Assembly: GCA_024404315.1 (NCBI GenBank)
Contig: JAKSQD010000007.1
Span: 1-61,724 of the forward strand
Length of the DNA: 61,724 bases
DNA from: Oscillospiraceae bacterium
GTDB taxonomy: Bacteria; Bacillota; Clostridia; Oscillospirales; Oscillospiraceae
Direction: 5' to 3'
Shown: one piece after another, positions 1-61,724 of the stretch
Layout of the letters: every line of letters begins with the position of its first letter
How positions within the stretch are numbered: position 1 is the stretch's first letter
Position numbers and translations under genes: made by a program
Notes under the pieces: model-generated
What the model was told of the DNA's origin: nothing
Databases searched by the model: none
What the model saw: only the letters and a program-made list of their open reading frames with translations

Positions 1-62
1 TCATTCTTTCATTTCTTTCTTTTATTTCTTTTGTATTTTAATTTACCCGGAGGTATTTTATT

Positions 63-521
63 ATGGAAAACAATCATCCTATCAATGACGTGATTTCTGT
101 CACTATGGAAAAGGTTCGCCAGATGGTGGATGTCAACACCATCGTTGGCACTCCTATCATCGCTGGTGATGTGACCATCATTCCCATTTCTAAACTCAGT
201 TTTGGCTTTGGTTCTGGTGGTTCCGAGCTTTCTCCCAAAAACCATCCCGCTGAGAAGCGCAATCCCTTCGGCGGCGGCGCAGCGGCAGGCTGCAACATTG
301 ACCCCGTTGCTTTCCTGGTGGTAAGAGAGGACAGTGTTCGTTTGCTGCCCGTCAACGCTCCCGGCGCTGGTGCAGTTGAAAAGATCATTGATCTGATGCC
401 CGAAATCGTCAATAAGGTCACGGATATCGTCAACAAGAAGAAGGCCGGCGAGCCTATCGTGGAGCCGGATCCTCTGGCGGATGCCGTTGTTGAGGAAGTC
501 GTGGAAGAGACCGCCGAATAA
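63..521 (+). CDS. ytfJ: GerW/YtfJ family spore protein
   Basis: Sporulation protein of the YtfJ (GerW) family, 152 aa. In Bacillus the homologue is made in the forespore and is needed for normal germinant response; its biochemistry is not known. The sequence shows the family pattern: an N-terminal segment ending in VGTPI, a glycine-rich stretch (GFGSGG, then PFGGGAAAGC), the IDPVAFLVV strand and an amphipathic C-terminal region with EKIIDLMPEIV. The last 25 residues are Glu/Val-rich and probably disordered. The start is fixed by GGAGGT at 49-54, 8 bases before the ATG. It lies 33 bases upstream of a D,D-carboxypeptidase gene and probably shares its transcript. The promoter is outside the window. 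Confidence 0.92.
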   Translation: MENNHPINDVISVTMEKVRQMVDVNTIVGTPIIAGDVTIIPISKLSFGFGSGGSELSPKNHPAEKRNPFGGGAAAGCNIDPVAFLVVREDSVRLLPVNAPGAGAVEKIIDLMPEIVNKVTDIVNKKKAGEPIVEPDPLADAVVEEVVEETAE

Positions 522-554
522 AGCCTCCTGACATACCTTTCTGAAAGGTTTCTC

Positions 555-1622
555 ATGAAAATTATTCGAAAAATAACCGCTCTCGTCGTAACTTTTGCTC
601 TTTTTATCACTATGATGCCCCGTTCGGATGCTTTTTCCACCGGGGCATCTTCTGCCTGCGTCATGGATGCGGATACTGGCCGGGTGCTCTATGAGTACAA
701 TTCCCACGAAGAGCGCCCCATTGCCAGCATCACCAAGATTATGACCGGCATTCTCGCTTGCGAGTATGGCCAGGAGGACGAGAGCCGCATGAAAAAGACC
801 CTGGTCTGCTCCGAGACTGCCAACGCCGAAAAAGGCAGCTCCCTCTATATGGAGGTTGGAGACAAAGTGCTTTATAAGGATTGTATCTATGCCTGTATGC
901 TCCGCAGCGGCAACGATGCGGCCATGCTTCTGGCGGAAACCATCGCCGGGGATGGCAAGAGCTTTGTCAAAATGATGAACGCCAAAGCCGCCGAGTTGGG
1001 CATGGAAAACACCAAATATGGCAACCCCAATGGCCTGGTGGACGAGGGCAACCATTCCAGCGCTTATGATATGTGCTTGCTGGGGCGCTATGCCATGCAA
1101 AACGAGCTGTTCTGTGAGATTGTAAAAACCACCTTTATCAAGGTCAAATACGGCTGGCAGATTGAAAATCACAACAACGCTCTTCTGGAAGGAGATCGGC
1201 GGTGCATTGGCATCAAAACCGGATTCACAGAAAAAGCGGGAAAAACCCTTGTCACTTGCTTTCAAGACCCAGAATCCGGCCAGCGGATCATTACCTGTAC
1301 CCTGAATGACTACGATGACCGGAACGACCATATCCATGCGGCGGACTGGGCCTTTCAAACCTATCCCTCGCGCACGCTGTGCAAAAAAGGAAAAGTCTTC
1401 TCCTCCCTCACCGTGGCAGAGACCGGAGAGGTTGTGAAGCTGGAAGCCGCTGATACGCTCCGCTATCCCTTGAAGGAGCGGGAAACACGTCGGGTCAAGG
1501 CGCATCTGTCTCTCCCACAAAATAACGTGCCTCTGCTGCCAGGAGAAACCGCTGGAACAGTCACATTCACCTTGGACGGCGAAACAATAGGGGAAATATC
1601 CTTGCTGGTAAGGAGCAATTGA
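555..1622 (+). CDS. D-alanyl-D-alanine carboxypeptidase (DacF/PBP5-like)
   Basis: Serine-type D,D-carboxypeptidase, 355 aa, which trims the terminal D-Ala from peptidoglycan stem peptides outside the cell. A signal peptide is visible: basic MKIIRK, a hydrophobic core, then cleavage near residue 26 (RSDAF). The three penicillin-binding motifs are in order: SxxK as SITK (about residue 58), SxN as SGN (about 118) and KTG (about 222). The C-terminal 100 residues form a beta-rich domain as in PBP5/DacF. AAAGG lies 7 bases upstream of the start. Its place after ytfJ suggests a role in cortex or sporulation peptidoglycan, but a vegetative role cannot be excluded. The stop overlaps the leader of rluB. 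Confidence 0.93.
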   Translation: MKIIRKITALVVTFALFITMMPRSDAFSTGASSACVMDADTGRVLYEYNSHEERPIASITKIMTGILACEYGQEDESRMKKTLVCSETANAEKGSSLYMEVGDKVLYKDCIYACMLRSGNDAAMLLAETIAGDGKSFVKMMNAKAAELGMENTKYGNPNGLVDEGNHSSAYDMCLLGRYAMQNELFCEIVKTTFIKVKYGWQIENHNNALLEGDRRCIGIKTGFTEKAGKTLVTCFQDPESGQRIITCTLNDYDDRNDHIHAADWAFQTYPSRTLCKKGKVFSSLTVAETGEVVKLEAADTLRYPLKERETRRVKAHLSLPQNNVPLLPGETAGTVTFTLDGETIGEISLLVRSN

Positions 1623-1624
1623 TT

Positions 1625-2341
1625 TTGGAACGACTGCAAAAAATCATCTCTGCCCGGGGCGTCCTGTCCCGGCGTGGTGCGGAACAAGCCATTCAAGAGG
1701 GAAGAGTCACGGTCAACGGAGTTCCTGCCCTTTTGGGTCAGCAGGCCGACCCGGAAAAGGATGTCATCGCTGTGGATGGCATCCCTTTGCCTGCCTCGGA
1801 GAAGCTGGTTTACCTCCTGCTCAACAAACCAACCGGTTATGTCACGACCCTTTCTGACGAGCAAGGGCGGAAGAATGTCGCCCAACTGGTGCGGGACTGC
1901 GGGACTCGGGTCTATCCCGTTGGAAGGTTGGATTTGAACTCGGAAGGGCTGCTGCTGCTGACCAACGACGGCGATTTGACCCAAAAACTGACCCATCCCA
2001 GTCATCAGGTGGAAAAAGAATATCAAGTCCGGGTAACAGGCGACGTGGAGCGGGCACTGCCGCTCTTGCGCCGGGATATGACTGTGGATGGTGTCTCCTA
2101 TCTGGCTGCCAAAGTGAGGGTGCTGCCCTCCCAAGCCCAAGGCTCAACCCTGCTCTCTGTTACCATCCACCAAGGCAAAAATCGTCAGGTTCGCAAGATG
2201 TGCGCCGCCTGCGGGCTGACGGTTCACCGCCTCAAACGAGTAAGGGAGGGAACGCTGCGCCTGGGAGAGTTACGGCCTGGAAAGTGGAGATACTTAACAG
2301 AAGCAGAATTGAAAGCTTTGAAGAACACTGATTCGAAATGA
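1625..2341 (+). CDS. rluB: rRNA pseudouridine synthase RluB/RsuA family
   Basis: Pseudouridine synthase of the RsuA/RluB family, acting on ribosomal RNA. An N-terminal S4 RNA-binding domain (ERLQKIISARGVLSRR) is followed by the catalytic domain with the GRLDLNSEGLLLLTNDG motif, whose first Asp is the nucleophile, and the late GKNRQVRKMC motif. Two in-frame TTG starts exist, at 1619 and 1625. The Shine-Dalgarno AAGGAG (1610-1615) is only 3 bases from the first and 9 from the second, and family members start ERLQK, so 1625 is preferred. The gene overlaps or abuts the carboxypeptidase stop, so it is probably translationally coupled. RluB (23S) and RsuA (16S) cannot be separated with certainty from sequence alone. 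Confidence 0.9.
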   Translation: MERLQKIISARGVLSRRGAEQAIQEGRVTVNGVPALLGQQADPEKDVIAVDGIPLPASEKLVYLLLNKPTGYVTTLSDEQGRKNVAQLVRDCGTRVYPVGRLDLNSEGLLLLTNDGDLTQKLTHPSHQVEKEYQVRVTGDVERALPLLRRDMTVDGVSYLAAKVRVLPSQAQGSTLLSVTIHQGKNRQVRKMCAACGLTVHRLKRVREGTLRLGELRPGKWRYLTEAELKALKNTDSK

Positions 2342-2446
2342 ACGGGTTTCTGCTTCGAAAACCCGCCATATTCCTTTGTTTTTCTTCTGCCATGCTCCTC
2401 TTTAGAAAAAATTTGCAGGAAAAAGAAAAAAACTTGCAAAAATCAC

Positions 2447-2475
2447 TTGCAATTCTTGCGTCAAAAGGGTATCAT
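2447..2475 (+). promoter_or_regulatory. sigma-A promoter of the RpiR gene, with CTTGC direct repeats
   Basis: The -35 box TTGCAA (2447-2452) and -10 box TATCAT (2470-2475) are separated by exactly 17 bases. CTTGCAA occurs at 2433-2439 and 2446-2452, and CTTGCG at 2455-2460, so direct repeats cover the -35 box. This could be an operator, perhaps for the RpiR regulator itself (inference). Confidence 0.75.
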
Positions 2476-2534
2476 ATGAATCGGCTAAGGCAGCTGATAT
2501 TCCACGCAAGGGAGCGTAAGAGGAGTAAATGATT

Positions 2535-3419
2535 ATGAGTAGCGACATCCTGAACACTATTCAGAATGATATGTCCCGCTTTTCGAAGGGACAGAAGCAA
2601 ATTGCGAACTTTATCTTGACTTCCTATGACAAAGCGGCCTTTATGACTGCCAGCAAGCTGGGGCGAACCGTCAACGTCAGTGAATCCACTGTGGTGCGTT
2701 TTGCGGCTGAATTGGGGTTCGATGGCTATCCCAGTATGCAGAAGGCTTTGCAGGAAATGATTCGAAACAAGCTGACCTCTATTCAGCGGATTGAGGTTTC
2801 CCGTGACCGCATCGGAGATCAGGATATCATGTCCATGGTCATGCAGTCCGATATTGAAAAGATTCGCATGACGCTGGAGGACACCGACCGATATAGCTTT
2901 AATGCCGCTGTGGAGAAAATTGCCAAGGCCGAGCGGATCTATGTCCTCGGCATCCGCAGCGCTGGCGCATTGGCTGATTTCTTGGCCTTCTACTTCCGTT
3001 ATATGTTTGACCAAGTGGTCAGCATTGATACCAGTGCTATGAGTGAGGTCTTTGAGCAGATTCTGCACATCGGCCCTGGCGACGTGTTTATTGGTCTCTC
3101 TTTCCCCCGTTATTCCAAGCGTACCGTCAAGGCTATGAAGTACGCCAAAGACAGGGGCGCAACCGTCATTGCCATCACCGACAGCAAGGCATCCCCCCTG
3201 AATGCCTATGCGGACGTGGCGCTGCTGGCGAAAAGTGATATGGCATCCTTTGTGGATTCTCTGGTGGCACCTCTGAGCCTGGTCAACGCTTTGATTGTCG
3301 CTGTCAGCCGTATCCGTTCCAGCCAGGTGGAAAAGACCCTGGGCGATTTGGAACAGATGTGGACCGAATATGACGTATACGAAAAGCCAGACGCAAAGAA
3401 GCAGCACGGCTCGATTTGA
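2535..3419 (+). CDS. MurR/RpiR family transcriptional regulator
   Basis: DNA-binding regulator of the RpiR/MurR family, about 294 aa. Residues 1-77 form the winged helix (LGRTVNVSESTVVRFAAELGFDGYPSMQ is diagnostic in its parts, e.g. SESTVVRF). Residues 125-255 form a SIS domain that binds a phosphosugar (VLGIRSAG, GLSFPRYSKRT, AITDSKASPL). AGGAG at 2521-2525 is 3 bases from an ATG at 2529 and 9 from the ATG at 2535, so the second is preferred. The gene has its own promoter with direct repeats over the -35 box. The regulated sugar pathway is not evident from the neighbours. Confidence 0.92.
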   Translation: MSSDILNTIQNDMSRFSKGQKQIANFILTSYDKAAFMTASKLGRTVNVSESTVVRFAAELGFDGYPSMQKALQEMIRNKLTSIQRIEVSRDRIGDQDIMSMVMQSDIEKIRMTLEDTDRYSFNAAVEKIAKAERIYVLGIRSAGALADFLAFYFRYMFDQVVSIDTSAMSEVFEQILHIGPGDVFIGLSFPRYSKRTVKAMKYAKDRGATVIAITDSKASPLNAYADVALLAKSDMASFVDSLVAPLSLVNALIVAVSRIRSSQVEKTLGDLEQMWTEYDVYEKPDAKKQHGSI

Positions 3420-3438
3420 GACGTGAATCACAACTACT

Positions 3439-3481
3439 ACGCCGGAGTCATGCCGTTTTTGGCCTGCTTCGGCGTGTTTTG
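3439..3481 (+). terminator. Likely Rho-independent terminator after the RpiR gene
   Basis: ACGCCG (3439-3444) pairs with CGGCGT (3470-3475), with further imperfect pairing inside (TGCC with GGC), followed by GTTTTGTTG. The stem is imperfect, so confidence is modest. Confidence 0.42.
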
Positions 3482-3558
3482 TTGTCGTTGCAGAAGCTTT
3501 CTTTTGCCGAACAAACGGCGAGCGGTTCCAACCGGATGCCCGAACAGGAGGAAATAAT

Positions 3559-4791
3559 ATGAAAGAAATCATTGTCATTGGCGGTGGTGCGGCCGGTATG
3601 ATGGCCGCCATCCAAGCAGCGGCGGCGGGAGCTTCTGTCACGCTGCTGGAACGCAACGAAAAAGTGGGACGGAAGCTGTACATCACCGGCAAGGGTCGCT
3701 GCAACGTTACCAATGACAGCACCGCTCCTGAATGTTTGAAAAATTACCCCAGAGGCGCAAAATTTCTCTCTAGCTCGATGTATCGCTTTCCACCTGCTAA
3801 AACAATGGAATTTTTTGAGGGACTCGGCGTGGAGTTGAAAACGGAGCGGGGAAACCGTGTGTTTCCTGTTTCCGACCGCTCCGCTGATATCATTGACGCT
3901 CTGCTGCGGGAGGTGCGCCGCCAAAAGGTCTATCTCCTGAACCAGAAAGCGTCTGATTTGGTCTCTGATGGGGAAAAAGTGACCGGTGTCCGCCTCACAA
4001 ATGGCAGAGTCCTCCCGGCGGATGCAGTTATCATTGCAACCGGTGGTGTTTCCTATCCGGCGACCGGCTCCACCGGCGATGGCTACCGCTGGGCGGAAAA
4101 AGCAGGTCATACCGTGGTCAAGCCCAAAGCGTCCTTGGTTCCCCTCACCTGTGAGGGAGACGACTGCAAAAACATGATGGGTCTGTCGCTCCGCAATATC
4201 CGCTTGAAGATTAAAAATCAGAAGAAAAAGGTGGTTTTTGAGGAGTTCGGAGAGCTGCTCTTCACGCATTTTGGCATGTCTGGCCCCTTGATTTTGTCCG
4301 CCAGTGCCCATCTGAAAAACTTTGACACCGAGCGTTATTCTGCTATAATAGATTTGAAACCTGCGCTGGAGGAAAAACGGCTGGACGAACGCATCCTCCG
4401 AGATTTTGGCGAAAATCCCAACCGGGATATTCCAAATGTTTTGGGTGGCCTGCTGCCTCGCCTGATGATTCCTGTTATGATTCAGCGTGCCGGCATCGCA
4501 CCGGATACCAAGGTTCACGATGTCACCAAAGCCCAGCGCAGACGGCTGCTGGAAGAGCTGAAAGGCTTCCGCCTGGTCATCAATGGTACTCGACCCGTGG
4601 AGGAGGCCATCATCACCAGCGGCGGCGTGAAACTCAGTGAGGTCAATCCCACCACCATGGAAAGCAAAAAACTCCCCGGTCTGTATTTTGCCGGAGAGGT
4701 GCTGGATATAGACGGCTACACCGGTGGATTCAATCTCCAGGCGGCTTGGTGTACCGGTTTTGCGGCGGGAATTGCGGCGGCAGAGAGATAG
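3559..4791 (+). CDS. NAD(P)/FAD-dependent oxidoreductase, HI0933/BaiN (YhiN) family
   Basis: Flavoprotein of the HI0933/YhiN family, 410 aa, a common family length. The N-terminus carries the dinucleotide-binding motif GGGAAGMMAA, followed by LLERNEKVGRKLYITGKGRCNVTN, whose GRKxxxxGxGRCN core is a family signature. A second signature, GLYFAGEVLDIDGYTGGFNLQ, binds FAD near the C-terminus. Some relatives (BaiN) reduce bile-acid dehydroxylation intermediates in gut clostridia, but most members have no known substrate, so no reaction is assigned. An AGGAGG-type Shine-Dalgarno precedes the ATG. It is monocistronic: a candidate terminator lies upstream and a MITE-like element begins 7 bases after its stop. 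Confidence 0.88.
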   Translation: MKEIIVIGGGAAGMMAAIQAAAAGASVTLLERNEKVGRKLYITGKGRCNVTNDSTAPECLKNYPRGAKFLSSSMYRFPPAKTMEFFEGLGVELKTERGNRVFPVSDRSADIIDALLREVRRQKVYLLNQKASDLVSDGEKVTGVRLTNGRVLPADAVIIATGGVSYPATGSTGDGYRWAEKAGHTVVKPKASLVPLTCEGDDCKNMMGLSLRNIRLKIKNQKKKVVFEEFGELLFTHFGMSGPLILSASAHLKNFDTERYSAIIDLKPALEEKRLDERILRDFGENPNRDIPNVLGGLLPRLMIPVMIQRAGIAPDTKVHDVTKAQRRRLLEELKGFRLVINGTRPVEEAIITSGGVKLSEVNPTTMESKKLPGLYFAGEVLDIDGYTGGFNLQAAWCTGFAAGIAAAER

Positions 4792-4797
4792 GCTCTT

Positions 4798-4960
4798 AGA
4801 GGCTGTTTAGCAACCCAGCCGCACGCCGCTAACTTGTTTATTTTCCGCCATATTACTGCGAAATTTTTTGAAAGCCGTCAGAATTCCTGCAAAATTTCAC
4901 AGCAATCTGACGAAAAATCTACTGCGTTATCGACGCACTGCGGGTTACTAAACAGCCTCT
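4798..4960. repeat. MITE-like element with 19-bp terminal inverted repeats
   Basis: A 163-bp non-coding unit bounded by inverted repeats: left arm 4798-4816 (AGAGGCTGTTTAGCAACCC) and right arm 4942-4960, identical after reverse complement except one base. The core holds CGTCAGAATTCCTGC, close to a sequence inside the two 160-bp elements at 43212 and 58960, and shared TTACTGCG blocks. It encodes nothing credible; a 72-codon frame crossing it is an artefact. Confidence 0.75.
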
Positions 4961-4961
4961 T

Positions 4962-4982
4962 AACCCAAAGCGTATTTGGGTT
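4962..4982 (+). other. Short perfect hairpin upstream of cmk
   Basis: AACCCAAA (4962-4969) and TTTGGGTT (4975-4982) form an 8-bp perfect stem with a 5-base loop, directly after the MITE-like element. No run of T follows at once, so it is not a standard terminator. Role unknown. Confidence 0.3.
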
Positions 4983-5023
4983 GATAGATAGGTTTTCATT
5001 TTTTCTGAAAAGGAATGGTTTTT

Positions 5024-5698
5024 ATGGAAAAGATCATCAATATCGCCATTGACGGCCCCAGCGGAGCCGGTAAAAGCACCATGGCAAAGCGTCTGGCCGC
5101 AGAGCTTGGCTTCCTCTATGTGGACACCGGCGCTATGTACCGCACCATCGCCCTCTATGCCTGCCGCAAGGGTGTGGACAAGGAAGACCGTGCCACCATT
5201 GTTTCTCTCCTCCCCGAGATTCGTCTGGATATGGCCTATGGAGAGGACGGAACCCAGCAGATGCTGCTGAACGGGGAAAATGTCTCCGGCTTGATTCGCA
5301 CTTCTGAAATCTCCATGTATACCTCTCAAGTTTCCGCTATTCCAGAGGTTCGAGCATTCCTGCTGGAGCAGCAGCGCAGCATTGGCCGCAGCCGCAGTAT
5401 CCTCATGGATGGCCGTGACATTGGTACAGTGGTTTTGCCGGAGGCTCAGATTAAGATTTATCTGACCGCCGCCCCCGAAGCTCGTGCGGATCGCCGCTGG
5501 AAGGAGCTTCACGCCAAGGGTGAGCCGGATACCTACGAAGCTGTGTTGAAGGATGTCATCCAGCGTGACTGGAACGATATGCACCGTGACGTAGCGCCTC
5601 TCAAGCAGGCTGATGACGCTATCCTAGTGGATACCACCGAGTACGACCTGGAGGGCAGCTATCAGCTCCTCCTGAACACCATTAAGGAGCGCATGTAA
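5024..5698 (+). CDS. cmk: Cytidylate kinase
   Basis: (d)CMP kinase, 224 aa from the preferred start. It phosphorylates CMP and dCMP with ATP in pyrimidine salvage. The P-loop GPSGAGKSTMAKRLA is near residue 10, followed by LGFLYVDTGAMYRT (the CMP-binding DTGAMYR motif), DGRDIGTVVLP and a C-terminal adenylate-binding segment. An ATG at 5015 touches the AAAAGGA sequence, leaving no spacing, whereas the ATG at 5024 has 9 bases, so 5024 is chosen. Its stop overlaps the ATG of plsC by one base (TAATG), a cmk-plsC-ispH/rpsA operon often seen in Clostridia. Confidence 0.95.
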   Translation: MEKIINIAIDGPSGAGKSTMAKRLAAELGFLYVDTGAMYRTIALYACRKGVDKEDRATIVSLLPEIRLDMAYGEDGTQQMLLNGENVSGLIRTSEISMYTSQVSAIPEVRAFLLEQQRSIGRSRSILMDGRDIGTVVLPEAQIKIYLTAAPEARADRRWKELHAKGEPDTYEAVLKDVIQRDWNDMHRDVAPLKQADDAILVDTTEYDLEGSYQLLLNTIKERM

Positions 5699-6339
5699 TG
5701 GCGAACGAAGAGAAAAAAGCAAAAAAAGTCCGCACCAGAGAGGAAGAAAACCGCAGTTATGATGTGTTTTTTACCATGGTTTGGCTGATTTGGTTTGTAT
5801 TGTATCCGGTAAAGGTGCTGCATCGTGACCGCCTGCCGGAAGGTGCCTGTATCATCTGTCCCAACCATACCTCCTTGGCGGATCCTCCCATGGCCGCCAT
5901 TGCGATGGGAAGAAAAGCGTATCCCAAGATTATGGCAAAGAAATCCCTGATGAGCCTGCCTGTTCTGGGATGGATTTTTAATCGGATTGGAACGTTCGGC
6001 GTAGACCGTGGAAACAACGACATCGGCGCCATCAAGAATGCGCTCCGGGCATTGAAAGACAATTGCAAGCTGCTGATTTTTCCCGAGGGAACTCGTGTGG
6101 CGGAGGATGAGCAGGGAACCGGCAAGACCGGCGCTGTCATGTTCGCCTATAAAACCGGCGCTCCCATCGTTCCCATGTTTATGACCCGCAAAAAGCGCCT
6201 CTTCCGCCGCAGCGTGGCTGTGTTTGGTGAGCCTTACTACTTGAAGCCCGCTGGCAAGCGTGCCACCAAAGAAGAGCTGGATACTGCCGCCGAAGACCTG
6301 ATGCGCCGTATTTATGCGCTGGAGGCTGAAACCAAGTGA
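5698..6339 (+). CDS. plsC: 1-acyl-sn-glycerol-3-phosphate acyltransferase
   Basis: Lysophosphatidic acid acyltransferase of the PlsC family, 213 aa, which makes phosphatidic acid at the inner membrane face. The catalytic block NHTSLAD (HX4D) lies near residue 58, a second block GTFGVDRG near 98, the substrate-binding FPEGTR near 128, and the PIVPM block near 160. One hydrophobic N-terminal segment (about residues 22-40) probably anchors it to the membrane. It starts with the ATG that overlaps the cmk stop, with AAGGAG 8 bases upstream, and its own stop overlaps the GTG of ispH. The N-terminus is lysine-rich (EEKKAKKVR). Confidence 0.93.
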   Translation: MANEEKKAKKVRTREEENRSYDVFFTMVWLIWFVLYPVKVLHRDRLPEGACIICPNHTSLADPPMAAIAMGRKAYPKIMAKKSLMSLPVLGWIFNRIGTFGVDRGNNDIGAIKNALRALKDNCKLLIFPEGTRVAEDEQGTGKTGAVMFAYKTGAPIVPMFMTRKKRLFRRSVAVFGEPYYLKPAGKRATKEELDTAAEDLMRRIYALEAETK

Positions 6340-8261
6340 AAATCACATTAGCAAAAACCGCCGGTTTCTGTGGCGGCGTCATGCGAGCGGTGAAGTTGGC
6401 GGAGGATACCTGCGCCGAGGGAAAGCCTTGCGTGATGCTCGGCCCCATTGTTCATAATGACCATGTTGTTGAGCACTTCCGCCAGTTGGGAATGGACTGC
6501 GTGAAAACAGTAGAAGAGGTTCCCGAACACTGCGCCGTGCTGATCCGCTCCCACGGTGAAAGCAGAGCGGTTTATGAAGCGCTCAAGGGTCGTACCATCA
6601 TTGACGCAACCTGTCCCAAGGTGGAAAAAATCCATCGTTTGGCGGAGGAAGCTCAGAAAAATGGCCGTACTTTGGTCATTTTCGGCAAGAAAAATCACCC
6701 GGAAGTGGTCGCAACCGCTGGCTGGTGTGAGGGCGCTGTCATTGTGGAAACGGCGCAGGAGCTGCAAGACTGGTTGGAAAGCGATTCAAACAGAAAGGCT
6801 TCCCCGTTGACTTTGGTCTCTCAGACCACGGCCAACAAAGAATCTTTTAAAAAATCTGTAGAAATCGCAAAAAACCTCTGTACAAATCTTCAAATCTATG
6901 ATACAATATGCAACGCTACGTATAATCGACAGTCAGAGGCCGAGTCTCTGGCACAACTGAGCGATGCAATGGTGGTCATCGGAGATCGAAAAAGCTCCAA
7001 TACCCGCCATTTGGCAGAGCTATGTGAGCAGCATTGCAGTCATGTTTATTGGATCGAACAGACCTCAGAGCTGCCAATCCATTTGGTCAAGTGCGCAGCG
7101 TCTGTTGGAATCACCGCTGGAGCTTCCACTCCGGGGTGGATAATAAAGGAGGTACACAAAACTATGAGCGAAGAAAGAATTGAGATCGAAGAGTCCTTTG
7201 CAGAGATGCTGGAGAAGTCGATCAAAACTTTAAATACAGGTGATAAGGTTACTGGCATCGTTGTCAACATCACCCCCACCGAGATCCAGGTCGAGGTCGG
7301 CACCAAGCACACCGGTTACATTCCTGTGAGCGAATTTTCTGATGATCCCACTGTCCGTGTTGAGGACGCTGTTAAGGTCGGCGACGAGATCGAGACCTAT
7401 GTCATGCGTGTCAACGATCAGGACGGTATCGTTACCCTCTCCAAGAAGCGCCTGGACTCCGTTAAGAACTGGGAGTTCATCGAGGCTGCTAAGGAGTCCG
7501 GTGAGGCCGTTGAGGGTCTGATCCGTGAGGAGAACAAGGGCGGTGTCGTTGCCAACATCAAGGGCATCCGTGTGTTCGTTCCCGCTTCTCAGACCGGCCT
7601 GCGCCGCAATGAGCCTATGACCGGTCTGGTCGGCTCTACTGTCAAGCTCCAGATTACTGAGGTTAATCGTTCTCGTCGTCGTGTTGTCGGCTCCATCCGT
7701 GCCGTCAGCGCCGCAGAGCGTGCCGCTAAGTCCGCTGCTATCTGGGACAACATCGAGGTCGATAAGAAGTATTCCGGCACCGTCAAGAGCCTGACCTCTT
7801 ACGGCGCATTCGTCGATATCGGCGGCGTGGACGGCATGGTTCACATCTCCGAGCTGTCCTGGAGCCGTATCAAGCATCCCTCCGAGGTCGTCTCCGTTGG
7901 TGATCCCGTCGATGTCTATGTCATCAAGTACGATCCCGACCGCAAGAAGATCTCTCTGGGCATGAAGGATCGCACCGTTTCTCCCTGGGAGAGCTTCGTC
8001 AACCAGTACAGCGTGGGCGACACCGCTTCCGTCAAGGTTGTCAAGCTGATGAGCTTCGGCGCTTTTGCTGAGATCGTTCCCGGCGTGGACGGCCTGATCC
8101 ACATCTCTCAGATTGCCGATCATCGTGTTGAAAAGCCCGAGGATGAGCTGTCTGAAGGCCAGATCGTTGATGTTAAGATCACCGAGATCAACAACGAGAC
8201 CCAGAAGGTTTCCCTGTCTCGTCGTGCTGCTATGCGCAACCAGGCTGAGGACGAGGAGTAA
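6336..8261 (+). CDS. ispH-rpsA: Bifunctional IspH reductase / S1 RNA-binding protein fusion
   Basis: A 641-aa fusion. Residues 1-275 are IspH (LytB), the 4Fe-4S enzyme that makes IPP and DMAPP in the last MEP step; the three cluster cysteines are Cys12 (GFCGGV), Cys93 (ATCPKV) and Cys192 (ICNATYN), and the NHPEV motif is at 120. Residues 295-635 hold four S1 repeats, ending in ...SLSRRAAMRNQ. The fusion is known in Clostridia. GTG is the start, overlapping the plsC stop. Codon use changes sharply at the junction: the S1 half strongly prefers AAG, GAG and ATC, as in highly expressed genes. A Shine-Dalgarno and in-frame ATG also sit at the junction (7145-7166), so a separate S1 protein may be made. 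Confidence 0.95.
   Translation: MKITLAKTAGFCGGVMRAVKLAEDTCAEGKPCVMLGPIVHNDHVVEHFRQLGMDCVKTVEEVPEHCAVLIRSHGESRAVYEALKGRTIIDATCPKVEKIHRLAEEAQKNGRTLVIFGKKNHPEVVATAGWCEGAVIVETAQELQDWLESDSNRKASPLTLVSQTTANKESFKKSVEIAKNLCTNLQIYDTICNATYNRQSEAESLAQLSDAMVVIGDRKSSNTRHLAELCEQHCSHVYWIEQTSELPIHLVKCAASVGITAGASTPGWIIKEVHKTMSEERIEIEESFAEMLEKSIKTLNTGDKVTGIVVNITPTEIQVEVGTKHTGYIPVSEFSDDPTVRVEDAVKVGDEIETYVMRVNDQDGIVTLSKKRLDSVKNWEFIEAAKESGEAVEGLIREENKGGVVANIKGIRVFVPASQTGLRRNEPMTGLVGSTVKLQITEVNRSRRRVVGSIRAVSAAERAAKSAAIWDNIEVDKKYSGTVKSLTSYGAFVDIGGVDGMVHISELSWSRIKHPSEVVSVGDPVDVYVIKYDPDRKKISLGMKDRTVSPWESFVNQYSVGDTASVKVVKLMSFGAFAEIVPGVDGLIHISQIADHRVEKPEDELSEGQIVDVKITEINNETQKVSLSRRAAMRNQAEDEE
7145..7166 (+). promoter_or_regulatory. 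Internal ribosome-binding site at the IspH/S1 junction
   Basis: AAAGGAGG (7145-7152) lies 11 bases before an in-frame ATG (7164-7166, residue 277 of the fusion). It matches the anti-Shine-Dalgarno better than the GTG start of the whole gene. It could start a 365-aa four-domain S1 protein (inference). Confidence 0.6.
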
Positions 8262-8301
8262 TCTCTTTCCCCTCACCAACGTTAGCTGATTGAGTCATCC
8301 G

Positions 8302-8340
8302 CCCCCTTTCTGCTCCGGCAGAGAGGGGGTTTTCTCTTTT
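8302..8340 (+). terminator. Rho-independent terminator after ispH-rpsA
   Basis: A 12-bp GC-rich stem (8302-8313 with 8318-8329, one G-U pair, loop TCCG) is followed by TTTTCTCTTTTTC. It ends the cmk-plsC-ispH/rpsA operon. The following stretch to 8466 shows no gene or other feature that I can support. Confidence 0.9.
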
Positions 8341-8466
8341 TCTCCCGGTTCCAGAGTGCACAATTTTCTAAGCGAAAATGGAAAGCGTGTTGGGAAAAAT
8401 GATACACCTTGTGTGGAAACTTTTGAAAAGCATTGGCTGCTTTCGTGAAAGTTTTCGAAAAAAGCC

Positions 8467-8495
8467 TTGCTTTTCCCTAAAAAACGTGGTATGAT
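8467..8495 (+). promoter_or_regulatory. Promoter of carD
   Basis: -35 TTGCTT (8467-8472) and -10 TATGAT (8490-8495) with a 17-base spacer. A second TTGACG at 8516-8521 has only a poor -10 partner (TAGGGT, 8539-8544). Confidence 0.65.
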
Positions 8496-8519
8496 TGTCA
8501 ATTGTTTTTTGTCTGTTGA

Positions 8520-8572
8520 CGTGGTAAACTGTTTCTCATAGGGTTATCAAATTATCATTGAATTTTACCACG
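8520..8572 (+). other. Inverted repeat in the carD leader, touching the Shine-Dalgarno
   Basis: CGTGGTAAA (8520-8528) and TTTACCACG (8564-8572) are perfect 9-bp inverted repeats. The right arm ends on the first G of the GGAGG ribosome-binding site (8572-8576). CGTGGTA also occurs at 8485-8491 in the upstream -10 region. It could be a leader hairpin or an operator. Confidence 0.5.
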
Positions 8573-8583
8573 GAGGTGGACTC

Positions 8584-9063
8584 ATGTTTCAGATTGGCGA
8601 TCAGATCGTGCACCCGATGCACGGTGCCGGAGTAGTAGATAACATCATCGAACGTGTTGTTGACGGGGAAGTCCGTCAGTATTACAGCCTCAAATTCCCG
8701 GTGGGCGAGATGCAGGTAATGGTTCCTGTTCACACCAGCGAGAAAATTGGCGTTCGTCCGATTGTGAAGGCAGAGGAGGCCGAAAAGGTCATGACTGCCA
8801 TTCCCGGTATCAGAATTGAAATGGATGTCAACTGGAGCCGCCGTTACCGTGACAATATGGAAAAGCTGAAAAGCGGCGATATGATGCAGGTAGCGGAGGT
8901 CATGAAGGGTCTGCTCCTGCGGGATCAGATTCGTACCCTCTCCACCGGCGAGCGTAAAATGCTTCACTCTGCCAAGCAGATTCTTATCTCCGAGCTGGCG
9001 CTTTCTACCAAAGCTGTTTTCGAAGATGTGGAAAAGCGGGTCAACGAGGCGGTTTATTCCTGA
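8584..9063 (+). CDS. CarD/CdnL family RNA polymerase-binding regulator
   Basis: CarD-family transcription factor, 159 aa. The N-terminal Tudor-like domain (residues 1-60: FQIGDQIVHPMHGAGVV, YYSLKFPVGEMQVMVPV) binds the RNA polymerase beta subunit in characterised homologues; the C-terminal helical domain contains the conserved Trp-Ser-Arg-Arg-Tyr-Arg segment (about residue 83), which contacts the upstream edge of the open bubble. It stabilises open complexes and in some bacteria controls rRNA promoters. GGAGG is 7 bases from the ATG. It has its own promoter and an unusual inverted repeat in its leader, and a terminator separates it from ispD. Confidence 0.92.
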   Translation: MFQIGDQIVHPMHGAGVVDNIIERVVDGEVRQYYSLKFPVGEMQVMVPVHTSEKIGVRPIVKAEEAEKVMTAIPGIRIEMDVNWSRRYRDNMEKLKSGDMMQVAEVMKGLLLRDQIRTLSTGERKMLHSAKQILISELALSTKAVFEDVEKRVNEAVYS

Positions 9064-9075
9064 TTGTGTGATGTG

Positions 9076-9137
9076 CGTCAGGCATCACTCCGTTGAAGAA
9101 TACAGATCCTTCCGTGAGCGAATGCCTGATGTTTTTT
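9076..9137 (+). terminator. Terminator between carD and ispD
   Basis: CGTCAGGCAT (9076-9085) pairs with ATGCCTGATG (9122-9131) through one G-U, followed by TTTTTT (9132-9137). The 36-base loop has weak further pairing. The ispD Shine-Dalgarno begins on the next base, so ispD may depend on read-through. Confidence 0.65.
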
Positions 9138-9148
9138 AGGAGGTAGCT

Positions 9149-9877
9149 ATGGCTGAAATTTTGACCGAAGGACAGAAAGCAGCGCTTGTCCATCCTTATT
9201 GCTCGGCTGTTGTTCCAGCGGCAGGCAGCGCAAGCCGCATGAAAGGCATTGACAAGATTCTTGCTCAGATGGGCGGTATGCCGATTCTGATTCGTACCCT
9301 GAAAGCGTTGCAGGAATGCCCGCTCGTGGATGAAATTGTCGTGGTTACACGGGAGGATTTGATTCTGCCTATCGGTAAATTGGCTCGTGAGTACGGCTTG
9401 GAGAAGGTCAAAAACGTGGTTTGTGGCGGCAGTGACCGGGCGGAATCCGTCAGCCTGGGATTAAAGGCCGTCTCAGAGCAAGCTGAGTTGGTCGCAATTC
9501 ACGATGGAGCACGTCCCTTTGTCAGTCAAGCACTGCTGAATGAGGTGGTGACCACCGCAGCGAAAACCCACGCTGCCGCTCCTGCAATTCCCGTCATCGA
9601 CACCATTAAGGTAGCGCACAACGGAATCATCGAAAGCACCCCAGATCGCAGCACATTGTACGCCGTTCAAACTCCACAGGTCTTTGATAAAGCCCTTATT
9701 GTGGACGCTTTGGATAAAGCTCGTAAACTGGGCATTCCTTTGACCGATGACTGCTCCGCCGTGGAAGCGTTGGGACTTCCGGTTACGCTGACCACCGGCA
9801 GCAGAGAAAATATGAAAATTACAACGCCAATTGATATGGCGATGGGAGAGGTGATTCTATGCCAGCAACAGCATTGA
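9149..9877 (+). CDS. ispD: 2-C-methyl-D-erythritol 4-phosphate cytidylyltransferase
   Basis: MEP-pathway enzyme (EC 2.7.7.60) that joins CMP from CTP to methylerythritol phosphate, 242 aa. The nucleotide-binding N-terminal motif PAAGSASRMKGIDK is at about residue 24. The VAIHDGARPFVS motif at about 116 binds metal and CTP, and the late TDDCSAVE and NMKITTPID motifs are present. AGGAGG lies 5 bases before the ATG. About 10 extra N-terminal residues precede the usual family start. It overlaps ispF by 19 bases, so the two are translationally coupled. No separate promoter is seen after the terminator-like hairpin upstream. Confidence 0.95.
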   Translation: MAEILTEGQKAALVHPYCSAVVPAAGSASRMKGIDKILAQMGGMPILIRTLKALQECPLVDEIVVVTREDLILPIGKLAREYGLEKVKNVVCGGSDRAESVSLGLKAVSEQAELVAIHDGARPFVSQALLNEVVTTAAKTHAAAPAIPVIDTIKVAHNGIIESTPDRSTLYAVQTPQVFDKALIVDALDKARKLGIPLTDDCSAVEALGLPVTLTTGSRENMKITTPIDMAMGEVILCQQQH

Positions 9878-10350
9878 GAATTGGACAGGGTTATGATGTG
9901 CATCGTCTCGTAGAAGGCCGCAAATTGATTTTGGGCGGAGTGGATGTGCCTTGGACGATGGGCTTATTGGGTCATTCTGACGCAGACGTTTTGGTTCACG
10001 CCGTGATTGATGCGCTGATGGGCGCTGCGGGAAAAGGGGACATCGGCAAGGCGTTTCCCGATGATGATCCCGCTTTTAAGGACATCGACAGCATGATTTT
10101 GCTGGATCGCACCATGGAAGTCATCCGTGCTGCCGGTTATGAGCCGGTGAACGTAGATTGCACCGTGGTGGCTCAGCGTCCCAAGCTGGCACCTTATATT
10201 CCTCAAATGAAGGTGAACATTGCCGCTCATATGGGCATTGACCCTGATTTTGTCAATGTGAAGGCAACCACAGAAGAAAAACTGGGCTTCACCGGTGACT
10301 CCTCCGGTATGGCGGCTCAGGCCGTTGCCCTGATTGAGAAAGTCCGCTGA
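9859..10350 (+). CDS. ispF: 2-C-methyl-D-erythritol 2,4-cyclodiphosphate synthase
   Basis: IspF, 163 aa, cyclises CDP-methylerythritol 2-phosphate with release of CMP; a zinc-dependent trimer in known members. GQGYDVHRL (metal ligands Asp and His), GHSDADVLVHAVIDALMGA (third metal His) and the KGDIGKAFPDDD loop are all present, and KATTEEKLGFTG is the late signature. The start overlaps the end of ispD by 19 bases with GGGAGAGG upstream; the first five residues are an extension over the usual MRIG start. The gene ends before a clear terminator. Confidence 0.96.
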   Translation: MPATALRIGQGYDVHRLVEGRKLILGGVDVPWTMGLLGHSDADVLVHAVIDALMGAAGKGDIGKAFPDDDPAFKDIDSMILLDRTMEVIRAAGYEPVNVDCTVVAQRPKLAPYIPQMKVNIAAHMGIDPDFVNVKATTEEKLGFTGDSSGMAAQAVALIEKVR

Positions 10351-10386
10351 AAACCGCAGTGGTTTATCATCCTAGCAGAACAGAGA

Positions 10387-10428
10387 GAGCTTGAAAGACA
10401 AATTCGTTTTTCAGGCTCTTTTCCTTTT
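10387..10428 (+). terminator. Rho-independent terminator after ispF
   Basis: GAGCTTGAAA (10387-10396) pairs with TTTCAGGCTC (10409-10418), one G-U, followed by TTTTCCTTTT. Confidence 0.8.
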
Positions 10429-10485
10429 GGGTAAATCACCTTTCGCTCTTTTTCGGCATAGTCTGGCATGGAAGGAGATGATATT

Positions 10486-10740
10486 TTGGTCTATTACCTC
10501 ATCCTATGCAAGAGCTTGACCCACGCCCAGCGAACGGCGCTTGCCCTGGAACGCTCCGGCATTCCCGCTCATTTGCAGCGAGCACCGAGACAAATCACCA
10601 ACCGTGGGTGTAGCCACTGCGTGAAAATCTCAGAACGCAGCCTGACCGCTGCACTGACGGCGCTCCAGCGTGCCGGGCTTGCCCCTACCAGACTGTTCAT
10701 CACGGAAGGAGATGGCAGTTACCGGGAGGTATCCTTGTGA
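10486..10740 (+). CDS. DUF3343 family protein (putative Se/S carrier-like)
   Basis: Small protein of the DUF3343 family, 84 aa from the preferred start. Family members are a ferredoxin-like fold with two cysteines near the middle; here GCSHCV (about residue 45), followed by alternating helix and strand. An ATG at 10468 precedes the AAGGAG sequence (10472-10477), so that codon cannot be served by it; the in-frame TTG at 10486 has 8 bases of spacing. The stop overlaps the GTG of the following cysteine desulfurase (GTGA), so the two proteins are coupled. DUF3343 proteins often accompany selenium or sulfur transfer genes, which fits this neighbour; a carrier role is inference. Confidence 0.8.
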   Translation: MVYYLILCKSLTHAQRTALALERSGIPAHLQRAPRQITNRGCSHCVKISERSLTAALTALQRAGLAPTRLFITEGDGSYREVSL

Positions 10741-11855
10741 TTTTTCTTGATAGCGGCGCTACTACCCTGCAAAAGCCAAGAGCGGTTGCGGAAGCGGTCA
10801 AAAACGCCATTCTGACGGCGGCCAGTCCCGGACGAGGCAGTTATCCGGCATCTGCCCGGGGAGCAGATTTGGTTTTTCACTGTCGTGAAACTGCCGCAGA
10901 GCTGTTTCATCTTCCCAATCCAGAGCAAGTTGTGTTGACCTCTAGCGCCACGCACTCTTTGAATATCGCCATTCGTTCCCTGGCAAGAACCGGAGGGAGA
11001 GCGGTGATTTCTGGATTCGAGCACAACGCCGTCACCCGAACCCTGGCCTCTGTGCCCGGCCTAACCGTTGATGTGGCGCACGGAACGCTCTTTCATCCAG
11101 AGCAGCTGCTGAAAAACTTTGAAAAGCTGCTTCCAGGGGCTGATTTTGCGGTTTGCTGCCATGTTTCTAACGTTTTTGGGTATATTTTGCCTGTGCAGGA
11201 TATTTCAGAGCTTTGCAGAGCCTATCACGTTCCCCTGATTGTGGATGCTTCCCAGTCGGCGGGGGTTCTGCCCTTGGATTTCGTCCAACTGAACGCCGCT
11301 TTTCTGGCAATGCCCGGCCATAAGGGGCTTTATGGCCCACAGGGAACTGGTCTGCTCCTCTGCCATGAAAAAGCGCCCGCAATCCCCTTTATGACCGGTG
11401 GCACGGGAAGCAGCTCTTTGGAGCAGCAAATGCCGGACTTCCTCCCAGACCGACTGGAGGCCGGAACCCATAATGTTCCCGGGGCTGCTGGATTGACCGC
11501 CGGAATGCGCTTTGTCATGGATAAAACACCGCAAACCATCGGAAACCATGAGAAAAAGCTACGGAAAATGCTTGCCCTTCAATTGGCGCAAAACCCAAAT
11601 CTTGAAGTGTACGAAAGCCCTGATCCGCAGCTGCAAACGGGTGTGCTTTCGTTTCGCAGCAAAAGTCAAGACCCGGAAGAAGTGGGACAAAAGCTCGGCG
11701 AGAAGGGAATCTGCGTCCGCTCAGGCTATCACTGTGCGCCGCTGGCTCATGAGAGTGCAGGAACCATCGAAACAGGCACCATTCGGGTCAGTTTTTCCGC
11801 CTTCAATCACGAAAAACATGTGGAATCGTTGGTTAAAGCCATTCGCACCATCTGA
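10737..11855 (+). CDS. Class V aminotransferase, probable cysteine desulfurase
   Basis: PLP enzyme of the cysteine desulfurase group, 372 aa. It starts with IFLDSGATTLQKP, the usual N-terminal signature. The PLP-lysine is in MPGHKGLYGPQGTG (about residue 195) after VDASQSAGVLPLD, which holds the PLP-binding Asp. The active-site cysteine lies in RSGYHCAPLAH (about 335). The short active-site loop and overall pattern match the EF2568-like subfamily more than IscS, and that subfamily is linked with selenium-dependent hydroxylase clusters (established for the subfamily, inferred here). GTG start, coupled to the DUF3343 gene. It would remove S from cysteine or Se from selenocysteine and pass it to a carrier. 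Confidence 0.88.
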   Translation: MIFLDSGATTLQKPRAVAEAVKNAILTAASPGRGSYPASARGADLVFHCRETAAELFHLPNPEQVVLTSSATHSLNIAIRSLARTGGRAVISGFEHNAVTRTLASVPGLTVDVAHGTLFHPEQLLKNFEKLLPGADFAVCCHVSNVFGYILPVQDISELCRAYHVPLIVDASQSAGVLPLDFVQLNAAFLAMPGHKGLYGPQGTGLLLCHEKAPAIPFMTGGTGSSSLEQQMPDFLPDRLEAGTHNVPGAAGLTAGMRFVMDKTPQTIGNHEKKLRKMLALQLAQNPNLEVYESPDPQLQTGVLSFRSKSQDPEEVGQKLGEKGICVRSGYHCAPLAHESAGTIETGTIRVSFSAFNHEKHVESLVKAIRTI

Positions 11856-11859
11856 ATCA

Positions 11860-11901
11860 AATCTCTCAGAGGACTTTTGGCTTCTGGGAGATTCTCCTTT
11901 T
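11860..11901 (+). terminator. Terminator after the cysteine desulfurase
   Basis: AATCTCTCAG (11860-11869) pairs with CTGGGAGATT (11884-11893), one G-U, followed by CTCCTTTT. Confidence 0.7.
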
Positions 11902-11911
11902 GAAAAAGCAC

Positions 11912-11940
11912 TTGCCAATTTTGTGGGATTGGTCTATACT
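11912..11940 (+). promoter_or_regulatory. Sigma-A promoter of cdaA-cdaR
   Basis: -35 TTGCCA (11912-11917) and -10 TATACT (11935-11940) with a 17-base spacer, 68 bases before the cdaA start. Confidence 0.85.
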
Positions 11941-12008
11941 AATCGTGAATGAGTCTATTCTGTGTGCGGGATTCCCGCTTTTCTTCGTTATGAAATAGGT
12001 GAATTATC

Positions 12009-12917
12009 TTGGAAGTTTTAATCAATTTGGCACAGGTGTGCCTTGGCTATATGAAGACCATTCAAGTCACAGATGTGATTGATATTGCTATTCTGTCTTA
12101 TTTTCTCTATCGAATCCTGATGTGGGCCAGAAATACCAACGCTGGACAAGTTCTCAAAGGCATTGGTTTTATCTTTATTATGCTCTGGGGCTCCAGTGTG
12201 CTGCATCTTCATGTTGTCAGTTACCTGTTGGGGAAAATCATTGAAGTGGGATTTTTGGCGGTTGTTGTGGTTTTTCAGCCGGAAATTCGCCATTTTTTGG
12301 AATCTATGGGCGAAAATGGCATTCCTTTTTTCTCCTCTCACGGGCATGAGCCCGCCAACGAGGTGGAACAGGCCATCCATCAGCTGGTGGAAGCCTACGC
12401 CAGTATGTCCAGGGACAAAATCGGCGCCTTGACGGTTTTCCAGCGGAGCAGCATTTTGGATGACTGCATCAAGACCGGAACGGCGTTGGACTGTGCGGTT
12501 TCCGCTGAACTGCTCAAAAATATTTTCTGGCCAAAAGCCCCGCTCCATGACGGCGCTGTCATTGTCCGTGCTGGACGCATTGTGGGAGCCGGATGCGTGC
12601 TGCCGCTTTCCAGCAATACCAACATCAGCCGGGATCTGGGAACCCGTCATCGAGCTGGCATTGGTATGACAGAACATTCTGATGCTGTCGTCGTCATTTG
12701 TTCGGAGGAAACCGGATCTATCTCCGTGGCGGTGGGCGGTCAGCTCCGCCGACACCTTGCCCCCGAAACCCTCCGCCGCCTGCTGAAAAAAGAGCTGCTT
12801 CCCAGAGAGCAAGAAACGGAAGGCAAAACCAAGTGGGGGGAATGGTTCGATTGGATGGCGGAGAGCCTTGCGGTCGGCCTTTCCAAGAAGAAAGGAGGGG
12901 ATGACCATGCTGAATAG
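12009..12917 (+). CDS. cdaA: Diadenylate cyclase CdaA (DacA)
   Basis: Membrane c-di-AMP synthase, 302 aa. Three hydrophobic segments (about residues 8-20, 27-39 and 50-90) precede a DAC domain. The active-site motifs DGA (181-183) and RHR (213-215, in GTRHRAG) are intact, so it should condense two ATP into c-di-AMP, which controls potassium and osmolyte transport and cell-wall homeostasis. The start is TTG at 12009, with the weak TAGGTGA 6 bases upstream; no ATG lies early in this frame. It overlaps the next gene, its regulator CdaR, by 11 bases. A strong promoter lies upstream. Confidence 0.95.
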   Translation: MEVLINLAQVCLGYMKTIQVTDVIDIAILSYFLYRILMWARNTNAGQVLKGIGFIFIMLWGSSVLHLHVVSYLLGKIIEVGFLAVVVVFQPEIRHFLESMGENGIPFFSSHGHEPANEVEQAIHQLVEAYASMSRDKIGALTVFQRSSILDDCIKTGTALDCAVSAELLKNIFWPKAPLHDGAVIVRAGRIVGAGCVLPLSSNTNISRDLGTRHRAGIGMTEHSDAVVVICSEETGSISVAVGGQLRRHLAPETLRRLLKKELLPREQETEGKTKWGEWFDWMAESLAVGLSKKKGGDDHAE

Positions 12918-14151
12918 AATGAAAAAGGTTAGCATTCCTCGTTTGATTCTTGCGGTGTTCATCGCTTCTCTTCTGTGGTTTTATGTGGATGTCACCGTTA
13001 AACCCGACACAAAAGTGACCATCCACGGATTAGAAGTGTCCTTCCGAGGGGAGGAGGCGCTGAACGAAAAAGGACTGATGCTCTCCGAGCAGATGCCCGC
13101 CACCGTTTCTTTAACACTCACAGGCAATCGAGCAGTGGTTTCTCAGCTGAACCGGAATAACATTTCCATAGAGGTCAATTTGGATGCGCAGGTGCAAGAG
13201 GCTGGCCGTCAAAAGCTGGAATATACCATCACTTATCCCTCCAGCGTCAACATGAGCAACGTCAAGGTTACAAGAAGTGTCAGCAGTATTGAGGCCGTTG
13301 TGGTCAAACACAGCATGAAAACCATCCGTGTGGAGGATAAATTCTCTGGTTCCATTGCGAAAAACTATTTCCATAACGAGGATGATTTTCGGCTCTACCC
13401 CAGGGAAATCACCATTCAGGGAGAGGATTCGCTGGTTCGGGTCGTGGATCACGCTGAGGTGGAGCTGACAGAGATGAACTTAGACCACACTTGGGAGGGA
13501 GATCTTCCGGTTAAGCTGTACACCATTGACGGCGAGGTTTTGAACAGCGCAGAGCTGGGCGTGAGTACTTCTACCATCCACTGTATTTTCCCAGTCAGCT
13601 ACTATAAAGATGTCCACCTCACTGTGGACTTGGTTTCCGGTGGTGGAGCGACGAAGGAGGACGTGCAGGATTTAACCCTCACGCCGAACGTCATTCGTGT
13701 CTTTGGCACGGAAGAAGTGCTCGACAACCTACACAATGTGGGATTGGGAACGGTCAATCTGGGCGAGGTTGTCACCAGCTTTGAGGATACCATGCCCATT
13801 GTGCTTCCCAAGGGCGTCACCAGCGCCGATGAGAAAACAGAAGCCACCCTGTCTTTCCGTATGAAAAACACCCTTTCCACCAAGAAGTTGGCGGTCAAAA
13901 CCATTCAACTGAACCACGTTCCTAGCAACCGCATGGCCAACGTTTTGGATGAAAGTGTGGAGGTGGAGATTCGTGGCCCCACGGAGAGCATCAAGCTGCT
14001 GCGTGATGAGTATGTTTCCCTTACCGTGGATCTCAGTGATGTTTCCTCGGAAACGCATGGCTCTGTCGAGCTTCCCGCCCAGGTCAAAGTCAAGGGAATG
14101 TCTGACGTGGGTGCGATGGGCACTTACACCGTCTCGGTTCAGCTGGACTGA
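12907..14151 (+). CDS. cdaR: CdaR, YbbR-domain regulator of CdaA
   Basis: Membrane-anchored protein with repeated YbbR domains, 414 aa. One transmembrane segment (LILAVFIASLLWFYVDV, residues 10-26) is followed by an extracellular region with four YbbR-like beta repeats (starting near residues 30, 125, 215 and 310). In Firmicutes CdaR binds CdaA and modulates its activity. ATGs occur at 12868, 12901 and 12907; AAAGGAGG (12891-12898) is 2 bases from the second and 8 from the third, so 12907 is chosen. The gene overlaps cdaA by 11 bases. glmM, often third in this operon, is not present here. Confidence 0.92.
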   Translation: MLNRMKKVSIPRLILAVFIASLLWFYVDVTVKPDTKVTIHGLEVSFRGEEALNEKGLMLSEQMPATVSLTLTGNRAVVSQLNRNNISIEVNLDAQVQEAGRQKLEYTITYPSSVNMSNVKVTRSVSSIEAVVVKHSMKTIRVEDKFSGSIAKNYFHNEDDFRLYPREITIQGEDSLVRVVDHAEVELTEMNLDHTWEGDLPVKLYTIDGEVLNSAELGVSTSTIHCIFPVSYYKDVHLTVDLVSGGGATKEDVQDLTLTPNVIRVFGTEEVLDNLHNVGLGTVNLGEVVTSFEDTMPIVLPKGVTSADEKTEATLSFRMKNTLSTKKLAVKTIQLNHVPSNRMANVLDESVEVEIRGPTESIKLLRDEYVSLTVDLSDVSSETHGSVELPAQVKVKGMSDVGAMGTYTVSVQLD

Positions 14152-14209
14152 ATCGTCCTTTTTCACAAAAGAAAACTGGTGAACGGATAAAAATAAATCC
14201 GAAATACGA

Positions 14210-14238
14210 TTGCAGAAGAAGCCCCAATTTGTTATAAT
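14210..14238 (+). promoter_or_regulatory. Strong sigma-A promoter of the yicC-remA-gmk operon
   Basis: -35 TTGCAG (14210-14215), 17-base spacer, consensus -10 TATAAT (14233-14238). AAGAAGCCC (14216-14224) and GGGCTTCTT (14266-14274) form a 9-bp inverted repeat that brackets the -10 box and is followed by TTGCTTT; it may also act as the cdaR terminator. Confidence 0.88.
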
Positions 14239-14326
14239 AGCTTGGTACAGGCTGTATGAGAAAGAGGGCTTCTTTTGCTTTGCTTCCGTGCAGTCCTTGT
14301 GTGATTTTTTGAAGGAGTGATTCCTT

Positions 14327-15205
14327 TTGCTGAAAAGTATGACCGGTTATGGCCGTGGGCAAATCAACGGACAGGGGCGTTCGTTCCTGGTGGAGGTTCG
14401 CAGCGTCAATAACCGCTATCTGGACTGTAACATCCGTATGCCCCGGGTCTATGCCTGTGCAGAGGACGGCATCATCAAGCAGGTGAAGAACACCATCTCC
14501 CGTGGCAAGGTGGATGTGTTCGTCACTATCGAGAACACCGCTGAGGAGCCCGTCACCGTCACCCTCAACGAGGGAGTTGCCGCTGGCTACAAAAAGGCTC
14601 TGGATACCATGGCGGAGAAGTTCAACCTGAAAGAAGATATTTCCGTCTCTCTGCTCTCCCGTTTCCCTGACGTTTTTAAGGTGGAAAAGGTTCCCGAGGA
14701 TCTGGAATCCATGACCGCCGAGCTTCACCAGGCCGCTGCTCTGGCGCTTGCCGATTTTGATGCCATGCGCAGCCGTGAGGGAGAAAAGCTGGCGGAAGAC
14801 CTGTTGAGCCGTCTGGACACACTGGAAGAGTTTGACCGCATTGTGGAGGAGCGTTCTCCCCAGCGTGTGGCCGCCTATCGGGAAAAGCTCACCGCCCGCA
14901 TTCAAGAGGTTCTGGAAGACCGTCAGCTGGATGAAAGCCGTATTCTCACCGAGGCTGCCATCTTTGCCGATAAAGTTGCAGTGGATGAGGAAACTGTCCG
15001 CCTGCGCAGCCACATTGCCCAGTTCCGGGATATGATTGCCGGTGGAAGCCCCATTGGTCGCAAGCTGGATTTCCTGGTTCAGGAGATGAATCGGGAAACC
15101 AATACCATCGGTTCCAAAGCCAACGATTTGGAAATGTCCTCTGTTGTGGTGGATATGAAGGCGGAGCTGGAAAAAATTCGCGAGCAGATTCAGAACGTGG
15201 AGTAA
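14327..15205 (+). CDS. yicC: YicC/YloC family endoribonuclease
   Basis: YicC-family protein, 292 aa, a homologue of the E. coli and B. subtilis endoribonucleases that act in RNA turnover. The N-terminal signature SMTGYGRG and RSVNNRYLD are present, and the C-terminal DUF1732 part has GRKLDFLVQEMNRETNTIGSKA split over residues 250-270. The start is TTG at 14327, 9 bases after AAGGAG; the next ATG at 14339 is 21 bases away and too far. It is the first gene of a four-gene run (yicC-remA-gmk-rpoZ) with strong Firmicutes synteny. Confidence 0.93.
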   Translation: MLKSMTGYGRGQINGQGRSFLVEVRSVNNRYLDCNIRMPRVYACAEDGIIKQVKNTISRGKVDVFVTIENTAEEPVTVTLNEGVAAGYKKALDTMAEKFNLKEDISVSLLSRFPDVFKVEKVPEDLESMTAELHQAAALALADFDAMRSREGEKLAEDLLSRLDTLEEFDRIVEERSPQRVAAYREKLTARIQEVLEDRQLDESRILTEAAIFADKVAVDEETVRLRSHIAQFRDMIAGGSPIGRKLDFLVQEMNRETNTIGSKANDLEMSSVVVDMKAELEKIREQIQNVE

Positions 15206-15208
15206 CCC

Positions 15209-15484
15209 ATGGCGATTCATCTGGTGAATATCGGCTTTGGCAGCATGATCTCCGCCCAGCGCCTTCTGGCAGTGGTCAGCCCAGACAGTGCCCCCATTAA
15301 GCGCTTGGTTCAAGAAGGAAAAGAGCGTGGAACCGCAATTGATGCCACCTTTGGCCGCAAAACCAAATCGGTGCTTATCATGGATACCGACCACATCATC
15401 CTTTCGGCTCTCACACCAGATGTCGTCTCCGCACGCCTCAGCGGTCGAGAGCCAGACGCAAGAGAGGAGTCCAACAATGAATAA
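15209..15484 (+). CDS. remA: RemA-family regulator (DUF370)
   Basis: RemA/YlzA homologue, 91 aa. In B. subtilis it is a DNA-binding protein that forms ring oligomers and activates matrix and osmoprotection genes. [37 protein letters not shown] and the HIILSALTP block are diagnostic in their order. The start is 3 bases after the yicC stop, with GGAG 6 bases upstream. Its last 8 bases overlap gmk. What it regulates outside Bacillus is unclear. Confidence 0.93.
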
Positions 15485-16097
15485 CAAGAACAAAGGCCTG
15501 ATTATTGTCATTTCCGGCCCATCGGGTGTGGGAAAAGGCACCTTGATTAAAGAACTGAGAAGCCGCAGAGATTACGGTTTTTCCGTCTCCCATACCACAC
15601 GTTATATGCGCCCCGGCGAGCAGGACGGCGTGGATTATCACTTCGTTACCCGTGAGCAGTTTCAGCAGCTGGTAGAAGCCGGAAAGATGCTGGAGCACGC
15701 TGAGTATAACGGCAATTGCTATGGAACCTCTTATGCCGCCGTGATGGAAACGGTGGAACGGGGAAAAGATATCATTCTGGACATCGAAGTGGTGGGCGGA
15801 AGCAATGTCAAAAAGAGCTGTCCCGAGGCTGTGGAAATCTTCCTGCTCCCTCCTTCTATGGAGGAATTGGAGCGCCGTCTGAGAGGCCGTGGCACAGAGA
15901 ACGATGCCACTATCTTGGGTCGACTGACCCGTGCTCGGGAGGAAATTCTTTACGCTCCCCATTATGATTATATCGTGGTGGATCGCACTCCCGTGCAGGC
16001 TGCGGACGAAATCGAGGAGATTATCAACGCCATCAAGCGTGGCTCGGCGTTCCAGGCAGCGCTTGCCGACAAGCTGCTCTCCGGCGGAGAGATTTGA
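15477..16097 (+). CDS. gmk: Guanylate kinase
   Basis: GMP kinase, 206 aa, converts GMP to GDP. The P-loop GPSGVGKGT is at about residue 13, the GMP-binding [21 protein letters not shown] region near 37 (Ser, Arg and Tyr contacts), and the lid region DIEVVGG follows. An open frame runs upstream to 15288 but overlaps remA in another frame; the ATG at 15477 has GGAG 7 bases upstream and gives the normal family length. Confidence 0.96.
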
Positions 16098-16163
16098 AGC
16101 AAGAAAAATGTGTGTAAAGATTAAGAACTTTACATGTTCCAATAGGAAAGGTAGGAAAACAAT

Positions 16164-16364
16164 ATGATTCTGTATCCCATGAATGAGATGATGACCTGTG
16201 CCAAAAGCCGTTATCAGCTGGTCAATCTGGTTGCTTACCGTGCTCGTCAGCTGTCCACCGAGGCAGAGGAGAGCGGCGAATACCTGACCGAGAAGCCTGT
16301 CACCCTGGCTCTGGACGAGGCATGGGCTGGTTCTCTGCCTGTGGTTGACAACACTCAGGAATAA
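16164..16364 (+). CDS. rpoZ: RNA polymerase omega subunit
   Basis: Omega subunit, 66 aa, a small chaperone-like subunit of RNA polymerase that supports beta-prime assembly. SRYQLVNLVAYRARQL is the conserved core; EKPVTLALDEAWAG is the usual C-terminal segment. The gap from gmk is 66 bases. In Bacillus coaBC lies between rpoZ and priA; it is absent here, and a terminator lies in that position. Confidence 0.93.
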   Translation: MILYPMNEMMTCAKSRYQLVNLVAYRARQLSTEAEESGEYLTEKPVTLALDEAWAGSLPVVDNTQE

Positions 16365-16373
16365 TCCAATCAA

Positions 16374-16411
16374 GGCAAGTGGCAGTCTTTTGGCTGTCTC
16401 TTGCCCTTTTT
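16374..16411 (+). terminator. Terminator between rpoZ and priA
   Basis: GGCAAGTGGCAG (16374-16385) pairs with CTGTCTCTTGCC (16394-16405) with a short internal mismatch, followed by CTTTTTC. Confidence 0.75.
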
Positions 16412-16443
16412 CGGTATTTTAGAATGGTTGAGGAGAGAAAGAG

Positions 16444-18909
16444 ATGCCGCAGATCGAATACGCCAAAATCGCAGTTTCAGCAGCAGTCTACTCCATGGAT
16501 CGACCTTATTCTTATTCCTTGCCCAGTCATCTGGCGGAGGGAGCTCTCCCCGGTGTCCGTGTCATGGTTCCATTTGGAAAGGGCAATCGCAAAACCGAAG
16601 GAATTATTTTAAAACGCTGGCAAGGGGAACCACTTGACGGAATTAAAAGCGTTTTTAGCTTGCTGGATGACCAACCGGTGCTCCGTGAGCCGATGCTGAA
16701 TTTGGCTCTTTGGATGCGGGAGCGCTGCTTCTGTACCATGTATGATGCGGTCAAAGCCATGCTTCCGTCTGGCCTCTATTATTCCTCTCGGGACATCTAT
16801 CATCTTTGCGAAGGTCTCTCCGGAACAAAGGCACTGGAAATGGTGAGTCATGCCCCTGTTCAGAGGGAAATTTTGGATATTTTGGCGCAAAATGGCGGTT
16901 CTGCAACCCGTGAGCAGATTTGCCGTGAGTGCAGCGGCGGACAACCCCAGGCGGCCTTGAGCTTGTTGGTAGAAAAGCATGTTTTGGAGCTTTCCACCGA
17001 CACCTCCAGAAACGTCAATGATAAAATGGAGCAAATCGCCTCTCTTTTGGTTCCATTGGAGGATGCGCTGTCAGAGGTCAAAAAAACCTCCAAAGCACAG
17101 ATTGCGATTTTAAAGCTGCTGGATCAGGTGGGAAGCGCCTCCGTGAAGGAAATCCAGTATTTTACCGGAAGCGCTAAAAAGACGGTGCAAACCTTGGCGA
17201 ACAAAGGCTTGATTGAACTTTTTCAGCGAGAAGTATACCGAAGGATTCCGGCCAACGATGCCAGCCGACAGCCGCCTCCTGTCCTGAACGAGGAACAGCA
17301 GGCCGCCTTTGACGGCATTGCCGCTCTCATGAACCAGCGGAAACCGGCCTGTTCTCTGTTATACGGCGTAACGGGCAGTGGAAAAACTCAGGTTTATATT
17401 TCCCTCATCCATCACGCTCTGGCGCAGGGGCGGACAGCTTTGGTTTTGGTTCCAGAGATTGCGCTCACGCCCCAGCTGCTGCGCCACTTTGAGGCACAAT
17501 TCGGTAGTCAAGTGGCAATCCTTCACAGCTCTCTTTCCGTTGGGGCACGCTATGACGAATGGAAACGAGCCAGAGACGGCAAGGCACAAGTGGTCATCGG
17601 CACCCGCTCTGCCATATTTGCGCCCTTGAACGACGTGGGATTGATTGTTCTGGATGAAGAGCAGGAAGCAAGCTATAAATCCGACCACATTCCCCGTTAT
17701 CACGCCAGAGACATTGCCAAATATCGCTGTAACCAGTCGGGAGCGGTGCTGGTTCTTGGTTCCGCTACTCCGAGCGTAGAAACCGCCTACCACGCCAGAG
17801 AGGGAATTTATCAAAAATTCTGTCTAAAAAAGCGATTCAATGAACAGACCATGCCGAAGGTGGAACTGGTGGATATGCGCCAAGAGCTGCGAATGGGAAA
17901 CAACACCAGTCTCAGCGGCGCTCTGCGGCGGGAGCTGTCTGCCAACCTCGAAAGGGGAGAGCAAGCAGTGCTCTTCCTGAACCGACGGGGTACCAGCCGC
18001 ATGGCGGTCTGCGTGGAATGTGGAGAAACGCCGGAGTGTCCCAACTGCTCCGTTAAGCTGACGTACCACAAGGACAACGGTCGGATGATGTGTCATTATT
18101 GCGGCTTCTCCAAGCCGTTGTTCCCCAAGTGCGAAATCTGCGGTGGTGAGCTGTGCTTTGTGGACGCTGGTGTCCAGATGATTCAGGAACAGCTGGAGCA
18201 GGCTTTCCCCGGCATTTCCATTGCCCGCATGGATGCGGATTCGGTTTCTGCCACGCATAACCATGAGGACATCCTCAATCGCTTTGAAAAAGAAAAAATT
18301 TCTGTTCTTTTGGGCACGCAAATGGTGGCCAAGGGACTGGATTTTGAACATGTTACCCTTGTTGGAGCGCTGGACGCTGACCAGGGACTTTACCTGGATT
18401 CCTATCGAGCGGGAGAGCGAACCTTTTCCCTGCTCACGCAGGTGGTAGGGCGTGCCGGTCGTGGCAGTCGTACCGGACGAGCCATTATCCAAACCTTCAC
18501 GCCGAAAAATGAACGAATTACCTGTGCCGCAAGGCAGGATTATGACGCTTTTTTCGAGAGTGAAATCCACCTGCGAACCATCAAGCAGCTGCCCCCCATC
18601 CGAGACCAGTACCAATTGACTCTTACGGGTCGGTCGGATTTTCACACGCTGGAAAGCGCTCGGCGGCTTCGCACCGCCTTGCAAGCGTGGCAGTTCAGCC
18701 CGGAAATGGCAGGGGATTCCTTCGCCATCTATGGACCGGCAGAAGCCCCGGTTCTTCGTGTCATGGGGCGCTACCGCTATCGCTTGACGCTTGTCTGCAA
18801 GGATAGCCGACGTGTCCGCACCATGTTATCCCATCTGCTGACCGCTTTCCAGAAGGACTCTTTTAACAAGGGTGTCCATCTGTCTGTGGATTTGAATCCA
18901 ATGGAGTAA
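16444..18909 (+). CDS. priA: Primosomal helicase PriA
   Basis: Replication restart helicase, 821 aa, slightly longer than E. coli PriA. An N-terminal DNA-binding domain (residues 1-105) recognises the 3' end of leading strands. The Walker A motif GVTGSGKT is near residue 309 and the Walker B region reads DEEQ (about 405) instead of DEEH. Eight zinc-binding cysteines lie at about 522-565 (CVECGETPECPNC, CHYCG, CEICGG). GLDFEHVTLVGALDADQGLYLDSYR and VGRAGRGSRTGRAIIQT are helicase motifs V and VI. AGGAG is 8 bases upstream. It is followed by def and fmt, as in most Firmicutes. Confidence 0.96.
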   Translation: MPQIEYAKIAVSAAVYSMDRPYSYSLPSHLAEGALPGVRVMVPFGKGNRKTEGIILKRWQGEPLDGIKSVFSLLDDQPVLREPMLNLALWMRERCFCTMYDAVKAMLPSGLYYSSRDIYHLCEGLSGTKALEMVSHAPVQREILDILAQNGGSATREQICRECSGGQPQAALSLLVEKHVLELSTDTSRNVNDKMEQIASLLVPLEDALSEVKKTSKAQIAILKLLDQVGSASVKEIQYFTGSAKKTVQTLANKGLIELFQREVYRRIPANDASRQPPPVLNEEQQAAFDGIAALMNQRKPACSLLYGVTGSGKTQVYISLIHHALAQGRTALVLVPEIALTPQLLRHFEAQFGSQVAILHSSLSVGARYDEWKRARDGKAQVVIGTRSAIFAPLNDVGLIVLDEEQEASYKSDHIPRYHARDIAKYRCNQSGAVLVLGSATPSVETAYHAREGIYQKFCLKKRFNEQTMPKVELVDMRQELRMGNNTSLSGALRRELSANLERGEQAVLFLNRRGTSRMAVCVECGETPECPNCSVKLTYHKDNGRMMCHYCGFSKPLFPKCEICGGELCFVDAGVQMIQEQLEQAFPGISIARMDADSVSATHNHEDILNRFEKEKISVLLGTQMVAKGLDFEHVTLVGALDADQGLYLDSYRAGERTFSLLTQVVGRAGRGSRTGRAIIQTFTPKNERITCAARQDYDAFFESEIHLRTIKQLPPIRDQYQLTLTGRSDFHTLESARRLRTALQAWQFSPEMAGDSFAIYGPAEAPVLRVMGRYRYRLTLVCKDSRRVRTMLSHLLTAFQKDSFNKGVHLSVDLNPME

Positions 18910-18932
18910 TTTCTCCCGGCGCTGAACACAGC

Positions 18933-18963
18933 CTCTGGCACGCTGAAAATTTTTGTGCCAGAG
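18933..18963. terminator. Perfect hairpin between priA and def
   Basis: CTCTGGCAC (18933-18941) and GTGCCAGAG (18955-18963) form a 9-bp stem. The loop ends in TTTTT, but no T run follows the stem, so function as a terminator is uncertain. Confidence 0.4.
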
Positions 18964-19039
18964 CAGAAATAAATTTACGTTTTATTCATCCTTCCTTGGG
19001 AAGAATATGGTTTTATAACATCAGGAGGAAAAGAGAATT

Positions 19040-19534
19040 ATGATTCGTGAAATTGTTGAAAAGGGCGATGCCATTCTGACCAAAAAGTGCCATGCAGTCA
19101 CCCGTTTTGATAAAAAACTGGCCATGATGCTGGATGATATGCGAGAAACTCTCATCCAGTCCGGCGGCGTGGGTCTGGCCGCTCCCCAGATTGGCATCTG
19201 CCGCCGTTTCTGCCTGGTCATGAACGAGGAAGAGCACATCCATGAGCTGATTAACCCTGAAATCCTTTCCACTTCCGGCGAGCAGACCGGAATGGAAGGC
19301 TGCCTCTCTCTGCCTGGCAAGTACGGTGAAGTCACCCGTCCCATGGTTGTTCGTGTCCGTGCGCAGGATCGCAACGGCGAATGGTATGAGGTGGAGGATC
19401 AGGGCTTGACTGCTCGCTGCTTCTGCCACGAAATTGACCATTTGGACGGTCATATGTTTGACGAGCTGTGCGATCGCCTGTATACCAACGAAGAGTTGGA
19501 CGAGATGGCCGCAGAGCAGGAGGAAGAAGGATGA
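19040..19534 (+). CDS. def: Peptide deformylase
   Basis: Removes the formyl group from nascent proteins, 164 aa. The three metal and catalytic motifs are complete: GVGLAAPQIG (about residue 47), EGCLSLPG (about 93) and HEIDHLDG (about 136), the last with both histidines and the catalytic Glu. AGGAGG lies 11 bases upstream. Its stop overlaps the fmt start (ATGA). Def and Fmt perform opposite halves of the formyl-methionine cycle. The C-terminal tail is Glu-rich. Confidence 0.96.
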   Translation: MIREIVEKGDAILTKKCHAVTRFDKKLAMMLDDMRETLIQSGGVGLAAPQIGICRRFCLVMNEEEHIHELINPEILSTSGEQTGMEGCLSLPGKYGEVTRPMVVRVRAQDRNGEWYEVEDQGLTARCFCHEIDHLDGHMFDELCDRLYTNEELDEMAAEQEEEG

Positions 19535-20436
19535 GAATCGTCTTTATGGGCACGCCTGATTTCGCTGTGCCCAGCCTGAAAGCGCTCCTTGCCGCCGGTC
19601 ATGAGGTCGCCGCCGTGTATACCAACCCCGATAAACCTAAAAACCGTGGCATGAAGATGACCCCCAGCCCCGTCAAGGTGGCGGCACTGGAAGCCAACCT
19701 CCCCGTGATTCAGCCCAAAACCCTCCGTGACGAGGCGGTTCAGGCAGAACTGGCGGCGCTGGCTCCAGAGCTGATTGTGGTTGCCGCATATGGCAAGATT
19801 CTGCCCAAGGTGATTTTGAATTTGCCCAAATACGGCTGCGTCAACGTCCATTCCTCCCTGCTGCCCAAGTACCGTGGTGCAGCTCCCATCAATTGGGCCA
19901 TGGTCAACGGCGAGAAGGAAACCGGTGTCACCATCATGTACATGGCGGAAGCACTGGACGCGGGTGATATCATTGCGCAGGTGGTCACTCCCATCGAGCC
20001 GGAGGAGAACGCCGAAGAACTTTATAACCGCCTGGCGGATTTGGGTGGTGTTCTGCTGGCAGAAACCGTTCCTCATTTGGAAGATGGAACCGCAACCCGT
20101 ACCCCCCAGGGAGATGTGTTCACTTATGCGCCGATGCTCAGTCGTGACCTCTGTCCCATCGACTGGACTCGAAGCGCTCAGGCCATTCACGATCAGATTC
20201 GTGGTTTGGTTCCCTGGCCCGCCACCACCTTTGAGCTGGAAGGCAAGGTTTTCAAGGCCTACGCTTCTCAGGTGGCCGGAGAGACCGACAAACAGGCCGG
20301 AACCCTCCTGGGCAGTGATAAAACCGGCATCCTCTACGCCTGCGGCGATGGAAAGGTGCTCCGTGTCACAGAGCTTCAGGCTCCCGGGAAAAAGCGCATG
20401 AAAGCCTCTGCTTTCCTGGCTGGCCATAAGATTTGA
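19531..20436 (+). CDS. fmt: Methionyl-tRNA formyltransferase
   Basis: Transfers a formyl group from 10-formyl-THF to initiator Met-tRNA, 301 aa. RIVFMGTPDFAVPSL is the N-terminal signature; the formyl-THF motif HSSLLPKYRGAAPI is near residue 108, followed by GVTIMYMAEALDAGDI. The C-terminal tRNA-binding domain begins near 205. An upstream open frame extends to 19468 inside def, but the ATG at 19531 has AGGAGG 6 bases before it and overlaps the def stop. Spacing to rsmB is 23 bases. Confidence 0.96.
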   Translation: MRIVFMGTPDFAVPSLKALLAAGHEVAAVYTNPDKPKNRGMKMTPSPVKVAALEANLPVIQPKTLRDEAVQAELAALAPELIVVAAYGKILPKVILNLPKYGCVNVHSSLLPKYRGAAPINWAMVNGEKETGVTIMYMAEALDAGDIIAQVVTPIEPEENAEELYNRLADLGGVLLAETVPHLEDGTATRTPQGDVFTYAPMLSRDLCPIDWTRSAQAIHDQIRGLVPWPATTFELEGKVFKAYASQVAGETDKQAGTLLGSDKTGILYACGDGKVLRVTELQAPGKKRMKASAFLAGHKI

Positions 20437-20459
20437 TTGGGATAGAAGGTGGAATCCCC

Positions 20460-21788
20460 ATGAAACAACCAAAAATGACCGCCCGGGAAGCCGCCTTTTC
20501 CGTTTTGGAGAGTGCCAACCATGGAGCCTGGTCCGATGGAACTTTAAAAAGTGTCATCCGCTCGGCGGAGCTTTCCGGCAGAGATAGTGCCTTGTGCAGT
20601 CGCATTTGCTACGGTGTTCAGCAGAATCAGCTCCTTCTGGATTTCTGGATTGGAACCTTCTCCAAAGTTCCCGTGAAAAAGCTGGAAAGCGTCGTCCGCA
20701 CTGCCCTGCGCATGGGAATGTACCAAGCAGCGCTGATGGATCGCATTCCTGAGAGTGCGGCGGTAAATGAATCGGTGGAGCTGGTGAAAAAGAACAGCAA
20801 AAACCCCCATTCCAGCAGATTGACCAACGGAATCCTCCGCTCCTTCTGTCGAAAAAAAGGAGAATTGCCTCAGCCGGACAGCCTTAGCGTGAAGTATAGC
20901 CATCCTCAATGGCTGGTGGATTTGTTTGCCGCAGAATTGCGGGATGAAAAGCAGCTGGAAGCACTGCTGGAAGCCGATAACGGGCAGCCGCCCACCACCG
21001 TTCAGGTCAATACCTTGAAAACCACGGTGGAAGACCTGAGTAAAGCCCTTATAGAGCAGGGAATCACGGTGAAAGCGCATCCATGGCTGGAAGGCTGCTT
21101 GGAGCTGACCGGAACCGGCAGTCTGGAGGAGTTGTCCCTTTTCCGTGAGGGATACTTCATGGTACAGGATGCCGCAGCGAAATTAGCGGCTCTGGCCGCC
21201 GCTCCACAGCCCGGATGGGATGTGCTGGACGCTTGCGCCGCTCCTGGCGGAAAGAGCTTTGCCGCCGCCATGGAGATGAAAAACAGCGGTCAGTTGACCT
21301 CCTGCGATATCCAGCCCAAGAAAGTTAAGCTAATCCGCTCCGGCGCAAAACGTTTGGGCATCACCAGTTTGAACGCCGAGGTTGCCAACGGTCGAGCGTT
21401 CCGCCCCGAGTGGGAAAACCGTTTTGACCTGGTGATTGCTGATGTTCCCTGTTCTGGCCTGGGCATCATCCGCAAAAAACCGGATATCCGTTATAAAGAA
21501 CCGGACATGTTGGAAAACCTGCCCGGCATTCAGCAGGAGCTGCTGTCCAACCTCTCCCGCTATGTCAAACCCGGCGGCGTGCTCTTGTATTCCACTTGTA
21601 CCGTGCTCCAACGGGAAAACCAGCAGAACGTCATGGATTTTCTCAATGGTCATAGCGAGTATACGTTGGAGGGCTTCGACCTGCCCCAGCCCATTGGACG
21701 AGTGGAAGAGGGAATGCTGACCCTCTGGCCGCACATCCACGGAACAGACGGCTTTTTTATGGCAAAGCTCAGAAAGAGCTGTAAATAA
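20460..21788 (+). CDS. rsmB: 16S rRNA (cytosine-967-C5) methyltransferase RsmB
   Basis: RsmB (Sun), 442 aa, methylates C967 of 16S rRNA. An N-terminal NusB-like domain (residues 1-140, with ESAAVNESVELVKK) is joined to a Rossmann methyltransferase with VLDACAAPGGKS (SAM motif I), ADVPCSGLGIIRKKPDIR (motif IV, with one catalytic Cys) and LLYSTCTVLQRENQ (motif VI, second Cys). A TTG at 20433 opens the frame, but AAGGTGG places the start at the ATG 20460, 6 bases away. Confidence 0.94.
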   Translation: MKQPKMTAREAAFSVLESANHGAWSDGTLKSVIRSAELSGRDSALCSRICYGVQQNQLLLDFWIGTFSKVPVKKLESVVRTALRMGMYQAALMDRIPESAAVNESVELVKKNSKNPHSSRLTNGILRSFCRKKGELPQPDSLSVKYSHPQWLVDLFAAELRDEKQLEALLEADNGQPPTTVQVNTLKTTVEDLSKALIEQGITVKAHPWLEGCLELTGTGSLEELSLFREGYFMVQDAAAKLAALAAAPQPGWDVLDACAAPGGKSFAAAMEMKNSGQLTSCDIQPKKVKLIRSGAKRLGITSLNAEVANGRAFRPEWENRFDLVIADVPCSGLGIIRKKPDIRYKEPDMLENLPGIQQELLSNLSRYVKPGGVLLYSTCTVLQRENQQNVMDFLNGHSEYTLEGFDLPQPIGRVEEGMLTLWPHIHGTDGFFMAKLRKSCK

Positions 21789-21884
21789 AAATCAACTGAC
21801 GCTTTGGTGCAGAGCTATTTTCCGTGCTTTGTATTGCTTGTTCGGTGCAAATCAGGGAAAACAATGTACAAAAAAGGATAATAT

Positions 21885-22943
21885 ATGGTAGAAATCAAAT
21901 CTATGAGTCGGGAAGAGCTTGCCGCCTTCCTGAAAGAGCTGGGGGAACCAAAATTCCGAGAAAAGCAGGTGTTTCAGTGGCTGCACCGTGGTGTGGAGAG
22001 CTTTGATGAGATGACCAACCTCTCCAAATCCCTCCGAGAGAAGCTGAAAGAAAACTGCGTTCTCACTGTTCCCAAGGTGGCACGGAAGCAAATCTCTAAA
22101 ATGGATGGTACTGTGAAATATCTCTGGGAGCTTTCCGATGGAAACTGCGTGGAAAGCGTGGTCATGCGCTATAAGCACGGCAATACCATCTGCGTTTCCT
22201 CCGAGGTGGGCTGTCTGATGGGCTGTGCCTTCTGCGCTTCTACCCTGGCCGGATTGGTTCGCCGCCTGACCGCTGCGGAAATTCTGGATCAGGTGATTTT
22301 TGCGCAGAAAGATTCTGGTCTTCCCATCAACAACATCGTTATGATGGGCATTGGTGAGCCGCTGGATAATTTTGACAACGTTCTGCGTTTTTTGCAGCTG
22401 GTCAACGACCCGGACGGCCTCAACATCGGTATGCGTCACATCTCCCTTTCCACCTGTGGCCTGGTGGATAAGATTGACCGGTTGGCGGAGCTGGATTTGC
22501 AGCTGACCCTTTCCGTCTCTCTTCATGCGCCGGATGACGAGACCCGCTGCCGCCTCATGCCGGTGAATAAAGCGGTAGGGGTGGATAAGCTCATGCAAAC
22601 CTGTCGAAACTATTTTAAAAAGACAGGCCGCCGCATTTCCTATGAATACGCCATGGTAGACGGGGTGAACGACAGCGATGCGCAAGCCGATTTGCTGGTG
22701 AAGCTGCTCAAGGGTCAGCCGGGACATGTCAACCTGATTCCGCTCAACAATGTGGAGGAAAGCCCCCTCAAACCCAGCCGACGTGTTCGAGAGTTCCAAA
22801 ACCGGCTGGAACGTCAGGGCGTAACTGCAACCGTCCGCCGCAAGTTGGGAGACGACATTGATGCCGCCTGCGGCCAGCTGAGACGGAAGGAAATGAAGAA
22901 AAATGAAGCGGTCAAGCCTGCCCAGCGCAGACCCAACCGCTGA
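21885..22943 (+). CDS. rlmN: Dual-specificity 23S rRNA/tRNA (adenine-C2) methyltransferase RlmN
   Basis: Radical-SAM enzyme, 352 aa, methylates A2503 of 23S rRNA and A37 of certain tRNAs. The cluster motif CxxxCxxC is Cys110, Cys114 and Cys117 (GCLMGCAFC). GEPLDNFDNV and STCGLVDKI follow, and the conserved substrate-linked cysteine is in DDIDAACGQL near the C-terminus. AAAGGA lies a few bases before the ATG. No clear promoter or terminator is seen in the 96 bases after rsmB. The last 20 residues are a basic, proline-containing tail. Confidence 0.95.
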   Translation: MVEIKSMSREELAAFLKELGEPKFREKQVFQWLHRGVESFDEMTNLSKSLREKLKENCVLTVPKVARKQISKMDGTVKYLWELSDGNCVESVVMRYKHGNTICVSSEVGCLMGCAFCASTLAGLVRRLTAAEILDQVIFAQKDSGLPINNIVMMGIGEPLDNFDNVLRFLQLVNDPDGLNIGMRHISLSTCGLVDKIDRLAELDLQLTLSVSLHAPDDETRCRLMPVNKAVGVDKLMQTCRNYFKKTGRRISYEYAMVDGVNDSDAQADLLVKLLKGQPGHVNLIPLNNVEESPLKPSRRVREFQNRLERQGVTATVRRKLGDDIDAACGQLRRKEMKKNEAVKPAQRRPNR

Positions 22944-22995
22944 CGTTGCAACGATACCTTTCCCCAAACTGGGGTGTCCCAACAGGGAGGACGGC

Positions 22996-23709
22996 ATGAA
23001 CATATTTGGAATTACCGACCAAGGAATGGTCCGAAAACAGAATCAGGATTCTTTTTTCTTTTGGACAGATGGAGAAATGGGCTGTGCGGTGGTCTGTGAC
23101 GGCATGGGCGGCGCTCAGTCTGGAAACATCGCCAGCGCAATGGCCACCCAAAAGTTTGCGGAAGTGGTGGGTGCAAAGGAAGGTCTGCCGGAAGAACGCC
23201 TGCTTTGGGGTGCGGAAAGAGCCAATGCGGTTGTTTACCACCGTGCGCAGCACGATATGACGTGCTGGGGTATGGGAACTACGCTGGTGGGAGCGCTGGC
23301 TTTGAATCATATCGCTGTTGTCATCAACATTGGCGACAGTCGCTGCTATCATCTCAGTCAGACGGGCATCACGCAAGTGACCCGTGACCACTCCCTTGTT
23401 GCGGAGCTGGTGGCCATGGGGCGTATCACGCAGGAGGAAGCCCGTGTTCATCCCAATCGAAACATCATTACTCGGGCGTTGGGCACCGATGCACAAGTGC
23501 GGGCGGATCTTTATCAGGTTCCGTTGGAGCCGGGCGATTTGTTGCTTTTCTGCTCCGATGGTCTGAGCAACGAGGTGCTGCCAGAAGAGATGAAAGAGTT
23601 GAGCGGAGAAGGAACGCTGGAAGAGCGCTGTCAGAGACTGCTCCAGTGTGCGCTGGATAGAGGCGCACCGGATAACGTAACGGTGGTTCTCATGGAAGCC
23701 GAAGAATAA
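22996..23709 (+). CDS. prpC: PP2C-family Ser/Thr protein phosphatase PrpC
   Basis: Metal-dependent phosphatase, 237 aa, the partner of the PrkC kinase that follows 12 bases later. Motifs in order: KQNQDSF (residues 14-20), VVCDGMGGAQSG (33-44, metal Asp), INIGDSRCYHL, VTRDHSLV, ITRALG, LFCSDGLSNEV and APDNVTVVL. The open frame continues upstream into rlmN, but AGGGAGG lies 5 bases before the ATG at 22996. It reverses PrkC phosphorylation, so the two should set the phosphorylation state of cell-wall and translation targets. Confidence 0.95.
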   Translation: MNIFGITDQGMVRKQNQDSFFFWTDGEMGCAVVCDGMGGAQSGNIASAMATQKFAEVVGAKEGLPEERLLWGAERANAVVYHRAQHDMTCWGMGTTLVGALALNHIAVVINIGDSRCYHLSQTGITQVTRDHSLVAELVAMGRITQEEARVHPNRNIITRALGTDAQVRADLYQVPLEPGDLLLFCSDGLSNEVLPEEMKELSGEGTLEERCQRLLQCALDRGAPDNVTVVLMEAEE

Positions 23710-23721
23710 GGGGAGAACAGA

Positions 23722-25857
23722 ATGGATCAGTACATCGGAACAAAACTGAATGAACGTTATGAACTGGTGAGCATCCTTGGCGTCGGCGGCATGGCGGTGG
23801 TCTACAAAGCAAAAGACCTTCGCCTGAATCGGATGGTAGCCGTTAAGGTGCTAAAGCCAGAGCTGGCGGCAGATGACGATATCCGCAGCCGCTTCCACGA
23901 TGAGTCCAGAACGGTTTGCATGATGAACCATCCCAACATTGTCAACGTCTTTGATGTCAATCAGGACGGGGATTTGGATTATTTCGTCATGGAGCTGGTG
24001 GACGGCATCACGCTGAAACAGTATATCCGCAAGAGAGGCGGTACGCTGAACTGGCGGGAAGCACTCCACTTTGCCGTGCAGATTCTGCTTGCCATGGATC
24101 ACGCCCACAGCAAGGGAATCATCCACCGAGACATCAAGCCGCAGAATGTTATGGTGCTCCGAGATGGCAGCGTGAAGGTGGCTGACTTCGGCATTGCCCG
24201 CATTGTGGACTCTGCCCAGCAGACCATGACCCAGGAAGCACTGGGAAGCGTCCATTATATTTCCCCGGAACAGGCCAAAGGCAGCGCCGTGGATGCCCGC
24301 AGCGATATTTATTCCGCTGGCGTGGTGCTCTACGAGATGACCACGGGTCGCTTGCCCTATGAGGGAGATTCTCCCGTTGCTGTTGCTGTGCAGCACATCA
24401 ATTCCGTTCCCTTGGCACCTCGTGAGATCAATCCTGAGATTCCCTTGGGCATGGAACAAATCACCATTAAGATGATGGCTCCTGACAAAGACCTTCGCTA
24501 TGCCAGCGCCGCCGTGGTGCTGTCCGATTTAGAAGAGTTTCGGAAGAATCCATCCATCCGCTTTGATTACCTCTTCCCCTGGATGGTGATACACGAGGAA
24601 CCGGGCTCCGCCGACCCCGACCAGAACACCGTCAGCATCAAGTTCAACCCAGAAGACCTCCGCAACGCCAAACCGCCAGAGCCGGAGAAAAAAGAGGAAG
24701 AACCGGAGCCGGAAGACGATGGTTCTGGTAAACGCACCGCTTTGATGATTGGTGCCATCCTTTTGGCCATCCTTTTGGTGTTGTTTATCATCTTCCGCAT
24801 CCTGTTCACCAGCTTCTTCTCCGATTTGCTGGACGGCGGAAAAGAATATACCGTCCCCAATCTGCTGGGTAAAACTTATACCGAGGCCGAGCGGGAAATT
24901 TTCCAAAGCGATGAGCTGTTTGGGCATTTTACTGTCACCATCAGCGAAGAGCAGATGTACAACGCCTCTTATGAGCCGGGTCAAATCATCCGTCAGGAGC
25001 CGCTGGGGAACACCACCACCAAGAGCGAAGAGACAGAAATTGTGGTGGTTGTCAACGCCGACGAGGAGATTGAGGCCAAAGAATTGATTATGCCTGCTAT
25101 CATCGGTGAAGGCTATGAGGATTGGGCGGATACCCTCAGCGATAAATACGGCGTGGTGGTCAAGTATAAGTCCGAGTTTAGCTCTGACTATGACGAAGGA
25201 CTGATTATTAAAACCGATCCCGTCTCTGGTTCTACGCTGAAAGAAGGACAGACCGTTACCGTCACCTACAGCAAAGGCCCCAAATCGACCACTGTCACCA
25301 TGGTTTCCCTCATTGGCATGTCTGAAAATGAGGCAAGAGCAAAGCTGGCTGAAATGGGTCTTGCCTGCGGCACGCCGGTGGTTCAGGAGAGCGACAGACC
25401 CGCCGGACAGGTCATTTTCCAGAGCGTCAAGCCCAATAGCAGCGTGGAAAAGAATACCGTTGTTGAGTTGCAGATTAGCTCTGGCCCTCGTCCCGAGGAT
25501 AGACCCGCCGAACCGGAAGACCACCAGCCGGAGCCGGAGGTGCAGCCCGAAACGCAGCAGCCGAACCCAGAACAGGAATGGGGATGGAACACGCCTGACA
25601 CCAACGAGGAAGAAGGAACCACGGAACCGGAGGTCGATCAGGGTCAGAATATGCCCGAGGACGAGGTTTACACCATCACCGTCAACCTGCCAGCGCATGA
25701 GGATAACTCGGTGATTATGATTTACGTCAATGGCGAAAATTATTATACCTCCACCGTTTCCGCCGATCAGAGTAAAGTGACCGTAGATTATCAGGGTACC
25801 ATTGAGGGCGTTTACGCAACGCTGGATGGTATAGAAACGGAATGGGTTGTGGAATGA
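23722..25857 (+). CDS. prkC: PASTA-domain Ser/Thr protein kinase PrkC
   Basis: Membrane kinase, 711 aa. The cytoplasmic kinase domain covers residues 11-275: glycine loop GVGGMAVVY, Lys42 in VAVKVL, HRDIKPQN with Asp137, DFG at 155-157, then GSVHYISPEQAKG. A Pro/Glu-rich juxtamembrane part leads to one transmembrane helix (about 340-362). Outside are three PASTA repeats (about 376-582), which bind muropeptides in homologues, a Pro/Glu-rich linker (583-645) and an extra beta-rich C-terminal domain (650-711) that I cannot assign. AAGGGGA precedes the ATG. Expected roles are growth and germination signalling. The stop overlaps rsgA. Confidence 0.96.
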   Translation: MDQYIGTKLNERYELVSILGVGGMAVVYKAKDLRLNRMVAVKVLKPELAADDDIRSRFHDESRTVCMMNHPNIVNVFDVNQDGDLDYFVMELVDGITLKQYIRKRGGTLNWREALHFAVQILLAMDHAHSKGIIHRDIKPQNVMVLRDGSVKVADFGIARIVDSAQQTMTQEALGSVHYISPEQAKGSAVDARSDIYSAGVVLYEMTTGRLPYEGDSPVAVAVQHINSVPLAPREINPEIPLGMEQITIKMMAPDKDLRYASAAVVLSDLEEFRKNPSIRFDYLFPWMVIHEEPGSADPDQNTVSIKFNPEDLRNAKPPEPEKKEEEPEPEDDGSGKRTALMIGAILLAILLVLFIIFRILFTSFFSDLLDGGKEYTVPNLLGKTYTEAEREIFQSDELFGHFTVTISEEQMYNASYEPGQIIRQEPLGNTTTKSEETEIVVVVNADEEIEAKELIMPAIIGEGYEDWADTLSDKYGVVVKYKSEFSSDYDEGLIIKTDPVSGSTLKEGQTVTVTYSKGPKSTTVTMVSLIGMSENEARAKLAEMGLACGTPVVQESDRPAGQVIFQSVKPNSSVEKNTVVELQISSGPRPEDRPAEPEDHQPEPEVQPETQQPNPEQEWGWNTPDTNEEEGTTEPEVDQGQNMPEDEVYTITVNLPAHEDNSVIMIYVNGENYYTSTVSADQSKVTVDYQGTIEGVYATLDGIETEWVVE

Positions 25858-26738
25858 CGGGAATCATCATCAGAGCACTGAGCGGATTTTATGACGTAGA
25901 CTGCGGCGGCGAGGTGATTCGCTGTCGGGCAAGAGGGAAGTTCCGCTATACCAAAGAGTCGCCGCTGGTTGGCGACCGAGTAGAAATTACGCCAACGGAG
26001 CCGGGAACGGGTCGTCTGGATCAGATTCTGGAACGAATCAATGCTTTTGAGCGTCCGGCTGTTGCCAATATGGAACAAATGGTGATAATTGTCTCCGAAG
26101 CAATCCCCATCACAGATCCCTTCCTGATTGACCGAGTGGCAGCGCTGGCCGAGATGAACCATTGTGAGCCCATTGTTGTGGTGAACAAGTGCGATTTGGC
26201 GGACGGCGAAAGTTTGTATGACATCTACCGCAAGGTAGGATATCGCACCATCCGCACCAGCGCCCTGACCGGTGAAGGCGTTCAGGAGCTGAAAGAAGCG
26301 CTGGAAAACAAGGTCAGTGTGCTGACGGGCAATTCCGGCGTTGGAAAATCCAGCTTGCTGAACGCTATGGATCCCACCGTTCAGATTCCAACGGGCGAAG
26401 TCAGCGAGAAGCTGGGTCGTGGCCGTCATACCACCCGTCACGTTGAGCTGTTCCGCTTGGGTGGAAACGCCATCATTGCGGATACGCCGGGCTTCTCCTC
26501 CTTCGATACCGATACCCCGGAGCTTTTGGATAAAGAAACGCTGGCAACGGCTTTTCGGGAATTTCGTCCCTTTTTGGACGACTGCCGCTATGTGGGCTGC
26601 GCCCATGTGAAGGAAAAAGGCTGTGCCGTTCTGAAAGCGAAAAAATCGGGCGTGATTTTGAAGAGCCGCCACGACAGCTATGTGCGTCTTTACCAGGCGG
26701 CAAAGGAATACAAAGCCTGGGAAAACAACAAAAAATAA
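25854..26738 (+). CDS. rsgA: Ribosome small subunit GTPase RsgA
   Basis: Circularly permuted GTPase that checks 30S maturation, 294 aa. An N-terminal OB-fold is followed by the G domain in permuted order: NKCDL (G4), GNSGVGKSSLLNA (G1), RGRHTTRH (G2 region) and DTPGFSSFD (G3). A C-terminal zinc site is seen as CRYVGCAHVKEKGC (Cys, Cys, His, Cys). The ATG at 25854 overlaps the prkC stop (ATGA); an in-frame ATG four codons upstream is possible. In Bacillus rpe lies between rsgA and thiN; it is absent here. Confidence 0.95.
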   Translation: MTGIIIRALSGFYDVDCGGEVIRCRARGKFRYTKESPLVGDRVEITPTEPGTGRLDQILERINAFERPAVANMEQMVIIVSEAIPITDPFLIDRVAALAEMNHCEPIVVVNKCDLADGESLYDIYRKVGYRTIRTSALTGEGVQELKEALENKVSVLTGNSGVGKSSLLNAMDPTVQIPTGEVSEKLGRGRHTTRHVELFRLGGNAIIADTPGFSSFDTDTPELLDKETLATAFREFRPFLDDCRYVGCAHVKEKGCAVLKAKKSGVILKSRHDSYVRLYQAAKEYKAWENNKK

Positions 26739-26746
26739 CAGAATGG

Positions 26747-26782
26747 AGGGATGAAACAGACAATCACGCTGGATTCATCCCT
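26747..26782 (+). other. Hairpin covering the upstream thiN start
   Basis: AGGGATGAA (26747-26755) and TTCATCCCT (26774-26782) form a 9-bp perfect stem with an 18-base loop. The left arm includes the end of the GGAGGG sequence and the ATG at 26751. It could mask that start or act as a weak attenuator. Confidence 0.4.
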
Positions 26783-26810
26783 TCGTTGTTTGGATTGGAG
26801 CAATCTGTTT

Positions 26811-27446
26811 ATGGATATCAAAAACAAAAGGGCGGTCATCATTGGTGCAGCTCCTTGTCAGACCTTGGATTATCTGGCTCCCTATCTTCGAGAAGATGAT
26901 TTCATTATCTGTGCGGATGGCGGCCGTGTCAACTGCGAAAAAGCTGGCTTAACCCCCCATTGGTATGTGGGGGATGGAGATTCTGGCGGCTGGGGAGAAG
27001 GGCTTCCTTCCATGACCCTTCCCACGGAAAAGGATTTCACGGACTCTGAAGCCGCTGTTCATCAGGCGTTGCGGATGGGATATCGTTCTTTGCTCCTCTG
27101 TGCCTGTACCGGCGGAAGACAGGATCACCACCTGGCGAACCTCTTCCTCCTGGAAGCGATTCATCAGCAGAACGGCGAAGCCCTCCTGTTGGATGAGACA
27201 AACGAAATTCGCTATCTTGCTCCGGGCTGCTACACCATTTCCAACGAACCCGATTATCATTATCTCGGTTTGATTCCGTTGGATTCTACGCTGGAGGGTG
27301 TTACTCTGCGCAACGTGAAGTATGAAGTAACCAATTTGACCTTCCGGCGCTGGGAGACCTTGGGAGTGAGCAATGAGATTCTTCCTGGCCGTTCGGCGGA
27401 GGTCTCTTTCACCGCTGGAGCCGCTCTGCTAATTCGCTCTCATTAA
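26811..27446 (+). CDS. thiN: Thiamine diphosphokinase
   Basis: ThiN, about 211 aa, makes thiamine diphosphate from thiamine and ATP. RAVIIGAAPC opens the fold, CADGGRVNCEKAGLTPHWYVGDGDS carries the catalytic Asp residues (in parts GG and VGDGDS), and CTGGRQDHHLANLFLLE is the second signature. An ATG at 26751 would add 20 residues, but GGAGG is only 1 base before it and it lies inside a hairpin. The ATG at 26811 gives the normal family length with TGGAG 10 bases upstream. The start is therefore likely but not certain. Confidence 0.88.
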   Translation: MDIKNKRAVIIGAAPCQTLDYLAPYLREDDFIICADGGRVNCEKAGLTPHWYVGDGDSGGWGEGLPSMTLPTEKDFTDSEAAVHQALRMGYRSLLLCACTGGRQDHHLANLFLLEAIHQQNGEALLLDETNEIRYLAPGCYTISNEPDYHYLGLIPLDSTLEGVTLRNVKYEVTNLTFRRWETLGVSNEILPGRSAEVSFTAGAALLIRSH

Positions 27447-27448
27447 AT

Positions 27449-27479
27449 AGTCACAAATCACCGCTTCCCATCGTATACT
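27449..27479 (+). promoter_or_regulatory. Candidate sporulation-type (sigma-E-like) promoter
   Basis: AGTCACAAA (27449-27457) and CGTATACT (27472-27479) are 14 bases apart, a spacing typical of sigma-E promoters, just after thiN and before the sporulation genes. The match is loose, so this is only a candidate. Confidence 0.3.
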
Positions 27480-27525
27480 GGAACAGGCTGCATCAGCCGG
27501 ACAGCTGCGAAGGGAGGCGGTGTTT

Positions 27526-27678
27526 TTGCGTAGACGGTGGAATTGCTGCGGATGTTGGGGAAGATACCTGATCGCGCTGGGCGTAGGCATTATTCTTGCG
27601 CTGGTCATGCCGGTCAGTGCCATCATCTTCGTGGCTGGCCTGTCTCTGATCCTGCTGGGAACCACGATACTGAGATAA
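27526..27678 (+). CDS. Small membrane peptide, 50 aa, upstream of spoVM
   Basis: A 50-codon frame with a TTG start and GGAGG at 27513-27517, 8 bases upstream. The N-terminus is basic and cysteine-rich (RRRWN, then CCGC), followed by two hydrophobic stretches (about residues 14-28 and 30-48) split by a proline at 29, which could form a hairpin in the membrane. It ends TTILR. I do not recognise a family. Its position between thiN and spoVM suggests expression with the sporulation genes. It is probably a real gene given the clean ribosome-binding site, but no function is proposed. Confidence 0.6.
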   Translation: MRRRWNCCGCWGRYLIALGVGIILALVMPVSAIIFVAGLSLILLGTTILR

Positions 27679-27702
27679 AAGTCAATGGAAAGGGGAATCT
27701 CT

Positions 27703-27774
27703 ATGAAAATCGTCATTGTTCGTGCGCCGAAGCTGTTGGCAGGGATGCTGAAAGCGATTTTCCACGTCAAATAG
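27703..27774 (+). CDS. spoVM: SpoVM, stage V sporulation peptide
   Basis: A 23-codon gene with an ATG and AAAGGGG 6 bases upstream. Aligned without gaps to Bacillus SpoVM (26 aa), it keeps Met1, Lys2, Pro9, Lys10, Leu12, Gly14 and Ala18, with Arg7 and Lys17 as conservative changes: MKIVIVRAPK, then LLAG. SpoVM is an amphipathic helix that sits on the forespore membrane, senses its curvature through the region around Pro9, and anchors SpoIVA. Gene order supports the call: in Bacillus spoVM also lies downstream of thiN, and here sipL and spoIVA follow. Only 23 residues are present; the basic C-terminal end of the Bacillus peptide is missing. Confidence 0.88.
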   Translation: MKIVIVRAPKLLAGMLKAIFHVK

Positions 27775-27853
27775 CAGACATATCCAACCGCAGAACCTCA
27801 TATGCTGTGGCAGAACGATTCCGCAGCGAGCGGACGAAAGGAGAGGTCTGCGT

Positions 27854-29365
27854 TTGAACGTACCATTGCATCAGGAGGAACGAAAGTGCTGGGAAACCAC
27901 CCTCAGCACCGTGCTCAATCGGGAAGAAACGCTGGAAATGATTGTGCCGGATGCCTGTCCTGATATCCAGGACATTGTGGACACGGATGGATGCCTTCAG
28001 CTTCGGAATAAAGACTGCGCTGAGGGCTGCATTTCGCTCGGTGGAGTGGTTCCGTGCAGCATTCTCTATCAACCGGAGGGCGGCGGGGCGCTCTGCCAGC
28101 TGAAAGCAGAGGTGCCATTTCAGTTCACAGCGGAGCTGGAAGGTGCGGAGGCATCCAGCCAGTGCGTTGTCCGCCCTCAGCTCACCCTGGCCGAAACCAG
28201 AGCCATCAATCCACGAAAAGTGCTCATCCGAGTTGGTTTCCATTTTGAAATCACCCTTTGCCGCCCTACCATCCAACGATGCGTCAGCGAAATTCTGGAT
28301 CGAGAACTGCTCGGCATCGAGCAACGAAAAGAGCAGCAAAGCGGCAGCTTTCTCACCTATGTGGGGCAGCGGAGTTTTCCTGTCTCCGACATGGCGCAGC
28401 TGCCCGGCAGTCGCCCAGCCCTCCGGGAGCTGCTCCGCAGTCGGTGCCGAGCCTACGTTTCCGAATCCCGTCTGACCGGCGGTAAGGTAATCCTGAAAGG
28501 CGGGATTGCTCTCAAGCTGCTGTATCTGGATCGGGAAGAGGAGGTTTGTTCCGCAGAGCTGGAGATTCCCTTCTCCCAAATCATTGATGTGGGGGGAGCG
28601 TCAGATACTGCCAGTTTTCAACTTTTCGTTGTACTCACCGACTGCCAAATTGAACCAGAGGACGAAGAGGGAAGGGAACTGTCCGTAGAGCTGGAGCTGT
28701 TGGCGCAGATTCTGGTTCGGGAAGAGCAGGTTTTTCCGCTTGTGACCGACGCTTATAGCATTCGCAGCCCTGGAATACCGGAGTTTACCGTCTGTCTGCT
28801 GCCTAAGCTTCTGGAGCAAACCGTCCGCCGTCAAACCATCCGTGAGATTGTGGAAACGCCCACCATGGCTCAGGAGGTTTGCGACGCACGGGCGTATCCT
28901 GGACAGGTTCGTCTGATGAACGGGGAATTGGTGGCGGAAGTGCGCCTTCACGGTCTCTATGTTACAGAATCGGGCGGTTATGCCTCGGTTATGCGACAAA
29001 TTCAAGTGAAGTGTCCCGTAGAAGTGCCGGAGGGCGTTGTTTGTCTTGCCTGGTGCGAAGTGGCGGAGCTGGACGCTGCGGCCAGTTCCGGCGGGGTTGA
29101 GTTCCGTATAGGGGTAGATTTCCATTGGATGCTCTTGGAACAAAAGCGCATCGACTGCATTTCTGCTTTCCAGATGGAGGCAGACGAAACTCGACACCAA
29201 GAGCATCAGCCCTCTGTGGTTCTGCGTCAGGTAACAGCAGGAGAAAGTCTTTGGGATGTGGCGAAGTCCTACCTCACCACGAGGGAAGAAATCCGCCTGG
29301 CCAACGAGTTGGAAGGCGACAAAGTGGAGGAAGGACAATTGCTGTTGATTCCCAGAAAGCGGTAA
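27854..29365 (+). CDS. sipL: SipL-like spore coat morphogenesis protein (SPOCS + LysM)
   Basis: A 503-aa protein with repeated DUF3794/SPOCS domains (roughly residues 25-150, 165-290 and 310-430) and a C-terminal LysM domain (about 455-500: ESLWDVAKSYLTTREEI to LLLIPRKR). This is the architecture of SipL of Clostridioides difficile, whose LysM domain binds SpoIVA so that both encase the forespore. TTG start at 27854, with AAAGGAG 10 bases upstream. spoIVA starts 12 bases after its stop, which is strong context support. No signal peptide, as expected for a mother-cell protein. Confidence 0.92.
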   Translation: MNVPLHQEERKCWETTLSTVLNREETLEMIVPDACPDIQDIVDTDGCLQLRNKDCAEGCISLGGVVPCSILYQPEGGGALCQLKAEVPFQFTAELEGAEASSQCVVRPQLTLAETRAINPRKVLIRVGFHFEITLCRPTIQRCVSEILDRELLGIEQRKEQQSGSFLTYVGQRSFPVSDMAQLPGSRPALRELLRSRCRAYVSESRLTGGKVILKGGIALKLLYLDREEEVCSAELEIPFSQIIDVGGASDTASFQLFVVLTDCQIEPEDEEGRELSVELELLAQILVREEQVFPLVTDAYSIRSPGIPEFTVCLLPKLLEQTVRRQTIREIVETPTMAQEVCDARAYPGQVRLMNGELVAEVRLHGLYVTESGGYASVMRQIQVKCPVEVPEGVVCLAWCEVAELDAAASSGGVEFRIGVDFHWMLLEQKRIDCISAFQMEADETRHQEHQPSVVLRQVTAGESLWDVAKSYLTTREEIRLANELEGDKVEEGQLLLIPRKR

Positions 29366-29377
29366 GGAGGGAGAAGG

Positions 29378-30856
29378 ATGGAGAGCAGGAAAATTTATGA
29401 GGACATTGCCCGCCGAACCAGCGGTGACATCTATATTGGGGTAGTGGGACCGGTTCGCACGGGAAAATCCACCTTCATCAAGCGGTTTATGGAAACGCTG
29501 GTCATTCCCAACATCGACAATGTGTACCGGAGAGAACGAGCCAGAGACGAACTGCCTCAAAGTGGTTCTGGCCGCACCATTATGACAGCGGAACCAAAGT
29601 TTGTCCCGGAAGAGGCGGTGCAAATTGAGGTGGAAGGTGGAGTCAGTCTTTCTGTCCGCCTGATTGACAGCGTTGGGTATCTCGTGAATGGAGCGGTGGG
29701 TCAGATGGAGGATGACGCTCCTCGGATGGTGACAACCCCTTGGTTTGACCACGAAATTCCCATGACAGAGGCGGCGGAAGTTGGCACACGAAAGGTCATT
29801 GCCGAGCACTCCACCATTGGTATTGTCATCACCACAGATGGAACCGTTACGGATATTCCCCGAGAGGATTACATCGAAGCGGAAGAACGGGTCATCCGAG
29901 AGCTACAGGAATTGGGCAAGCCGTTTCTGGTTCTGCTCAATTCCGACCATCCGGCAGACCCAATGACGGTCAGCATGGCAAAAGATCTTTCCAAACGGTT
30001 TGGTGTCTCCTGTTTGCCCGTGAACTGCCTGACGCTGGATGAGGAGGATGTCGCAGATATCATCAAGGCGGTTCTCTATGAATTTCCGCTGAAAGAGCTG
30101 GATCTTTTCCTACCCAGTTGGGTGGACGCTTTGCCCTATACCCATCCCATCAAGGAGGAGCTTTACAGCATCATTCGGGAGAAAGCCAAGGCGCTGCGCC
30201 GCATCCGGGAGGCACGAGAAGTGACCGCCGCAATGGGGCAGGGGAGCACCATCAGCCGAGCCGAAATCACCTCCATCAGTTTGGGCAGCGGTGTGGCGCA
30301 AGCGGAGTTGGAAGTTCCCAGAACCTTGTTCTATGCCACCCTGAGTGAACAGTCTGGCTTTACCGTTCGGGATGACGGCGATTTGCTGGGACTCTTGACC
30401 TCTCTGTCCGCCGTGAAAGGGGAGTATGACAAGGTGTCGGAGGCGCTGCGCAATGTCAGAGAAGAAGGCTATGGCATCGTGATTCCCTCCATTGATGAGC
30501 TGACGCTGGAAGAACCGGAAATTGTCCGTCAAGGAGGCCGCTATGGAGTCAAGCTCCGTGCCAGTGCTCCTTCCATTCATATGCTCCGTGCCGATATCGA
30601 AACGGTGATTTCGCCCATTGTCGGCAGTGAAAAACAGTCGGAAGAGATGATTTCCTATCTGCTGCAAGAATTCGAGGGGGATACCAAAAAAATCTGGGAA
30701 TCCAATATCTTTGGAAAGTCGTTCCATGAGTTGGTCAACGAGGATTTGCAAGGCAAGCTCATGCGTATGCCGGAGGATGCCCGCAAAAAGCTGCGGGAAA
30801 CGCTGGAGCGTATCATCAACGAGGGCAGCGGCGGGTTGATTTGTATCATTCTCTAA
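29378..30856 (+). CDS. spoIVA: Stage IV sporulation protein A (coat ATPase)
   Basis: SpoIVA, 492 aa, the ATP-hydrolysing structural protein that polymerises as the basement layer of the spore coat on the forespore. The Walker A GPVRTGKS is at residues 24-31, followed by a TRAFAC-GTPase-like domain with IDSVGYLVNGA. The middle and C-terminal domains are complete, ending GGLICIIL, the conserved hydrophobic tail that contacts SpoVM. AAGGAGGG precedes the ATG. Its localisation partners SpoVM and SipL are encoded directly upstream. No terminator is evident in the following 75 bases. Confidence 0.97.
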   Translation: MESRKIYEDIARRTSGDIYIGVVGPVRTGKSTFIKRFMETLVIPNIDNVYRRERARDELPQSGSGRTIMTAEPKFVPEEAVQIEVEGGVSLSVRLIDSVGYLVNGAVGQMEDDAPRMVTTPWFDHEIPMTEAAEVGTRKVIAEHSTIGIVITTDGTVTDIPREDYIEAEERVIRELQELGKPFLVLLNSDHPADPMTVSMAKDLSKRFGVSCLPVNCLTLDEEDVADIIKAVLYEFPLKELDLFLPSWVDALPYTHPIKEELYSIIREKAKALRRIREAREVTAAMGQGSTISRAEITSISLGSGVAQAELEVPRTLFYATLSEQSGFTVRDDGDLLGLLTSLSAVKGEYDKVSEALRNVREEGYGIVIPSIDELTLEEPEIVRQGGRYGVKLRASAPSIHMLRADIETVISPIVGSEKQSEEMISYLLQEFEGDTKKIWESNIFGKSFHELVNEDLQGKLMRMPEDARKKLRETLERIINEGSGGLICIIL

Positions 30857-30933
30857 CAAAAGTGCTTATTATTTAAAGTGCCGATAACATAAGTCTATAT
30901 TCTGGATAAATTATAGAAATTAACCAATTATTG

Positions 30934-30962
30934 TTGCTTTTTCTCCTGCCCCATGGTATACT
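30934..30962 (+). promoter_or_regulatory. Promoter of glpK
   Basis: -35 TTGCTT (30934-30939), 17-base spacer, -10 TATACT (30957-30962). CCCATGGT (30950-30957) and ACCATGGG (30999-31006) are inverted repeats overlapping the -10 and the transcribed leader; they may be chance because CCATGG is itself palindromic. Confidence 0.8.
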
Positions 30963-31047
30963 AAATTTGAATTTCATACGAAATAATTTCTGCCCAAGAC
31001 CATGGGTTTCACTCTAACATTTCCGCATGGGGAAGGAGAAACACATT

Positions 31048-32544
31048 ATGCCCAAATATATCATGGCGCTGGATTCCGGCACCACTTCCAACCGCTGTAT
31101 CCTCTTCAACGAAAAGGGCGAGATGGTTAGCGTTGCTCAGAAGGAATTTACACAGTATTTTCCAAAGCCCGGCTGGGTTGAACACGATGCAACCGAAATC
31201 TGGTTGACGCAGTATGCCGTTGCTGCTGAGGCGCTTGCAAAGATTGACGCAGACGCAAGCGATATCGCCGCCATCGGTATTACCAACCAGCGTGAAACCA
31301 CCATCATCTGGGATAAGGACACCAGCGAGCCCATCGGCAATGCCATTGTCTGGCAGGATCGCCGCACCGCTGAGTATTGTGATACCCTCATCGAACGGGG
31401 ACTGACGGAATCCTATCGTGAGAAAACCGGCCTGATTATCGACCCCTATTTCTCCGCAACCAAAATTCGTTGGATGCTCAACAACATTCCCGGTGCTCGG
31501 GAAAAGGCGGAAAAGGGGCAGCTGAGATTCGGCACTGTTGAAACCTGGCTCATCTGGAAGCTCACCGGCGGCAAGGTTCACGTTACCGACTACTCCAACG
31601 CAGCCCGCACCATGCTCTTCAACATTGTTGACCTGGATTGGGACAAGGATATCATGGCAGAAATGGGCATTCCCGCCTCCATGCTGCCCAAGGCAGTGCC
31701 TTGCAGTCAGGTTTACGGCTACACCGTTTCTGATCTCTTCGGAAAGAGCATTGCCATCGCTGGCGCAGCCGGAGACCAGCAGTCCGCTCTGTTTGGTCAG
31801 ACCTGCTTCAAGCCCGGCGATGCAAAGAGCACTTATGGCACTGGCTGTTTCCTTCTGATGAACACCGGCGAGACCCCCGTTTTTTCCAAGAACGGCCTGT
31901 TGACCACCATTGCATGGGGTCTGGATGGTAAGGTGGAATATGCGCTGGAAGGTTCTGTCTTTGTGGCGGGCTCTGCCATTCAGTGGCTGCGTGACCAGTT
32001 GAAAATTGTTGACTCCGCCGCCGACTCTGAATATTTTGCCCGTAAGGTTCCCGATACCAACGGATGCTATGTGGTTCCCGCTTTCACTGGTCTGGGCGCT
32101 CCCTATTGGGATCCTTATGCCCGTGGTGCCATTGTTGGCTTGACCCGTGGTGTCAATAAGTATCATATCATTCGTGCTACGCTGGAATCCTTGGCTTATC
32201 AGACCTATGACGTTCTGAGAGTGATGGAGATTGACTCCGGCATCAAGCTTGCTGGCCTGCGTGTGGACGGCGGCGCTTCCGCCAACAACCTGCTCATGCA
32301 GATGGAAGCCAATATCATTCAGTGTCCCGTCCATCGTCCCAAGTGCGTGGAAACCACCGCTATGGGTGCTGCTTATCTGGCAGGCTTGGCCGTTGGTTAC
32401 TGGAAGAGCAAACAAGAAATCTGTAGAAATTGGGAAATTGACAGAATCTTCCAGCCTGAGATTACCCCTGAAGAGCAGAAAAAGGGCTTGGAAGGCTGGC
32501 ATAGAGCGGTTGGCTGCACCACTGGCTGGGCCAAAGAGTGGTAA
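31048..32544 (+). CDS. glpK: Glycerol kinase
   Basis: FGGY-family kinase, 498 aa, phosphorylates glycerol to sn-glycerol 3-phosphate in the cytoplasm. [18 protein letters not shown] is the N-terminal phosphate-binding motif, [10 protein letters not shown] and [13 protein letters not shown] follow, and [11 protein letters not shown] and [12 protein letters not shown] complete the ATP site. An in-frame ATG lies at 31027, but AAGGAG is 9 bases before the ATG at 31048. It stands alone: no glpF or glpD is beside it. It has its own promoter and a strong terminator. Confidence 0.96.
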
Positions 32545-32577
32545 AGCGCCGAAACACAGTATCATAGCATAAAAAGA

Positions 32578-32609
32578 GAGCCTGGAAGTGTTTTCCAGGT
32601 TCTTTTTTT
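32578..32609 (+). terminator. Terminator after glpK
   Basis: GAGCCTGGAA (32578-32587) pairs with TTCCAGGTTC (32593-32602), one G-U, followed by TTTTTTT. A run of A upstream of the stem would let it work weakly on the other strand too. Confidence 0.9.
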
Positions 32610-32623
32610 GGCGCTTTGGCATG

Positions 32624-32659
32624 AAAAAAGAAGGTACAAGCGGTAAAGCCTGTACCTTC
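32624..32659 (-). terminator. Terminator of the minus-strand zinc-ribbon gene
   Basis: Read on the minus strand, GAAGGTACA (32659-32651) pairs with TGTACCTTC (32638-32630), followed by TTTTTT (32629-32624). Confidence 0.9.
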
Positions 32660-32666
32660 CTCATGC

Positions 32667-33113
32667 TTATTCGTTCTCGCTTTCCTCAATCATTTCGCCG
32701 TCGTCGTCAAACTCCAGCTCAATCTGGAACTTCTGGCCGCAGGTGGGACATTCAATCACACCGGTGGACAGCTCTTCCTCTCCGACGGTCAGCATACACT
32801 GACAGTTGGGACATTCGACCTCAAACGTGGTCTGGAATTCGTCGTCGTCATCTTCTGTGTCGAGTTCCTCGTCCTCGTTGTCAAAGGTGTCAAAGTCGTC
32901 ATCGTCAAAGCTGTCATCCAGAATCTCGGAAAGATCATCCACTTCATCAGCCAGGGCGGAAAGGCTAGCCTCGTTCTCGGTAACATGGGCGGCCAGCTCC
33001 TGCACCACATCAATCAGGGCACCCAGCAACTTGGCTTCCTTAGAATCGACCTCGTTCATCTCCATTCCGTCGTAAAGACCACGGAGATAAGCGGCTTTTT
33101 CAGTGAGAGACAT
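32667..33113 (-). CDS. CD1247 N-terminal domain and zinc-ribbon protein
   Basis: A 148-aa acidic protein. The N-terminal helical part (LTEKAAYLRGLYDGM) matches the CD1247 N-terminal domain found in clostridia. A long Asp/Glu-rich low-complexity region (residues 55-95) follows, then a zinc ribbon with two CxxC pairs (CPNCQC near 100 and CPTCGQ near 122). The function is not known. It is encoded just downstream of efp on the same strand (47-base gap), a common arrangement in Oscillospiraceae, and ends in a clear terminator. A role linked to translation or RNA polymerase is possible but only inferred from this context. Confidence 0.8.
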   Translation of the reverse strand: MSLTEKAAYLRGLYDGMEMNEVDSKEAKLLGALIDVVQELAAHVTENEASLSALADEVDDLSEILDDSFDDDDFDTFDNEDEELDTEDDDDEFQTTFEVECPNCQCMLTVGEEELSTGVIECPTCGQKFQIELEFDDDGEMIEESENE

Positions 33114-33160
33114 TCAAATTCCTCCTTAGCGATGAAACAGATAAAGGGCGTGCAGGCAAA

Positions 33161-33721
33161 TTACTTGCAGCGTGCCATATACTCGCCGGTACGGGTGTCG
33201 ATCTGGATGCGGTCGCCCTCGTTGATGAACAGGGGAACCTTGATCTCAGCGCCGGTCTCGACAGTAGCGGGCTTGGTGACGTTGGTAGCGGTATCGCCAC
33301 GAACACCGGGTTCCGTCTCGGTGACTTCCAGCTCAACAAAGTTGGGGATTTCAACAGAGAAGACCTTGCCCTTATAAGCCATCAGCTTGCAGGGGTCGTT
33401 CTCCTTGACGAACTTGAAGTTCTCAGGCAGAGTCTCATGGGCGATGGGAATCATGTCATAGGACTCCAGATCCATGAAGTAGTACAGATCGCCGTCGTTG
33501 TAGGAATACTCCACGTCGGTACGCTCGACAAAAGCTTCCTCAAACTTAGCGGTGGGGTTGAAAGAGGTCTCAGTGACAGCACCGGTGACAATGTTCTTCA
33601 TCTTGGTGCGGACAAAAGCAGCACCCTTGCCGGGCTTGACGTGCTGGAACTCGACGACCTGCATCAGTTTTCCTTCATACTCGAAGGTCTTGCCGTTTCT
33701 GAAATCGCTGGCAGTAATCAT
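33161..33721 (-). CDS. efp: Elongation factor P
   Basis: EF-P, 186 aa, which enters stalled ribosomes and helps peptide-bond formation at polyproline stretches. [37 protein letters not shown] holds the domain I signature with the loop lysine of PGKGA (about residue 32). Domains II and III follow, with [13 protein letters not shown] at the end. The open frame continues 19 codons upstream, but GGAGG 9 bases before 33721 fixes that ATG. It has its own promoter. Confidence 0.96.
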
Positions 33722-33810
33722 GATTGAATTCCTCCAATAATATAGTGGCTCCGCAGGCGTGAAGGTCTTTTTCCACACGCTCTCAGGCCTTATGTCATTT
33801 TAACAATCTT

Positions 33811-33839
33811 ATTCTACCTTAAAAACTTTGGTTTGACAA
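33811..33839 (-). promoter_or_regulatory. Promoter of efp
   Basis: On the minus strand, -35 TTGTCA (33839-33834), 17-base spacer, -10 TAGAAT (33816-33811). Confidence 0.8.
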
Positions 33840-33914
33840 GAGGGAAAGTTAAAAGAATTCACAATTCATCCATGACATGGCAAAAGAAAAGAGAAACCGC
33901 CTGGAAAGCCCCCG

Positions 33915-33975
33915 AAACAGAAAAGCTACCCCTACAAGCGACAGCAAAAGAAAAACCATCTCTTGTGGGGGTAGC
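33915..33975 (-). terminator. Terminator of the lysine operon
   Basis: On the minus strand a 14-bp stem (33975-33962 with 33938-33925, one G-U) with a 23-base loop is followed by TTTTCTGTTT. It lies just after the ACT-domain gene. Confidence 0.85.
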
Positions 33976-33998
33976 GCTGCGAAACCTTCCAATCCGTC

Positions 33999-34472
33999 TT
34001 ACACTTCAACGGGGGTTAAGCCAGTACCGTTTCCCATAGCCTCCAGAGCGTCATCCAGGCAGTGAGCGGGAATGAGAACGGAGATATCATAGTCAGAGGT
34101 AGTGACCAGCATGACTTCCACATCCGCCTGAGAAAGCAGAGTAAAGACCTTTGCGGCAACGCCGGGCGTGTTGACCATTGCCTCGTCATAGTAATTGATT
34201 TTGCAGCTGCTGGGCAGAATCTCAGGCTTAATCTTGATGTTCTTTGCTCTCAGCTCACCCAGAACCGTGAGGATATCCGCCAGGTCATCGTCAGACAGCG
34301 TAACGCTCATGTTCAGCGTGCCACCCTTGCGTGCGGTCTGAGAAACCATATCCAGATTGATGCCTCTTGCAGCGCAGGCTTCCAGAACAGTGGCGAAAAT
34401 CTTGTTGTCACAGGGAAGAGAGGAAAGGGAAATCAGAGTCAAATTCTTTGCGTAAGTGAGTCTAGCTTCCAT
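33999..34472 (-). CDS. Stand-alone double ACT-domain protein (aspartokinase regulatory-like)
   Basis: A 157-aa protein made of two ACT domains (about residues 8-75 and 85-150), resembling the C-terminal regulatory part of aspartokinase (LTLISLSSLPCDN, NMVSQT-type loop as LDMVSQTARKGG, then NTPGVAAKVFTLLSQADVEVMLVTTS). No kinase domain is present. It is the last gene of the lysine operon (12 bases after dapB). In Bacillus the beta subunit of aspartokinase II is a similar ACT-only product, but made from an internal start. Here it is a separate gene. It may bind lysine or threonine and regulate an aspartokinase encoded elsewhere; this is inference. Confidence 0.8.
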   Translation of the reverse strand: MEARLTYAKNLTLISLSSLPCDNKIFATVLEACAARGINLDMVSQTARKGGTLNMSVTLSDDDLADILTVLGELRAKNIKIKPEILPSSCKINYYDEAMVNTPGVAAKVFTLLSQADVEVMLVTTSDYDISVLIPAHCLDDALEAMGNGTGLTPVEV

Positions 34473-34484
34473 GGTATATTCTCC

Positions 34485-35237
34485 TTATTCAGCAACCAGC
34501 TGCTCCATGTTGTACATACCGGGGGTTTTACCGGTGAGGAACTTGGCGGCACGGACAGCGCCGTTTGCGAAAATCTCACGGCTCATGGCGGTGTGCTTGA
34601 TTTCGATGATCTCATCACGGCCTGCGAAAATCACTTCATGCACGCCCACGATGGTTCCGCCACGAACAGAACTGATTCCAATTTCGTTCTTGGGGCGAGG
34701 AGCACGGCGGTCATGGCGGCCATAGTTATACTCTGCGTCATAATCCAAAGCGGAGTTGGCGGCGTCGGCAATCATCAGAGCGGTACCGGAGGGAGCGTCC
34801 ACCTTGCGCTTGTGGTGCTGTTCCACAATCTCGATGTCGCAGCTCTCGCCCAGAACAGCGGCGGCACGCTTCACCAGGTCGATCAGCACATTGATGCCCA
34901 GGGACATATTACCGCTGCGGAAGATGGGAATCAGCTTAGAAGCCTCATCAATCTGAGCCAGCTGCTCGTCAGAGTAGCCGGTGGTGGCCAAAACCACGGG
35001 AACCTTGCGCTCTACACAGAAGGCCAGCAGACCATCCAGCGCCTTGGGACTGGAAAAGTCAATTACAGCGTCCACCTCGCCGGTGTAGTTAGAGGGAGAG
35101 ACAAAAATGGGGTAGGACTTGGGAACCTGCACCACATCAAAGCCAGCAACCACATTGATTTCGCTGTCAGCCTTGCAGATATCCTCAACCACAGCACCCA
35201 TATGGCCGCTGCAACCGGAAATAATAAACTGATACAT
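34485..35237 (-). CDS. dapB: 4-hydroxy-tetrahydrodipicolinate reductase
   Basis: DapB, 250 aa, reduces the DapA product with NAD(P)H. The dinucleotide-binding GCSGHMG is at residue 8, and the diagnostic EQHHKRKVDAPSGTA segment is near 140 with the catalytic His and Lys. It follows dapA by 16 bases. DapB makes the precursor of meso-diaminopimelate for the wall, lysine and, in the mother cell, dipicolinate for spores. Confidence 0.96.
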   Translation of the reverse strand: MYQFIISGCSGHMGAVVEDICKADSEINVVAGFDVVQVPKSYPIFVSPSNYTGEVDAVIDFSSPKALDGLLAFCVERKVPVVLATTGYSDEQLAQIDEASKLIPIFRSGNMSLGINVLIDLVKRAAAVLGESCDIEIVEQHHKRKVDAPSGTALMIADAANSALDYDAEYNYGRHDRRAPRPKNEIGISSVRGGTIVGVHEVIFAGRDEIIEIKHTAMSREIFANGAVRAAKFLTGKTPGMYNMEQLVAE

Positions 35238-35253
35238 CTTTGGTACCTCGCTT

Positions 35254-36141
35254 TTACATCAGACCAGCCTGAACCAGGGCGGCCTTCAGGGTCTCCCGGT
35301 GCTCGTCAGTCATGGGGCACAGGGGCATTCTCAGTTCACCGACGTTCATGCCCATCAGGTTCATTGCTTCCTTGACGGGAATGGGGTTTGTTTCCATAAA
35401 CATTGCGTCGGCCAGGGGAAGCACCTCGTCGCACTGGAGTGCAGCTGCCTCAGTGAACTTTCCTTCCAGGCACAGATGGGACATCTCGGCCATCAGCTTG
35501 GGGGCAATGTTGGCCACGACAGAGATCACGCCCTTGCCGCCCATTGCCATCAGAGGAACCACCTGTCCGTCCTCGCCGGACCAGATGTTGAACTCATCGC
35601 CGCAGAGCATCCGGGTGTGAGCAATCAGGTCAAAGTTGCCGGAAGCCTCCTTGACACCGTTAATCATGGGATGCTTGGCCAGCTGTGCATAGGTGGCGGC
35701 GGTAAAGGTCATACCGGTGCGGCCAGGTACGTTATAGCAGATGATGGGGGTATGTACATGATCTGCCAGATAGGTGTAATGCTGAATCAGACCCTTCTGC
35801 GTGGTCTTATTGTAATAAGGGGTCACAATCAGCAGACCATCCACACCGGCTTCTTCTGCGTCCAGAGATAACTCCAAAGCGGTTTTGGTGCAGTTGCTGC
35901 CCGTTCCGGCAATCACCTTGCAGCGACCGGCAACCTTTTGGACGGTATAGCGGATGGCTTGCTTGTGCTCCTCCATGGTCTGGGTAGAGGCCTCGCCGGT
36001 GGTGCCGCAGATGCAGATGCAGTCCGTGCCGCCGGCAATTTGGAACTCAATCAGCTCACCCAGCTTTTCGAAATCAATGCCGTCGTTGGTGAAGGGGGTG
36101 ACGATGGCAACGCAGGAACCGGTAAAAACAGGAGTTTTCAT
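35254..36141 (-). CDS. dapA: 4-hydroxy-tetrahydrodipicolinate synthase
   Basis: DapA, 295 aa, condenses pyruvate with aspartate semialdehyde. The Schiff-base Lys164 is in GVKEASGN, the Tyr/Thr catalytic set is in GTTGEAST (about residue 47) and CYNVPGRTG (about 135). It is second in the operon after asd, with 116 bases between them; no second promoter is obvious in that gap. Expression is set by the upstream lysine riboswitch. Confidence 0.97.
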   Translation of the reverse strand: MKTPVFTGSCVAIVTPFTNDGIDFEKLGELIEFQIAGGTDCICICGTTGEASTQTMEEHKQAIRYTVQKVAGRCKVIAGTGSNCTKTALELSLDAEEAGVDGLLIVTPYYNKTTQKGLIQHYTYLADHVHTPIICYNVPGRTGMTFTAATYAQLAKHPMINGVKEASGNFDLIAHTRMLCGDEFNIWSGEDGQVVPLMAMGGKGVISVVANIAPKLMAEMSHLCLEGKFTEAAALQCDEVLPLADAMFMETNPIPVKEAMNLMGMNVGELRMPLCPMTDEHRETLKAALVQAGLM

Positions 36142-36257
36142 AATGATTTCCTTTCTGCCAGAATGGGCAAAACAGAATTGGGGATTGGAAAGCCGGAGCG
36201 TGGCCGCCTTCGTTTTGCGGAAGCAAAGACGACCGCCCCGATGTTCGAACTCCTCGT

Positions 36258-37352
36258 TTACTTGCGATCAAAATAGCCTTCTGCGGCCAGCAGCTCGGCC
36301 AGCAGAACAGCGCCGCCAGCGGCACCACGCAGCGTATTGTGGCTCAGACCCACAAACTTATAATCATACTGGGAATCCTCACGCAGACGACCCAGAGAGA
36401 TGGCCATGCCGCCCTCCAGATTGCGCTGGAGCTTGGTCTGGGGATAGCTGGGATCCTCAAAGTAGTTCAGGAACTGCTTGGGAGCGGAAGGCAGCTCCAG
36501 CTCCTGAGCACGACCCTTGTATTCTGCCCAGACGGTCTTAATCTCGTCGATGGTGGGCTTTTTGCCGTCAGCAAAGGTCATGAATACGGCAGCCATGTGG
36601 CCGTCAGACACAGGAACACGCAGGCACTGAGCGGTAATGGCGGGCTCGGTGGCGTTGACAATCTTGCCATCCACAATCTCGCCCCACATCTTCATGGGCT
36701 CCTGCTCGCTCTTCTCTTCCTCGCCGCCGATATAAGGAATGACGTTATCCACCATCTCCGGCCAGGTCTGAAAGTTCTTGCCAGCGCCGGAAATGGCCTG
36801 ATAGGTGCAGACCAGAGCGGACTTCAGGCCGAACTTTTCACGCAGGGGGTGCAGGGCGGGAACATAGGACTGGAGGGAGCAGTTGGACTTGACAGCGATG
36901 AAGCCACGCTCGGTGCCCAGACGCTGCTTCTGGCTCTCGATGACCTTGATGTGACCGGGGTTAATCTCAGGCACGACCATGGGAACGTCGGGAGTAAAGC
37001 GGTGAGCGGAGTTGTTGGAGACAACGGGGCATTCCTTCTTTGCGATCTTCTCTTCCAGAGCTTTGATCTCGTCCTTCTTCATGTTGACGGCACAGAAAGT
37101 GAAGTCAACCTGAGCGACAAAGGCATCCAGATCCTTCTCGATATCCAGAACCATCAGCTCCTTGGCTTCGGCGGGAATCTCACCGGCCATCTTCCAACGA
37201 CCCTCAACAGCCTGCGCATAGGTCTTGCCTGCGCTGCGGCCAGAAGCGGCAACGGCGGTCAGCTGGAACCAAGGATGATTTTCCAGCAGAGTGATAAAGC
37301 GCTGACCCACCATACCGGTGCAGCCGACAACGCCAACTTTGTATTTTTCCAT
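36258..37352 (-). CDS. asd: Aspartate-semialdehyde dehydrogenase
   Basis: Asd, 364 aa, makes aspartate semialdehyde, the branch point to lysine, threonine and methionine. GCTGMVGQRFI binds NADP at residue 10; the active-site Cys158 lies in VKSNCSLQS. The length and the NPGHIKVI segment are typical of the archaeal/fungal-type enzyme rather than the E. coli type. First gene of the lysine operon, 139 bases after the riboswitch end. Confidence 0.95.
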   Translation of the reverse strand: MEKYKVGVVGCTGMVGQRFITLLENHPWFQLTAVAASGRSAGKTYAQAVEGRWKMAGEIPAEAKELMVLDIEKDLDAFVAQVDFTFCAVNMKKDEIKALEEKIAKKECPVVSNNSAHRFTPDVPMVVPEINPGHIKVIESQKQRLGTERGFIAVKSNCSLQSYVPALHPLREKFGLKSALVCTYQAISGAGKNFQTWPEMVDNVIPYIGGEEEKSEQEPMKMWGEIVDGKIVNATEPAITAQCLRVPVSDGHMAAVFMTFADGKKPTIDEIKTVWAEYKGRAQELELPSAPKQFLNYFEDPSYPQTKLQRNLEGGMAISLGRLREDSQYDYKFVGLSHNTLRGAAGGAVLLAELLAAEGYFDRK

Positions 37353-37415
37353 TGTGAACGACCTCCAAAACTTGGATGTGGATTATTCTATGCAATTACG
37401 ATGGATGCTGCGCAT

Positions 37416-37452
37416 GAAAAAAGAATCAGCAGTTGAACAACCGACTGATTCT
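37416..37452 (-). terminator. Riboswitch-linked terminator upstream of asd
   Basis: On the minus strand AGAATCAG (37452-37445) pairs with CTGATTCT (37429-37422), with further pairing inside (GGTTG with CAACT), followed by TTTTTT. It lies between the lysine riboswitch and asd, where a lysine-stabilised terminator is expected. Confidence 0.85.
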
Positions 37453-37490
37453 GTGCTATAATGCCCATAACAGGCCACTATATTACAAAA

Positions 37491-37665
37491 GCAGACAGCT
37501 CTCCATCCTCATTCATCGGATGACAGTCGTTGAGCTCTTGACCCAACGCCCAGGAGCACGGTTCGGAAGCCGCGCCCTTCGGCGGCGTTCCCTTTTGCTG
37601 CGGCATTCAAGGGGCTACCGTAGCCCAGTCCGCAGGTACTGATGAAAACCGCACCTCTATTCTGC
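37491..37665 (-). promoter_or_regulatory. Lysine riboswitch (L box)
   Basis: On the minus strand the conserved L-box blocks occur in order: GCAGAATAGAGGTGCGG, TTCATCAGTA, GGGCTACGGTAGCCC, GCCGCCGAAGG, CTGGGCGTTGGG, CGACTGTCATCCG and GGAGAGCTGTCTGC, the last closing the P1 stem with the first. With the terminator at 37416 it should reduce asd-dapA-dapB transcription when lysine is high (established mechanism of this class). Confidence 0.97.
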
Positions 37666-37676
37666 ATAGCATGAAT

Positions 37677-37705
37677 ATGTTAGCATAATTCCGATTTTTC
37701 GTCAA
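37677..37705 (-). promoter_or_regulatory. Promoter of the lysine operon
   Basis: On the minus strand, -35 TTGACG (37705-37700), 17-base spacer, -10 TAACAT (37682-37677), about 15 bases before the riboswitch. Confidence 0.85.
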
Positions 37706-37756
37706 GGGGGCGAAGAAGAAAGAATTATAAAATCCCGTCGGAATCGACAAAACCCT

Positions 37757-37784
37757 TTGTGCATTATAACCGGGAAATGCACAA
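37757..37784. other. Inverted repeat upstream of the YfjL-like gene
   Basis: TTGTGCATT (37757-37765) and AATGCACAA (37776-37784) are perfect 9-bp inverted repeats 10 bases apart, 168 bases before the gene. It resembles an operator, and TATAAC at 37765 may be a -10 box without a good -35. The rest of 37706-37951 shows nothing further. Confidence 0.35.
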
Positions 37785-37951
37785 TGTATCGTGCTGGACG
37801 CACAAAAACGCCGAACTGTCTTTTTGCAGGTTCTGAACGAAAATGGAACTGCTTTGTCACCTGTACGATTCCAGATGTACCGCTCGACTTGTTGGTAACA
37901 AGTGAGCATGAACCAAATTTCGGTCAATCAAACCAAAAGGAGAAAATTGCT

Positions 37952-38749
37952 ATGAAGAAAAGAAAGTGCATCCTGCTTGGGAGTTTGGCTCTCTTGGTGG
38001 GCGTTGTGGCCTATATGGCCTTGGCTTTCTTTGGCAATCCGGTAAGTTGTCTGCTTGCAAAACGTGGCGCAGAGAACTACTTGGCGGAATGCTACGCTGA
38101 TATTGATTATTCCATCGAGCGGGTCAACTACCATCCCAAAACCAAAGGCTACAATGTGTTCGTTCTTTCTCCTTCCAGCGAGGACTCCTATTTTTCCATT
38201 TATCTGGATTTGCTTGGGCATGTTCGGTATGATGATTCCGACCATATAACCAGCGGATGGAATACCTGGATTCGTCTGGAACAAGAGTACCAAGCGCTCA
38301 CGGACGCTGTTTTTGCATCCTCGTCGTTCGGATATACCAGTGATCTTTGCTTTGGCAGCATTGCGACCTTGGACGAATACAAGGAAGAGCGATGGTATCA
38401 TCCCGGTGAGCCCTATGGAATCCACTTAAAAGATCTGCAACTGGATGAGGAGTATGACATCCGGGAAATTGCCTCTCGGGTGGGCGTTCTGACGCTGTAT
38501 GTGCAGGGAGAAACGCTGACCTTTGACCGAGCGGCGGAAATTCTGCTGGACGTAAAGGAAATGTTTGACCAGGCCAATGTACCCTTTTATGCCATTGATT
38601 TTGTAATGCAGCAAGGAAAACTGTCAAACGGAGAAGAAATACAAGTGGACGGCTTCCGCTACGACGACATTACCCGAGAAGGATTGGCGGAGCGAATCCA
38701 AATTGCTCACGAGCAGCTCAGTGCTTGGTACGTTGATGAGGACAAATAA
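37952..38749 (+). CDS. Membrane-anchored or secreted protein, YfjL-like
   Basis: A 265-aa protein with a basic N-terminus (MKKRK) and one hydrophobic segment (about residues 8-28), then an acidic, extracellular region. NYLAECYADIDYSIERVNY followed by a strand with STYSIYLD-like pattern (SYFSIYLDLLG) resembles YfjL-like proteins, which have an N-terminal PepSY-like fold; this assignment is weak. An in-frame ATG at 37757 lies 65 codons upstream but has no ribosome-binding site; AAGGAG is 9 bases before 37952. The gene is flanked by the lysine riboswitch and by a convergent cluster of unknown membrane genes. Function unknown. Confidence 0.6.
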   Translation: MKKRKCILLGSLALLVGVVAYMALAFFGNPVSCLLAKRGAENYLAECYADIDYSIERVNYHPKTKGYNVFVLSPSSEDSYFSIYLDLLGHVRYDDSDHITSGWNTWIRLEQEYQALTDAVFASSSFGYTSDLCFGSIATLDEYKEERWYHPGEPYGIHLKDLQLDEEYDIREIASRVGVLTLYVQGETLTFDRAAEILLDVKEMFDQANVPFYAIDFVMQQGKLSNGEEIQVDGFRYDDITREGLAERIQIAHEQLSAWYVDEDK

Positions 38750-38781
38750 GGCATTGAAAGACTTTTACCTAGTCACGGTTT

Positions 38782-39540
38782 TTAAGGAATAGATTCCCCA
38801 GCGTTCTCTTTTTCATGTTTCAGACGCTCAAATATCAGATATTGATACTCTTTTTCCAGATGTTCAGTCTGAGGTTCAATATATTTGTTCAAGACAAGAA
38901 ATCCTCCCATAGAGATGAGCAGTACCACCGTTAAGATGCCTCTTGATGGAATCAGCATACAACTAAAGAAAGCGACGATAGACGGCAATGCAGCAACTAC
39001 ATCAAACAGTTTGAGTTTTTTAGAAATCGTCCCAAGAGAAGACGGAACATAATCCAGATGGGATACGTTGGCCTTTTTTAGTGTTTTTCCATACCGCTCT
39101 GGCACAAGCAGACGAAGAATCTCATTTAGTTCATGAGAATAATCCATGTAATAGCACTTTTTTGGTATCTTCTTACCCGTAATTGGTGGTTCAACAGAAA
39201 AACAGATATATTTATCTTTGTTCGGTTCGCCACCTATCAAAACACCCTTCGGGAGCATTCCACAAAAGGCAAGCTCGTCCCAAGCATAATGCTTTTTAAA
39301 GAAAAGACGATTAACAGTTATACCAGACATTGTGAATTGGTATTCTTCCGATAGCAACAGCATCAGAACAACAGCTATCACGAAAAGCAAAACCCATGCA
39401 ATAAAAGGAGGGACTCCGTAATCAATATTTGCTGAGATAGATGGAACGTGAGGATCAGTATATCGAAAACAGGCACTAAAAACAAACATCATAACGGAAA
39501 AGATGAATGCTTTTGAGTGATTTTTGTAAGTATAATTCAT
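38782..39540 (-). CDS. Unknown membrane protein with four hydrophobic segments
   Basis: A 252-aa protein that I do not recognise. Hydrophobic segments are at about residues 11-25, 43-62, 178-197 and 200-220, arranged as two helical pairs around a soluble domain (65-175) that looks like a PH-type sheet (EEYQFTMSGITVNRLFFKKHYAWDELAFCG). The tail is charged. AAAGGT lies 8 bases before the ATG. It is the last of four genes reading from the cyclophilin (40926) on the minus strand, and is AT-richer than the housekeeping blocks, which may mark transfer. Confidence 0.6.
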   Translation of the reverse strand: MNYTYKNHSKAFIFSVMMFVFSACFRYTDPHVPSISANIDYGVPPFIAWVLLFVIAVVLMLLLSEEYQFTMSGITVNRLFFKKHYAWDELAFCGMLPKGVLIGGEPNKDKYICFSVEPPITGKKIPKKCYYMDYSHELNEILRLLVPERYGKTLKKANVSHLDYVPSSLGTISKKLKLFDVVAALPSIVAFFSCMLIPSRGILTVVLLISMGGFLVLNKYIEPQTEHLEKEYQYLIFERLKHEKENAGESIP

Positions 39541-39545
39541 AGTTC

Positions 39546-39740
39546 TTATACCTTTTGGTTCTTTTTTCGTTTGATTTCATAGCCTGCCGCTGTCAGTATA
39601 CCACCTGCAACAAACAATGGAGGATATAGCTCCCAGTCATCTTTCACCTGTACTTCCATCTGCTTCAACTCAGCTTCCGTATCCAACAGCACCATTCCGT
39701 CCTCCAACATCACACCGTAGATTTCACCGCTGTGCCACAC
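39546..39740 (-). pseudogene. C-terminal part of the split DUF3592-like membrane gene
   Basis: A 64-codon frame in the same reading frame as the upstream 162-aa gene, separated from it only by TGA (39746-39744) and AAG. It has a GTG but no spaced ribosome-binding site. Its sequence (IYGVMLEDGMVLLD, then a hydrophobic stretch PPLFVAGGILTAAGYEI) reads as a natural end of the upstream protein. It is most likely the end of a gene broken by a nonsense mutation; recoding of TGA is less likely. Confidence 0.55.
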
Positions 39741-39743
39741 CTT

Positions 39744-40232
39744 TCAGTCGAAAAAGTCCAAAACCCTTGACAAGATGCTCTCAGGATAGATGCTCAACGT
39801 CACTTGTTGTCCAACTGCTTCTTCTGACCACTCTTTTGCTGAAAAGTTTTCATCACCGGCATAAATGTCAAGAAAGTAGTTTTTTCCTTCCACAGTGATG
39901 GTGTATCCAAAATTGGGACTAAGTACATATGACGTTCCGTCTGGGTTACGGTTTGTTACTTTCTTAATCTCCTCGATGGTTCCGGTGACGGTTCGGAGTG
40001 GCTGTGTCATGAGATGTGCCGTCCAAAGATTATCCACTACTACAATAGGAACACCCACCAACAGTGCAAATCCCAACGTGAGAAAAAACTCTGAGATTCG
40101 ATAGGAAATTGGAATTTTGTGGCGATTTTCTGTTGTTTTTCGCACCTGAAATAGTACGAAACCCAGAATCAGAAGGATAGGGATGCCCGCAACACAGAGT
40201 ATCAGTGCGATTACGATGGTTTGATTCATCAA
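39744..40232 (-). CDS. DUF3592-like membrane protein (N-terminal part)
   Basis: A 162-aa protein with two hydrophobic segments (about residues 5-25 and 48-70) and a C-terminal beta domain (TVTGTIEEI, FGYTITVEGKNYFLDIY, QQVTLSIYP) like DUF3592 proteins, whose function is unknown. AAGGAG is 8 bases before the ATG. The frame ends at TGA, but the coding pattern continues in the same frame through the next 65 codons, so the protein is probably truncated. It follows the cyclophilin gene by 43 bases on the same strand. Confidence 0.6.
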   Translation of the reverse strand: MMNQTIVIALILCVAGIPILLILGFVLFQVRKTTENRHKIPISYRISEFFLTLGFALLVGVPIVVVDNLWTAHLMTQPLRTVTGTIEEIKKVTNRNPDGTSYVLSPNFGYTITVEGKNYFLDIYAGDENFSAKEWSEEAVGQQVTLSIYPESILSRVLDFFD

Positions 40233-40275
40233 AAATACTCCTTCGCTGTGATTTTGTTTTTAGGATAATAGGGTC

Positions 40276-40926
40276 TTAGTCAATCACAACGATACTTTCA
40301 ATCACGGGCTGATTTTCTCTCTTGACGGTGCCGTTTTTGTCTTCTACAGGCGTATGCTCGGCGATTTCATCCACCACTTCCATTCCGCTGGTCACTTGAC
40401 CAAAAGCAGCATAAGAACCATCCAGAAAATCGGAATCCTCGTGGACGATAAAAAATTGACTGCTGGCGCTGTTGGGACTGGTGGAACGTGCCATAGAGAT
40501 TGCGCCCCGCTTGTGGGAAATGTCGTTGGCAATGCCGTTTTGCTCAAATTCACCGGTGATGGAGTTCGAAGAACCTTCAAAGCCGGTTCCGGTTGGATCA
40601 CCGCCTTGAATCATGAATCCAGACATAATGCGGTGAAAGGTGAGACCGTCATAGAAGCCATCCTTGGCCAGAACGCAGAAATTAGCCACGGACAGGGGAG
40701 CGGTATCTGCATCCAGCTCCAAGGCAATGCTTCCTCCGTCCTTCATTGTGATTTCCACATGGTGAAGACCGGAAGCAAATTCGGAACTCATCAGCTCTTT
40801 TTCGTAACTGCTCTGTTCTGGCTGTGTGGAACCTGTGGAACCAGTGCTGGAAGTCTTACTGCCACATCCCGTCAGGCAGCAGAACGACAAAACGCAGACG
40901 AGAAGCAAAGAGAAAAATTTTTTCAT
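40276..40926 (-). CDS. Cyclophilin-type peptidyl-prolyl isomerase lipoprotein
   Basis: A 216-aa lipoprotein: a signal peptide ends in LTGC, the lipobox, with Cys21 expected to be lipidated, then a Ser/Thr-rich spacer. The cyclophilin domain (about residues 50-214) contains FHRIMSGFMIQGGDPTGTG, GAISMARSTSPNSASSQFFI and FGQVTSGMEVVD, with the catalytic Arg in FHRI. It would help fold proteins outside the membrane. It has its own promoter and is followed by three unknown genes on the same strand. Confidence 0.93.
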   Translation of the reverse strand: MKKFFSLLLVCVLSFCCLTGCGSKTSSTGSTGSTQPEQSSYEKELMSSEFASGLHHVEITMKDGGSIALELDADTAPLSVANFCVLAKDGFYDGLTFHRIMSGFMIQGGDPTGTGFEGSSNSITGEFEQNGIANDISHKRGAISMARSTSPNSASSQFFIVHEDSDFLDGSYAAFGQVTSGMEVVDEIAEHTPVEDKNGTVKRENQPVIESIVVID

Positions 40927-40965
40927 GGGAGAACAACCTTCTTTCGTTTTCCAAAACTAAACAGT

Positions 40966-40994
40966 ACTGTATCACGTTTTTCTTCCTTTTGCAA
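40966..40994 (-). promoter_or_regulatory. Promoter of the cyclophilin gene
   Basis: On the minus strand, -35 TTGCAA (40994-40989), 17-base spacer, -10 TACAGT (40971-40966). Confidence 0.75.
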
Positions 40995-41047
40995 GGCTTT
41001 GGAAGGTAGTCAAAACAGAAAAACGATGTTATCATAACGAAAAAATA

Positions 41048-41096
41048 AGAGCCTATCGGTTCATCAAGATGCGCCGCTGATTGACCGATAGGCTCT
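41048..41096. repeat. Long hairpin sharing a 17-bp word with 56359-56375
   Basis: AGAGCCTATCGGT (41048-41060) and ACCGATAGGCTCT (41084-41096) form a 13-bp perfect stem in the leader of the glycosylase gene. On the minus strand it is followed by TATTTTTT, like a terminator. The right arm with its left flank, ATTGACCGATAGGCTCT, recurs exactly at 56359-56375. Confidence 0.6.
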
Positions 41097-41115
41097 CAGA
41101 AATGGAGAACTTTTC

Positions 41116-41706
41116 ATGTCAGAACAGCATACCATAGAGCCCAAACGACTTGGGGAAGCGTTTTATCACCGACCCTGCCTGGAGGTAGCGCAAGAGCTGG
41201 TCGGAAAAGTACTGGTTCACGCCACCGCTGACGGGGAATTTCGTCTCCGCATCACCGAAACAGAAGCTTATTGTGGGGAACAAGACACCGCCTGCCACGC
41301 TCACAAAGGCAAAACGGCCAGAAACAGAGTGCTCTATGCCAAAGCGGGCACGGCCTACCTGTACCTTTGTTATGGCGTTCATTGGTTGATGAACGTTATC
41401 ACGGGCGAGGAAGGAGAAGCCGAGGGTGTTTTGATTCGGGCTTGTGAAGGAGCAGAAGGCCCCGGCAAGCTGACCAAAAAGCTGAATATCACTGGAATTT
41501 ACAATGAGACGAACCTCATCACCAGCTCCAATCTCTGGATTGAGGAGGATGGGTTTCACAGTGAAGTAACTACCGCAAAACGAGTGGGCATAGGGTACGC
41601 TTCTCAGGAGGATCAGGACAGATTGTGGCGCTTTGTCTTAAAAAGAGAGAAAAAAACGCCCAAAAGAAAGAAAAAACTTGTTCAGAAAAAAGAAACTCTT
41701 TCCTGA
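41116..41706 (+). CDS. 3-methyladenine DNA glycosylase (AAG/Mpg family)
   Basis: DNA repair glycosylase, 196 aa, removes alkylated and deaminated purines. The N-terminal FYHRPCLEVAQELVGKVLVH, ITETEAYCGEQDTACHA (catalytic Glu near residue 47) and YLYLCYGVHWLMNVIT are the family signatures, followed by GPGKLTKKLNI. The C-terminal end is a lysine-rich tail that coincides with a terminator hairpin for the convergent MATE gene. TGGAGA lies a few bases before the ATG. A 49-base hairpin lies in its leader. Confidence 0.93.
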   Translation: MSEQHTIEPKRLGEAFYHRPCLEVAQELVGKVLVHATADGEFRLRITETEAYCGEQDTACHAHKGKTARNRVLYAKAGTAYLYLCYGVHWLMNVITGEEGEAEGVLIRACEGAEGPGKLTKKLNITGIYNETNLITSSNLWIEEDGFHSEVTTAKRVGIGYASQEDQDRLWRFVLKREKKTPKRKKKLVQKKETLS

Positions 41707-41712
41707 ACAAGT
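41671..41712 (-). terminator. Terminator of the MATE gene, inside the end of the glycosylase gene
   Basis: On the minus strand ACTTGTTCAG (41712-41703) pairs with CTGAACAAGT (41685-41676), followed by TTTTTT. The 10-bp stem lies mostly within the last codons of the plus-strand glycosylase gene. Confidence 0.88.
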
Positions 41713-41754
41713 CCATTTTGTTGTGATATGCGCCCTGTGATGTGGGTTAAAGCA

Positions 41755-43161
41755 TCAGCTTTCAATCAGAGCGCCTTTTTCCAGCCATTTTTCCCTCAGC
41801 AGGCGAACCAGGAACAGAATGCCACGGAAACATAACTCAAACGCCATCACCAGCCACACACCCATCAGGCCGTACTTGGGAGCAAAATAGGCAGAAGCGG
41901 TAATCCGCACGCCCCACATACTCACCAGATTCATGATACTGGGTATCAGGGTATCTCCAGCGCCACGCAGCGCACCAGCTGCCACGATAGAAGCACCGTA
42001 AAGGGGTTCGGAGAACAGCTCCGCTCGAAGAACTTGGGTTCCCAGCTGACGAACGGCTCGGTCAGGGGTCAACAGCAGGAAGGCGTAGGGACAGAGAAAA
42101 TACATCAGCACACCGGTGCAGCCCATCATCACCATCACCATCAGCACAGAAAGACGGGAAAAAGCACGAGCCAAATCTGTTCGGCCAGCGCCAATGGTTT
42201 GACCTACTAGTGTCGTCGCAGCGGAGCCGATGCCATAACCCGGCATATAGCAAAGGCTTTCCGCCGTTACCGCCAGAGAATTTGCCGCCACAGCCATAGT
42301 ACCCAGCGGAGCAACAATTTTGGTTGCGGCAACGTAGGCGCTGCACAGAGCAATGTGATCCAAAGAAAGGGGAATCGCTACCTTTGCGGCGGTCAACAAG
42401 CATTGCTTTTGCAGCTTCCAGCTGCCCGGAAGGGTAAGCCGAAGCGTTTTCGAGCGGAAACAGGCTGCTCCAGCCATCAGAATTGCCACGCAGACCTCAG
42501 AAAGAGAGGTTCCCAGTGCAGCTCCGGTGACACCCATTCCGGCTCCCGGAAGGGGAAAGGAAATCGAACCACAGGTTACAGTATGCGAAGGGAAGATTAA
42601 CACCGCATTGAAAAGAACATCCAAGAAACACAAAATCGTGTTTAAAATGCTGGGCGTTTTCATATCGCCGCTGCACTGGAGCATACTGCCGGACAGCTGG
42701 CGGAGCTGCGCAAAAGGAATGGCGCAGGAATAAATCAGAAAGTAGCGGGAAGCGTCGTCATAAAGCGCCGAATCTCCGCCTAGCCAAACAGGAAGGGGAG
42801 CGCTGATGCCGATACTCAACGTGGTGGTCAGGATGCTAAAGACCAAAAGAGCCTGTAACGCTTGCCGGAAAACGTCACGAGCCTTTGCTTCTTGTCCAGC
42901 GCCGATGTGTTGAGCCACCTGTACAGAGAAACCCACAGAAGTGCCCACACAAAGACCTCCAATCAGCCAGGTAGTGCTGGATACCAGGCCGATGGAGGCT
43001 GTGGCGTTTTTTCCCAGACTGCCCACCATGGCCGCATCAATGTATTGCATAGCGATGGAGGACAACTGGGCAAGAATGGCGGGAAGACTGAGACGAAAGA
43101 CCATCAGCATTTGCTGACGACGGGGAATCGCCGCTCCACTTCGGAGCAGTTCAATATTCAT
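41755..43161 (-). CDS. MATE family efflux transporter
   Basis: A 468-aa membrane protein with twelve hydrophobic segments in two homologous halves, as in MATE pumps. FRLSLPAILAQLSSIAMQYIDAAMVGSLG in the first helix and GYGIGSAATTLVGQTIGAG in the seventh-helix region are typical. It probably exports cationic compounds with Na+ or H+; the substrate is unknown. It is monocistronic with its own terminator. 50 bases after its start on the plus strand lies a 160-bp MITE. Confidence 0.93.
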   Translation of the reverse strand: MNIELLRSGAAIPRRQQMLMVFRLSLPAILAQLSSIAMQYIDAAMVGSLGKNATASIGLVSSTTWLIGGLCVGTSVGFSVQVAQHIGAGQEAKARDVFRQALQALLVFSILTTTLSIGISAPLPVWLGGDSALYDDASRYFLIYSCAIPFAQLRQLSGSMLQCSGDMKTPSILNTILCFLDVLFNAVLIFPSHTVTCGSISFPLPGAGMGVTGAALGTSLSEVCVAILMAGAACFRSKTLRLTLPGSWKLQKQCLLTAAKVAIPLSLDHIALCSAYVAATKIVAPLGTMAVAANSLAVTAESLCYMPGYGIGSAATTLVGQTIGAGRTDLARAFSRLSVLMVMVMMGCTGVLMYFLCPYAFLLLTPDRAVRQLGTQVLRAELFSEPLYGASIVAAGALRGAGDTLIPSIMNLVSMWGVRITASAYFAPKYGLMGVWLVMAFELCFRGILFLVRLLREKWLEKGALIES

Positions 43162-43211
43162 AGAGAGAGAATTCCTCCAATAAAAGGGATGATAAGGTAC
43201 GTTACTTTAAA

Positions 43212-43371
43212 GGCAACACCGCACAATAGTCGAATGTGCGCCTTGCTTGTCTTTTCACTCCCAAATTTGCCGTAAAACCCTTGAAATACGTCAGTATTCC
43301 TGCGGCTTTCCCAACAAATTTGAAAGCAAAATTACTGCGCAATCCGCACATCCCTATTATGCGGTATTGCC
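43212..43371 (-). repeat. 160-bp MITE, copy A
   Basis: A 160-bp non-coding element with 18-bp terminal inverted repeats (GGCAACACCGCACAATAG at the left, and GGCAATACCGCATAATAG as the reverse complement of the right end; two mismatches). It is the inverse of copy B at 58960-59119 with three differences by eye. Its right end touches the stop codon of the DUF308 gene (43372-43374). No clear target duplication is seen. Confidence 0.9.
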
Positions 43372-44079
43372 TTAGGAATTCTCCTCCGCTTTTGCCCGGA
43401 TGGCTTCCACATCCAGCTCGTCTGTGTCGCCGAACGAAGCGAGGGGGAGATCGGAGGCCGCCGGGGTTTTCCCATGCTCCAATTCAAGAGCGGCAGCCTG
43501 AGCAATGTCACGCTTGTTCTTGCGATAGACATTGAACGCCACGACGGGCAGGGTCCAGGTGCAAATTATGCCAGCAGCAAATAAAGACCAGTGCGTAAAC
43601 GGGACCAGATAGGGAACCAGAAATTCCGGTTCCATCAAGGAAAGAACGGCACAGGTCAAAACAGCCACCGCTAAAATACCTTCGACCGTCCAGAGGGGGC
43701 TGTTGGTGCAAATGAGCTGAATGGTGTTCTGAACCAGTACAACGCCGATGCAGAGAATGGCCAATTGCAACACAATTTCCAAATGAGAAGCCATATCCTC
43801 TATACGAACCAGAGCGACCCCGCCCAAAATCACCAGCAGTGCTCCGGCAGAGAAGCTAAAGTCATGCAGTCGGTGATAAGCGCCGACAAAGAAGAATCGA
43901 GCGATTTGAGCCAGTCCCCAAACAATCAGGACACCAGACAAAGCCTTACATAGCAGTGTTGTTTGAATTTCTGGGACGAATAGCAGCAGACCACTGACCA
44001 CAGCGCAAACGATGGAAAGAATCATAACGAAAATTGTGCTGGAATACCGTCGGAAGTCAGAAACAGATTTATTTTTCAT
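43372..44079 (-). CDS. DUF308 (HdeD-like) membrane protein
   Basis: A 235-aa protein with six hydrophobic segments in three pairs (about residues 17-35, 40-58, 70-88, 96-115, 125-143 and 150-170), the DUF308/HdeD pattern, and a cytoplasmic acidic tail (ELEHGKTPAASDL to AEENS). HdeD is linked to acid resistance in E. coli; no role is known in Clostridia. The frame extends 101 codons upstream, but AAAGGAGG is 8 bases before the ATG at 44079. The stop codon is directly next to MITE copy A. Confidence 0.82.
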   Translation of the reverse strand: MKNKSVSDFRRYSSTIFVMILSIVCAVVSGLLLFVPEIQTTLLCKALSGVLIVWGLAQIARFFFVGAYHRLHDFSFSAGALLVILGGVALVRIEDMASHLEIVLQLAILCIGVVLVQNTIQLICTNSPLWTVEGILAVAVLTCAVLSLMEPEFLVPYLVPFTHWSLFAAGIICTWTLPVVAFNVYRKNKRDIAQAAALELEHGKTPAASDLPLASFGDTDELDVEAIRAKAEENS

Positions 44080-44125
44080 AAAAAATCCTCCTTTGTCAAC
44101 GTTTCTTGTTTGCTTCCTATTCCAT

Positions 44126-44154
44126 AGTCTAGCATAAATTTTCGATAAATACAA
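44126..44154 (-). promoter_or_regulatory. Promoter of the DUF308 gene
   Basis: On the minus strand, -35 TTGTAT (44154-44149), 17-base spacer, -10 TAGACT (44131-44126). Confidence 0.75.
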
Positions 44155-44227
44155 TGCTGTTGTGATTCTGTTGTTCTTTTTTATCAAAAACGCCGGAGAA
44201 AACCCCGCCATTTTTCGAAAAAAACAG

Positions 44228-44256
44228 TTTCCAAATAGAGACAGATGCTGTATAAT
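44228..44256 (+). promoter_or_regulatory. Promoter of the nusB operon
   Basis: -35 TTTCCA (44228-44233), 17-base spacer, consensus -10 TATAAT (44251-44256). Confidence 0.8.
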
Positions 44257-44275
44257 ACATTTGTATATGCAATGA

Positions 44276-44346
44276 TGGGCCAGTTTGACCGGCCCCTGTT
44301 GGAAAAGAGAAGCCGCTGACGACAGGAAAAGAACCTGCCCAGCGCC
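44276..44346 (+). other. Structured 5' leader of nusB
   Basis: Two short hairpins can form in the 107-base leader: GGGCC with GGCCC around 44277-44296, and CGCTG-CAGG with CCTG-CAGCG around 44314-44345 with an internal loop. It does not match a riboswitch class that I recognise. No run of T follows either stem. Confidence 0.35.
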
Positions 44347-44363
44347 ATGGAGGAATTTGGTAT

Positions 44364-44816
44364 ATGACCAGAACTGTCGCAAGAGAAATCGCTGTCCACT
44401 TCGCCTATGAGCTGGGCTTTACACAGCTTTCCGCTGTTGAACTGCTGGAGGATCAGCTGACCCGTAAAAATTTTGAAATTCTGGCAAAGGATGAGGAGCT
44501 TTACCAAGAGTTCCCCGAGGAAGAACAGCTGGCTTATATCCGCCGGGTGGTCGTCGGTGTGGGGGAACACGGCTATGAGCTGGATCAGTACATCGAGAAA
44601 TACGCCATTGGCTGGCGTTTTGAACGCATTCCCAAGGTTGCCGCCGCTATTATGCGAGTTGCCATGTTTGAGGTTCTCTACATGCAGGAGATTCCCAATG
44701 GCGCCGCCATTAACTCCGCTGTTGAGCTGGCCAAGAAGTACGAGGACGAAAAGGTGGTTGCCTTCCTGAATGGTCTGCTGGGCGCTTTCGTCCGTGGTGA
44801 GGCAGCCAACGGATGA
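44364..44816 (+). CDS. nusB: Transcription antitermination factor NusB
   Basis: NusB, 150 aa, binds boxA RNA with NusE (S10) in rRNA antitermination. It is an all-helical protein: the N-terminal REIAVHFAYELGF, the central YAIGWRFERIPKVAAAIMRVAMFEV and AAINSAVELAKKYEDEKVVAFLNGLLG are the family signatures. GGAGG is 10 bases before the ATG. Its stop overlaps the next gene (ATGA). It is first in a ten-gene plus-strand run to argR. Confidence 0.95.
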   Translation: MTRTVAREIAVHFAYELGFTQLSAVELLEDQLTRKNFEILAKDEELYQEFPEEEQLAYIRRVVVGVGEHGYELDQYIEKYAIGWRFERIPKVAAAIMRVAMFEVLYMQEIPNGAAINSAVELAKKYEDEKVVAFLNGLLGAFVRGEAANG

Positions 44817-45736
44817 GCTTTCTCGGTATCGACACCAGCAATTATACCACCTCTGCGGCGGTTTATCGTGCCGATGGTACGGGACACAACGAGGGACGTT
44901 TGCTGACAGTCAAAGAAGGTGAGCTGGGTCTGCGCCAAAGTGATGCTTTGTTCCAGCATGTTAAGCGTCTGCCGGAGCGGTTTTCCGCCTTGAAGGAATC
45001 GGGCTGGCTGACCGATTTGGAGGCCGTGGGTGCCAGTACTCGCCCCAGACCGGTGGAAGGCTCCTATATGCCCTGTTTTTTGGCTGGTGCATCGCAAGGG
45101 CAAGTCCTGGCGGATACGCTGGGCGTTCCCTTCTTTGCTTTTTCCCATCAGGAAGGCCATATCGCCGCTGCGGTTTGGTCCGCTGGACGAATGGAACTGC
45201 TGGAGTCTCCCATGCTGGCGTGGCATCTTTCCGGCGGAACCACAGAATTGCTGCTGGTGGAGCCCAAAGGTGTCTCTGTAACCGCAAAAATCATTGGTGG
45301 AACCAGCGATATTTCTGCCGGTCAGCTCATTGACCGAACCGGCCAGAAGCTGCGACTGGCTTTTCCTGCCGGTAAAGCCATAGACGCTCTCGCTCAACAA
45401 TCCACCAGTCAGGAACGTTTTCGGGTCAAACTGGATGGGTTCCGTTTTTCGCTGTCTGGTATGGAAAATAAAACCGCTCAAATGATTGAAAAAGGCATAG
45501 CGCCGGAAGATGTGGCCGCCTTTGCGCTGAACACTTTGGGTTCCGCCATTCGGCGGGCGACCGATACCGCTTTAAAGGAGTATCCCGGCCTGCCGGTTCT
45601 GTGCTCCGGTGGAGTTGCCTCCAACAGCCAGCTGAGAAAGATCATGCGAGACGCTGTTTTTGCAGAACCTCAATTTTCCACCGATAACGCCATGGGAATT
45701 GCCATTCTCACAGCCAGAATGTACGGCACGCTTTGA
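44813..45736 (+). CDS. TsaD-like Kae1-family ASKHA protein
   Basis: A 307-aa protein of the Kae1/TsaD/YgjD superfamily, shorter than true TsaD (about 340 aa). FLGIDTSNYTTS is the phosphate-binding start, SHQEGHIAAA carries the HxxxH metal ligands (about residue 111), HLSGGTTELL and SGGVASNSQLR are the nucleotide-binding motifs. Clostridia carry such a paralogue next to nusB and xseA in addition to tsaD. Whether it makes threonylcarbamoyl-adenosine in tRNA is not known; a true tsaD is expected elsewhere in the genome. The ATG overlaps the nusB stop. Confidence 0.8.
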   Translation: MSFLGIDTSNYTTSAAVYRADGTGHNEGRLLTVKEGELGLRQSDALFQHVKRLPERFSALKESGWLTDLEAVGASTRPRPVEGSYMPCFLAGASQGQVLADTLGVPFFAFSHQEGHIAAAVWSAGRMELLESPMLAWHLSGGTTELLLVEPKGVSVTAKIIGGTSDISAGQLIDRTGQKLRLAFPAGKAIDALAQQSTSQERFRVKLDGFRFSLSGMENKTAQMIEKGIAPEDVAAFALNTLGSAIRRATDTALKEYPGLPVLCSGGVASNSQLRKIMRDAVFAEPQFSTDNAMGIAILTARMYGTL

Positions 45737-45755
45737 TTGCAAACAGAGGTCTACT

Positions 45756-46973
45756 ATGTCGCAAAATCAACCAATCTACACGGTTACGCAGATTAACACC
45801 TATATCAAAAGCGTTCTGGATGGAGACAAAAATCTGACCCGCATCTATATTCGAGGCGAGATTTCCAACTATAAACGCTATCCTTCTGGGCATCACTATT
45901 TTTCCTTGAAGGATGAACAAGGCACTCTCCGCTGTGTCATGTTCAAAGGCTCGGCCTCTCGCCTGCGCTTTCAGCCCGAAAATGGTATCAAGGTGATTGC
46001 ATTTGGACGCATTTCTGTCTTTCCAAGAGATGGAGGCTATCAGCTCTATGTGGACGGATTAACACCGGATGGCGTGGGAGAGCTTTATCTCGCTTTTGAG
46101 CAGCTGAAAACCCGACTGGGAGCGGAAGGACTCTTTGAGCCTGCCCATAAAAAGCCGCTGCCTCATATACCCGGAAGCATTGGCATTATCACCAGCTCTG
46201 CCGGAGCCGCTATTCATGATATGCTCCGCATCCTCAAGGCACGTTGGCCGATGACAGAGGTGAAGCTGCTGCCCGTTCGAGTTCAAGGTGTAGAAGCGCC
46301 CGCTGAAATCGCCAGCGCCATTGCTTATGCCAATCGCTGGAAAATTGCTGATTTGCTCATTGTGGGACGAGGCGGCGGAAGCATGGAAGACCTGTGGGCG
46401 TTCAACGATGAGCGGGTAGCACGGGCAATTTATGAATCAGAAATTCCGGTCATCTCCGCTGTTGGTCATGAGCCTGATGTCACCATCTCTGATTTTGTGG
46501 CCGATCTGAGAGCCGCTACGCCGTCCAATGCGGCGGAGCTTGCCGTTCCAGACCAAAACGAGGTTTGGTCGGCGCTGATGAATCTCCGGGAGCGGATGAA
46601 TCAAAATCAAATTGGAAGGCTGCAATTCTACCGTTCCAGATTGAATCGCTGTATCAATTCCCGAACGCTCACCGACCCCATGACCACAGTGAACGAAAAG
46701 CGAATGCAGTTGGACTACATTCAGCAGAGGATGACTGCCGCCATGGAGCGGAAACTCAGTCGAGAACGGGGACGCTTTACCAGTCTTGCCGCTGGATTGG
46801 ATGCCATGAGTCCATTGAAAGTGCTGGCTCGTGGTTATGCCGTTGCGCATCGGGACGGAAAAGTCCTTTCTTCTGTCGCACAGGCGGAGATTTTCGATCA
46901 AATTCAAATTCGGCTGTCGGATGGACAGTTGGATTGCACCGTAAATAGAATTGAGGAATCTGAATGGCCGTAA
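45756..46973 (+). CDS. xseA: Exodeoxyribonuclease VII large subunit
   Basis: XseA, 405 aa, the catalytic subunit of ExoVII, which degrades single-stranded DNA in repair. The N-terminal OB domain (VTQINTYIKSVLD, GEISNYKRYPSGHHYFSLKD) binds DNA; the catalytic region has GIITSSAGAAIHDM, VGRGGGSMEDLWAFNDE and ISAVGHEPDVTISDFVADLRAATPSNAAEL. The start at 45756 has AGAGGT 5 bases upstream; the open frame continues upstream inside the TsaD-like gene. xseB overlaps its end by 10 bases. Confidence 0.95.
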   Translation: MSQNQPIYTVTQINTYIKSVLDGDKNLTRIYIRGEISNYKRYPSGHHYFSLKDEQGTLRCVMFKGSASRLRFQPENGIKVIAFGRISVFPRDGGYQLYVDGLTPDGVGELYLAFEQLKTRLGAEGLFEPAHKKPLPHIPGSIGIITSSAGAAIHDMLRILKARWPMTEVKLLPVRVQGVEAPAEIASAIAYANRWKIADLLIVGRGGGSMEDLWAFNDERVARAIYESEIPVISAVGHEPDVTISDFVADLRAATPSNAAELAVPDQNEVWSALMNLRERMNQNQIGRLQFYRSRLNRCINSRTLTDPMTTVNEKRMQLDYIQQRMTAAMERKLSRERGRFTSLAAGLDAMSPLKVLARGYAVAHRDGKVLSSVAQAEIFDQIQIRLSDGQLDCTVNRIEESEWP

Positions 46974-47197
46974 AAAAGAAGACGTTTGAGGAAGCGATGC
47001 TTCGTTTGGAAGAAATCGTCAATCGTTTGGAACGGGGAGACGCTCCGCTGGAAGAATCCATGTCCTTGTTTGAAGAAGGAACCAAGCTGGCCGCTTCCTG
47101 CTCCAAGCAGCTGGATACGGCAGAACAAAAGGTCTGGAAACTGTCCAAAGGACAGGACGGAACGCCGGTTCAAACGCCGATGGAGGGTGAATCATGA
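46964..47197 (+). CDS. xseB: Exodeoxyribonuclease VII small subunit
   Basis: XseB, 77 aa, the small subunit that packs around XseA. TFEEAMLRLEEIVNRLERGDAPLEESMSLFEEG is the family signature in its helical hairpin. It overlaps xseA by 10 bases and ispA by 4 bases (ATGA). The acidic C-terminal tail is usual. Confidence 0.94.
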   Translation: MAVKKKTFEEAMLRLEEIVNRLERGDAPLEESMSLFEEGTKLAASCSKQLDTAEQKVWKLSKGQDGTPVQTPMEGES

Positions 47198-48075
47198 ACT
47201 TCAAAGCAGAAATGGAGCAGTGTCAGAGCTTGGTTGAGACTGCGCTGGAAAAATACTTTACAGATAACTGCGCCCAGAAAACGCTCCTGGATGCCATGCG
47301 TTATAGCTTGATGGCTGGCGGCAAACGAATTCGACCCGTTCTTGTGCTGAAATTCTGCCAAATGGCTGGCGGTGCAGTTGAAAAAGCGCTGCCTGTTGCC
47401 TGTGCAGTAGAAATGCTTCACACTTATTCTTTGATCCACGATGACTTGCCCTGCATGGACAATGACGATTTGCGCCGTGGCCGTCCTACCAACCATAAGG
47501 TGTTTGGCGAGTGTACAGCAACGCTGGCTGGTGATGCGCTGCAATGCGCCGCTTTCCAGACCATTCTGGGAGCTGATTTGCCCGCTGAAGCTCGTGCCGC
47601 CGTCGCTCTGGAGCTTGCCGACTGCGCCGGTCAGGACGGCATGTGCGGCGGCCAGCAGCTGGATATGGAAGGCGAGAGCCGCACCCTGAGCCTGGAAGAG
47701 GTACAGCTCAAGGATCAGCTCAAAACCGGCTGTCTCATTCGTGCCGCTTGCGTGATGGGTGTGCTTGCCGCCGGTAAGACCCGTGACAGCGAGGAAGCCC
47801 GTGCCGCCGCTGAATATGCCTCTTGCATTGGTCGAGCTTTCCAGATTCGTGACGATATCCTGAATGTCACCAGCGATGCCGAAACCATGGGGAAACCCGT
47901 GGGCAACGATGAGGAGAGCAGCAAGTCTACCTATGTTTCTCTGCTGGGTCTGGAACGCTGTCAGGAGCTGGTGCAGTCTCTGAGTGCAGAGGCCAAGGAG
48001 CATCTGCGGGGTGTGTTTGCGCATACCGCTTTCCTGGAAGAGCTGGCTGACTATTTGGCAGGCCGAGCAAACTGA
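47194..48075 (+). CDS. ispA: Polyprenyl diphosphate synthase (farnesyl/geranylgeranyl)
   Basis: Short-chain trans-prenyl transferase, 293 aa, which joins IPP units onto DMAPP for quinone-type and undecaprenyl precursors. The first Asp-rich motif is DDLPCMDNDD (about residue 84), followed by LRRGRPTNHK. The second is DDILNVTSD (about 220). The GGKRIRPVL motif binds IPP. The chain length is probably C15, but C20 is not excluded. Translationally coupled to xseB. Confidence 0.94.
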   Translation: MNFKAEMEQCQSLVETALEKYFTDNCAQKTLLDAMRYSLMAGGKRIRPVLVLKFCQMAGGAVEKALPVACAVEMLHTYSLIHDDLPCMDNDDLRRGRPTNHKVFGECTATLAGDALQCAAFQTILGADLPAEARAAVALELADCAGQDGMCGGQQLDMEGESRTLSLEEVQLKDQLKTGCLIRAACVMGVLAAGKTRDSEEARAAAEYASCIGRAFQIRDDILNVTSDAETMGKPVGNDEESSKSTYVSLLGLERCQELVQSLSAEAKEHLRGVFAHTAFLEELADYLAGRAN

Positions 48076-48093
48076 TTGGAGAGGATGTTAGAA

Positions 48094-48531
48094 ATGGGAT
48101 TTGGTAATCATATCCTGTTTTTGTGTGGATTGAGCTGGTTTTTGGCTCAATTTTCCAAAGGAATCTTACAGCTCATTACCGAGGGAGAATTTTCCCTCAA
48201 GCGTTGTCTGGCCAGCGGAGGTATGCCAAGCTCTCACTCATCTTTTGTGACCTGCTGCGCCGTGACCATGGGTTTTATCTATGGATTTGACTCTGGTATC
48301 TTTGCCTTGTCCGCAGTAATGGCCATTGTCGTGATGTATGATGCCTGCAATGTTCGCAGACAGTCCGGCGAACAGGCAAAAGCCATCAATTTGATCTTGA
48401 AAAGTTGGGATCAGATGACTCCGGAACTGCTGAATCTGCAAGTGAAGGTTCTGTTAGGTCATACGCCTTTACAGGTAGTTGTTGGGGCTTTGCTAGGCTT
48501 GACGGTTGCGATTGCGGGTCATCTGCTGTGA
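48094..48531 (+). CDS. Divergent PAP2 family membrane protein (YuiD-like)
   Basis: A DUF212/YuiD-type protein, about 145 aa, with four hydrophobic segments. SGGMPSSHSSFVT (about residue 44) is the phosphatase-like motif, and VMYDACNVRRQSGEQAKAIN follows. It may remove phosphate from a polyprenyl phosphate, which fits its place between ispA and dxs, but no activity is proven for the family. A TTG at 48076 opens the frame, but GGAGAGG (48078-48084) is 9 bases before the ATG at 48094, which is preferred. Confidence 0.82.
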   Translation: MGFGNHILFLCGLSWFLAQFSKGILQLITEGEFSLKRCLASGGMPSSHSSFVTCCAVTMGFIYGFDSGIFALSAVMAIVVMYDACNVRRQSGEQAKAINLILKSWDQMTPELLNLQVKVLLGHTPLQVVVGALLGLTVAIAGHLL

Positions 48532-48594
48532 TATACAGCGGCTACCAATTGTACAGCTCTAATCCTTTACACTTAAAACAAAGAGGGATGCGCC

Positions 48595-50430
48595 ATGTTG
48601 TCTTTTGATGATAGAGACTATAACTGGAAAGAAATGACCGACGAGGAAGGAATACAGCTTTGCCAGGAGCTTCGTCAGCAGCTGGTAAAAACGGTTGCTC
48701 AGACCGGCGGACACCTTGCGTCCAACCTTGGCGCTGTAGAGCTAACCGTCGCCCTGCATCGTGTATACGATACTGCCCGTGACCGTCTGGTTTTTGATGT
48801 TGGCCATCAGTGCTACATTCACAAAATGCTCACCGGACGCTCGGAACAGATGCGCACCATTCGCAAGTTTGGCGGATTGGCTGGCTTTCCCAAGCCCACC
48901 GAGAGCGAACATGATGCGTTTGTTGCTGGTCATGCCTCCAATTCCATTTCTGTCGCCCTTGGCATGGCTCGTGCAAGAACGCTGCTTGGCGAGGACTACA
49001 ATGTGGTGGCGCTCATCGGTGACGGCGCTATGACGGGCGGATTGGCTTATGAAGGTCTCTGTAACGCCGGTCAGAGCGGTGAAAAAATGATTGTCATCGT
49101 CAATGACAACGGCATGTCCATCAAAAAGAACGTGGGCGGCATGGCACAGCTTCTGGCTCGTCATCATCTCCGCCCGCAATATCTCTCCTTCAAAAATGGC
49201 TATAAAAAAGCCATGGAAACCGTTCCTGGCGGAGAAAACTTCTATGATTTCACCTCTAAAGTGAAAAAGATGGTGAAAGGCTCTCTCCTGCCCAGCAGTA
49301 TGTTTGAGGATCTCGGCTTTACCTATCTTGGCCCGATGGATGGTCATGATCTCTCAGAGCTGACCCGTATTTTGGAATATGCAAAATCGAAAAACGGGCC
49401 GGTTTTGATTCATGTCCGTACCCAGAAGGGAAAGGGCTATCAGCCCGCAGAGAAAGCACCGCACCTCTTCCACGGCGTTTCTCCCTTTGAGGTCAAGACG
49501 GGCAATCCCTTGAAAAAAAGCGGAACGGATTTTTCAGAGGTCTTTGGCAAGACCCTCACTCAAATTGCCGAAAACAACCGCAAGGTTTGCGCCGTGACTG
49601 CCGCAATGCAGTCTGGTACTGGTTTGGAATCCTTTGCTGCCGTCTATCCTGACCGCTGCTTTGATGTCGGCATTGCCGAGGGACATGCAGTCTCTATGTG
49701 CGGCGGCATGGCCAAACAGGGGGCGGTTCCTGTTTTTGCCGTCTATTCCACCTTTTTGCAGCGCAGCTATGATATGCTCTTCCATGATGTGGCTCTGAGC
49801 AACCTCCACGTTGTGTTTGGTGTGGATCGTTCCGGTTTGGTGGGCGCTGACGGTGAAACGCATCAGGGCTTGTATGATGTGGCCTATCTCTCCAGTGTGC
49901 CGGGCATGACCATTTTGTCCCCCTCTTCCTTTGCGGAACTGGAACGGGATATGAAATGGGCTGTGGAGAAGTGCAGCGGACCCGTTGCCGTGCGTTATCC
50001 CAGAGGCGGCGAGAATCGTTATTCCGGTGAGAGTGGTGCAGAACCGGTTGTCCAGCTCCGCACCGGTCGGAATGTTACCATTGTCAGTTATGGCATTACC
50101 ATTGGTGACGCTCTGGCCGCCGGTGAACGCTTGGATGCAGATGTGATGAAACTCAATCGTTTGCTCCCCCTGGCTCCCGAACGCATTTTGGAGTCTGTGA
50201 GAAAGACCGGAAATCTGATTGTGGTGGAAGAAACCGCCTGTCAGGGCTGTATGGGTGAGCGCCTTTGCAGTGAGTTGCTTCTGACCGGAACCCCTGTGAA
50301 AAAAGTACGTCTGCTGAACTGCGGCGAGCAGTTCGTTCAGCATGGCAGTGTGGAACAGCTGAGAAAGCTGGTTGGCATCGACGAGGATAGCATCGTCCGT
50401 GCTGGTTTGGAGATGTTAGAGAATGAGTAA
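48595..50430 (+). CDS. dxs: 1-deoxy-D-xylulose-5-phosphate synthase
   Basis: DXS, 611 aa, the thiamine-diphosphate enzyme that starts the MEP pathway from pyruvate and glyceraldehyde 3-phosphate. GGHLASNLGAVELTVALH, FDVGHQCYIHKMLTGR, GDGAMTGGLAYEGL (TPP and Mg), HVRTQKGKGYQPAE and the transketolase block VDRSGLVGADGETHQG are present in order. GAGGG is 7 bases before the ATG. It overlaps tlyA by 8 bases. Confidence 0.97.
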   Translation: MLSFDDRDYNWKEMTDEEGIQLCQELRQQLVKTVAQTGGHLASNLGAVELTVALHRVYDTARDRLVFDVGHQCYIHKMLTGRSEQMRTIRKFGGLAGFPKPTESEHDAFVAGHASNSISVALGMARARTLLGEDYNVVALIGDGAMTGGLAYEGLCNAGQSGEKMIVIVNDNGMSIKKNVGGMAQLLARHHLRPQYLSFKNGYKKAMETVPGGENFYDFTSKVKKMVKGSLLPSSMFEDLGFTYLGPMDGHDLSELTRILEYAKSKNGPVLIHVRTQKGKGYQPAEKAPHLFHGVSPFEVKTGNPLKKSGTDFSEVFGKTLTQIAENNRKVCAVTAAMQSGTGLESFAAVYPDRCFDVGIAEGHAVSMCGGMAKQGAVPVFAVYSTFLQRSYDMLFHDVALSNLHVVFGVDRSGLVGADGETHQGLYDVAYLSSVPGMTILSPSSFAELERDMKWAVEKCSGPVAVRYPRGGENRYSGESGAEPVVQLRTGRNVTIVSYGITIGDALAAGERLDADVMKLNRLLPLAPERILESVRKTGNLIVVEETACQGCMGERLCSELLLTGTPVKKVRLLNCGEQFVQHGSVEQLRKLVGIDEDSIVRAGLEMLENE

Positions 50431-51223
50431 AAAACGTCTGGATGTGCTGGTGACGGAGCTGGGCTATGCCGAAAGCCGACAGAAAGCACAGGCCATTATT
50501 ATGAGCGGATTGGTTTTTGTGGACGGAAAGCGTGTTGACAAATGCGGAATGTCCGTGCCTGAAACCGCTAATATTGAAGTCCACGGAAAAGTTTTGAAAT
50601 ACGTCAGCCGAGGTGGATTGAAGCTGGAAAAGGCTATGGCCACCTGGCCCATCGCCTTAAATGAAGCCACCTGTATGGACTGTGGTGCCTCCACGGGCGG
50701 TTTTACGGACTGTATGCTGCAAAACGGAGCGGCCAAGGTCTACGCTGTGGATGTGGGCTATGGTCAGCTGGATTGGAAGCTCCGCAGTGACGAGCGTGTG
50801 ATTTGTATGGAACGCACCAACGCTCGTTACTTGACCAAAGAGCAGATTCCAGAGGAGTTGGATTTCATTTCCATTGACGTGTCTTTCATCTCTCTGGGCT
50901 TGATTTTGCCTGCCTTGCGTCCTTTGATGGCGGAAAAGGGACAGATTGTCTGTTTGATTAAGCCCCAGTTTGAGGCGGGAAAAGGAAAAGTAGGGAAAAA
51001 GGGGGTTGTCCGTGACCCGGCTGTCCATTTGGAAGTGCTGGAACAATTTCTGACCCACGCCGCCGCCAGTCAGTTGACCATTCTTGGCATGACTTTTTCC
51101 CCCATCCGTGGTCCAGAGGGCAATATTGAATATCTGGGCTGGCTTTCCGCAGAACCAGGAGAGAATCAAATTCCCGATCTGGCTGAGTTGGTAAGGCAGT
51201 CTCACAGCACATTGGAGAAATAA
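50423..51223 (+). CDS. tlyA: TlyA family rRNA 2'-O-methyltransferase
   Basis: TlyA-family protein, 266 aa. An N-terminal S4 domain (KKRLDVLVTELGYAESRQKAQ) is followed by an FtsJ-like methyltransferase: YVSRGGLKLEKAM, DCGASTGGFTDCML (SAM motif) and ISIDVSFISLGLILP. In mycobacteria TlyA methylates 16S and 23S rRNA and sets capreomycin sensitivity; older annotation calls it haemolysin A. The gene order dxs-tlyA-nadK-argR-recN is typical of Firmicutes. Confidence 0.94.
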   Translation: MSKKRLDVLVTELGYAESRQKAQAIIMSGLVFVDGKRVDKCGMSVPETANIEVHGKVLKYVSRGGLKLEKAMATWPIALNEATCMDCGASTGGFTDCMLQNGAAKVYAVDVGYGQLDWKLRSDERVICMERTNARYLTKEQIPEELDFISIDVSFISLGLILPALRPLMAEKGQIVCLIKPQFEAGKGKVGKKGVVRDPAVHLEVLEQFLTHAAASQLTILGMTFSPIRGPEGNIEYLGWLSAEPGENQIPDLAELVRQSHSTLEK

Positions 51224-51227
51224 GCCG

Positions 51228-52088
51228 ATGAAGATTATATTAAGCCCCAATCCCTACCGGGATAAAGGGATGGTGGCGGTTCGGGAAGCGGAACAAATTC
51301 TCAAAAGCGTGGGCGTGGAAACGGCGTTGTGTTTGCCCTTCCGCCCCGATCATTTGAATGAGCTCCCCCGTGACCTGCACCTGAAGGATATTCATACAGA
51401 GCTGAAAAACGCTGATATGATTATCTGCTTCGGTGGAGACGGCACTATCCTGCATTCCGCTCGCTTTGCCCGCAGTGCAAATATTCCTATTCTGGGCGTG
51501 AATATGGGCAGTGTTGGTTTTATGGCCGAGCTGGAGGTCAGTGAGCTTCCCATGCTTCGCCGTTTGGCGGAAGGAAAATATACCACCGAATCCCGTATGA
51601 TGCTGGAAATGCGGGTTCTGCGTGGAGAACGCACGATTTTTCGGGATACTGCTTTGAACGATGTGGTAATTTCCAACGGAGCGGTGGCTCGTGTCATTGA
51701 CGTTGCTGTTTTTGGCGATAAGGTAAAGATTATGGAGTATTCTGGTGACGGCGTGATTGTCTGCACGCCTACGGGTTCCACCGCTTATTCCATGTCCGCA
51801 GGCGGCCCCATTGTAGAGCCTACAGCCGAAAATATCATCATCACGCCCATCTGCGCCCATGATCTCCTCACCAAATCCTGTGTTCTGGGCAAAGAACGCA
51901 CCGTTGCGGTCAAGGTGGGACACCTGTCTCATAAGAGCGCTTATCTTTCTGCCGACGGTGGACGAGCTTTCCGTTTGTCTGGCGGTGACATAGTGGAAAT
52001 GCGCTGCGCCAGCCAGAAACTCAATTTGGTTCGCATGACTGGCCGCAGCTTCTATGAGCTTCTCAATCAAAAATTGGGAAGAAACTAA
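51228..52088 (+). CDS. nadK: NAD kinase
   Basis: NadK, 286 aa, makes NADP from NAD with ATP or polyphosphate. The FGGDGTILHSAR motif (about residue 66) holds the catalytic GGDG, followed by NMGSVGFMAELE, DGVIVCTPTGSTAYSMSAGGPIV and late VKVGHLS. It starts 4 bases after tlyA, with GGAG 10 bases upstream. It is separated from argR by 59 bases. Confidence 0.96.
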   Translation: MKIILSPNPYRDKGMVAVREAEQILKSVGVETALCLPFRPDHLNELPRDLHLKDIHTELKNADMIICFGGDGTILHSARFARSANIPILGVNMGSVGFMAELEVSELPMLRRLAEGKYTTESRMMLEMRVLRGERTIFRDTALNDVVISNGAVARVIDVAVFGDKVKIMEYSGDGVIVCTPTGSTAYSMSAGGPIVEPTAENIIITPICAHDLLTKSCVLGKERTVAVKVGHLSHKSAYLSADGGRAFRLSGGDIVEMRCASQKLNLVRMTGRSFYELLNQKLGRN

Positions 52089-52147
52089 TTGAGCCTGTAA
52101 GAGGATGTTTCGTATCCCGTCGTAAGATCAGAACGGAGGAAAGACCC

Positions 52148-52600
52148 ATGAAGGAAAAACGGCAAGCCATGATATTGGAGATCATCCGCTCTCAGGAAAT
52201 TGAGACTCAGGAACAGCTGTTAGCGGCGTTGGCGGAACGAGGCGTGCGCTGCACACAGGCCACCATCTCCCGCGACATTAAGGAATTGCGGTTGATTAAG
52301 GAGCAAAGCCGCTCCGGTCGTTATGTCTATTCTACATCCCGTCAGCAGCAAACGGCTGACCGTACCCAGGGTCTGCAAAGCATCCTGCGGGAAGGCGTGA
52401 TTTCCTCCGACTGGGCACAGAATCTGGTGGTTTTAAAGACCATGCCAGCGCTGGCCAATGCCGCCGCCGCCACGCTGGATGGAATGGATTGGCCTGATAT
52501 GGTAGGTTCTATCGCTGGGGATGACACTGTTTTGGTTATTATGAGAACTTCTGCCGATGCAGAACGCTTCTGTGAAGACTTGCGGGATATGACGAAATAA
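52148..52600 (+). CDS. argR: Arginine repressor ArgR/AhrC
   Basis: ArgR, 150 aa, the arginine-responsive regulator of arginine synthesis and breakdown. The N-terminal winged helix (CTQATISRDIKELRLIK) binds ARG boxes; the C-terminal domain (GDDTVLVIM) forms hexamers and holds the arginine-binding site. GGAGG lies in the leader. No arginine genes are in the window. A recN promoter follows directly. Confidence 0.94.
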   Translation: MKEKRQAMILEIIRSQEIETQEQLLAALAERGVRCTQATISRDIKELRLIKEQSRSGRYVYSTSRQQQTADRTQGLQSILREGVISSDWAQNLVVLKTMPALANAAAATLDGMDWPDMVGSIAGDDTVLVIMRTSADAERFCEDLRDMTK

Positions 52601-52637
52601 CCTGACAAACCGTTGTCCTAAAATCAGCTTTTTTATC

Positions 52638-52666
52638 TTGACAGACAGATCGAACAGTGGTACGAT
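52638..52666 (+). promoter_or_regulatory. Promoter of recN
   Basis: Consensus -35 TTGACA (52638-52643), 17-base spacer, -10 TACGAT (52661-52666). A GAAC-AGTG-GTAC site (52652-52663) lies within the spacer. Confidence 0.85.
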
Positions 52667-52696
52667 TGGGCGAACGTTCTAAGGAACCTCTGTTCG
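52652..52696 (+). promoter_or_regulatory. LexA (SOS) box cluster at recN
   Basis: GAAC-CTCT-GTTC (52684-52695) fits the Gram-positive LexA core GAAC-N4-GTTC, with a G at 52696 as in the CG-flanked consensus. Two further half-site pairs are GAAC-AGTG-GTAC (52652-52663) within the promoter and GAACGTTC (52672-52679) without a spacer. RecN is a known SOS-regulon member. Confidence 0.7.
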
Positions 52697-52726
52697 ATTT
52701 TCTTTTTGTCCTTCGGAGGAATGGTT

Positions 52727-54430
52727 ATGCTGTCTCTGCTTCATATTGAAAATATTGCGGTCATTGAATCCGCCGATATTCCTTTTAACAGCGGCTTTAA
52801 CGTGCTGACTGGTGAGACCGGCGCTGGTAAGTCCATCGTGGTGGATGCCATCGGCGCTGTGCTGGGCGGACGAACCTCCCGTGATCTCATTCGTACCGGT
52901 GCAAAGTCGGCGTTGGTCAGTGCCAATTTTTGTGACTTGCCCCAGTTGAAGTGGTTTGAGGAGAACGGTTATTTCCCCGATGAAGAGGGAAATCTCTTGT
53001 TGCAGCGTGAAATTCGTCTGGATGGAAAAAATCTTTGCCGTATCAATGGACGGCCGCTCTCTTTGACGCAGCTGCGGGATTTGGGTCGTCAGCTGCTCAA
53101 TATCCACGGCCAGCACGACGGCCAGCAGCTTTTGGATCCCACCTGCCACCTGTCCTACTTGGACAGCTATGGAGAGTTGGATGCGCTTCGTGAGGATTTC
53201 TCTCAAACCTATCAGAAGGTTTCCCAGCTGAAGCATCAAATTTCCAGCTTAAAAATGAATGATGCGGAGAAAGCCCGCCGCATTGATTCTTTAACTTACC
53301 AAATCAATGAGCTGGAGCGTGCCAATCTCCGTCCCGGAGAGGATGAGGAATTGGCGGAACGAAAAACGCTGCTTCGCAACGCTGGAAAGCTGATGGAGTC
53401 CATTGACACTGCTTTTTTCTCCCTCTTTGGCAGCGATGAGCGAGAGGGAGCGATTTCCTTGGTGGAGAATGCGGAGGATGCGCTCCGAGTTGGCGGACGT
53501 TATAGTGATGATTTGGCAGAGCTCAGCGAAAAGTTGACGGAACTGCGTTTTGTCCTGACAGATTCCGCTGAACGCATTCGGGATAAGCGGGAAGGGCTGA
53601 ATCTGTCTCCTGCGGAACTGGACGAGCTGGAAAGCCGTTTGGATTTGATTTACCGTTTGAAAAAAAAGTACGGTGCAACTGTGGGGGATATGCTGGAGTA
53701 TCTGTCCAAATGCAAAGCAGAACTAGAAGAGATTCAGTATTCCAGCGACAAAATCGAGCAGCTCACCAAAATATTGGTCGGCGTACTTCGTGAAGCGGCG
53801 GTCAAAGGAAAAAAGCTTTCCCAGGAGCGCAAAAAAGCTGCCCAGTCCCTGGAAACTCGCATTCAAAAGGAATTGGCTGATTTAGACATGCCAAAAGTTC
53901 GTTTTCTGGTGGAATTCCGAGCCAAGGAGGGAAGCTTCCATATGGATGAGACGGGCATGGATGAAGTGCAATTCTTGATGTCTGCTAACGTGGGCGAAGA
54001 TTTGAAACCCATTCAAAAAATCGCCTCCGGCGGCGAGCTGGCTCGTATTATGCTGGCGCTCAAGAATGTTCTGGCCGAAAACGAATCTATCATGACTTTG
54101 GTCTTTGATGAAGTTGACACCGGCGTTTCTGGCCGAGCAGCCTCCAAGGTTGCACGCAAAATGGCGGATGTTGCCTGTCACAAGCAGGTGCTCACCGTTA
54201 CCCACCTTCCTCAGATTGCAGCAATGGCGGATGTCCATTTTTCTGTGGAGAAGGGGGAAAAGAATGGACGTACCTTTACCAATGTGGAGCGCTTGAGCAT
54301 CGAACGCCGAAAAGAAGAACTGGCTCGACTGACCGGCGGCAGTGTCGTCACACCCGCCCTATTGCGCAGCGCCGGAGAGCTTCTGGCGGAGTCCGAAGCG
54401 TATCGTTCTGCACAGGCTGTGGAAGACTGA
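52727..54430 (+). CDS. recN: DNA repair protein RecN
   Basis: SMC-like ATPase, 567 aa, which acts early at double-strand breaks. The N-terminal Walker A is GETGAGKS (residues 29-36); a long coiled-coil region covers about 155-365; the C-terminal SGGELARIMLALK signature and FDEVDTGVSGRAA Walker B close the head domain. ATGs at 52721 and 52727 are both in frame; GGAGGA (52714-52719 region) leaves proper spacing only for 52727. It has its own promoter with an SOS-type operator and ends in a strong terminator. Confidence 0.96.
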   Translation: MLSLLHIENIAVIESADIPFNSGFNVLTGETGAGKSIVVDAIGAVLGGRTSRDLIRTGAKSALVSANFCDLPQLKWFEENGYFPDEEGNLLLQREIRLDGKNLCRINGRPLSLTQLRDLGRQLLNIHGQHDGQQLLDPTCHLSYLDSYGELDALREDFSQTYQKVSQLKHQISSLKMNDAEKARRIDSLTYQINELERANLRPGEDEELAERKTLLRNAGKLMESIDTAFFSLFGSDEREGAISLVENAEDALRVGGRYSDDLAELSEKLTELRFVLTDSAERIRDKREGLNLSPAELDELESRLDLIYRLKKKYGATVGDMLEYLSKCKAELEEIQYSSDKIEQLTKILVGVLREAAVKGKKLSQERKKAAQSLETRIQKELADLDMPKVRFLVEFRAKEGSFHMDETGMDEVQFLMSANVGEDLKPIQKIASGGELARIMLALKNVLAENESIMTLVFDEVDTGVSGRAASKVARKMADVACHKQVLTVTHLPQIAAMADVHFSVEKGEKNGRTFTNVERLSIERRKEELARLTGGSVVTPALLRSAGELLAESEAYRSAQAVED

Positions 54431-54436
54431 AAATTT

Positions 54437-54473
54437 TCTCCTGTCTTTCTAACGTGAAAGACAGGAGATTTTT
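54437..54473 (+). terminator. Terminator after recN
   Basis: A 13-bp perfect stem (54437-54449 with 54456-54468) is followed by TTTTT. Confidence 0.95.
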
Positions 54474-54504
54474 GCATTTTCTCTCGTCCAACCATTGACA
54501 TAGA

Positions 54505-54543
54505 ACAAAAAGAGTCTGGAAAGCACATCAGCCTTCCAGACTC
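54505..54543 (-). terminator. Terminator of putP
   Basis: On the minus strand GAGTCTGGAA (54543-54534) pairs with TTCCAGACTC (54521-54512), followed by TTTTTGTT. Confidence 0.92.
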
Positions 54544-54567
54544 GAACATTTTTAAGGAAGAAATGAA

Positions 54568-56094
54568 TTACATCTGAGAGATTTTCTCAAACTGCTCCAC
54601 AATCTCCTTCTCGGGAGCGGGGGTGAGGAGGGAAACTGCCACACAGACCACCAGACCCACAATGAAGCCAGGCAGCAGCTCATAGATGCCGAACACGCCG
54701 CCCATGGGCTTCACCAGGAACTTCCAGATGAAAATCATAGCGCCGCCGCAGAACATACCTGCCATAGCGCCGTAGCGGTTGGTGCGCTTCCAGAACAGAG
54801 CGCACAGCATAATGGGGCCAAATGCGCCGCCGAAGCCAGCCCAGGCAAAGGAGACGATGCCAAAAACGGAGCTGTTGGGGTCACGAGCCAGAACCACACC
54901 AATGACAGCGATGATAAGCAGAGTGGTGCGAGCCATCAGCATGGTCTGAGCCTCGTTCATCTTCATGCCCAACACGCCGTGAAGCAGGTTCTCGGAGATG
55001 GAGGAGGAAGCAGCCAGCAGCTGAGAGTCACAGGTGGACATGGTGCAGGCCAGGATACCCGCCAGGATTACGCCAGCCAGGAAAGCAGGTAGGATACCAA
55101 AACCAGAGAGCTTTTGTGCGATGCCAATGATAGCACGCTCGCTGTCCTCCAGAGCGGTCAGCTCACCGGCGTTGACCATAGCACGAGCAATCACGCCAAT
55201 GACAATGGCAACACCCATAGCGATGAACACCCAAACCGTACCCACACGGCGGGAAACCTTAATCTTATCGGGATCCTCAATGGCCATAAAGCGGAGCAGG
55301 ATGTGGGGCATACCAAAGTAGCCAAGACCCCATGCCATGGTGGAAATGATGGTGATGATACCGCCGTAGCTCACGGAAGAGCTGGTGGCGAAATCATGGG
55401 TATTCAGCAGGGAAATATAGCCGTCCAGGGAGAAAGCGTAATCGGCCACAGCAGCAGTACCGCCGCAGACAGAGAAGCCAAAGCACAGCACGGCGATCAA
55501 AGCAACACTCATCACGATGGACTGGATAAAGTCGGTGGTAGAAGCGGCCAGGAAACCACCAGCGGCAGTGTAGAAAATGATAACAGCAGCAGAAATGACC
55601 ATTGCCAGCATATAGTCAATGCCGAACAGAGAGGAAAACAGCTTGCCGCAGGCAGCGAAGCCGGAAGCGGTGTAAGGGATAAAGAAGATGACGATGAACA
55701 GGGCGGAAACACCCATCAGAATGTGGCTCTTATCCTGAAAACGGTTCTCAAAGAAATCAGGAATGGTGACAGAGCCGTTCAGCTCGGAGTAATGGCGCAG
55801 ACGCTTTGCCACAATCAGCCAGTTCAGGTAAGTACCGATGCCCAGGCCAAGAGCAGTCCAGAACACATCGCAGATGCCGCAGGCATACGCCACGCCGGGC
55901 AGACCCATCAGCAGCCAGGAGGACATATCGGAGGCTTCGGCGCTCATAGCGGTCACATAGGGGCCGAGCTTACGGCCACCTAAGTAATAATCGCCGACTG
56001 TGTTGTTTCCCTTCGCAAAGCGGAAGCCCAGATAGAGCAGCACCATCAGATAGGCAACAATGGCAATGACGATGCAGATAGTTGAAGTTGACAT
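54568..56094 (-). CDS. putP: Sodium/proline symporter PutP
   Basis: A sodium:solute symporter of the PutP group, 508 aa with 13 hydrophobic segments. DYYLGGRKLGPYVTAMSAEASDMSSWLLMGLPG in the first helices (Na+ site, with the ASDMSSW motif) and ACTMSTCDSQLLAASS in the eighth-helix region are typical of PutP. It probably imports proline with Na+ across the cytoplasmic membrane. The frame runs 38 codons upstream of 56094; that ATG gives the normal N-terminus and fits the promoter position. No putA is adjacent. Confidence 0.93.
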   Translation of the reverse strand: MSTSTICIVIAIVAYLMVLLYLGFRFAKGNNTVGDYYLGGRKLGPYVTAMSAEASDMSSWLLMGLPGVAYACGICDVFWTALGLGIGTYLNWLIVAKRLRHYSELNGSVTIPDFFENRFQDKSHILMGVSALFIVIFFIPYTASGFAACGKLFSSLFGIDYMLAMVISAAVIIFYTAAGGFLAASTTDFIQSIVMSVALIAVLCFGFSVCGGTAAVADYAFSLDGYISLLNTHDFATSSSVSYGGIITIISTMAWGLGYFGMPHILLRFMAIEDPDKIKVSRRVGTVWVFIAMGVAIVIGVIARAMVNAGELTALEDSERAIIGIAQKLSGFGILPAFLAGVILAGILACTMSTCDSQLLAASSSISENLLHGVLGMKMNEAQTMLMARTTLLIIAVIGVVLARDPNSSVFGIVSFAWAGFGGAFGPIMLCALFWKRTNRYGAMAGMFCGGAMIFIWKFLVKPMGGVFGIYELLPGFIVGLVVCVAVSLLTPAPEKEIVEQFEKISQM

Positions 56095-56130
56095 TTGGTA
56101 ATCTCTCACTTTCTTAACAAAGTGGTTCCA

Positions 56131-56159
56131 ATTGTAGCAGAAGGTAAGAGTGAAGTCAA
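56131..56159 (-). promoter_or_regulatory. Promoter of putP
   Basis: On the minus strand, -35 TTGACT (56159-56154), 17-base spacer, -10 TACAAT (56136-56131). Confidence 0.85.
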
Positions 56160-56356
56160 TACAGAACGAATTACAGAACAAGGAATAGACGATTTTAATT
56201 GAAAGCATTTATTCTATCTGATATTTCAGAAAAAATAAACAGGACGAATTTTGATGAATATAATATGTCAGTTAAAAAACTTTTTCGGTATTTTGAAAAC
56301 AGTGAAAAAAGAGTTTGCCAAAAATAATTGCAAAACAGGGCGCAATCGACACACCT

Positions 56357-56959
56357 TCATTGACCGATAGGCTCTTGTTTCTTGATTCTTTCCAGCAGAA
56401 ACGGCATCATCTCCCGTCCATAGGAAGCCAGAGAGTACTCTCCGCCCCGCAAACACCAGTCATAAATCAGCGCCCGTTCACACATGGCGTAAATTCTGCT
56501 GACCTCGGCAGGAGAGATGTGATTCACAATCTGACCACGCTCCTGTCCTTCGGCGGCGATGCGGCGCAGAAGCTTAAAATACGTTCGGCTTTGATCCATC
56601 AAGTGCCGGTTGCCGGTGGTGGTCAATTGAGTTGCGTACATTCGGCTCATCAGCTCCACAGAGACAGAATTTTCAATGAACGTGAATAACTCGCCGGATA
56701 GATACAACAGCTTGTCGTAGCTGTTGCGCTCTGGATCCAGCGTGTTCATCAGCTCTTCATATTTGTCATCAAAAAGACTGGATAATGAGGATAATAACGC
56801 ATCCTTTCCGCTGAAATAATGGTAAAAAGAGCCTTTTGACGTGCCGCTTTCGGCAATGATATCTTCTACCGTGGTGTTGTCATAGCCCTGCTCATAAAAA
56901 AGCCGCCATGCGGCGGTCACGAGCTTTCGTCGGGTGTTGCGTGGGTTCTTTTTGGGCAT
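56357..56959 (-). CDS. TetR/AcrR family transcriptional regulator
   Basis: A TetR-type repressor, 200 aa. The N-terminal helix-turn-helix (LVTAAWRLFYEQGYDNTTVEDIIAESGTSKGSFYHYFSGKDALL) is intact; the C-terminal ligand domain is helical and of unknown specificity. The frame extends upstream, but AAAGGAG is 6 bases before the ATG at 56959. Its last codons (EPIGQ, stop) are encoded within a 17-bp word also found in the 41048-41096 hairpin. The target is not evident; the adjacent putP and glgA are candidates only by position. Confidence 0.92.
   Translation of the reverse strand: MPKKNPRNTRRKLVTAAWRLFYEQGYDNTTVEDIIAESGTSKGSFYHYFSGKDALLSSLSSLFDDKYEELMNTLDPERNSYDKLLYLSGELFTFIENSVSVELMSRMYATQLTTTGNRHLMDQSRTYFKLLRRIAAEGQERGQIVNHISPAEVSRIYAMCERALIYDWCLRGGEYSLASYGREMMPFLLERIKKQEPIGQ
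56359..56375. repeat. 17-bp word shared with the 41048 hairpin
   Basis: ATTGACCGATAGGCTCT here is identical to 41080-41096. Here it forms the very end of the TetR gene and no second arm is nearby, so this is a half-site or remnant. Confidence 0.55.
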
Positions 56960-57034
56960 AGTTGTCTCCTTTTTGTTGCTTGCTCTCATTGGTTTTCCAA
57001 TCAGGAGAACCAAAAAACGGTTTTTATCGCCCTC

Positions 57035-57063
57035 ATTGTACCTGATTCTACCATTCCTGTAAA
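57035..57063 (-). promoter_or_regulatory. Promoter of the TetR gene
   Basis: On the minus strand, -35 TTTACA (57063-57058), 17-base spacer, -10 TACAAT (57040-57035). Confidence 0.8.
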
Positions 57064-57108
57064 GAAAAATTCCGCCGATTCTTCCGATGACAGCCACGCC
57101 GCCGTATG

Positions 57109-57148
57109 AAAAAGCTCTCTCCTGACAGCAGCACCATCAGGAGAGAGC
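57109..57148 (-). terminator. Terminator of glgA
   Basis: On the minus strand a 12-bp perfect stem (57148-57137 with 57125-57114) is followed by TTTTT. Confidence 0.95.
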
Positions 57149-57205
57149 GGATTGTTGGTTTAAGCAATCAACAGCAGATTGCGTTTTGCCAGCAATGGTT
57201 TCCCA

Positions 57206-58615
57206 TTACCAGCGGTTGCAGACCTCTTCGTACATCGCCTCATACTGCTTGGCAGCGGCCTTCCAGGAGAAGTCACAAGCCATGGCACGCTGAACCATAG
57301 CGTCCCACTCGGGCTTGTTGTAGTACAGATCCTTTGCGCGCAGGCAGGCATCCAGCAGCAGGTCAGACTTGTATTCACCGAAGGAGAAGCCGTTTTCGCC
57401 GTCGTGGATGGAGTCCTTCAGGCCGCCGGTCTCACGAACCACAGGCAGAGTACCATAACGGCAGGAAACCATCTGGCTTAGGCCGCAAGGCTCGCTCTGG
57501 GAAGGCATCAGGAACAGGTCACAGCCGGAATAAATCTGCTGAGCCAGCTTTAGGTCAAAGCCAATCAGAGTGCCAACACGACCGGGGTTAGAAGCGGCCA
57601 GGTCAGCAAAGTAACGCTCGAACTGAGCCTCACCGGTGCCAAGAATGACCAGCTGAATGCCAGCCTCCACCAGCTTGTAGCCAATTTCACGAACCAGATC
57701 CAGACCCTTGTGACCAGCCAGACGAGTGACCATGCCCATGACGGGGGAGCCGTCGTCTTCCAGACCGAAATGCTCAATCAGGGCGCTCTTGCAGGCGGCC
57801 TTTCCGCTTTCCACGGTAGTAGCGTCGTAGTTTTTCGTGATAACGGCATCGGTTGCGGGATCGTTGGTCTCAAAGTCAATACCGTTCAGGATACCACGCA
57901 GCTTGGACTTGTTGTCAATCAGCAGCTGATCCAGGTGATGAGCGTACTCGGGGGTCAAAATCTCTGCGGCGTAGGTGGGGGAGACGGTGTTCACTTCGTC
58001 GGAAGCAACAATAGCGCCCTTCATGAAGTTGGCGTCGCTGTTGTACTCACAAATGCTGATGTCCTCGCCATAGATGCCGCAGGTGCTGCCCAGAATATCC
58101 AGACCATACTGACCCTGATAGGCGATGTTATGAATGGAGAAGACGGTCTTCATCTTAGCAAAGCGCAGATCATGGCGATAGTACAGGTTCAGATAAACGG
58201 GAGTCAGAGCAGTTTCCCAGTCGGAGCAGTTGAGCACGTCGGGGATAAAGTCGATGGCTCTCAGCATCTCCAGAACAGCACGGGAGAAGAAAGCAAAACG
58301 CTCGCCGTCATCGTAGTAGCCATACAGAGCCTTGCCACGCTTGAAGTAATATTCGTTGTCCAGGAAGTAGAAGGTGACACCATCACGGACGGTGGTGAAC
58401 ACGCCGCAATACTGCATCCGCCAGCCCACGGGAACCTTAAAGCTGGTCACAAACTCCATGGTCTCACGGAAACGAATATTGCCATACAGAGGCATGACCA
58501 CACGGCAGTCAATGCCGTCACGAATCAGTTCCTTAGGCAGTGCGCCGGCAACGTCGGCCAAACCGCCGGACTTTGCAAAGGGAGCAGCCTCACTGGCAGC
58601 ATAAAGAATTTTCAT
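57206..58615 (-). CDS. glgA: Glycogen synthase (ADP-glucose)
   Basis: GT5 glycosyltransferase, 469 aa, extends alpha-1,4-glucan from ADP-glucose. AAPFAKSGGLADVAGALPKEL at the N-terminus holds the KSGGLADV nucleotide-binding motif, and the C-terminal half has GMVTRLAGHKGLDLV and MPSQSEPCGLSQM with the catalytic Glu (EPCGL). The ATG at 58615 has GGAGG 8 bases upstream; an in-frame start 15 bases earlier is not supported. It stands alone, without glgB, glgC or glgP in the window, which is unusual because they are often clustered. Confidence 0.95.
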   Translation of the reverse strand: MKILYAASEAAPFAKSGGLADVAGALPKELIRDGIDCRVVMPLYGNIRFRETMEFVTSFKVPVGWRMQYCGVFTTVRDGVTFYFLDNEYYFKRGKALYGYYDDGERFAFFSRAVLEMLRAIDFIPDVLNCSDWETALTPVYLNLYYRHDLRFAKMKTVFSIHNIAYQGQYGLDILGSTCGIYGEDISICEYNSDANFMKGAIVASDEVNTVSPTYAAEILTPEYAHHLDQLLIDNKSKLRGILNGIDFETNDPATDAVITKNYDATTVESGKAACKSALIEHFGLEDDGSPVMGMVTRLAGHKGLDLVREIGYKLVEAGIQLVILGTGEAQFERYFADLAASNPGRVGTLIGFDLKLAQQIYSGCDLFLMPSQSEPCGLSQMVSCRYGTLPVVRETGGLKDSIHDGENGFSFGEYKSDLLLDACLRAKDLYYNKPEWDAMVQRAMACDFSWKAAAKQYEAMYEEVCNRW

Positions 58616-58663
58616 AGGGAAAACCTCCAAAAGATATTTTTGAAAATAGATTTCTTAATGTAT

Positions 58664-58691
58664 ATTGTATCAGATTTGACGAAGAATGCAA
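58664..58691 (-). promoter_or_regulatory. Promoter of glgA
   Basis: On the minus strand, -35 TTGCAT (58691-58686), 16-base spacer, -10 TACAAT (58669-58664). Confidence 0.7.
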
Positions 58692-58959
58692 GATTTTTTT
58701 GAAAAATCATCTTTTGTGAGGAAAGATTTTTAACTGTGTAGAAAATAAGAGAAATTGAGAATTTTTATACAAAAAGAGTTGTGTATACGAAAAATGATTT
58801 GAAGCCACGGAAAGATAAACGCTCAAAATTAAGGAAACTTTTAAAAAAGCTTACAAAGCGCACCCCTTCCACATTAGGGTGTTTTTCCTGCCCAACAAGT
58901 TATTCACAGGCTGAGGATATCTCTTCGGGAAGCACGCTTTTTCTTCCAATTGCTCCAAG
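58692..58959. other. AT-rich intergenic region between glgA and MITE copy B
   Basis: No credible gene. A short hairpin CACCC...GGGTG (58861-58881) followed by TTTTT could be a weak terminator, and one TTATTCACA (58901-58909) matches a DnaA box by chance. Confidence 0.4.
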
Positions 58960-59119
58960 GGCAATACCGCATAATAGGGATGTGCGGATTGCGCAGTAAT
59001 TTTGCTTCCAAATTTGTTGGGAAAGCCGCAGGAATACTGACGTATTTCAAGGGTTTTGCGGCAAATTTGGGAGTGAAAGGACAAGCAAGGCGCACATTCG
59101 ACTATTGTGCGGTGTTGCC
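58960..59119 (+). repeat. 160-bp MITE, copy B
   Basis: Same element as copy A at 43212-43371 in the opposite orientation, with three differences by eye. Terminal repeats GGCAATACCGCATAATAG and its near-complement at the right end. CAAG occurs on both flanks and may be a 4-bp target duplication. An open frame through it joins the following gene and should not be taken as protein. Confidence 0.9.
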
Positions 59120-59183
59120 CAAGATTTTGTTTCCCTTCTTGCGCAAAAACTTCTTTTATGATATGCTACCCACGGTGATACAT

Positions 59184-60767
59184 ATGATTCGATTGAACAA
59201 CCTCGCACTTCCTGTGGATGCCTCGCAGGAAGAACTTTATAAAAAAGCAGCCAAGCTGCTGCGGATTCGACCCACCGATTTCAAGGAAGTCCAGGTGGTC
59301 AAACAGTCCATTGACGCTCGGCGCAAAAGTGATGTCCATATGGTTTACTGCGTCAATGTGGTAGTTGCAGAGGAAGCAGATGTCATGCGCCGTGTCCGGG
59401 ACAAAAACGCCTCTTTGCTCCCGACGACCCAATATTGTTTCCCAAAAGTCAAACGGAACAGCTCCCAAATGCCCATTGTGGTGGGTATGGGACCCGCTGG
59501 ACTGTTTGCCGCACTGTACCTGGCACGCAATGGCATTCCATCCATCGTGTTGGAACGGGGAGAGCCGGTAGAAAAGCGAGAACGCAGTGTAGAACACTTC
59601 TGGGCAACTGGTGAGCTGAATCCTTCCTCCAATGTCCAATTTGGCGAGGGGGGAGCGGGAACCTTTTCTGACGGCAAGCTGACCACCGGAACCCATGATA
59701 GCCGCATTCAAACCGTCTTGCAAACGCTGGTGGGAGCGGGGGCTCCTGGTGACGTGGCGTATTCCTTCCGCCCCCATGTGGGTACGGATGTCCTTCGAAA
59801 GGTGGTTCAGAATATCCGTTTGGAGCTGATTGACCGGGGCTGTGATGTCCGGTTTGGGCATCGGCTCTCCGGCCTCACCATCGAACAGGATCGCTTGAAA
59901 GCGGTGACTGTGACCACGCAGGATGGCGAGTATACGCTTTCCACGGACGCTTTGGTGCTAGCGCCTGGCCACAGCGCACGGGATACCTTCCAGCTTCTCC
60001 AGGAAGCGGGCATCCCCATGCAGCCCAAGCCCTTTGCCATCGGTGTGCGTATTGAGCACCGTCAGGAGGCCATCAGCCGTGCCCAGTACGGTGATTTTTG
60101 GAACCGTCTGCCGCCCAGCGATTACCGTTTGAGCTGTCATCTGCCAACCGGTCGCTCTGCCTTTTCCTTCTGTGTTTGCCCGGGTGGACAGGTGGTAGCT
60201 TCTGCGTCCGAAGAAGGTTTGCTGGTCACAAATGGCATGAGCTTGCGTGCCCGGGACGGTGAGAACATCAACGGCGGGTTCCTTGTCAACGTGATGCCGG
60301 AAGATTTCGGAAGCCGTGACCCCTTGGCTGGTGTGTCCTTCCAGCGAAAATGGGAACATGCGGCTTATCTGGCGGGCGGTGGCGGTTATGTAGCGCCTGC
60401 CCAACGAGTGGGGGACTTCTTGGAAAAAAGGCCGAGTACGAGCGCCGGAGCGGTTGCTCCCAGTTATCGTCCCGGTGTCAGGTGGACGCAGATGGATGGA
60501 ACCCTTCCCGGCTTTGTCACCGATACGCTGCGGGACGCTCTTCCGCTCTTTGACCGAAAGGTGCGTGGCTTTGCGGCGTCGGACGCTGTGCTCACCGGTG
60601 TGGAAACTCGCTCCTCGTCTCCCATCAAAATTCCCCGTGACGAGAGCTATCAGTGCGCCATCCGTGGTATCTATCCCTGCGGTGAAGGCTGTGGTTACGC
60701 TGGCGGCATCGTCAGCGCTGCGGTGGACGGCGTGAGAATCGCAGAAGCGGTCGCCGTGTGGGAGTGA
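59184..60767 (+). CDS. FAD-dependent dehydrogenase, COG2509 family
   Basis: A 527-aa flavoprotein. Residues 1-80 form a small N-terminal domain (RLNNLALPVDASQEELYKKAAKLL, then IDARRK) typical of the COG2509 group. The FAD motif GMGPAGLFAALYLARNG begins near residue 99, followed by QFGEGGAGTFSDGKL and, at the C-terminus, GIYPCGEGCGYAGGIVSAAVDG. The substrate is not known for the family. The frame runs upstream to 58950 across MITE copy B, which would add 78 false residues; the ATG at 59184 gives the usual N-terminus. Its ribosome-binding site is weak (GGTG). A dus gene follows 16 bases after its stop. Confidence 0.87.
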   Translation: MIRLNNLALPVDASQEELYKKAAKLLRIRPTDFKEVQVVKQSIDARRKSDVHMVYCVNVVVAEEADVMRRVRDKNASLLPTTQYCFPKVKRNSSQMPIVVGMGPAGLFAALYLARNGIPSIVLERGEPVEKRERSVEHFWATGELNPSSNVQFGEGGAGTFSDGKLTTGTHDSRIQTVLQTLVGAGAPGDVAYSFRPHVGTDVLRKVVQNIRLELIDRGCDVRFGHRLSGLTIEQDRLKAVTVTTQDGEYTLSTDALVLAPGHSARDTFQLLQEAGIPMQPKPFAIGVRIEHRQEAISRAQYGDFWNRLPPSDYRLSCHLPTGRSAFSFCVCPGGQVVASASEEGLLVTNGMSLRARDGENINGGFLVNVMPEDFGSRDPLAGVSFQRKWEHAAYLAGGGGYVAPAQRVGDFLEKRPSTSAGAVAPSYRPGVRWTQMDGTLPGFVTDTLRDALPLFDRKVRGFAASDAVLTGVETRSSSPIKIPRDESYQCAIRGIYPCGEGCGYAGGIVSAAVDGVRIAEAVAVWE

Positions 60768-60783
60768 GAAGGGGAGAAGGCTT

Positions 60784-61724
60784 ATGAAGTATTATTTCGC
60801 CCCGATGGAGGGAATCACCGGCCATCTGTATCGCAATCTCCATGCGCAGATGTTCCCGGGGATAACCACCTACTACGCCCCATTTGTTACACCACGCTCC
60901 AAGAAATCCCTCACCGCTCGGGAGAGCAACGACATCCATCCAGACAACAACGTGGGCTTGCGTCTGGTTCCTCAGATTTTAACCAACAGTGCGGAGGGCT
61001 TCCTGGAAACTGCCGAAGCCTTTGCGGATTTGGGCTATCCAGAGGTTAATCTCAACCTGGGTTGTCCTTCTGGAACGGTGGTTTCCAAGGGGAGGGGTTC
61101 GGGCTTTTTGGCATTTCAGCCAGAGCTGGAGCGTTTTTTGAAAGAGATTTATGCCAAATGTCCGCTCAAAATCTCCATCAAGACCCGGATTGGCTTGGAC
61201 TATGAGGAAGAATGGGAGGAACTGATGCCCATTTACAACCGTTTTCCCATTGACAAGCTCATCATCCATCCCCGTCTCCGCTCGGATTACTACAAAAACC
61301 ACCCTCATATGGAAGTATTTCGAGCTGCGGTTCGTCAGAGCGTCAATCCGGTTGTTTATAACGGCGACCTTTACACCCCCTTGGACGTAGAACGCTTTTC
61401 CGAGGAATTTCCCCAGCTGGATACCGTGATGATTGGCCGAGGGCTGCTGATAAATCCGGCGTTGGTTCGCCAGTGTCAGGGCGGAGAGCCTCTGCAAAAA
61501 GCAGAGCTGCGCTCCTTCCATGACGGAATCCTCTCCGCCTACCAAACGGTCATGCCCGGTGATCGAGCCGGTCTTTTCAAAATGAAAGAGCTTTGGACCT
61601 ATTGGGGGAAGCTTTTCCCTGATGCTGCAAAACCACTCAAGCAAATTCGAAAAGCCCAGCGATATGGAGATTACCACAGCGCTGTGGATGCTATTTTTCG
61701 AACGGAGCTGGTTTTACCTCGTTA
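60784..61724 (+). CDS. tRNA-dihydrouridine synthase (runs off window)
   Basis: Flavin enzyme that reduces uridine to dihydrouridine in tRNA; 313 codons are present and the window ends at TA, which may be the start of its stop codon. KYYFAPMEGITGHLYRN is the FMN-binding start, NLGCPSGTVVSKGRGSGFL contains the catalytic Cys, KTRIGLDYEEE and IIHPRLRSDYY follow, then VVYNGDLYTP and MIGRGLLINPAL. GGGGAGAAGG lies before the ATG. It forms a pair with the upstream COG2509 gene. The subfamily (DusA, B or C) cannot be fixed here. Confidence 0.93.
   Translation, partial: MKYYFAPMEGITGHLYRNLHAQMFPGITTYYAPFVTPRSKKSLTARESNDIHPDNNVGLRLVPQILTNSAEGFLETAEAFADLGYPEVNLNLGCPSGTVVSKGRGSGFLAFQPELERFLKEIYAKCPLKISIKTRIGLDYEEEWEELMPIYNRFPIDKLIIHPRLRSDYYKNHPHMEVFRAAVRQSVNPVVYNGDLYTPLDVERFSEEFPQLDTVMIGRGLLINPALVRQCQGGEPLQKAELRSFHDGILSAYQTVMPGDRAGLFKMKELWTYWGKLFPDAAKPLKQIRKAQRYGDYHSAVDAIFRTELVLPR

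Follow-up and report, generated by a model that had tools for sequence, protein, structure and literature searches.

Little is known of the way in which the spore coat is attached to the forespore in Clostridia. The sporulation locus studied here lies in a 61,724-nucleotide stretch of DNA from an Oscillospiraceae bacterium (contig JAKSQD010000007.1), which is called the window below. A first-pass annotation had proposed a 23-codon spoVM gene there, between thiN and sipL. We confirm spoVM and its neighborhood, which is an already known sort of locus, and describe an overlooked small gene, TM50, directly upstream of spoVM, together with a predicted hairpin and a putative promoter ahead of it that had likewise gone unnoticed. 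TM50 represents a conserved, unnamed gene family that is broader than published and likely functions in sporulation. The features are listed in Table 1.

Table 1. Features of the thiN-spoIVA region, with positions in the window
Feature	Position	Strand	Basis and remarks
thiN, thiamine pyrophosphokinase, last gene of prkC-rsgA-thiN	26751..27446	+	TIGR01378 139 bits; PF04263, PF04265
Putative sigma-E-like promoter	27451..27479	+	TCACAAA (27451-27457), 14 bp, CGTATACT (27472-27479)
Predicted hairpin	27459..27522	+	5' arm CACCGCTTCCC 27459-27469; 3' arm GGGAGGCGGTG 27512-27522; then TTTTTG
Leader expected in sigma-E RNA	27486..27525	+	Predicted start about 27486; 5' arm absent
TM50, putative 50-residue membrane-hairpin protein	27526..27678	+	Profile A1; putative TTG start, from alignment of relatives
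spoVM	27703..27774	+	23 residues, ATG 27703 to TAG 27774; NF033436 33 bits, cut-off 31
sipL (SPOCS domain and LysM)	27854..29365	+	PF12673 E 1.9e-24; LysM (PF01476) E 3e-7
spoIVA, Gly at position 486	29378..30856	+	TIGR02836 717.9 bits

The spoVM frame encodes MKIVIVRAPKLLAGMLKAIFHVK, and AAAGGGG stands immediately 5' of its start. The NCBIfam model NF033436 (SpoVM_broad) accepts the peptide (E 4.3e-8) and, run against the whole genome, places only this frame above its cut-off (31.8 bits; runner-up E 0.54); a Pfam scan of the peptide gave no match, and a search of solved structures gave chance-level matches only. Our genus set comprised 32 genomes, and the sipL locus was obtained in 30 of them (genome G336 is counted both here, as L156, and in the family set, as L084). 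The frame is open in all 30 loci, the window counted, and each has a purine-rich stretch ahead of it (rows read by eye). The start codon is ATG in 17 and GTG in 13, Pro9 is kept in 30/30, and Gly14 is kept in 29/30, with Arg in L156. Pro9 is the residue conserved throughout the SpoVM alignment published in PMC5607322. Compared with the Bacillus peptide, Pro9, Lys10, Leu12, Gly14, and Ala18 are retained as the first-pass annotation had it. The pooled pN/pS is 0.16 among six close relatives and 0.32 over 29 loci, and the window compared with nine relatives gives 0.11 to 0.28, in pairs that share ancestry. The helix is amphipathic, with a moment of 0.50 versus a permuted-residue mean of 0.25 (p 0.015). 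The model match, its uniqueness in the genome, the conservation, and the low pN/pS together indicate a real and ordinary spoVM; that this frame encodes a genuine SpoVM leaves hardly any room for doubt. The peptide has 23 residues and lacks the basic end of the Bacillus peptide, as described at first; 23 residues is a usual length here (range, 22 to 30 among class and genus rows). An earlier start at 27685, giving 29 residues, was rejected because it overlaps the spoVM ribosome-binding site and scores lower. The remark that genes this small are usually missed agrees with the literature, in which spoVM is already reported to be seldom recognized in genome annotation (PMC3533761, available part).

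SipL carries both PF12673 and PF01476 above the Pfam cut-offs, and SpoIVA matches TIGR02836 over its full length (1-492 of 492; cut-off, 459.9 bits). These matches confirm the identities of the genes previously placed next to spoVM, and spoVM, sipL, and spoIVA are adjacent in the window. The idea of a compact unit of three basement-layer genes is borne out here as adjacency; among relatives, the steadier core is TM50-(spoVM)-sipL, with spoIVA added in some genomes only. Of 61 family genomes, 50 yielded SpoIVA, and sipL lies directly 5' of spoIVA in 17 of the 40 SpoIVA loci whose upstream sequence reaches 2.5 kb or more. In the 45 family sipL loci that have 500 or more bases upstream, TM50 is found in 36, spoVM (at least 15 bits) in 28, and a weaker spoVM candidate in 3; family sipL genes were sought by tblastn with the window protein, so that distant ones may be missed. 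Outside the family, the order thiN-TM50-spoVM-sipL-spoIVA recurs in two genomes of another family of the same order (L116 and L117), and sipL directly follows TM50-spoVM in L266, also of the same order; SipL was not found in the other 17 of the 19 twelve-kilobase class loci. In six genomes of one other genus (L211, L212, L216, L223, L225, and L243), spoIVA is located 5' of TM50 and is oriented in the opposite direction, away from it.

Several loci depart from these patterns. SpoVM of L116 and L117 has Ser in place of Pro9 (MKVVVVKGSKFWGF...), contrary to the published invariance. In G336, which belongs to the window's genus, a gene insertion of nearly 3 kb separates thiN from TM50 (L084); it codes for a large, secreted-looking, repeat-rich protein, and TM50, spoVM, and sipL are still together behind it. 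In G315, two separate contigs carry a locus with rsgA (L138 and L139); TM50 and a weak candidate for spoVM accompany rsgA in one locus, and thiN, spoVM, and sipL accompany it in the other, through either a mixed assembly or a duplication. In the window, the spoVM-sipL gap (27775-27853) lies in a stretch, 27775-27862, that folds somewhat better than its shuffles (z -2.08).

TM50 sits between thiN and spoVM, 24 bases ahead of the latter; spoVM is thus downstream of thiN, as first reported, and not directly after it. A hydrophobic ORF lies 5' of spoVM in 13 of the 19 class loci first inspected. We built profile A1 from 20 TM50 proteins, the window protein included, and used profile A2 for SpoVM. 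A1 scores 57.8 bits (E 2.5e-15) in the window's own genome, whose protein is one of its rows. Pfam and NCBIfam returned no family for the window TM50 protein, and our literature search found no title on a TM50-like family. Weak, scattered matches of the 20 rows, most often to TIGR02840 (4/20; best E 0.007) and DUF6249 (3/20; best E 0.0017), were judged to be chance, and no homology between TM50 and SpoVM was detected. Among 291 Clostridia genomes, A1 matches 89, at one place each, and A2 matches 134. Both match in 56 genomes, and in 56/56 TM50 lies upstream of spoVM in the same orientation, with 20 to 118 bp between them. When the ten source genomes are removed, TM50 is directly upstream of spoVM in 46/46; in one of the 46, G282, the protein does not differ from that of a source row. 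When the SpoVM threshold is relaxed, spoVM follows within 350 bp in 72 of 88 class TM50 loci; three mirror positions gave 0, 1, and 0. The 147 TM50 proteins have a median length of 50 residues and a 34-residue core that averages 0.31 charged residues; the N tail is net positive in 146 and the C tail is non-negative in 143. The positive-inside rule would place both ends on the side of the mother-cell cytosol, in keeping with a two-helix hairpin, and TM50 is probably a two-helix membrane protein. We consider it likely that TM50 is a real sporulation gene.

The best A1 match in two C. difficile genomes is modest (24.4 bits; E 1.1e-4 and 1.2e-4), and the next matches (0.0085 and 0.0167) fall inside long frames. 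The matched ORF has 50 residues and stands immediately 5' of a SpoVM of 26 residues, beside a gene that we take to be rpmB; A2 barely finds this spoVM (E 0.58 in one genome, none in the other), which was read by eye. The length and place fit CD25622, a 50-residue protein whose gene is cotranscribed with spoVM, near rpmB, and which was described as unique to Peptostreptococcaceae (PMC5607322). The available part of that paper reports CD25622/spoVM as a mother-cell sporulation locus with early mother-cell expression. Bacillus requires SpoVM, whereas C. difficile can largely do without it; insertions in CD25622 and in spoVM caused an equal, mild defect, the former being thought polar on spoVM, and according to the authors CD25622 contributes little in C. 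difficile (PMC5607322). Our literature search for CD25622 and its other possible names found this paper alone, which was available in part.

Upstream of TM50, a motif recurs across loci: TAACATT, 14 bp, and CATATAAT. With a matrix derived from 29 family sites, the window promoter (row L155) scores 17.9 and the 84 class loci score 8.65, versus 4.09 (sd 0.24) for shuffled sequence, and 49 of the 84 beat all ten of their own shuffles. From these motifs, we infer that a sigma-E-type promoter drives the cluster. Its spacer contains the 5' arm of a predicted hairpin, in which ACCGCTTCCC pairs with GGGAGGCGGT, the TM50 ribosome-binding site, in the 3' arm. The predicted fold of 27447-27531 reaches -40.2 kcal/mol (z -5.30), and none of 200 shuffles was as good; 27486-27545 folds no better than its shuffles (z 0.22), with the ribosome-binding site unpaired in a predicted loop. 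An Rfam search of 27300-27900 gave no match.

The fold survey scored 144 of 151 TM50 loci. A z of -2 or lower was obtained in 20/20 genus, 23/39 family, and 18/84 class loci, versus 0/20, 1/23, and 5/69 at spoVM starts, which served as the control; loci that also had site pairing above 0.8 numbered 19/20, 17/38, and 7/83. Thus, the hairpin is regular in the window's genus, common in the family, and sporadic beyond. In RNAs predicted to start from the sigma-E promoters of 50 hairpin loci, the site is less paired in 36, strictly freed in 7, and more paired in 7; over the 20 genus loci, predicted pairing drops from 0.96 in read-through RNA to 0.59, about the level of spoVM starts. The arms of the genus stem pair in 98.9% of cells, versus 49 to 68% when the arms are slid. 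This alignment covers 19 of the 20 genus stretches (L164 was left out because the start chosen for it ended the stretch ahead of the T run). No two-sided base-pair changes were found among the 19 sequences, all changes being one-sided, and shuffling letters among sequences did no worse, so that the genus alignment gives no covariation support. In C. difficile, a hairpin also covers the site (z -5.33), and the control start there folds well too (z -3.06); the best matrix match lies above the entire hairpin, so that the site would stay paired (0.99 to 0.99) and the nested design is unsupported in that species. We regard the hairpin-promoter as a solid predicted feature of the window's genus; whether the hairpin insulates TM50 from read-through is close to an open call, leaning slightly toward no.

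Could the hairpin instead be no more than the thiN operon's terminator, set so close to the following gene that it overlaps the ribosome-binding site without any regulatory effect? The tail at hairpin loci is T rich: the T content from site to start is 0.53 at 45 hairpin loci, 0.28 at 99 other TM50 loci, and 0.31 at 113 spoVM starts. The run is missing in C. difficile, where GTTCC follows a hairpin that nonetheless covers the site, and in the genus the 3' arm is the ribosome-binding site itself, with a mean predicted pairing of 0.96 at TM50 versus 0.58 at spoVM starts. A hairpin that guards against read-through should be rarer behind divergent genes, and among class loci it is indeed commoner behind co-directional (14/37) than divergent (2/22) neighbors (p 0.018; for z values, p 0.001). 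This test used loci with at least 300 bases upstream and took orientation from the longest open frame, which left 66 of 142 without a clear orientation. Site pairing alone does not differ between the two orientations (p 0.45). A plain terminator accounts for the orientation bias too, and of the 14 co-directional class hairpin loci, half lack site pairing above 0.8, which also speaks for a plain terminator. A terminator without regulatory effect is a serious, if minority, possibility.

TM50 and spoVM do not always occur together. In the family, TM50 is matched in 41/61 genomes and SpoVM in 28/61; 20 genomes have both, adjacent in 19 and on different contigs in G315. Among the 21 with a TM50 match alone, G324 looks like chance (E 0.005 within a 426-codon frame), and in G293, G297, G305, and G313 TM50 has a weak candidate for spoVM next to it. 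Fifteen family genomes have TM50 directly before sipL without a spoVM candidate, in several with room too small for one, and a profile search (E 0.01) found no spoVM elsewhere in those genomes. In the class, no spoVM was found near TM50 in 16/88 loci. The reverse is also seen: TM50 is absent 5' of spoVM in 6/30 genus loci, spoVM occurs without a TM50 match at 10/47 family sipL loci (some holding an unrelated-looking or divergent hydrophobic ORF), and 78 of the 134 class genomes with SpoVM have no TM50 match. These findings show that the genes are separable.

Some of these loci carry other frames or remnants. The genus loci without TM50 before spoVM include a subclade of six genomes (L175 and L177 to L181); in L178 to L181, the place of TM50 is taken by the end of a long frame whose repeats look fibronectin-like by eye. 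In eight class loci with TM50 and without spoVM (L220, L227, L234, L236, L273, L277, L278, and L282), the frames after TM50 resemble, by eye, the reverse strand of C. difficile rpmB, as if spoVM had dropped out of a TM50-spoVM-rpmB locus. At G252:C5:515383-515457 and in L249, the SpoVM model match directly after TM50 spans two TAA codons and may be a decayed spoVM.

The partner of SpoVM also varies. B. subtilis SpoVM binding depends on SpoIVA Gly486, and the residue is Asn in C. difficile (PMC5607322). In the family, Gly486 is present in 25/25 genomes with spoVM, the window included, versus 9/13 without (p 0.0097, with relatedness ignored); the four exceptions have Ser, Thr, Thr, and Asn. The comparison excluded G322 (gap), G297 and G305 (weak spoVM), and G324, G325, and G340 (no sipL locus). 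The pattern would fit a contact that relaxed once spoVM was lost.

TM50 might also be a passenger or leader gene whose position helps to couple translation of spoVM or sipL, with no coat role of its own. The mild phenotype shared by the CD25622 and spoVM insertions (PMC5607322), the loss of TM50 from 6 genus loci, and the 78 class genomes with an unaccompanied SpoVM match are what such a gene would lead one to expect; its persistence without spoVM in 15 family genomes and 16 of 88 class loci is not. The pN/pS values divide in the same way, with 0.43 over 23 genus loci agreeing with a passenger and 0.08 among six close genomes disagreeing, and the nearly charge-free core and positive N tail are kept in almost all of the 147 proteins. 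On balance, we think a passenger unlikely.

The promoter could be of the vegetative sigma-70 type, making TM50 a housekeeping gene, because a sigma-70 scan also passes the window site (GTCACA, 18 bp, TATACT; 9/12 match at 27450-27479). The motif across loci is closer to the consensus of the mother-cell sigma factors, and the neighbors spoVM, sipL, and spoIVA are sporulation genes. The C. difficile locus, moreover, is reported as a mother-cell sporulation locus (PMC5607322), and a vegetative promoter is improbable. That spoVM itself is a chance match, as its mere 23 codons and the silence of Pfam might suggest, is refuted by the NF033436 score, the sole genome match, the frame open in 30/30 genus loci, and the low pN/pS, and we give this idea practically no weight.

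The explanation that we prefer is that TM50-spoVM-sipL-spoIVA forms a mother-cell basement-layer cluster that follows the housekeeping genes prkC-rsgA-thiN. In it, SpoVM would mark the forespore surface for SpoIVA as an ordinary amphipathic membrane peptide, and SipL would connect SpoIVA with the coat, as their counterparts do in Bacillus and C. difficile. TM50 would be a small membrane hairpin, its two termini facing the mother-cell cytosol, that is produced along with SpoVM, and it may help in seating the SpoIVA-SipL layer at the outer forespore membrane. The promoter driving the cluster would be of the sigma-E type, with the 5' arm of the hairpin in its spacer; read-through RNA from thiN would form the hairpin and terminate there or stay untranslated, and RNA started by sigma-E, which lacks the 5' arm, would be translated. 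Sigma-E use, read-through silencing, and the role of TM50 are deduced from sequence. Taken as a whole, a basement-layer cluster with a membrane role for TM50 and a sigma-E promoter with an insulating hairpin stands at about even chances, and the seating of the SpoIVA-SipL layer by TM50 is a tentative part of it. Equally speculative is the boldest form of this explanation, in which TM50 is an unrecognized core part of the clostridial basement layer that anchors SipL-SpoIVA and can dispense with SpoVM, and in which, in the family, a sigma-E promoter within a terminator hairpin that hides the ribosome-binding site insulates its expression. If TM50 were such an anchor, able to do without SpoVM, lineages could have lost spoVM and kept TM50. 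A gene found beside spoVM across Clostridia, and kept where spoVM is gone, is a direct candidate for the missing anchor.

Compared with known systems, the window SpoVM shares with those of B. subtilis and C. difficile (NF033436) Pro9, the amphipathic helix after it, a place near thiN, and a SpoIVA partner with Gly486; it differs in having 23 residues, no long basic tail, and sipL and spoIVA downstream. CD25622, like TM50, has 50 residues and lies directly upstream of spoVM, and it is the best match of the TM50 profile in both genomes searched. It was published as restricted to Peptostreptococcaceae, whereas TM50 is found across Clostridia, lies beside sipL in the window's family, and is kept where spoVM is lost; CD25622 would widen from a family-specific gene to a class-wide one. 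As for the hairpin, phage T4 late genes have a ribosome-binding site that is hidden in early RNA and freed when transcription starts at a late promoter inside the hairpin; that arrangement belongs to a phage, and the TM50 hairpin belongs to a chromosomal sporulation cluster. Nearer to hand is B. subtilis sigG, where translation of spoIIG read-through RNA is proposed to be blocked by a large hairpin with over 20 pairs, one that RNA started at sigG's own promoter is unable to form (PMC5942855, available part). The TM50 hairpin shares with it the proposed block of read-through RNA, and its 5' arm would be missing from RNA started at the putative sigma-E promoter. The gene and the compartment are other ones, and at TM50 the promoter spacer supplies the 5' arm, and the ribosome-binding site itself, followed by a T run, makes up the 3' arm. 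With this precedent, the regulatory design at TM50 is one already known, in a new place, and the hairpin-promoter would be its second instance in sporulation.
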